From a virus, in the IMG/VR virus record IMGVR_UViG_3300045741_000143, positions 1-22,729 of that record: 22,729 bases of DNA; one strand, given 5' to 3'. Below the pieces are notes generated by a model that saw nothing but the letters and a program-made list of their open reading frames with translations, ran no database searches and was not told the origin of the DNA. Position numbers and translations under genes: made by a program. Of this stretch, positions 1 to 22,729 are shown in pieces (position 1 is the stretch's first letter; each line of letters opens with the position of its first letter).

Positions 1-2270
1 AATTTCTCTTTCTCCCAAGCAAGTTTAGCTTTATTGACCTGATCAGCCATCATAGCTATATTATTCTTCTGCTGTTCCATTGCTTGTTGGAACTGCTGTT
101 CAGCTTCAATCTTTTTCATTTCAAAGTCGTTCTGCCCTCCTTGTGCTTGAGCCGCTTTCTGTTCAGCCAATTCTCCAAACTTCTCAAGTTGAACTTCTAT
201 CTCTTTAATACTATCCATTGAATAGATTTTGGCAAGGTTATGAAGAGGGATAGTTCCTTCTTTATGGCCCATGCCCGCAAGCTGTTTTAATTCATTTATA
301 GCACGCTCTTCTTTACCACCATTTCCTACAAACAACTCATAATCGGCAGAATCTAGTGCTCCGGGAGTGATGTTAAACATTTCCTGGCCAAAGTCTCCAA
401 GAACATATTGACCACGTTTTCCGTCCTTCCAAGCAATCTTACATAGATTAACAAGCCTTTGAAGAGCCATGCGTTTCATCTGATCATGCTCGTAATAGAG
501 AATCTCAGTTACTAAAGACGATTGCTTTATAGATTGTTCGGTTGTTCCTACTGCATCATTCTGATTAATGCTTCCAAGGCGTTGTCTTGATACGCCTGTA
601 ATATCACCAGCTAACTCTTCCAGGTGATTCATTATATCGATTAGAACTTTGATACTTGGGGACAGTGTATCATCATATGATTGGAATTGATTGAAAGAAG
701 CTTGTCCTCTCATTCCCTCTTTAACGGTCTGGATCCATCCAACACCTAATTTCTTTTGATACATCCACTCCTGAGTACTCATTCCATCAGGAACCTGACT
801 CTTATCCATTATAAAGCCTTTAACGCCACTTAGAGCGAGCATAAGCTCTTTATGATAGTTGACAAGGTTATATAGTATTTGAATGTCTTTAGCGGCCCAT
901 ACGATTGAATATGGCTTTCTATTGAGTCCATTGAACGCTTTACCTATGTACGGCAATTGAACCTTTCCATAATGATCAACACTTCTTAATTGACAAGGAA
1001 GCTTACGCATGCGAGTAAAGATTCCATTATCTATTAAAACACCCTCCCATACGTCATTAACATAAGAGTATTCAACTTCTTCTCCTGTTCGTAACTTACG
1101 TGTCTCTTCATCATCAATGAAGTGCGTAAACGACTCTCCCGGCATGTGTTTGTTTGGAGACTTTTTGAACTTAAGCTCCCTTGGACTTTGCCAAGTAACA
1201 TAACAAACACGCATTTTATTCGTGTAATCATTTGTTCCGGAATAAAGTGAATTAGTAGCACAGCCATCAGTAGAGTAATCTCTAGTATTTGAATACTGAT
1301 AAGAATTACTATACATAGTATTGTTGTAATCGTACCAATTTCTACGCATAAGCTTATCTACATCCTCTGCTGACAGCTCTGCCTTAAATTCATCCACAAC
1401 CTGATTGACTGTCATCCAACGCTCTTCCATTGCCCACTGGCAATCTGCAACCCAATCTGACTCGTCATCATTTGAATAGAAGAAGTTAAGAGGATTAACC
1501 CGTCTTAGTATTGGGTCAGCATCTCCCGGATGATAGTTTACGTAGTATAATTCTTTATCAGTAACGATCTTGTCTTCGAAGCCGTTATTAAATACATCCT
1601 TGATATTATATTTTGAAATGAGATACTTCAGACCCTTCTCCGAAATGATCTCAAGCATATCTTTATATTGATAACGATAGTAGTTCTCGATCTTCTCGAT
1701 ATCCTTTTCGTTGATCATTTGCTGATGAGCAAGAGGTTGCATCATTTGTTGCAACTGCTCAGTCATTGCATCTATTTGTTCCTTTTCGGCCAAGTCGAGA
1801 TCCTTGCCTTCTTTTTGAGCTTGCTGTTGTACCTGTTGGAATTTCTGTTGTTGCTTTTGTAATTCAGCTTGAGTCTTCTGAATCATCATCTGATGACCCA
1901 TAAGATTACCGTTTATCTTATCAAGATACATCTTAAACTTAACGTCCTCCTTCTTTTTAAGAGACTCTTGATCGACGGTATAAACTCTAAATGTGAATGG
2001 CCTTTGCACTTCTTGGCTTCTAAGCAAATCAGTACGATTTCTTAGTATTGGAATGAACCGGATCTTAGCCGGGTATTCATAGGTGTCAACTTTTCTTAGG
2101 TAATCATAATCTCCCTGATCGAATATGCCATTATGAAGATCATAACAGAACTTATCTCTTTGCTTGGTTAGATAGGTATTGCCAACCATCTTGACGATGG
2201 ACATTACACACATCTTTCTCCATTCAAGATCCTTATCTTTCTCTGAAACATTTTGTTTGGGCAAAGGCAT
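1..2270 (-). CDS. Portal protein, crAss-like type (3' end outside window)
   Basis: The reading frame is open from ATG at 2270 to the left edge: 756 whole codons plus two bases, so the C-terminus is missing. The portal forms the dodecameric ring at the capsid vertex through which the terminase pumps DNA. The N-terminus reads MPLPKQNVSEKDKDLEW. A Q/M-rich coiled coil lies at about residues 120-190. The region around GDITGVSRQRLGSINQND, followed by TEQSIKQSSLVTE, is what I know from crAss-like portals. A second Q-rich, charged coiled coil occupies about residues 690-756. The start lies one base after the terminase stop, which fixes it well. A terminase-portal pair in this order is usual for this phage group. 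Family recognition is from memory of the conserved motif; the portal role is secure from motif plus position, the exact family less so. Confidence 0.85.
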   Translation of the reverse strand, partial: MPLPKQNVSEKDKDLEWRKMCVMSIVKMVGNTYLTKQRDKFCYDLHNGIFDQGDYDYLRKVDTYEYPAKIRFIPILRNRTDLLRSQEVQRPFTFRVYTVDQESLKKKEDVKFKMYLDKINGNLMGHQMMIQKTQAELQKQQQKFQQVQQQAQKEGKDLDLAEKEQIDAMTEQLQQMMQPLAHQQMINEKDIEKIENYYRYQYKDMLEIISEKGLKYLISKYNIKDVFNNGFEDKIVTDKELYYVNYHPGDADPILRRVNPLNFFYSNDDESDWVADCQWAMEERWMTVNQVVDEFKAELSAEDVDKLMRRNWYDYNNTMYSNSYQYSNTRDYSTDGCATNSLYSGTNDYTNKMRVCYVTWQSPRELKFKKSPNKHMPGESFTHFIDDEETRKLRTGEEVEYSYVNDVWEGVLIDNGIFTRMRKLPCQLRSVDHYGKVQLPYIGKAFNGLNRKPYSIVWAAKDIQILYNLVNYHKELMLALSGVKGFIMDKSQVPDGMSTQEWMYQKKLGVGWIQTVKEGMRGQASFNQFQSYDDTLSPSIKVLIDIMNHLEELAGDITGVSRQRLGSINQNDAVGTTEQSIKQSSLVTEILYYEHDQMKRMALQRLVNLCKIAWKDGKRGQYVLGDFGQEMFNITPGALDSADYELFVGNGGKEERAINELKQLAGMGHKEGTIPLHNLAKIYSMDSIKEIEVQLEKFGELAEQKAAQAQGGQNDFEMKKIEAEQQFQQAMEQQKNNIAMMADQVNKAKLAWEKEK

Positions 2271-2271
2271 C

Positions 2272-4155
2272 TTATGAAGCTATTTTTAAAAAGTTAGTTT
2301 CCATCTTACCACTCTTACTTGTCTTGTAATAGAAGAACTCCTGTTTCTCATTAGTCTTCTCTTTTACTTTCAGTTGCCTGTCATCAAGCTCATGAACTAT
2401 ACAAAGAGAAGAACTTATTGTTATATCACAGTTGTAATCCTTGTCATCCCTATAATTGATAGCTGCAATGATCTGTTGTTGATCATACATATTATCAACA
2501 TTGGTTTCAATATAATCCCTGTATGCTGTTATCCAGTATTCTTTCGTTGAAGGATCTATCCCAAAACGATTGTTTACCTTACTCTCCTTCACATTTGCAT
2601 AAGCTATTCTTGGACGTTCCCTTAAATAATGTGCAAACCCATTTCTCTCATACCATCCAAAAATACCAATATTAGACCACTCTATCAAATTAGGAGCCAT
2701 ATAATACATACAAAGTTTTGCAGTTGCCTCATATGCATCTTCTGCCGTCTTTGGACGTTCAGTATATCTTGCTACGAATATACGAGATGTATCATTTGTG
2801 CTGACAAACCCTTTAAATATCTGAGCAGATAGTTTTGAAGAAGAAGAGTTGGCATTGTCTTTATCGTATGAGTCAGTAGAACCCTTGTAAAGATTCATGA
2901 TCACATTATTGTTTGCATCCTTTATAGGATGTTCAAGGATCTTAAACGGTCCATTAGGATCAGGAAACCATGCAACATCTATTGCTTTGCCCTTATCATC
3001 TTTCACCCATTCAAGTCTTCCTGTTTGAATAGCATCATCAAGCTCTCTATGCTTACGAAGGAATGCAAGTCTCTCATTGAGCTTTTGAACATTAAATCTA
3101 TTTCCTCCTGTACGCATGAAAGCCTCATCAGGAACCAATGGCATCTGGGTAAGGTAGTTTATATACGCCTTACCATCTTTTGCTTTGCGAGCCTGTTCTC
3201 TCTTTGTATAGATCTCTTTCATTGACTCTTCACGAAGAGAATTGCCTTGGTCATCAATGACTGCAAACTTCCATGCCGGAACAAAGAAGCAAGTCTTCTT
3301 CATGGCTTGTTGTTCTTCATCTCCTTCCGGAGAGAATGCCAACATATCCCAAGCTTCAGGAGAATAGAATATCTCTTCTAATTCATCTGCACCTTTCTCC
3401 ATGTCTCCACCAGTACCTATCATGATAGCAATACCGGTTTTCTTGAAGTTAGCCTCTAATGCAGGTTGAATATACTTGTATGATTCTTTAATACCTGGAA
3501 ATTTACCAGCTTCCTCAAACATGATAAGACTAGGAGATTTACCAACGGTCACTTGAGCATTATTCTTTGCCGTCATTTGGTAAATCTCACTCATGGAACC
3601 TTTCCAAGAAGGGATACCATCTTCAATTATCTTATACTTTGCTTGAATATAATCGGTAGTATCAGGAGTTTTGCGTTTATAGAACTCTGTATTCTTTAAT
3701 GAATTTAATCCACGCATAGTCATACGCATCGTAGCGAGAGAATATCTATCCTCACCTGCTACAATTATACTTTGGCTATTTGGATAAAGAGAAAACTCTT
3801 TGCCTATAATGGCAGAGAGCTTTTCAGAGAATCCAACTTGACGACGCTTTACAACGCACATATTCTTTTCTTCAAATCGTGCTTGTTCTAGCACCTTAAA
3901 GAATTCATAGTCCATATCAATGAATCTGGGAGCTATTAGATCCTTTCTCTTAGTTAAAGGATTAACTCCCTTAATCTTCCAGAAGTTCAAATACCAATAA
4001 TGATCTCCTGTTATGTGAACACCACCCACATCATATCCTTCCAGGCACCTACGCTTTTCTTCCATCCACCATTCTCTATATTCAAGAGACTTCGGATGAG
4101 CACCGGTGATGCCATCTATAATTACAGGACTAAATTGGATAGTGTTTACAAACAT
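2272..4155 (-). CDS. terL: Terminase large subunit (TerL)
   Basis: 627 residues, the normal size for a TerL: an ATPase that drives DNA into the prohead and a nuclease that cuts the concatemer. A Walker A-like loop is at residues 103-112 (KRRQVGFSEK), a deviant form lacking the usual GK[ST]. The Walker B-like strand with catalytic acids is LIMFEE at 210-215, and the coupling motif is IMIGTGGD at 244-251. In the C-terminal RNase H-like nuclease, candidate metal-binding residues are D428 (KGSTD), E492 (LIEWSNIG) and an aspartate near 574-577 (DYNCDIT). The start overlaps the upstream stop as TAATG, and the portal follows after one base, so translation is probably coupled. The small terminase subunit is not recognisable in this window. 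Confidence 0.93.
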   Translation of the reverse strand: MFVNTIQFSPVIIDGITGAHPKSLEYREWWMEEKRRCLEGYDVGGVHITGDHYWYLNFWKIKGVNPLTKRKDLIAPRFIDMDYEFFKVLEQARFEEKNMCVVKRRQVGFSEKLSAIIGKEFSLYPNSQSIIVAGEDRYSLATMRMTMRGLNSLKNTEFYKRKTPDTTDYIQAKYKIIEDGIPSWKGSMSEIYQMTAKNNAQVTVGKSPSLIMFEEAGKFPGIKESYKYIQPALEANFKKTGIAIMIGTGGDMEKGADELEEIFYSPEAWDMLAFSPEGDEEQQAMKKTCFFVPAWKFAVIDDQGNSLREESMKEIYTKREQARKAKDGKAYINYLTQMPLVPDEAFMRTGGNRFNVQKLNERLAFLRKHRELDDAIQTGRLEWVKDDKGKAIDVAWFPDPNGPFKILEHPIKDANNNVIMNLYKGSTDSYDKDNANSSSSKLSAQIFKGFVSTNDTSRIFVARYTERPKTAEDAYEATAKLCMYYMAPNLIEWSNIGIFGWYERNGFAHYLRERPRIAYANVKESKVNNRFGIDPSTKEYWITAYRDYIETNVDNMYDQQQIIAAINYRDDKDYNCDITISSSLCIVHELDDRQLKVKEKTNEKQEFFYYKTSKSGKMETNFLKIAS

Positions 4156-4580
4156 TAGTGAAATACAAATATTTTAATTGCAAATGCTACCGCTACCAAC
4201 AGAGTTGATCCCTCTGCGACTTTGAGAACCTTTACTGTTCTTTCAAGGGTCTCATTCTTCTTTTTATAAGTTCTTATGATTGTATCCTGCTCTGCTATCT
4301 CTAGCTTTCTGAGATTGACCTGATTCTCATAACTTCCGATCAATTGTTTATTAGCATCAAGAGCACGTTGATAAGACCTATTCAAAGATAATAATGTGTC
4401 AACCATTGTCTTTTTAAAGTCAAGATTAATGAATACAACATTCATCTTTTTTACTTGTGGAACTGTAAAGGCAACAACTACGTCATTACCTAACTGAATC
4501 TTCTTCGGATAACCGCTTTGTGATATACTCGATAGACTCATCAGTACCAAGATGCTTAACATCGCTAATCTTCTTTTCAT
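4155..4580 (-). CDS. Spanin-like exported protein with C-terminal TM
   Basis: 141 residues. The N-terminus is a signal-like hydrophobic stretch (residues 7-18, LSILVLMSLS region). A long charged coiled-coil segment follows at about 55-120, and a C-terminal hydrophobic segment at about 122-140 (LLVAVAFAIKIFV). The gene overlaps the upstream membrane/coiled-coil gene by 95 bases in another frame, the arrangement typical of Rz/Rz1 spanin pairs, and both lie between a holin candidate and terL. Spanins join the inner and outer membranes for the last step of lysis. The odd point is the absence of a cysteine near the signal end, so it is not a classical outer-membrane lipoprotein. A cut before Q21 would suit signal peptidase I. 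Another possibility is an unrelated small envelope protein. The spanin role is inferred from topology and position. Confidence 0.6.
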   Translation of the reverse strand: MKRRLAMLSILVLMSLSSISQSGYPKKIQLGNDVVVAFTVPQVKKMNVVFINLDFKKTMVDTLLSLNRSYQRALDANKQLIGSYENQVNLRKLEIAEQDTIIRTYKKKNETLERTVKVLKVAEGSTLLVAVAFAIKIFVFH

Positions 4581-4818
4581 AATAATCTATTACTATTTTC
4601 GGATTTCTATTCTTATAATCGATCTCGCTATCTTGTTGTGAAACAATAATTCTTAGACTGTCAATGGCCTTGGAATTGGCTGAGTCCTTCTTCTTTAATT
4701 CCATAAGCCTTATTTCATTCTTTGTGGAATCAGGAGCCGGTCTAAGGAATATGTATGCACAAAGTCCTATGATTACAAGGAATTCTAAAAACGCTATATA
4801 CCACGGTCTACTTTCCAT
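4486..4818 (-). CDS. Rz-like i-spanin candidate
   Basis: 110 residues: a single N-terminal transmembrane segment (about 8-26, IAFLEFLVIIGLCAYIFL) followed by a charged, helical periplasmic part with heptad-like spacing (about 33-75), ending in TKRLSEEDSVR. This is the topology of an inner-membrane spanin subunit. Its last 95 bases are also the start of the next gene in another frame, and its start overlaps the holin candidate's TAG stop by 11 bases. The cassette order (lysis enzyme, holin candidate, Rz-like, Rz1-like) supports the role. I see no sequence motif specific to Rz, so this is a call from topology and context. Confidence 0.6.
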   Translation of the reverse strand: MESRPWYIAFLEFLVIIGLCAYIFLRPAPDSTKNEIRLMELKKKDSANSKAIDSLRIIVSQQDSEIDYKNRNPKIVIDYYEKKISDVKHLGTDESIEYITKRLSEEDSVR

Positions 4819-5176
4819 CTTCAGTCTTTGTTACAGTTTTGGTATTAGCATTATCTCCATCACCATCTGGTTTGTCATCGAGCTTATCTTTTCTTATCTG
4901 AGTTGTATTGAATCCAGCATATACCATTAATGGACTAACTACCAAAACAAACTCTCCTGAACTCATCTCATTGCGTCTATGATAGACCCAGAGGCATGTC
5001 ATTGATGTGTATGCAGTAATAAACAATACACGCTCTATACGCTTAGAGGAGAAGAAACTATCCTTTCCGGATAGCGTCTTCAACCACTCATAACCATACT
5101 TGGCTAAAAAATCTCTTGTCTTTTCAGTAAACAGTAAATTAAATAGCCATTTCATGATTTTATCAATTTTAAACAT
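4808..5176 (-). CDS. Holin candidate, two-TM membrane protein
   Basis: 122 residues. An amphipathic N-terminal part (MFKIDKIMKWLFNLLF) is followed by two hydrophobic segments at about 49-66 (VLFITAYTSMTCLWVYH) and 75-90 (FVLVVSPLMVYAGF), then a polar C-terminal tail rich in K, D and T. Holins of this class make the inner-membrane lesion that starts lysis. The start codon overlaps the stop of the DUF5675 gene by eight bases and the end overlaps the next gene by eleven, so it sits inside the lysis cassette. It ends with TAG, one of two genes here that do. The function comes from size, membrane pattern and neighbours; the TM protein at 5625-5903 is the other holin candidate. Confidence 0.6.
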   Translation of the reverse strand: MFKIDKIMKWLFNLLFTEKTRDFLAKYGYEWLKTLSGKDSFFSSKRIERVLFITAYTSMTCLWVYHRRNEMSSGEFVLVVSPLMVYAGFNTTQIRKDKLDDKPDGDGDNANTKTVTKTEDGK

Positions 5177-5603
5177 GTATTATTTCAAGGAAGACTTTTC
5201 CTTTACTACAAGCATCCTGAAGCTTAGCAAACAATGGAGCGTACTCATCCCTGCTGCTTCCAATGAAATCTACTGATTTTGTTTTACCAACCAATATACA
5301 ACCTTCAGTATCTTCAGCCTTATTACCTGAATGAATACGAACCCCTTCCCATCCGGGAACACTTACAAGAAGTGGCATTAGTTGTTGGAAATGATTTGAG
5401 AATGTGATAACAACCTCATACTTTCCATAAGGTATAGCTGTTGAGCCAAATACCTTTGTCTTTTCTCTTACAATAGGATCCATTGTGGAATACAATCCAC
5501 GATCTCTATCTTCAAGAGTATAGCATTCGAATTTACCATCAATATGTAGTTCACCTACTGTGCTTTTTGATGTAAAGATTTGTCTGATTAAAGTTAGTTC
5601 CAT
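5169..5603 (-). CDS. DUF5675 family protein, putative lysis enzyme
   Basis: 144 residues matching, by eye, the DUF5675 family often found in Bacteroidota phages and crAss-like genomes. It begins with a short beta-rich part (ELTLIRQIFTSKSTVGEL). A conserved region IPYGKYEV at 57-64 follows, then the signature VRIHSGNKAEDTEGCILVG at 88-106, with H91 and C102 as likely active-site residues. This His...Gly-Cys pattern recalls L,D-transpeptidase-like folds, so it may act on peptidoglycan cross-links. No signal peptide is present, in keeping with release through a holin. It lies just before the holin and spanin candidates. The family call is fairly firm; the enzymatic reaction is an inference. Confidence 0.75.
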   Translation of the reverse strand: MELTLIRQIFTSKSTVGELHIDGKFECYTLEDRDRGLYSTMDPIVREKTKVFGSTAIPYGKYEVVITFSNHFQQLMPLLVSVPGWEGVRIHSGNKAEDTEGCILVGKTKSVDFIGSSRDEYAPLFAKLQDACSKGKVFLEIIHV

Positions 5604-5624
5604 GTCTTAGTTCTTTTAGTTCTG

Positions 5625-5903
5625 TTAAAAATTAGGATCTTTTTCTTTTGTTTCTTTTGGCACAACCTCTTCATAAACCTTGTCTATTCGAGACTCCATT
5701 TTATCAAGTCTTTTATTTATTCCTTCAAATTTCTCATTCACATTTGCATCAGTCGTATTAATACGATAGTTTATTGTGGTAAGAAAGTTGTAGTTCATCC
5801 ATAGTCCGGTCACAGCCATTCCTATCAGAATAACCAGAACCTGATTCTTAAATGATGTAAGAATCTTCTGTTCAGCCTTCACATCTCCCATAGCAGATTG
5901 CAT
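5625..5903 (-). CDS. Small TM plus coiled-coil protein, holin-associated?
   Basis: 92 residues. One transmembrane segment lies at about 21-38 (NQVLVILIGMAVTGLW). After it comes a polar, heptad-like coiled coil (about 48-80, VNEKFEGINKRLDKMESRID) and a charged tail (KETKEKDPNF). This layout resembles the XhlA-type hemolysin/holin-accessory proteins that lie beside phage lysis enzymes. Its ATG overlaps the preceding gene's stop (TAATG at 5903) and the DUF5675 gene follows 21 bases later, so it is cotranscribed with lysis genes. It could equally be a virion or anti-superinfection membrane protein. No motif decides this. Confidence 0.5.
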   Translation of the reverse strand: MQSAMGDVKAEQKILTSFKNQVLVILIGMAVTGLWMNYNFLTTINYRINTTDANVNEKFEGINKRLDKMESRIDKVYEEVVPKETKEKDPNF

Positions 5904-6142
5904 TAATGAGCAGCTTGAGCACCAGTCTGAGCCGGAGTTCTTTGCTCTGGAAATGCTATTGCTAATTGATTATGGAAAGTAGATCTAATTCCAAGTACAG
6001 CATATGAACTAGGGAATTCGTTATGCAAAGAGATCTCTGCACAGCAAGTTCCATCAGGAGTGCAACAATTTTTTGCAGGACGTGTCCAAATAGAAGCTAG
6101 GTTCAATTTGGATTTAGAATGAGCGAATAGACTTGGATACAT
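5903..6142 (-). CDS. Small Cys-containing protein, unknown
   Basis: 79 residues, not recognised. The middle holds a tight cysteine cluster, NCCTPDGTCCAEI at about residues 25-37 (four cysteines as two CC pairs), which could bind a metal or form disulfides. The N-terminal part is basic and the C-terminal tail is A/Q/T-rich. There is no transmembrane segment. It is translationally coupled to the downstream coiled-coil membrane gene (TAATG) and lies 20 bases after a small acidic protein gene. Its place in a tightly packed late operon makes it probably real; no function can be proposed. Confidence 0.6.
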   Translation of the reverse strand: MYPSLFAHSKSKLNLASIWTRPAKNCCTPDGTCCAEISLHNEFPSSYAVLGIRSTFHNQLAIAFPEQRTPAQTGAQAAH

Positions 6143-6162
6143 AGGCGTTGATTTTAGTTAGT

Positions 6163-6639
6163 TTATTTCACTGCTTCAAGCTCCGCTTCAGGCTTTTTAG
6201 CCTCTTCTTTTTTCTTTGCAGGAGCATTCTCATCTTCTATAAACTCACCAAGACCTATGATAAGATCTCCGGTTATCTCTTCTATCTGTTCAATACTAGA
6301 TCCTTTAATAGGATAAATTTCAATATCAACCTCTGCGTTTGACAGATCGGTGATTTCTTGTAAGCATTTTGCCCTTGTCTCATCATCAACAAAGTCATAC
6401 TCTTGCTTATCAGTGATTACAGCTTTGTCTTTCTCATCACGCTTGCACCACTTTTCAAAGATCGCTGTTCTCCCTGCCCAGAAATCATCGTTTGGACCAG
6501 ATAAACTTCTTAATGTTCTTACTACATTCCATTGTACATTTCCAGGAGCACGAAGTGACTTCAACTGGCTTAACAATGCAACAAAACCTGCTTTAGGATG
6601 TGTCAGTGCTAGGTTTGAGATCTTGATTACTTTTGACAT
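6163..6639 (-). CDS. Conserved-looking soluble protein, unknown
   Basis: 158 residues, not assigned. The N-terminal half (MSKVIKISNLALTHPKAGF) is followed by a W- and R-containing stretch (NVQWNVVRTLRSLSGPND, about 34-51) and an acidic, helical C-terminal half with a K/E/A tail (APAKKKEEAKKPEAELE). There is no signal or membrane segment. It starts after a 69-base gap that contains a -7 type box, so it may be first in the transcript that carries the lysis genes, terL and portal. A structural, packaging or small-terminase-like role would suit the position, but the sequence does not show one. Confidence 0.7.
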   Translation of the reverse strand: MSKVIKISNLALTHPKAGFVALLSQLKSLRAPGNVQWNVVRTLRSLSGPNDDFWAGRTAIFEKWCKRDEKDKAVITDKQEYDFVDDETRAKCLQEITDLSNAEVDIEIYPIKGSSIEQIEEITGDLIIGLGEFIEDENAPAKKKEEAKKPEAELEAVK

Positions 6640-6684
6640 CTTTTTTCTGTTTTAAGGTTTAACGATTAGTTTATTATAATGTTC

Positions 6685-6692
6685 CAAATTTA
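6685..6692 (-). promoter_or_regulatory. Candidate Bacteroidota -7 box before lysis/terL operon
   Basis: On the minus strand the bases read TAAATTTG, a full match to the TAnnTTTG -7 element of the primary sigma factor in Bacteroides. It lies in the 69-base gap before the ATG at 6639. No TTG is found at the expected 19-21 base spacing, so it is only a half promoter. Confidence 0.35.
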
Positions 6693-6708
6693 GTGAAAAT
6701 AATATTAA

Positions 6709-7110
6709 CTATTGAGGAGGGTTCAAAACATATCCATCAGGAATATCAAATGGAAATGCTGCAAGTTCTGCCTTAATAACAGACACTATCAAATCCCTTC
6801 CAAGCCACGCCCCTACAAGATGAGAATTTATTAAATATGCATACCATTTGTTAAAGTTCGTAGTTAACAAAGGACCATTCATATTATTATCCTTATACGT
6901 GTTTTTAACAATGTATTTCTTTTCAGGTATGAAATTAACCCTTTCTCCTGTTGGAGTAACAAGCCATTCTTTGTATCTGACCTCAAGATATTCTTGTTCA
7001 TAATAACAAAGAAATCCAGTGAACTCTCTCATCATTGGAACTCCATAAGGATTAGGATTTGTTGGCGACTCTATCACCTGTACCGGACTCTTGTCTACTA
7101 TTGATGCCAT
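6709..7110 (-). CDS. Small soluble protein after tail fibre, unknown
   Basis: 133 residues, not recognised. It has an early P/N-rich stretch (VIESPTNPNPYGVPMMREF), a Y/E-rich segment (LCYYEQEYLEVRYKEW, about 34-49) and a C-terminal part ending DGYVLNPPQ. There is no membrane segment. It follows the 1681-residue fibre gene by 12 bases and ends in TAG just before a possible promoter, so it would be the last gene of the appendage transcript. A fibre-assembly or attachment role would fit the position but is not shown by the sequence. Confidence 0.65.
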   Translation of the reverse strand: MASIVDKSPVQVIESPTNPNPYGVPMMREFTGFLCYYEQEYLEVRYKEWLVTPTGERVNFIPEKKYIVKNTYKDNNMNGPLLTTNFNKWYAYLINSHLVGAWLGRDLIVSVIKAELAAFPFDIPDGYVLNPPQ

Positions 7111-7122
7111 AGATTTATGTTT

Positions 7123-10100
7123 TTATGAAATTCTTGATATATTTATTTTTATACTTGGCTTAACTGTTGAATTTCCATTGCTTGATAGTATCTGACCGTT
7201 TGTTTTCCCTGCTGTCATTTGAACCTTTATAACATCTCCAGAAGTTACTGCAACCAAACATTTTCCTGTAATGGTTTGAGGAGAATTATTGTTTTGAGCC
7301 GTATTATAAATCTGAGACCCTGAAACCTCTGTTCCATTTTTAACTATTCTAAACTCAATTCCAAAAGAAGCACCACCGGTGGCATTTGCAATAGCATCTA
7401 TTGTTATTGTAAAGTTTCCAGTAACAGCAGCAGTAAATGAAGCTGTTGATGTAGTATGAGTCCATCCATTGATTATTGCATTGGTGTCAAATGTAACATC
7501 TTGGAATGTATTAGCAGTTGCTACTGTTTGAGTTGTTGTATCATAAGCAAATACATAATTAGCAGAAGTAACTCCAGACGAAACAGTTTGCCAAGTTGGA
7601 GCTGCTGCACCATTTGATGTAAGAACTTGTCCAGATGTCCCGGCAGCAGTAATAGCCATTGCTGTTGCAGTAGAATACACAACGCCTCCATTAACAGCGG
7701 TAAGGTTTGCATTACTTCCTCCATTTGCTAAAGGAAGCAATCCTGTAACCTTTGCAGTTAGATCAATAGTAGAATTGGCAATCATTGCATTTGTCACTGC
7801 AAGATTTGCAATAGTGGTAGCAATAGAAGTTGTACCTGATCCAGTTACGTTTCCAGTAAGAGTTATAGTCTGATTAGCTGTTAAATATGTATTCGTATCA
7901 AGAGCAAAAGTGCCAACTGCCGTCATCTTCACAAATGAAGTAGAAGCAAAAGTTAATGCAGCAAGTGATGTTAGATTGGTTGCCAATGGCTGACCTCCTA
8001 ATCCAGCTAAAGTATATGTTGGTATATTTAATACGTTAGCAGCAAATGTAGCAGCTCCTGAACTTCCTGTTACGGTTAATGAGATTGGAGATTGATAGTC
8101 TGTATTGGCTACCGCAGCACTTATGGCAGTTCCATTTCCTTTTAATAGGCCAGTTATAGTTGTACTTATTGTTATTGCAGGAGTTGTTGTAGCAGTTGCC
8201 ACAGTTCCAGCAAATCCATTAGCAGAAACTACTGATACCGATGTTACAGTACCAGATAATATATCAGATAAGAATGCAACAGTTCCTGATGCATCTTTAA
8301 ACGTATATGTCCTATTTGCTGTATTGGACAAAGCAAAGAATCCTGGGAATGAAGTAGCTCCAGGGAATATTCCGATCGTAGGTGCAGATAACATTAATCC
8401 ATTAGCACCACTTGCCTTTAATACAGTACGGTTAGCAGCATATTCAGCAGATGCTGTATATAAGCTTGACGTTGTATCTATAAAGAATGTAGCAGTATCA
8501 GCATTGATAGCATATCTTGATAAAGACGTAGTGCCAACATTAGAATTAAGTTGTGTGATTCCATCTATTCCTGCAATAGATTTAGAGATATTTAATGATA
8601 CAGAAGGTGTAGTGGTTCCTATTCCTAATCTGTTATTTATGTTGTCCCAGAAGAAGTTTGCATTGTTCTGAGCATATACACCGGAAGCACCTGCAAATAC
8701 TATGGAGCCTAAAGTAAATGCCGTCGCAGTACCGGTTCCCCCATTGCCTACCGCAAGCGTTCCGGTAACATGGGTCGTTAGACCAACCTTTCCATAACTA
8801 GGAGCGACTCCTACCCCTCCGGACAGAAGTACGTTCCCAGTAGCTACATCAGGCAAGGAAGCCAATGTAGTAGTCGTGTTTGCATATAGAATATCTCCTA
8901 TTGCATACGATGCCAAACCGGTGCCACCATTTATTGCACTTAGTGGTCCACCTCCAATGTTATTTATATTTAATCCACCTTCATTGATGTCTATTGTCCA
9001 TGATCTTAAGAAGGCATTTGTATTATTTCCTCCAAATATTATTCTTGAACCTGGAGTAGTTACTCCGGCAGGACTTGTTACGTTTGTTGCAACTGGCTGA
9101 AGAATTACATTTGTTACAGATGAAATTCTACCGAATCCATCAACTGTAAATTGAGGAATTTGAGTAGTGCTACCATAAGTGGCGGCAGACACTCCAGTAG
9201 TAGAAAGCTGGAGCACTCCTGCTGAGAATACAAGGTTAGCCGCCAGAGCTATTTCGCTTACATTAGCTAAGGCACCCGTTGGATTGCCAAGTAATCTATT
9301 AGCCGATACCTGTTGAAACTTGGCATATGTAACTGCATTGGTTGCAATTGCAGTAGTAATTGCAGTAGTTCCGCTTCCTGTTACGTCTCCGGACAATGTT
9401 ATAGTTTGATTGGCGGTTAAATAAGCAACTGTTGAAGCAGCAGTTATAATACCTTGAGCATTTACAGTGAAGTTGTTATAAGCCGAACCTGCAACAACTC
9501 CTGATGTTGGTAAATCTAAATTTACGAGTGCTCTGAATGTAGGAGCAGAAGCAGCACCGGAAGAAGGTCCTGCAAATACCGTATTAGCAGATTGAGTATT
9601 AAGAACAGCAGTTAGATTTCCGCTTGTAGTTATTGGAGTAACCGTGACATTGAATATTGACGGTAGCACTAATCCAACACTTGAAACAGTGCCTACTGAG
9701 CCAGCAACCCAAGATGTATTTGTTCCATCAGTCGATAATACCTTACCGGCATTACCTGTTTGATTTGGTAATAGATTAGTAAGTGCACCATTTGATGTAG
9801 TGCTGCCTGTGCCACCTTTTGCAACAGATAGGGTACCACCTATATTATTAAGAGTAAGATTCGCTTCATTTACGTCGATAGAGAATCCAAGCAAAACAGA
9901 GTTTGCCGGAGTACCTCCAAGAGTTATTTTAGTGCTGCCGGCAGTAACACTATTTGCAGCAGTTATAGATGATGCTGGAATTGATATCGTTGTATTGGTT
10001 ACAGAAGTTACACGACCGTAAACATCAACCGAGAATACAGGAACCTGAGCTGCTGAACCATAAGTTGAAGCAGTTACTCCTGAAGCAGATAAATCTATAT

Positions 10101-12168
10101 TGGCTCCAGAGAATACAAGCCTTGGATTAAGATTGATTGTACTCACGTTACCGGTAGCACCAAGACTATTTCCAATTAATGACAGTGCAGGTATCTGCTG
10201 AATCATTGAATATAGAACCTTATTTGCTCCGATCGTAGTTGTTATTGCAGTACTGCCGGAACCGGTAACATCACCCGATAAAGTGACCGTTTGGTTTGCA
10301 AGTAAGTATGCTAGATTTGTACCAAGCGTTACTATACCCTCAGCATTAACTGTTATATTATTATATGTTCCGGCAGTCACTCCAGATATAGGAAGATCTA
10401 TATTTTGTATTCCTCTGAATGAAGGAACTCCTGAAGCTCCAGATGGAGAAGCAAGAAATTTATTAGCAGTTTGACTTGTCCATATCGCAGTAAGGACTCC
10501 GGATGATGTGATAGGACTTATTGTAATTGTAAATTCAGATGGAAGACTCAATCCGACACTTGTCACTGTACCAACTGGAAGTGGTGCCCATGATACGTTT
10601 ACACCATCAGTCACAAGTTGATTACCTACATGACCGGCCTGAGAAGGGAGTAGATTATTAATAGCCAAAGACGCAGTACTTGCTCCTGTTCCTCCATGTG
10701 ATATTGGAAGAAGGTTTGTTACATCAGTAGTAAGATCAACCTGACCCCATATTGGCATGACGCCTATCCCACCTGAACGTAGTACATTTCCAAGTCCGAC
10801 TGTCGCAATTACATCTACAAGATTTGGAGCTTGACCAACAAGAAGTTCTCCGGTATTATAGGTAGACATTCCTGTACCGCCTTTAGATCCAGGAAGAATT
10901 CCACCAAGATTACCGAGAGTTAAACTAGCTTCATTCACATCGAAACTTACACTTGTAAACACAGACCCAACAGGAGTGCCTCCTAAAGTGATTTTAGGGC
11001 TCGCTGCCGTAATATCTCCCCTTCCTGTAACTTGAGAGGTGTTTATTGAAATGGGTATCGTAGAAGCAGCCGTAAGGCGTCCATAAGCGTCTACTGAGAA
11101 TGTCGATACAGAACTGGCATTTCCATAAGAGCCGGGAATAACCGCGGTCGTTACAAGATCAATGGTTGGGTTCCCGCCCGTGCCATCGTTATTGATCACG
11201 CTTATGCGTCCTGCCGTTCCGATTATCGATCTGGTCGTAGATGTAGTAGGACTTTGTATTACATAGAAACCTGTTGTGCTTGTTCCTGATAATGCTGTTA
11301 AATATGAATTAAGAGGTTGAAGCGTTGGAAGTATTGCAGTGATCGCATTAAATTGTGCCTGTATGCCTGAAGTTACTCCGCTTACAAAAGCAAGTTCTGC
11401 TGACGTTACAACACTCGATACAATCTTTCCAATGCCATTACTTACAACAGCTCTACTTGTAGTTAGATTCGTAGTGGTGACTGTGCTTATTGCACCAGTC
11501 ATTGCAGCAACGGCTCTTGAATCTAAGTAATAGAGATTTGTTCCTTCAGAAATATTTGAGGTTGTAAGGTTAACCGTTCCGGTAAAACCATTTACCGAAT
11601 AGACTTCAGATCCCTGATTGAGTGCAACCCAAGAAGATCCTGTCCAAATGTAAGTAGCAGATATCCCAGGAGGTGTATCAGGCTGTGCGTCCAATACAAC
11701 TGCTACGTCACCTTCATTCAATCCTGTCAATGCATTACGAGCAGCAAGAGTTGCTACAACATAAACATTTGTAAATGCTATTGAGGGAAGAAATATGGAA
11801 GGTATCTTTGCAGTTGCATCCAATGGAGCGTATCCATTTGCAACACCTTTGTTTGCTATATTCTCGGGAATGTATCCTAATGCATTTTGTTTATTGTTAA
11901 AGATCACCCAATCACTTGCTTTCAATGCACCGGTTTGAATAGCTGAAGCTGCAAGAAGTTGGAGTTGTTGGAGTGGTCCGTTTAATACCAATCCATTCTG
12001 AGAGAATCCTAGATTAAGCGGAGCATGACTATCAAATATCAAAGCAGCTATAACAGGGCAAGAAGCTATCTGAAGACAACTTAAGGCAAAAGAATGTTTA
12101 GCACGCTGTTCGGTGTTAAAGAAATCGTCATTGCCGTCCTGACCACTAAAAGGACTTTGATTTTGCAT
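7123..12168 (-). CDS. Giant tail-fibre / receptor-binding protein
   Basis: 1681 residues of low-complexity, T/S/G/N/V-rich beta sequence typical of trimeric phage fibres. The N-terminal part holds fibre-type motifs: NGYAPLDATAKIPSIFLPS (111-129), NALTGLNEGDVAVV (145-158) with TYIWTGSSWV (172-181), and NGFTGTVNLTTSNISEGTN (193-211). The shaft carries repeated modules, with FSVDAYGRLT-type motifs at about 357, 712 and 1007, ITLGGTP, GGTG and ANQTITLSGDVTGSG. One GIGTTTP motif is present. The last ~145 residues (ATANTFQDVTFDT...) look like a C1q/TNF-type jelly roll, often the host-binding tip. It would act on the virion surface for host recognition. It is preceded by a small protein gene and followed by another, all leftward. 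The fibre role is firm; the receptor is unknown. Confidence 0.88.
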   Translation of the reverse strand: MQNQSPFSGQDGNDDFFNTEQRAKHSFALSCLQIASCPVIAALIFDSHAPLNLGFSQNGLVLNGPLQQLQLLAASAIQTGALKASDWVIFNNKQNALGYIPENIANKGVANGYAPLDATAKIPSIFLPSIAFTNVYVVATLAARNALTGLNEGDVAVVLDAQPDTPPGISATYIWTGSSWVALNQGSEVYSVNGFTGTVNLTTSNISEGTNLYYLDSRAVAAMTGAISTVTTTNLTTSRAVVSNGIGKIVSSVVTSAELAFVSGVTSGIQAQFNAITAILPTLQPLNSYLTALSGTSTTGFYVIQSPTTSTTRSIIGTAGRISVINNDGTGGNPTIDLVTTAVIPGSYGNASSVSTFSVDAYGRLTAASTIPISINTSQVTGRGDITAASPKITLGGTPVGSVFTSVSFDVNEASLTLGNLGGILPGSKGGTGMSTYNTGELLVGQAPNLVDVIATVGLGNVLRSGGIGVMPIWGQVDLTTDVTNLLPISHGGTGASTASLAINNLLPSQAGHVGNQLVTDGVNVSWAPLPVGTVTSVGLSLPSEFTITISPITSSGVLTAIWTSQTANKFLASPSGASGVPSFRGIQNIDLPISGVTAGTYNNITVNAEGIVTLGTNLAYLLANQTVTLSGDVTGSGSTAITTTIGANKVLYSMIQQIPALSLIGNSLGATGNVSTINLNPRLVFSGANIDLSASGVTASTYGSAAQVPVFSVDVYGRVTSVTNTTISIPASSITAANSVTAGSTKITLGGTPANSVLLGFSIDVNEANLTLNNIGGTLSVAKGGTGSTTSNGALTNLLPNQTGNAGKVLSTDGTNTSWVAGSVGTVSSVGLVLPSIFNVTVTPITTSGNLTAVLNTQSANTVFAGPSSGAASAPTFRALVNLDLPTSGVVAGSAYNNFTVNAQGIITAASTVAYLTANQTITLSGDVTGSGTTAITTAIATNAVTYAKFQQVSANRLLGNPTGALANVSEIALAANLVFSAGVLQLSTTGVSAATYGSTTQIPQFTVDGFGRISSVTNVILQPVATNVTSPAGVTTPGSRIIFGGNNTNAFLRSWTIDINEGGLNINNIGGGPLSAINGGTGLASYAIGDILYANTTTTLASLPDVATGNVLLSGGVGVAPSYGKVGLTTHVTGTLAVGNGGTGTATAFTLGSIVFAGASGVYAQNNANFFWDNINNRLGIGTTTPSVSLNISKSIAGIDGITQLNSNVGTTSLSRYAINADTATFFIDTTSSLYTASAEYAANRTVLKASGANGLMLSAPTIGIFPGATSFPGFFALSNTANRTYTFKDASGTVAFLSDILSGTVTSVSVVSANGFAGTVATATTTPAITISTTITGLLKGNGTAISAAVANTDYQSPISLTVTGSSGAATFAANVLNIPTYTLAGLGGQPLATNLTSLAALTFASTSFVKMTAVGTFALDTNTYLTANQTITLTGNVTGSGTTSIATTIANLAVTNAMIANSTIDLTAKVTGLLPLANGGSNANLTAVNGGVVYSTATAMAITAAGTSGQVLTSNGAAAPTWQTVSSGVTSANYVFAYDTTTQTVATANTFQDVTFDTNAIINGWTHTTSTASFTAAVTGNFTITIDAIANATGGASFGIEFRIVKNGTEVSGSQIYNTAQNNNSPQTITGKCLVAVTSGDVIKVQMTAGKTNGQILSSNGNSTVKPSIKINISRIS
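7830..11170 (-). repeat. Repeated shaft modules inside the 1681-residue fibre gene
   Basis: The coding sequence repeats a module of about 300-350 codons. FSVDxYGRxT motifs are coded at 11071-11100, about 10009-10035 and 9121-9150. ANQTxTLxGxVTGSG motifs are coded near 10300, 9410 and 7880. The copies are diverged at DNA level, so the repeats look old and maintained rather than recent duplications. Confidence 0.75.
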
Positions 12169-12198
12169 AATCTAAAGTATTAAAATTTAAACAATAAA

Positions 12199-12450
12199 TT
12201 AGGTTGATGGATATTTGTTTGCCACAAAAGCATTCATAGCAACTACAAGTTCAGCATCGATTTGGTTCTGAGTCTTAGTACTTGCATTTGCAATATTGAA
12301 GGTGCTAGTATCTCCGGCAACCATTCCATAGCTATTAGGACACCCAACAACTCCGGTTATCATTCCAATTGTTACAGAACTTGTATCATGTCCGTCAACA
12401 TTTTTCAGATAAGCATTTAATTTAAAACTTTTCAATTCGTAAGTTACCAT
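12199..12450 (-). CDS. Small protein between two fibre genes, unknown
   Basis: 83 residues, not recognised. It reads as a compact beta-rich domain (MVTYELKSFKLNAYLKNVDG at the start, then ITGVVGCPNSYG and STFNIANAST) followed by a short C-terminal helix (QIDAELVVAMNAFVANKYP). There are no membrane or signal segments. It lies 27 bases after the 955-residue fibre gene and 30 bases before the 1681-residue one, in the same direction. A small protein between fibre genes may be a fibre subunit, linker or assembly factor; this is an inference from position. Confidence 0.65.
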   Translation of the reverse strand: MVTYELKSFKLNAYLKNVDGHDTSSVTIGMITGVVGCPNSYGMVAGDTSTFNIANASTKTQNQIDAELVVAMNAFVANKYPST

Positions 12451-12477
12451 TTTATTTATGTTTTTATTTGTTTATAA

Positions 12478-15345
12478 TTATGCTTTCATTCCTACTATGT
12501 AATCACCATTTAAAAAAATATTAGCGGCAGTGTCTTTATAAAAATCACCGCTAGACAAACTACCATTGCCTACTTGTAAATACATGTTTACTTTACCATT
12601 TAATGTTTTGATAGAGTAATTAGAGGATCCTGATAAAACGCTAATGTGGAGACCGTAGTTTACTCCTGTACTATTTAATTCTACCTTAACTCCATAGTTA
12701 GTAGTAGTAGTTCCCGAAGGAGCCATATCTAAGAAAATACCATAATTCGTAGATGAGTTTGCCGTAGGTGATACATTTGCGTAGTACCCTTTATTATCAG
12801 TAGACTGTGTGTTTACGTTACTAGCAAAAACAGCAAAAGTTTGAGTACTAGCTTGAGAATCTCCTCCTGGTACTTCTCCTAAAACACCGATAGATTTAAC
12901 AGTACCATTTCTTGCTTGTCCGTAAGCTCCTATATTAGTAGAACCTGTCGCAGATAAAGCTGTTACTTGAAGTGCCACAGCGTTTCCTGATGATTGTGTA
13001 ACATCTATTTGAGAACCATAAATATTACTAGAGCCAGTAATATTATAATATACTCCAACACCACCAGAATTTATATTACTATATCCAAAATAAGAACCAA
13101 AATTTAAAGCTTCGTTATTATGAAAATAGTGTGTAGCTGAATTTAAAGCATCTGCTCCGAATCCTATATGTCTATCATTTCTAGCAAAAATACTTTCATT
13201 ACCTGCGGAATCAGTTAACTTAAATCCATAAGTAGAACTCGTTACTCCACTACCTACTACATGAAGTCGAGCGGTGGGATTAACTCCAACTCCAACATTG
13301 CCATCATCTCTGACAGTAAACATTAAAGTATTTGCGGCATCTTGAATCCAAAGAGTATTACTTGAAGCTGTATTAGTTCCAACACCTATAAGTCGCATCT
13401 TCGTGCCACTATCTCCTGCGTAAACTATTTCATCTCCTGTATTTCCAAATAGCCAATTAGTTTTTAATGAGTAAATCAATCCATACGAACTTCCAAAACT
13501 TCTTAACGTAAGAGCGTCAGGATGTAAGTATGATTGAACTCTGAACACGTCTAATATAATTGAATTGTCTGTATTACTAATTGTAACTGCTGCTGTTCCT
13601 GTTGGGTCACCTGTCCCCGAATAACTACCATTATCTCTTATTTGTAAGAAACTATTTCCAGATGCATTTTGAAATAATGCTGTATTTGTTGCACTGGTGT
13701 TTCCACTACCTACTACATGAAGTCTAGCAGCGGCACTTCCTGTATTTATTCCAACATTTCCATCTGCCCTAATGGAAAAATAATCAGTTCCCGCATTTTC
13801 AACTAAGAATAATCTTCCTAATGTTAAGGGGCTGTCAACAGAGAATCTATGAGCAACCTGTCCCGAACTTCCTGCATTTGATGCTTGGTAATATAAACCA
13901 CCATTATTTAAGGCAATATAATTTGTAGTATTAAAAGCACTCTGTAAATATTGGGATTGAATAGTTAATGAAATCAGGGCGGTTGCTGGATTAATTCTAG
14001 CGTATGTAAATCCTTCACCTAAATACAACGAACTAATGCCATCGTAATACATTCCGACGTTTCCGTTTAAATACAACTTCCCATCATCTTTCCATTCCCA
14101 CACTCTACTTGTAGCACTATCTTGAATTTTAAATGCGGTTGTAGCACTTGTCGCTCCGCTACCTTGAATATGAACTAATGCACTCGCAGTAAATATTCCT
14201 GCGGCAGGACTCTGAAATGCCCACATACCCGTTGATGGGTCTATGCTTGTTGATGTAAGATTTGAGCCGTTCTTAAACTTAAATAATTGGTGGTTTTCTA
14301 AATAGTTAAATGCTCCTGCAACAGAGGCTAAGTACATTGCATCTACTGTACTGTTAGAGAACCTAATAAAACTTTGTGAAGTCGTGCCATCTAAATTGAT
14401 AGAAGCATTAGGAGAACCATTTATACGTAGAATTGGGTTTGTGCCGACTATATTAAATATTGAAGAAGGGGTAGTAGTACCAATGCCTAAATAGCCACTT
14501 GTGGTTAATCTCATTCCTTCTACTGAATTGGTTTTAAATGCCAAATCTTGTAAATCAGTAGTACCGATGAAGTTTGTTCCAGCAGTTGTACCTGAGTTGC
14601 CGACTAGGGACCAGGCACCAATTCCAGGAGCTGTATAATTAGGAATGTTTAATATATTAGCTATAAATGTAGCAGGTCCAGAAGTTCCAGTAGTTGTTAA
14701 AGAAATAGGATCCTGCTTACTATTGAATGTTGTCCAATCAGTAGAAGATAATGCTCCTCTATGAATAGAACTTGCTGTTGGAATATTGAACGTGTGTACA
14801 GTTCCAAGTGAAGAGATATTAAAATCTACTCCTGAAGTTCCTGTTGAGAATGTTTGAGTTGTTCCCGTTAATCCATTAAGAGATGTTATTCCTGTTGATG
14901 GTGCAGTTTGCCATGTAGCATTACCGATTGCATCAGACATAAGAATCTTGCCGGCTGCTTGAAATCCATCAACGTATCTGAATCCACCTACTACATGAAG
15001 GTCAGTTGTAGGAGATGCTGTACCTATACCTACTTTAACACCAATATCAACTACTACCTTTAGTCCATCATCATAGATAGAACTATCGCCAATAGTTACT
15101 CCATCAGGAGTGAACTTAGCCACTCTATTAAGCGTTCCTGCACCACCTATGGTTCCCGCACTTGGAGTACTTGCGAATTCTAATTTCTTTCCATCAAGAC
15201 TTACTCTTAAAAATAATCCTGCATCAGCAGGATCATGTATGTGCCATCTTCCATCTGTTATAACGTGAGGGAACACATTTCTTTCATTGGAAGAAAATTC
15301 TCCATTAGACTGGTCTTTGTATCCGAATAATGTTCCCTTGCCCAT
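12478..15345 (-). CDS. Tail fibre with GIGT/LHVVG repeats
   Basis: 955 residues. The start is MGKGTLFGYKDQSNGEF, followed at 105-120 by VGIGTASPTTDLHVVG, a motif common in fibre and adhesin shafts. Related units recur: GIGTTTPSSIFNIVG, GNVGINTGSAAARLHVVGSG and GNVGVGVNPTARLHVVGSG. A segment SIHRGALSSTDWTTFNSKQ at about 190-210 is a widespread phage-fibre motif. The protein has no visible C-terminal peptidase S74 chaperone, although many fibres with such repeats end in one; it ends YKDTAANIFLNGDYIVGMKA. It begins one base after the stop of the 178-residue protein, so the two are probably cotranslated and may form one appendage. The fibre role is firm. Confidence 0.85.
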   Translation of the reverse strand: MGKGTLFGYKDQSNGEFSSNERNVFPHVITDGRWHIHDPADAGLFLRVSLDGKKLEFASTPSAGTIGGAGTLNRVAKFTPDGVTIGDSSIYDDGLKVVVDIGVKVGIGTASPTTDLHVVGGFRYVDGFQAAGKILMSDAIGNATWQTAPSTGITSLNGLTGTTQTFSTGTSGVDFNISSLGTVHTFNIPTASSIHRGALSSTDWTTFNSKQDPISLTTTGTSGPATFIANILNIPNYTAPGIGAWSLVGNSGTTAGTNFIGTTDLQDLAFKTNSVEGMRLTTSGYLGIGTTTPSSIFNIVGTNPILRINGSPNASINLDGTTSQSFIRFSNSTVDAMYLASVAGAFNYLENHQLFKFKNGSNLTSTSIDPSTGMWAFQSPAAGIFTASALVHIQGSGATSATTAFKIQDSATSRVWEWKDDGKLYLNGNVGMYYDGISSLYLGEGFTYARINPATALISLTIQSQYLQSAFNTTNYIALNNGGLYYQASNAGSSGQVAHRFSVDSPLTLGRLFLVENAGTDYFSIRADGNVGINTGSAAARLHVVGSGNTSATNTALFQNASGNSFLQIRDNGSYSGTGDPTGTAAVTISNTDNSIILDVFRVQSYLHPDALTLRSFGSSYGLIYSLKTNWLFGNTGDEIVYAGDSGTKMRLIGVGTNTASSNTLWIQDAANTLMFTVRDDGNVGVGVNPTARLHVVGSGVTSSTYGFKLTDSAGNESIFARNDRHIGFGADALNSATHYFHNNEALNFGSYFGYSNINSGGVGVYYNITGSSNIYGSQIDVTQSSGNAVALQVTALSATGSTNIGAYGQARNGTVKSIGVLGEVPGGDSQASTQTFAVFASNVNTQSTDNKGYYANVSPTANSSTNYGIFLDMAPSGTTTTNYGVKVELNSTGVNYGLHISVLSGSSNYSIKTLNGKVNMYLQVGNGSLSSGDFYKDTAANIFLNGDYIVGMKA

Positions 15346-15346
15346 T

Positions 15347-15883
15347 TTAAGATAGCTTTAAAGCATTTAAAGATCTTGTGAATATGTTTACCCCATCTGT
15401 ACCAACTGACTTAACAAGAACCTTTATAATGACCGGATTTGAATTGGTCAAAAGACCTTGTGTAAATGCATTCCAATTGTAAGGTCCGATAGCACTTTGC
15501 TTACGATCGCTTCCGAAGATAGGAACATCAGTAGGATCGTAGTTTACTAACGACGTATTTGTGTTGAATACAATTTCGTATTCTAACTCTCCGTCACCGG
15601 CAGTTTGAGATTGTATGTATGTAGAAAAATCTATTTTGTATTTACCGGCAGGTAATACAAGATTAAGGCTTGGAATGGCGAAGAATGGAAGGGCCGGAAC
15701 GAACAGAACGATGGAAGGTTGAGATATTCCAATGTTCTGACCTTGCATAATTGCTTTTAGATCTCCGATCAATACTTTTCTATTATCTCCTGCAAGAGTT
15801 CCAATTGCCACCGGCAACATGTCTGTGTCTTGAATCTGTGCCGATGTTCTGGCCGGCATAGCTGATATTGTAGTTCCTGGCAT
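15347..15883 (-). CDS. Fibre-associated adaptor or short appendage protein
   Basis: 178 residues. The N-terminus (MPGTTISAMPARTSAQIQDT, then DMLPVAIGTLAGDNRKVLIG) has the pattern seen at the start of many phage fibres and collar proteins, where a short segment binds the virion. The rest looks beta-rich and jelly-roll-like (LVLPAGKYKIDFSTYIQSQT, then GELEYEIVFNT). It sits directly before the 955-residue fibre gene with a one-base gap. It could be an adaptor joining the fibre to the tail or a short head fibre. This is inference from motif and position. Confidence 0.65.
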   Translation of the reverse strand: MPGTTISAMPARTSAQIQDTDMLPVAIGTLAGDNRKVLIGDLKAIMQGQNIGISQPSIVLFVPALPFFAIPSLNLVLPAGKYKIDFSTYIQSQTAGDGELEYEIVFNTNTSLVNYDPTDVPIFGSDRKQSAIGPYNWNAFTQGLLTNSNPVIIKVLVKSVGTDGVNIFTRSLNALKLS

Positions 15884-15895
15884 CTTGTTTTATAT

Positions 15896-16165
15896 TTATG
15901 GTACAAATTGATTAATTAGTGCCTGTAAGAAAGATGTACTTGGATCGATCGCACAACCTTCTTGTGAAATGCAATCAAGTAATCCTTCTAGTAAAATTGT
16001 ATCAGTATCAGAACCTCCTTCTAAAAGGAAACAACATTCATCACCGCATGCACACGTTTGTTGATTCTCATAAAACAAACCAAATGTATTATCGGCAGTA
16101 CCAGAAGAAGACTCCTGATTGTCGAAATACCCCGGGGTTGTTTTATTGTTCTTATTCCAAAACAT
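15896..16165 (-). CDS. Small acidic Cys-rich protein, unknown
   Basis: 89 residues, not recognised. It is acidic, with a cysteine cluster CACGDECC at about residues 38-45 and two further cysteines at about 64 and 70 (DCISQEGC). The C-terminus is hydrophobic and short (FLQALINQFVP). The ATG overlaps the preceding gene's stop as TAATG, and the fibre adaptor follows 12 bases later. The cysteines could bind iron-sulfur or zinc, or form disulfides. Its place in the appendage operon suggests a virion or assembly role, unproven. Confidence 0.6.
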   Translation of the reverse strand: MFWNKNNKTTPGYFDNQESSSGTADNTFGLFYENQQTCACGDECCFLLEGGSDTDTILLEGLLDCISQEGCAIDPSTSFLQALINQFVP

Positions 16166-16677
16166 TATGCGTCTTCAAATAATTTAGCTTCTGAACCTCC
16201 AACATTCTTGCTTCGCTTTTCGTTTAGAACTTGTGACTCTAAAGTACTACGAAGTTTTATTAACTCATTGGCATTTTTTATTGTGGTTGCCACCAACTCA
16301 TGTGTTTTATCATTTATAGGGGTGTCTTTCCAGAACTCGAGATACTCTTCGATCTTCTGATTGGCACCCTCTAAAAGCCGTTCGGCAGGTGTGGTAGTAA
16401 GTTTGTTAAACTTAAGGATGGCTGGCTTTAGTGCTTTAAAAGCCTCTAGTTTCTTGTATAACTTTTTATCTTTTAATCTGTCACCTGATACTATGATCTT
16501 TCTTTCTTCAAGTAAGATATCGTAGTAAGGACTTTTTTTGTCATAGGTGAAGTAGATGTAATCTATCGCGTTCTGAAACTCTTCCTTGGTCATTACTGAG
16601 GCAAGATCAGAGAACTCAGGAATCGATAGTGCCTCTTCACTTGCAGACACTTTATCATTCCGTAATTCAAAGAGCAT
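16165..16677 (-). CDS. Helical soluble protein, unknown
   Basis: 170 residues, strongly charged and helix-rich, with no membrane or signal segment. Recognisable stretches are EEFQNAIDYIYFTYDKKSPY (about 32-51), a lysine-rich helix (LKDKKLYKKLEAFKALKP) and a C-terminal helix with ELIKLRSTLESQVLNEKRSK. No family is recognised. It starts two bases after the 92-residue gene's stop and its own stop overlaps the next start. It belongs to the transcript that carries the fibres, so a tail-assembly or small structural role is likely but not shown. Confidence 0.7.
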   Translation of the reverse strand: MLFELRNDKVSASEEALSIPEFSDLASVMTKEEFQNAIDYIYFTYDKKSPYYDILLEERKIIVSGDRLKDKKLYKKLEAFKALKPAILKFNKLTTTPAERLLEGANQKIEEYLEFWKDTPINDKTHELVATTIKNANELIKLRSTLESQVLNEKRSKNVGGSEAKLFEDA

Positions 16678-16679
16678 TG

Positions 16680-16958
16680 TTAATCTTTTTTCTTTTCAAA
16701 TGGTAGAAGTTCCATTGTTAAGAACCTTCCTTTGCCATAACCACCATCTTCTGTAAGCCAATGACAATCTACTCCGACAATAAATGTCTTTCGTCTGTCA
16801 TCTTTGGTTGGTGCAATAGCTACGGATTTCTTAACGATCTGATCAACGACCATCTTTCTTTGTGGGTAGTCTCGGTGAACAACCTCCATACCGGACTTGA
16901 TCCAATATCTTTCAGTTATTGACTTGTTGAAACTTTCCGATAAATTAGCTTCTGACAT
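16680..16958 (-). CDS. Small SH3-like (DUF2158/YodC-like) protein
   Basis: 92 residues. The core is beta-rich: SGMEVVHRDYPQRKMVVDQI (22-41), then VGVDCHWLTEDGGYGKGRF and a final MELLPFEKKKD. The pattern 'G-x-V ... M-x-V ... V-x-C-x-W ... F ... L' resembles the small DUF2158/YodC-type domain, whose function is not established. It is the first gene after a good promoter (16989-17019), so it leads the transcript that encodes the fibres. A DNA- or protein-binding adaptor is possible. The family resemblance is tentative. Confidence 0.6.
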   Translation of the reverse strand: MSEANLSESFNKSITERYWIKSGMEVVHRDYPQRKMVVDQIVKKSVAIAPTKDDRRKTFIVGVDCHWLTEDGGYGKGRFLTMELLPFEKKKD

Positions 16959-16970
16959 ATCTTTTTAATT

Positions 16971-16982
16971 TCTTGTTTCTTG
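16971..16982 (-). promoter_or_regulatory. 12-base leader element shared with 18625-18636
   Basis: On the minus strand both leaders contain CAAGAAACAAGA, here just upstream of the ATG at 16958 and again just upstream of the ATG at 18618, each shortly after a -7 box. It may be a translation enhancer or regulator site. AT-rich composition makes some chance matching possible. Confidence 0.35.
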
Positions 16983-16988
16983 ATATAG

Positions 16989-17019
16989 CAAATGTAATTA
17001 ATTGGTCTGATAAATCAAC
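16989..17019 (-). promoter_or_regulatory. Bacteroidota-type promoter before appendage operon
   Basis: On the minus strand a -33 element GTTG (17019-17016) is followed by a 19-base spacer and TACATTTG (16996-16989), an exact TAnnTTTG -7 box. This is the layout of the Bacteroides primary-sigma promoter. The predicted start is about 16982, roughly 24 bases before the ATG at 16958. It lies in a 62-base gap after the RusA-like gene. Confidence 0.65.
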
Positions 17020-17020
17020 T

Positions 17021-17560
17021 TTATTTTTTAAGGAGTTTTATATACACTCCCGGATTCTTCTTGTCGACCCATTGCTTTCCAAAACTAGGACGTAAATAGG
17101 TCACGGAATCATCCGGAAGCCAGCCATATTCAACCATTAGATCTTGTACGGTTTGAAGTGGATTGATCCAATCGAAGTCAGCAGAGGTCTTGCGAGCAAA
17201 TGAGAATTCTACATCTACCGGATAACCCATCTTTTCACATGCATTACGAAACTTGGCAGAATCTATCTTGTAGAATATACCAAAGTCTTTCTTGTATTTA
17301 ACTGTTGATTTGCTGTTGACCAGTAGTGGCATTTTCCCTCCACCCTTTCTGAAGATGCTCACTATTCGCTTGCTATTCTTGGACGATGTAACATGGCCCG
17401 GAATGAAGCAGGTTAGTGGAGTGCCATAGTCTGAACCACGAAGGAAGCCACTACCATTGCGATTCCCACTATCATTAATCTCAGTCTTGCTGAATAGGTC
17501 GATGCGATATTGCTTTTGTCCATCAACGATGTCGATGTTTGGCTCGGTTGATCTTTCCAT
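17021..17560 (-). CDS. RusA-like Holliday-junction resolvase
   Basis: 179 residues. The RusA-type domain occupies about 49-179: FIPGHVTSSKNSKRI (52-66) matches the conserved N-terminal strand. The acidic active site is visible as D128-F-D130 and D150-D151 in SADFDWINPLQTVQD and YGWLPDDSVTY. RusA enzymes are dimeric endonucleases that cut four-way DNA junctions. In a phage this would remove recombination or replication branches before packaging. The N-terminal ~48 residues lie outside the domain and overlap the upstream membrane-protein gene by 148 bases, so the real start could be internal. The ATG at 17560 is kept because it is preceded by an A-rich leader (ATAAAAAG). Confidence 0.8.
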   Translation of the reverse strand: MERSTEPNIDIVDGQKQYRIDLFSKTEINDSGNRNGSGFLRGSDYGTPLTCFIPGHVTSSKNSKRIVSIFRKGGGKMPLLVNSKSTVKYKKDFGIFYKIDSAKFRNACEKMGYPVDVEFSFARKTSADFDWINPLQTVQDLMVEYGWLPDDSVTYLRPSFGKQWVDKKNPGVYIKLLKK

Positions 17561-17901
17561 CTTTTTATATATGTTGTCTTATTTAAATCGTTTCTTGTTG
17601 CATAGTACTTGCCATCATGAAAGAATGGAAACATAAGTGCCATTGAACATGAGAGAAGAACCATTGAAAGAAGCATCTTTACTTCTATGTGCATTCCCAT
17701 CATTCCTACACAGGCTATAACAACAACCAATAGGCGTTGAATGGTGAAAAGTTTGTGCAGATCTTCTTTGTCGGGATCACTTGCTTGTATTCGATCAAAG
17801 AAATAAGCAGCTTCTCTAAAGCCCTCTATTTGTGCATAGCATATAAAGCAGCATATGATCACTATATACTTTGCAAGTAAAAGGTAGATCATAGCATTCA
17901 T
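17413..17901 (-). CDS. Multi-TM membrane protein, unknown
   Basis: 162 residues with hydrophobic segments at about 4-22 (MIYLLLAKYIVIICCFICYA), 58-72 and 74-93 (two close segments), and 141-160 (MIVGIAMVVASFVVQTMAL). Between the third and last there is a polar loop (NLNKTTYIKRWKDQPSQTST). The ATG overlaps the previous gene's TGA (ATGA), which points to translational coupling. The last TM segment is coded inside the region that also codes the N-terminus of the RusA-like protein in another frame. Not recognised. A host-membrane role such as superinfection control is possible but only guessed. Confidence 0.6.
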   Translation of the reverse strand: MNAMIYLLLAKYIVIICCFICYAQIEGFREAAYFFDRIQASDPDKEDLHKLFTIQRLLVVVIACVGMMGMHIEVKMLLSMVLLSCSMALMFPFFHDGKYYATRNDLNKTTYIKRWKDQPSQTSTSLMDKSNIASTYSARLRLMIVGIAMVVASFVVQTMALH

Positions 17902-18158
17902 GACGAGTGGCCGGATTGAAGTGTCTTGTATTTATTATAAGACCCTATCCAGAATCCTGCAATAGCCGTACTGCCTATGGCAACTAATGGAATCCACTGA
18001 TCGATTGCTATAATTAACCCTATTCCAAAGAAAATAGGAAATCCAATTCCTACAATACTTGTAAGCCAATCGCGTTTAAACGATCCGTCTTCTTGTTTTT
18101 TCTTAAACACCCATTGCATGAATGGCTGTCCGTCGGTTAAGTCTTTAGTTTGTTCCAT
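17898..18158 (-). CDS. Small two-TM membrane protein, unknown
   Basis: 86 residues. A polar N-terminal segment (MEQTKDLTDGQPFMQWVFKK) is followed by two hydrophobic helices at about 34-51 (IVGIGFPIFFGIGLIIA) and 56-72 (IPLVAIGSTAIAGFWIG), with a polar tail ending SGHSS. It overlaps both neighbours (14 bases with the gene before, 4 with the gene after). A holin is conceivable from size and topology, but it lies far from the lysis cassette. Not recognised. Confidence 0.6.
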   Translation of the reverse strand: MEQTKDLTDGQPFMQWVFKKKQEDGSFKRDWLTSIVGIGFPIFFGIGLIIAIDQWIPLVAIGSTAIAGFWIGSYNKYKTLQSGHSS

Positions 18159-18618
18159 CTTCTGTATTTGTTAGTTCTTCTATTTGATGAGCAATCGTTG
18201 AGAGTTTCTCAGGATTAAGTTCTTTAAGTATTTTTATTTGTACATCGATTAGGTCTTCTTGCACTTTATTTTCAGCAAGAACTTTAAGAACTTCTTGAAA
18301 TGCAGGACTTGAAAAAATCAACTTCTCTTGCTCTTCCATAAATTTTTTATGTAAATCAAGTTCTGTTTTACGATACCATAAACCATTGCCAAGTACAGTA
18401 ACACCTTGTTCAGAAAGCATGTGTAGTGCATGGCCATCTGCTCCTAGGTTAGGACTAGTTGCAATAGATGTAGATGAATCCGGTATTGGAGGCGTGGACG
18501 GAAAGCGGAGTGAGGGGTTGTTTAGAATTGTCGAGTATCCATTGGTATTTATCGGATCCAAAGTAGTCAACTCCTTGTGTTGAGTACTGAACGATTTCTC
18601 GTTGTTTGCGTTTATCAT
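18145..18618 (-). CDS. Soluble helical protein, unknown
   Basis: 157 residues. The first ~65 residues are polar, P/S/T/N-rich and probably disordered (STILNNPSLRFPSTPPIPDS). The rest is helical with charged residues (KFMEEQEKLIFSSPAFQEVL, then ENKVQEDLIDVQIKILKELN). No motif is recognised. It is the first gene after a -7 box with an inverted repeat at the predicted transcription start, and it overlaps the next gene by 14 bases. No function proposed. Confidence 0.65.
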   Translation of the reverse strand: MINANNEKSFSTQHKELTTLDPINTNGYSTILNNPSLRFPSTPPIPDSSTSIATSPNLGADGHALHMLSEQGVTVLGNGLWYRKTELDLHKKFMEEQEKLIFSSPAFQEVLKVLAENKVQEDLIDVQIKILKELNPEKLSTIAHQIEELTNTEDGTN

Positions 18619-18640
18619 TTTTCATCTTGTTTCTTGTTTT

Positions 18641-18662
18641 CTGTGAGCATTATTACTCACAG
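18641..18662 (-). promoter_or_regulatory. Inverted repeat at predicted start of transcription
   Basis: A perfect 7-bp inverted repeat (CTGTGAG ... CTCACAG, 8-base loop) directly follows the -7 box at 18663-18670 on the minus strand, so it covers the expected transcription start of the gene at 18618. It has no T-run after it on either strand, so it suits an operator or a 5' hairpin more than a terminator. Confidence 0.5.
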
Positions 18663-18670
18663 CAAATATA
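18663..18670 (-). promoter_or_regulatory. -7 box TATATTTG before 18618 gene
   Basis: Exact TAnnTTTG on the minus strand in the 60-base gap before the ATG at 18618. No TTG is found at the right spacing upstream, so the -33 part is weak. Activation by a phage factor or the neighbouring inverted repeat is possible. Confidence 0.45.
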
Positions 18671-18678
18671 GAAATACT

Positions 18679-19119
18679 TTAAGGAAAAGTTGTATAATTC
18701 CAAAGATTTTTTTTAACAATCCCCGGTTCAGACTTCTCTGATATTCTACCACCTTTAGCATACCTACTACCATCCAATCTCTCCATTCTACTTTGTACGT
18801 TCTGATGTGTGTCATCTGTGTAATCATCATACTGCTTAGGCTTGTAATCATGACGCATACCTGTCCAGATAGAATACTCTCCACCATCTGCTAATCTTGG
18901 TACCCAAGATGTAGATAACTGATGCTTTGTAAGATCTGTTGTGTTTACCTCTCCACCGGTATTGAGTGGAAGAAACTTAGTGTGAAGAGGGCCATGTTCT
19001 TTTGTGTTGATAGATCCCCATGATTTCTTATTGATGCCTTTATTGATATCACCAAGTCCACCACCATTATTGAAATGATCTCTTGATTGTTTTATGATGC
19101 TATCGTATAGACCTTTCAT
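18679..19119 (-). CDS. Small GG-motif protein, unknown
   Basis: 146 residues, polar and mostly without predicted hydrophobic core. Three copies of a short GG motif are visible: LNTGGEV (52-58), LADGGEY (76-82) and YAKGGRI (120-126). A fourth, YSEGGEI, is in the histidine-phosphatase fusion two genes upstream. Such motifs may be sites of binding or processing in virion proteins; this is not established. The ATG overlaps the preceding gene's TGA (ATGA at 19116-19119). Not recognised otherwise. Confidence 0.65.
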   Translation of the reverse strand: MKGLYDSIIKQSRDHFNNGGGLGDINKGINKKSWGSINTKEHGPLHTKFLPLNTGGEVNTTDLTKHQLSTSWVPRLADGGEYSIWTGMRHDYKPKQYDDYTDDTHQNVQSRMERLDGSRYAKGGRISEKSEPGIVKKNLWNYTTFP

Positions 19120-19664
19120 ATGATTGAATCATTAAACATAATACTAAAATTACTATCATCATTCACATGACGAACAAAGTCCTGTGGGGTAATGTTGTCT
19201 AACTTAGCATACGGGGTGTCGGCTATGAATGAAGAATAAAACCTTGCAAACTCCGAGCAGATATCTCTACCTGAACTCCCCAGCCCCGTTATATTGATGC
19301 CGGTCTTTCGAACAATCGCTATTCGAAGAAGGAGTGCAAAGTCGTACTTAGTTCCGATCTCTCCGCGATTCATTGCCTGAGTGATTGCATCATAGATCTT
19401 AACTATAAGATTTGGTCTTATGATACAGAAATCTTTGTACTCTCTGATACGGTCAGATAGAAAATCAGGGTGAACACCTTTACTGTTGCTATCAATGATA
19501 AACTTTCTACCACCCATTTCAAACACTACCCCTACATGGGTATAATAAGCATTATCGAAATACATGATCAGTCTGGCCAGGATAGAACTTCCCCTGAACA
19601 AGATTATATCACCGTGCTTTATTTCAGCACGACGATTGGCATACTTAATTTCACACTGTGTCAT
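19116..19664 (-). CDS. Permuted papain-like (YiiX/NlpC-P60-type) hydrolase
   Basis: About 182 residues from ATG at 19664, which follows the previous stop with only four bases between (TAA-gcag-ATG). A TTG at 19718 or ATG at 19709 would lengthen it but force a 41-50 base overlap. The domain starts with EIKHGDIILFRGSS and has a conserved histidine in NAYYTHVGVVFEMGG, followed much later by the nucleophile cysteine in GSSGRDICSEFARF. His before Cys is the order of circularly permuted papain-like enzymes (YiiX/NlpC-P60 type), which cleave amide bonds in peptidoglycan peptides or lipids. An acidic residue after the histidine strand (IIDSNSK) may complete the triad. In a phage it could act at cell entry or exit. 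The fold is fairly clear; the substrate is unknown. Confidence 0.72.
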   Translation of the reverse strand: MTQCEIKYANRRAEIKHGDIILFRGSSILARLIMYFDNAYYTHVGVVFEMGGRKFIIDSNSKGVHPDFLSDRIREYKDFCIIRPNLIVKIYDAITQAMNRGEIGTKYDFALLLRIAIVRKTGINITGLGSSGRDICSEFARFYSSFIADTPYAKLDNITPQDFVRHVNDDSNFSIMFNDSII

Positions 19665-19668
19665 CTGC

Positions 19669-20799
19669 TTAAGATTTAGGTTTAGGAGTCTGGGCATTAC
19701 AGCAGCCATGTTTATCAACTGTTTCTTTTAATGAAAAAACTTGTCCCTGGTTAAGGGATTCGAATAACTCACAATCACTTTCATCCTCATCGAAGAACAT
19801 GCAGTTCTCACATCTTACTTTACGATCGACAAGTCCTGAGTCAGTTGGGGTAGTGGCAGAGCTGACGTGATCCATCTCTGACTCATCAGCCTGACCATAA
19901 GAATACAATCCACAAGACATGGTAGGTTTGATCTTAACATCCATTCCCTGCAAGGAACAAATCCCTTTGCTTTGAATGAACATCTTGCAACTACGACACT
20001 GAGCATACTGATCCAGCATGGTGTATTCCACCGGTTCTACTTCACCAGGCTTAGGTTGGCCCTTAATGTCAAGAAATATATCTGTGTTTATCTCACGCTT
20101 ACGGTTAAGTCCTTTGTCAAGCCATGCATTATACATGCTTACATTCCTTGAATGGGTAACAACCAAGACACGCTTACCCGGATATCGTTTATCGATGGCA
20201 GACATGTAATCTAGGAACCTATTCTTGAAAGCTTCTAATGATTCACCTTGAGGAACGACTGCCTTTTCATGATTGGCATACCAGGAAACCTGAGAGAATG
20301 TCTCATCCACCGGCTTGCCTTGAAAGGAACCAAGGTTCCAGGGACGAAGATCCCCTGTTCTTTGACTGATTGGAATGCCTAATGTTGTAGCAGCTATCTG
20401 AGCTGTGGCAACTGTACGACCCAGGTCACAACAAACAATCACATCTATCTTGCAATTAGCTTTTAAGTAAGTAGCTGCCTTCAATGCTGCTGCTGTTCCC
20501 TTATCAGTCAGAGGAATATCAGCCCAACCTCTCACTCTGTCAATGCCACCATTCTCTGCATTGTATGCAGTGGGACCATGACGAAGAAAGTAGATAGCTG
20601 CATGAGGATCACTATACAAGAAAGCACTTCTATTAACCCTACTCGCTTGAGGCAAGGCCATATCTTCCTTCTCTTCACTCTCACTTTCAGAGGCTATCTC
20701 TCCACCTTCAGAATACTGAGGACCCTTTATATTGCGATCAGACGCATTATCTTTCTTTAAACCTGTTGGGTATCCCAACATCTTGTAAAGTGTTCCCAT
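19669..20799 (-). CDS. Histidine phosphatase domain fused to two Cys4 modules
   Basis: 376 residues. The N-terminal ~50 are polar with the GG motif YSEGGEI (29-35). A histidine-phosphatase (phosphoglycerate mutase-like) domain runs from about 67 to 245: FLRHGPTAYN (71-80) with H74 as phospho-acceptor, GWADIPLTDKG (91-101), CDLGRTVATAQ (124-134) with R128, GES (185-187) with E186 as likely acid, and VVTHSRN (213-219) with H216. The C-terminal part holds two similar cysteine modules: C268, C271, C281, C296 and C330, C333, C343, C366/C367, each CxxCxxF then C then C, similar to small iron-sulfur (HiPIP-like) or zinc sites. It is the first gene of the left block, behind a strong promoter. The substrate is unknown. 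All main catalytic residues are present, so it is probably active. Confidence 0.8.
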   Translation of the reverse strand: MGTLYKMLGYPTGLKKDNASDRNIKGPQYSEGGEIASESESEEKEDMALPQASRVNRSAFLYSDPHAAIYFLRHGPTAYNAENGGIDRVRGWADIPLTDKGTAAALKAATYLKANCKIDVIVCCDLGRTVATAQIAATTLGIPISQRTGDLRPWNLGSFQGKPVDETFSQVSWYANHEKAVVPQGESLEAFKNRFLDYMSAIDKRYPGKRVLVVTHSRNVSMYNAWLDKGLNRKREINTDIFLDIKGQPKPGEVEPVEYTMLDQYAQCRSCKMFIQSKGICSLQGMDVKIKPTMSCGLYSYGQADESEMDHVSSATTPTDSGLVDRKVRCENCMFFDEDESDCELFESLNQGQVFSLKETVDKHGCCNAQTPKPKS

Positions 20800-20819
20800 A
20801 TCGAGAATTATAGCCTCTA

Positions 20820-20852
20820 CAAAGTTAATAGATTTTTAATACAACAAACAAA
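20820..20852 (-). promoter_or_regulatory. Bacteroidota-type promoter for the left block
   Basis: On the minus strand TTTG (20852-20849) is followed by a 21-base spacer and TAACTTTG (20827-20820), an exact TAnnTTTG -7 box. A start about 20812-20815 would leave a leader of some 14 bases before the ATG at 20799. This is the clearest host-type promoter along with that at 16989-17019. Confidence 0.65.
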
Positions 20853-20896
20853 TTTTAAACTCGCACCACTTTGCACCGGTTTCTTTCCCCAAGAGC

Positions 20897-20911
20897 TATA
20901 TTACTAATATA
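20897..20911. repeat. 15-bp perfect palindrome, TATATTACTAATATA
   Basis: Two 7-base arms with a single central C. Its first ten bases, TATATTACTA, recur at 21717-21726, again about 125 bases before a rightward gene start. It could be a binding site of a regulator or a phage polymerase. Confidence 0.4.
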
Positions 20912-21026
20912 ATTTTTTTTATAATTTTTTTATGAACGAGAACTTATACAAGAAGTAACCCCCTCATATCCCCCGTACCTTTCACACGAATCGAAATGAA
21001 ATATTAACTAACTAAAATTAAACAAA

Positions 21027-21371
21027 ATGAAAACGGAAGCATTAGTAAACTTGAAACCTGAAGCAGGTGTAGTATTAAGTAATAACTTAACTGAATCTTT
21101 ACCATTACAACGTATAGATATAGTTAAAGTAATTAAGAAAGTAAATAGAACTGATGGTAAGCAGGATTGGCAAGGTTACCTTATTAAGTTTAAGGAGAGT
21201 GATGTAGTGATGCCTATTTCAGGTGGTACTATATTAAATGCTAGTATAAAGCAAGACTTTGATGCCTTTGAGGTAGATAAAAGTGATAAGAAGAGTATCA
21301 GTTATGAGTTAACTGCAACGATGATGGGCTTTGATATTACTACTAAATCAGTGATCTTGAAGAAGTCGTAG
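21027..21371 (+). CDS. Small soluble protein, first rightward gene, unknown
   Basis: 114 residues, not recognised. It has alternating beta-like segments and charged loops: MKTEALVNLKPEAGVVLSNN, then LQRIDIVKVIKKVNRTDGKQ (27-46), DWQGYLIKFKESDVVMPISG (47-66) and a C-terminal ISYELTATMMGFDITTKSVI. No membrane or signal segment is seen. It is a single-gene transcript: it has its own leader upstream and a strong intrinsic terminator 15 bases after the stop. Such isolated small proteins at the start of phage blocks are often early and abundant. No function can be read from the sequence. Confidence 0.75.
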   Translation: MKTEALVNLKPEAGVVLSNNLTESLPLQRIDIVKVIKKVNRTDGKQDWQGYLIKFKESDVVMPISGGTILNASIKQDFDAFEVDKSDKKSISYELTATMMGFDITTKSVILKKS

Positions 21372-21385
21372 TAATTACATAAATT

Positions 21386-21423
21386 AGAGTGAGAGATAAG
21401 TGTGTTCTCTCACTCTTTTTTTT
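21386..21423 (+). terminator. Intrinsic terminator after 21027-21371
   Basis: A perfect 11-bp stem, AGAGTGAGAGA (21386-21396) with TCTCTCACTCT (21406-21416), a 9-base loop and a run of eight T (21416-21423). It lies 15 bases after the stop of the upstream gene. Confidence 0.92.
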
Positions 21424-21840
21424 AATCCCCATTAGGTCACATATACAGCATAGATTAATATAAGATTTATCAAATAATTTACTCAACTGCCAGATGTACT
21501 TGTTCTTCGAACTAAGACGTAACCTATATATATATTTAACTATTACTTAATAGATTATATAACTTATATATATAACTCTATCAGTTATGTTATAGACTTA
21601 AATAGAATATAGATTAATAGTAATAAGATATATATCATTAAGATATATATATTATATTATATATTATATATAAATATACATAATCATGTAAATCTATATA
21701 TAATACTAATAATCAATATATTACTAGTAAATAATATTCCGACTTATTACAATTAAATAAAAAGAAATATATTTGCTTTAAATAACAAAAAGCAATCAAC
21801 ATATAATCCAATTAGTAATCAATCAATCAAAACTCAGAAT
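21424..21840. other. AT-rich intergenic region, no gene seen
   Basis: 417 bases without a credible gene. GC content is very low: 22 of 180 bases (12%) at 21541-21720, with many TATATA tracts and the 11-base direct repeat AAGATATATAT (near 21626 and 21641). A palindrome TTACTAGTAA is at 21721-21730. It may hold an origin, a phage-polymerase promoter region or simply a spacer. The 3' end holds a candidate promoter (21768-21775). Confidence 0.55.
21768..21775 (+). promoter_or_regulatory. -7 box TATATTTG before 21841 gene
   Basis: Exact TAnnTTTG on the plus strand, 65 bases before the ATG at 21841. The -33 position has no clear TTG, and the low GC content raises the chance of a random match. Confidence 0.35.
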
Positions 21841-22080
21841 ATGAAAACTCAAGAAAAGACCCAAAAATCAATAGATTTCATAGAAGAAATAATAGCTATT
21901 TCAAAGAAATATGAGCTATCAATTGGTCATGAAGATCAACAAGGAGCATTTATAATTGAACCATATTCTGAAGGCAATTCAATGTGGCTTAGAAGTGCAT
22001 TTGAAGAGGAATTAGTTGCAATGCATTACAAGATAGAACAGAATCCTAATTGGGAGTTTAATGAACCAAATGGAGAATAA
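21841..22080 (+). CDS. Small acidic protein, unknown
   Basis: 79 residues, acidic. It begins with a helix (SIDFIEEIIAISKKYELS, 10-27) and carries the stretch IGHEDQQGAFIIEPYSEGN (28-46) followed by WLRSAFEEELVAM. The pattern 'S-x-x-HED-x-x-GAFII' resembles short proteins common in phages and plasmids, for which I know no function. The stop at 22078-22080 lies four bases before the structured segment that starts at 22084. Its leader is A/C-rich (AATCAATCAATCAAAA) with no Shine-Dalgarno site. Confidence 0.7.
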   Translation: MKTQEKTQKSIDFIEEIIAISKKYELSIGHEDQQGAFIIEPYSEGNSMWLRSAFEEELVAMHYKIEQNPNWEFNEPNGE

Positions 22081-22083
22081 TAT

Positions 22084-22385
22084 TTAGACCCAAATAGACT
22101 ACGGCCATTTGTGATTATGTCACATAGAACGAGTATAATAATTAGTAGTACTAGGCACTAATTAGTTTGGGTTTAATCAATGCACCACAACTCATTTCCC
22201 AAGGATGAGCTATTGTACCTTAGCACCTGTCTCGTAAACAGGTTTAATTCATTCTATGAAGTCTAAAAGCTAAAGTACAATAGAGTGCAGAGGGAATTAA
22301 TAATAATCAGTAGCTATGATAGTGTCATCTGCAACCATTTGACCGAGTTAGCGAGCCTTAATACTGACATATAACTCTTAAGCTC
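22084..22385 (+). ncRNA. Candidate structured RNA, unclassified
   Basis: A gene-free stretch of 36% GC, against 12% at 21541-21720, with many nested perfect pairings. P1: TTAGACCCAAA (22084-22094) with TTTGGGTTTAA (22166-22176), 11 pairs with one G-U, enclosing P2 (22110-22114/22120-22124) and P3 (22139-22146/22157-22164) as a three-way junction. P4: CTCAT/ATGAG (22191-22195/22205-22209). P5: 22210-22224 with 22269-22283, 15 positions with one C-A mismatch, enclosing P6 (ACCTGT/ACAGGT, 7-base loop) and P7 (TTCAT/ATGAA). Later pairs: 22286-22291/22328-22333 and 22345-22350/22372-22377. It matches no RNA class I recognise. It may be a free RNA or a long leader of the gene at 22420. Strand is assumed from the flanking genes. 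Confidence 0.6.
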
Positions 22386-22419
22386 TTGGAGTTTATTTAA
22401 ACTATTAAAACCACATAAC

Positions 22420-22710
22420 ATGAATAAGTTCAAAATAGGTGATATTGTGATCAGAACAGGTGAGAATCATAAAGAACATATGGATATGTTAAAAGGATCT
22501 ATTTGGCGTGTTCAAGATGTAAGTGAGGAAATAACTAATATATATCAAATGCTATCATTTGGTGGTCGGTTTAGAACAAAGAACAATATGGCTAATTGGT
22601 ATTTTATAGCATCAGAATTTGAGATATTAAAGAGTCAAATAGTAAGCAATCCATTACCATTATCAGATACAATTGAACTCATTAAATCTATTCAAGATGG
22701 ACCTATATAA
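22420..22710 (+). CDS. Small SH3-like protein, unknown
   Basis: 96 residues. The start FKIGDIVIRTGENHKEHMDM followed by LKGSIWRVQDVSEEITNIY looks like a small beta-barrel (SH3- or KOW-like) 'GDxV' domain common in phage proteins. The second half is FGGRFRTKNNMANWYFIASE, then a short helix (LSDTIELIKSIQDGPI). No catalytic motif is seen. It is preceded by the structured segment (22084-22385) and by switch-like hairpins up to 22393, which may control its translation. The ATG follows an A-rich leader (TTAAAACCACATAAC). Confidence 0.7.
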   Translation: MNKFKIGDIVIRTGENHKEHMDMLKGSIWRVQDVSEEITNIYQMLSFGGRFRTKNNMANWYFIASEFEILKSQIVSNPLPLSDTIELIKSIQDGPI

Positions 22711-22729
22711 AGATTTAAAACCAGGCGAT
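22697..22729 (+). CDS. Possible start of next gene (cut by window edge)
   Basis: An ATG at 22697 in another frame overlaps the previous gene's end by 14 bases and stays open to the edge, reading MDLYKDLKPGD. The short overlap and the 'LKPGD' opening, common at the start of small phage domains, make it plausible. Eleven codons are too few to be sure. Confidence 0.35.
   Translation, partial: MDLYKDLKPGD

Follow-up and report, generated by a model that had tools for sequence, protein, structure and literature searches.

Several classes of structured RNA have been described between phage genes. GOLLD, often longer than 800 nt, and ROOL are elaborate noncoding folds of unknown function that are encoded by phages or prophages, and both are often found near tRNA islands (PMC12286853). 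Structured RNA candidates from the human microbiome are likewise intergenic and unclassified, and some of them lie near phage genes (PMC8040213). Here we analyze a candidate fold of 217 nt (22084-22300, + strand) that lies between two small genes of a virus record. The record stands on its own, has a length of 22,729 bases, and is the window referred to throughout (G000).

The window carries a large terminase (2272-4155) and a portal protein (3-2270), both on the - strand, which match PHROG families phrog_6681 and phrog_6547. The terminase is ~30% identical to named Crassvirales terminases such as cr130_1, cr4_1, and cr124_1. These sequence matches, which comprise a terminase and a portal of the crass type, identify the window as a genome fragment from a divergent crAss-like (Crassvirales) phage. 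Phages of this group are abundant. Little appears to have been written on their noncoding RNAs, and a full-text literature search returned general reviews only.

Genomic setting of the RNA candidate

Genes in the window run leftward to the left of ~20.8 kb and rightward to the right of 21.0 kb. The rightward run consists of a 114-aa gene (21027-21371), a terminator (21387-21424), an AT-rich gap, a 79-aa gene, the RNA candidate, and a 96-aa gene. The GC-skew minimum falls at 21023, and the AT-richest 300 bases (21528-21827, 86% AT) belong to a noncoding stretch at 21430-21840, to which no strand is assigned. This stretch is a probable origin of replication, given its position beside the skew minimum and a similar layout in relatives. 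Relatives G006 and G011 have their skew minimum at their own homologue of the 114-aa gene, and in G006 and G010 the AT-richest stretch lies near the same divergent junction. The skew minimum and AT-rich region probably indicate where replication begins and where the early genes start. The RNA candidate sits 0.3-1 kb away from them.

Other genes near the junction have features of their own. The 114-aa protein has no known family and evolves fast; its homologues in G006 and G011, at the same divergent junction, share ~25% identity and a WQGY motif with it. In the product of 19669-20799, a histidine phosphatase domain (Pfam PF00300) is followed by a fused C-terminal part that is rich in cysteine and occurs alone in other viral contigs. 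One contig that also carries the cysteine-rich domain, 129 kb in length, contains a cluster of 23 tRNA genes (L002:10636-14893).

The upstream neighbor of the RNA candidate (21841-22080, + strand) encodes a 79-aa protein of a small family that also occurs in Bacillus, Burkholderia, and Vibrio phages. Its tblastn matches reach 1e-6 over residues 6-53 and come from unrelated phages. The best of these is a complete gene of 162 bases, and the RNA candidate thus does not split a gene. A self-splicing intron or split gene was rejected on this basis, the 79-aa gene being complete by its homologues, and no intron model matched. The downstream neighbor (22420-22710, + strand) is a 96-aa open reading frame with a positive codon score in its own frame and no match in Pfam or PHROG.

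The gene-free interval between these neighbors spans 339 bases (22081-22419). The original prediction had described a structured stretch of 300 bases, much GC-richer than the AT-rich region before it, that starts four bases after a stop codon. The stretch is indeed gene-free, whereas excess structure is confined to its first 217 bases, and the distance from the stop codon is three bases. The GC content of the fold (36%) is high only in comparison with 21430-21840 (19%) and is close to that of the two neighboring genes (31% and 30%).

Signals for transcription were examined around the element. The putative promoter match TATATTTG (21768-21775, + strand) fits TAnnTTTG, the -7 promoter consensus of Bacteroidota, and is the sole + strand match from 20828 to the end of the window; none follows it on that strand. 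Matches to TAnnTTTG are no commoner in the window than chance would give (24 found versus 25.9 expected). TATATTTG is therefore a possible start, weakly indicated by its sequence, of a transcript that would span the 79-aa gene and the RNA. Phage promoters may differ from the patterns scanned, so the RNA candidate could also have a private promoter. A pattern scan of 20700-22729 with a loop limit of 8 bases found no terminator-like site, and none can be seen downstream of the RNA before the 96-aa gene begins. A strong intrinsic terminator after the 114-aa gene (21387-21424) can nevertheless be read from the sequence; its 10-base stem and T run accompany a loop of 9 bases, which is why the scan missed it.

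Predicted fold and its stability

The candidate is predicted to fold into two domains with a minimum free energy of -59.2 kcal/mol. Domain 1 (22084-22176) is a three-way junction in which P1 closes P2 (22110-22124) and P3 (22140-22163), with mean pair probabilities of 0.93-0.96. The original prediction had recognized this junction and assigned 11 pairs to its closing stem; P1 (22084-22095 with 22165-22176) has 12, two of which are G-U. Domain 2 (22181-22289) contains a closing helix, hairpin P4 (22191-22209), and the long stem P5 (22210-22224 with 22269-22283). The description of P5 as a stem of 15 positions with one mismatch and two hairpins was exact. The mismatch is C-A, the pair probability is 0.92-1.0, and the hairpins are P5a (22225-22243) and P5b (22248-22260), formed by ACCTGT/ACAGGT and TTCAT/ATGAA. 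The pairing of TGCAC (22181-22185) with GTGCA (22285-22289), which had been offered as an alternative, is instead part of the minimum-energy fold, where it closes domain 2.

A further pairing may be present. TTCCC in the P4 loop (22196-22200) is complementary to GGGAA just 3' of domain 2 (22292-22296), and the bare duplex has a predicted energy of -5.4 kcal/mol. Forming this putative pseudoknot would cost P4 two terminal U-G pairs, with which TTCCC overlaps. If real, the pseudoknot would hold the 3' end of domain 2 in place.

The edges of the fold are sharp. At the 5' end it begins 3 bases past the stop codon of the 79-aa gene, and at the 3' end it stops near 22300. The following 119 bases (22301-22419) form a stretch without structure before the next start codon, and 22300-22400 has z values near 0 on both strands. 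When the element is embedded in a predicted transcript of 719 nt (21782-22500), its helices keep pair probabilities of 0.81-0.96, except for the closing helix of domain 2, whose mean pair probability is 0.99 alone and ~0.62 in the long transcript. Part of the 79-aa gene (21872-21885) is complementary over 14 bases, with one G-U pair, to the P5b region (22252-22265). This pairing was considered as a switch and rejected, as it reaches a probability of only 4-6% in the predicted ensemble.

The original prediction had allowed that shuffled sequences might fold as stably as the element. In 1000 dinucleotide shuffles of 22084-22300, the mean energy was -40.8 kcal/mol (sd 4.1), and not one was as stable as the element or more so. 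Its ensemble diversity of 14.4, compared with a shuffle mean of 51, was also matched by none of the 1000, and its positional entropy by one. The + strand energy z values are -4.4 for the whole element, -4.5 for 22084-22177, and -3.7 for 22178-22300, which contains domain 2. When 752 stretches of 217 bases on both strands were scanned blindly, without giving the location of the element, the two at 22021+ and 22081+ had lower ensemble diversities than all others. Energy z alone is not unique to this site, given that 4 of 302 windows elsewhere have z ≤ -4. These calculations indicate that the predicted fold is more stable and better defined than its composition allows.

Both strands were compared. 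The segment 22084-22177 has a z value of -4.5 on the + strand versus -1.95 on the - strand. P1, P4, and the closing helix form well on the + strand, whereas in longer contexts of the - strand they weaken or disappear, with P1 being the most variable. The two G-U pairs of P1 exist on the + strand only. P5 alone is slightly better on the - strand (z -5.1 for 22204-22289) because its C-A mismatch turns into G-U there. On balance, the folding results favor the + strand, which is also the direction of the genes.

Coding potential, known families, and relatives

The original prediction had also considered that a protein-coding signal might run through the region, and none was detected. No open frame of 50 aa lies inside the candidate, and each of its six frames has a negative codon score, whereas the neighboring genes score positively in their own frames. 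The + strand frame common to the 79-aa and 96-aa genes contains only TAA stops, with no TAG or TGA, across 22084-22440. It has 5 stops, whereas the remaining + frames have 15-19 and those of the - strand 5-15. Most genes here also terminate in TAA, and the codon scores of the element are low; this frame is therefore not considered to be read through, and hidden coding through the element was rejected.

Rfam 15, whose models cover GOLLD, ROOL, HEARO, group I and II introns, riboswitches, and small ribozymes among others, gave no family at the gathering threshold anywhere in the window. With a permissive E value of up to 10, the region 21300-22729 gave only chance-level matches far below threshold. 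No tRNA or tmRNA was found in the window, which ends 430 bases past the element. These empty searches agree with the earlier statement that no tRNA, tmRNA, RNase P, group I intron, or riboswitch core was recognizable. The characterization of the locus as an unclassified, strongly structured RNA candidate between two small genes is borne out by the lack of an Rfam match, the noncoding sequence, and the well-defined predicted fold on the + strand. The fold of 22084-22300 is thus a well-supported prediction and a good candidate for a new phage RNA.

Homologues were sought at the DNA level and with a structural model. Searching 21841-22729 by blastn against phage and plasmid collections returned no homologue of the element. 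The same was true when its DNA was compared with 16 related records and when viral contigs were scanned with the 96-, 114-, and 79-aa neighbors, as well as with a profile built from three sequences of the 114-aa protein. A covariance model of the 217-base element, R1, was built from the single sequence. Against 74 related loci, R1 returned only its self-match, which serves as the positive control, and one 15.5-bit antisense match inside the element. Against 29 related records, including eight named Crassvirales genomes, it found no homologue, with no positive control within that search. With filters turned off, R1 gave only low-scoring matches of at most 15 bits on three loci; these were short and collapsed and were judged to be chance. 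No further copies of the element were found in the window.

The relatives available for these searches differ in reach. The nearest by terminase (82-88% identity; L005-L008) are short contigs that end before the element region. The longer ones (57-60%) contain the junction and gave no match to the 217-base model, and a scan of genome contigs with the terminase yielded one distant contig. An empty search with a single-sequence model shows only that a close homologue is absent from the records searched. One segment of G006 (72745-72970; L026:12745-12970) was considered as an equivalent of the element and rejected, given that it lacks a model match and has weaker statistics. This segment is gene-free, lies directly after a stop codon, has a z value of about -1.8 to -2.5, and has no Rfam match.

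Relative G009 (82.8 kb, terminase 58% identical) has its early genes on the - strand, and two of its intergenic segments fold strongly in the direction of those genes. The segment 59360-59140 (- strand; L079:19140-19360) has a z value of -6.9 and an ensemble diversity of 12.7 versus 53.6, and 0 of 150 shuffles equaled it on either measure. The segment 58509-58300 (- strand; L079:18300-18509) has a z value of -4.9. Like the element, these segments belong to the same phage group, lie between small genes in the early region beyond the divergent junction, and are predicted to be very stable. In contrast to the element, they fold mostly into long hairpins, and covariance models reveal no sequence or structural homology in either direction. 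The model of 59360-59140 matched itself and nothing in the window or in 19 other records. According to these predictions, at least two members of the group carry structured intergenic early segments, which are not recognizably the same RNA. As G009 hints, such segments between early genes may be widespread in the crAss-like group.

Possible function and comparison with known systems

Our data allow a mechanism to be proposed, to which we give roughly an even chance. The candidate would be a structured RNA element, mainly acting in cis, between the cistrons of a cotranscribed early operon. Transcripts would begin upstream, probably in or before the AT-rich region, and cover the RNA together with its 79-aa and 96-aa neighbors. 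Such read-through is suggested by the lack of an intrinsic terminator and of a clear promoter around the element. The compact fold would separate the two cistrons. It could block nucleases or ribosomes arriving from one side, mark a processing site, and make stability or translation differ between the two parts of the message; a switch controlled by a ligand or protein would be a special case. We infer the operon, its transcription, and the cis action of the element, and the fold itself is a prediction. Consistent with action in cis, the + strand fold lies on the coding strand of both neighbors directly after a stop codon and persists in the 719-nt transcript, and early genes of G009 also flank strong folds in the gene direction. 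The mRNA leader suggested in the original prediction may be close to this proposal. For the 96-aa gene, the next start lies 119 bases past the fold with no terminator-like site between them, and these 119 unstructured bases make direct control of that start less likely.

The compactness of the fold, its sharp edges, its independence of the flanks, and the lack of structure beyond 22300 would also suit a free-standing noncoding RNA that acts in trans, for instance by binding a protein of the host or phage or by pairing with a message. It would be either processed from the early transcript or expressed from a promoter of its own. This is a tentative possibility, as no promoter or terminator of its own is recognized, no Rfam family matches, and conservation was not found in relatives. 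That lack of conservation, together with the occurrence of comparable z values elsewhere in the window and the selection of the fold by a reader who was seeking structure, could instead indicate a functionless product of chance or the relic of a decayed gene or mobile element. We consider this unlikely, since the shuffles failed to match the element on two measures, the blind scan pointed to the same place and strand, and no repeat or second copy was found in the window. Very unlikely, in our assessment, is that the inverted repeats act as DNA within the adjacent replication origin. The skew minimum and the 86% AT stretch are near, and the fold is in part, chiefly in P5, stable on either strand. 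However, a coding gene separates the element from the AT-rich stretch, it is the AT-rich stretch and not the element that recurs here in relatives, and the full fold is specific to the + strand in longer context.

Beyond the preferred cis-acting element, a broader proposal, which we regard as doubtful, is that the candidate represents a new class of compact, two-domain phage RNAs with a P4-loop pseudoknot, located near the origin in early regions of crAss-like phages. The class would exist in fast-changing, lineage-specific versions, with the G009 elements fulfilling an equivalent function despite their lack of sequence similarity. Should the fold form in cells, it would provide a starting point for studying the processing or control of crAss-like early transcripts.

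The comparison with known systems places the element among unclassified structured RNAs between phage genes, which are a known kind (PMC12286853, PMC8040213), and it matches no family tested. The suggestion that it is a phage ornate RNA finds no support in its size or setting. It shares with GOLLD and ROOL an elaborate noncoding fold, but both are far longer than 217 nt and their Rfam models do not match it. Those RNAs also often lie close to tRNA islands, whereas the window, which extends 430 bases past the element, contains no tRNA gene. The microbiome candidates rest on alignments of homologues, whereas the element is a single sequence compared with that set by description only (PMC8040213). 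Structured leader or intercistronic elements resemble it in lying between co-oriented genes with no recognized promoter or terminator of their own; it differs from them in matching no known leader family and in the gap that separates it from the next start codon.
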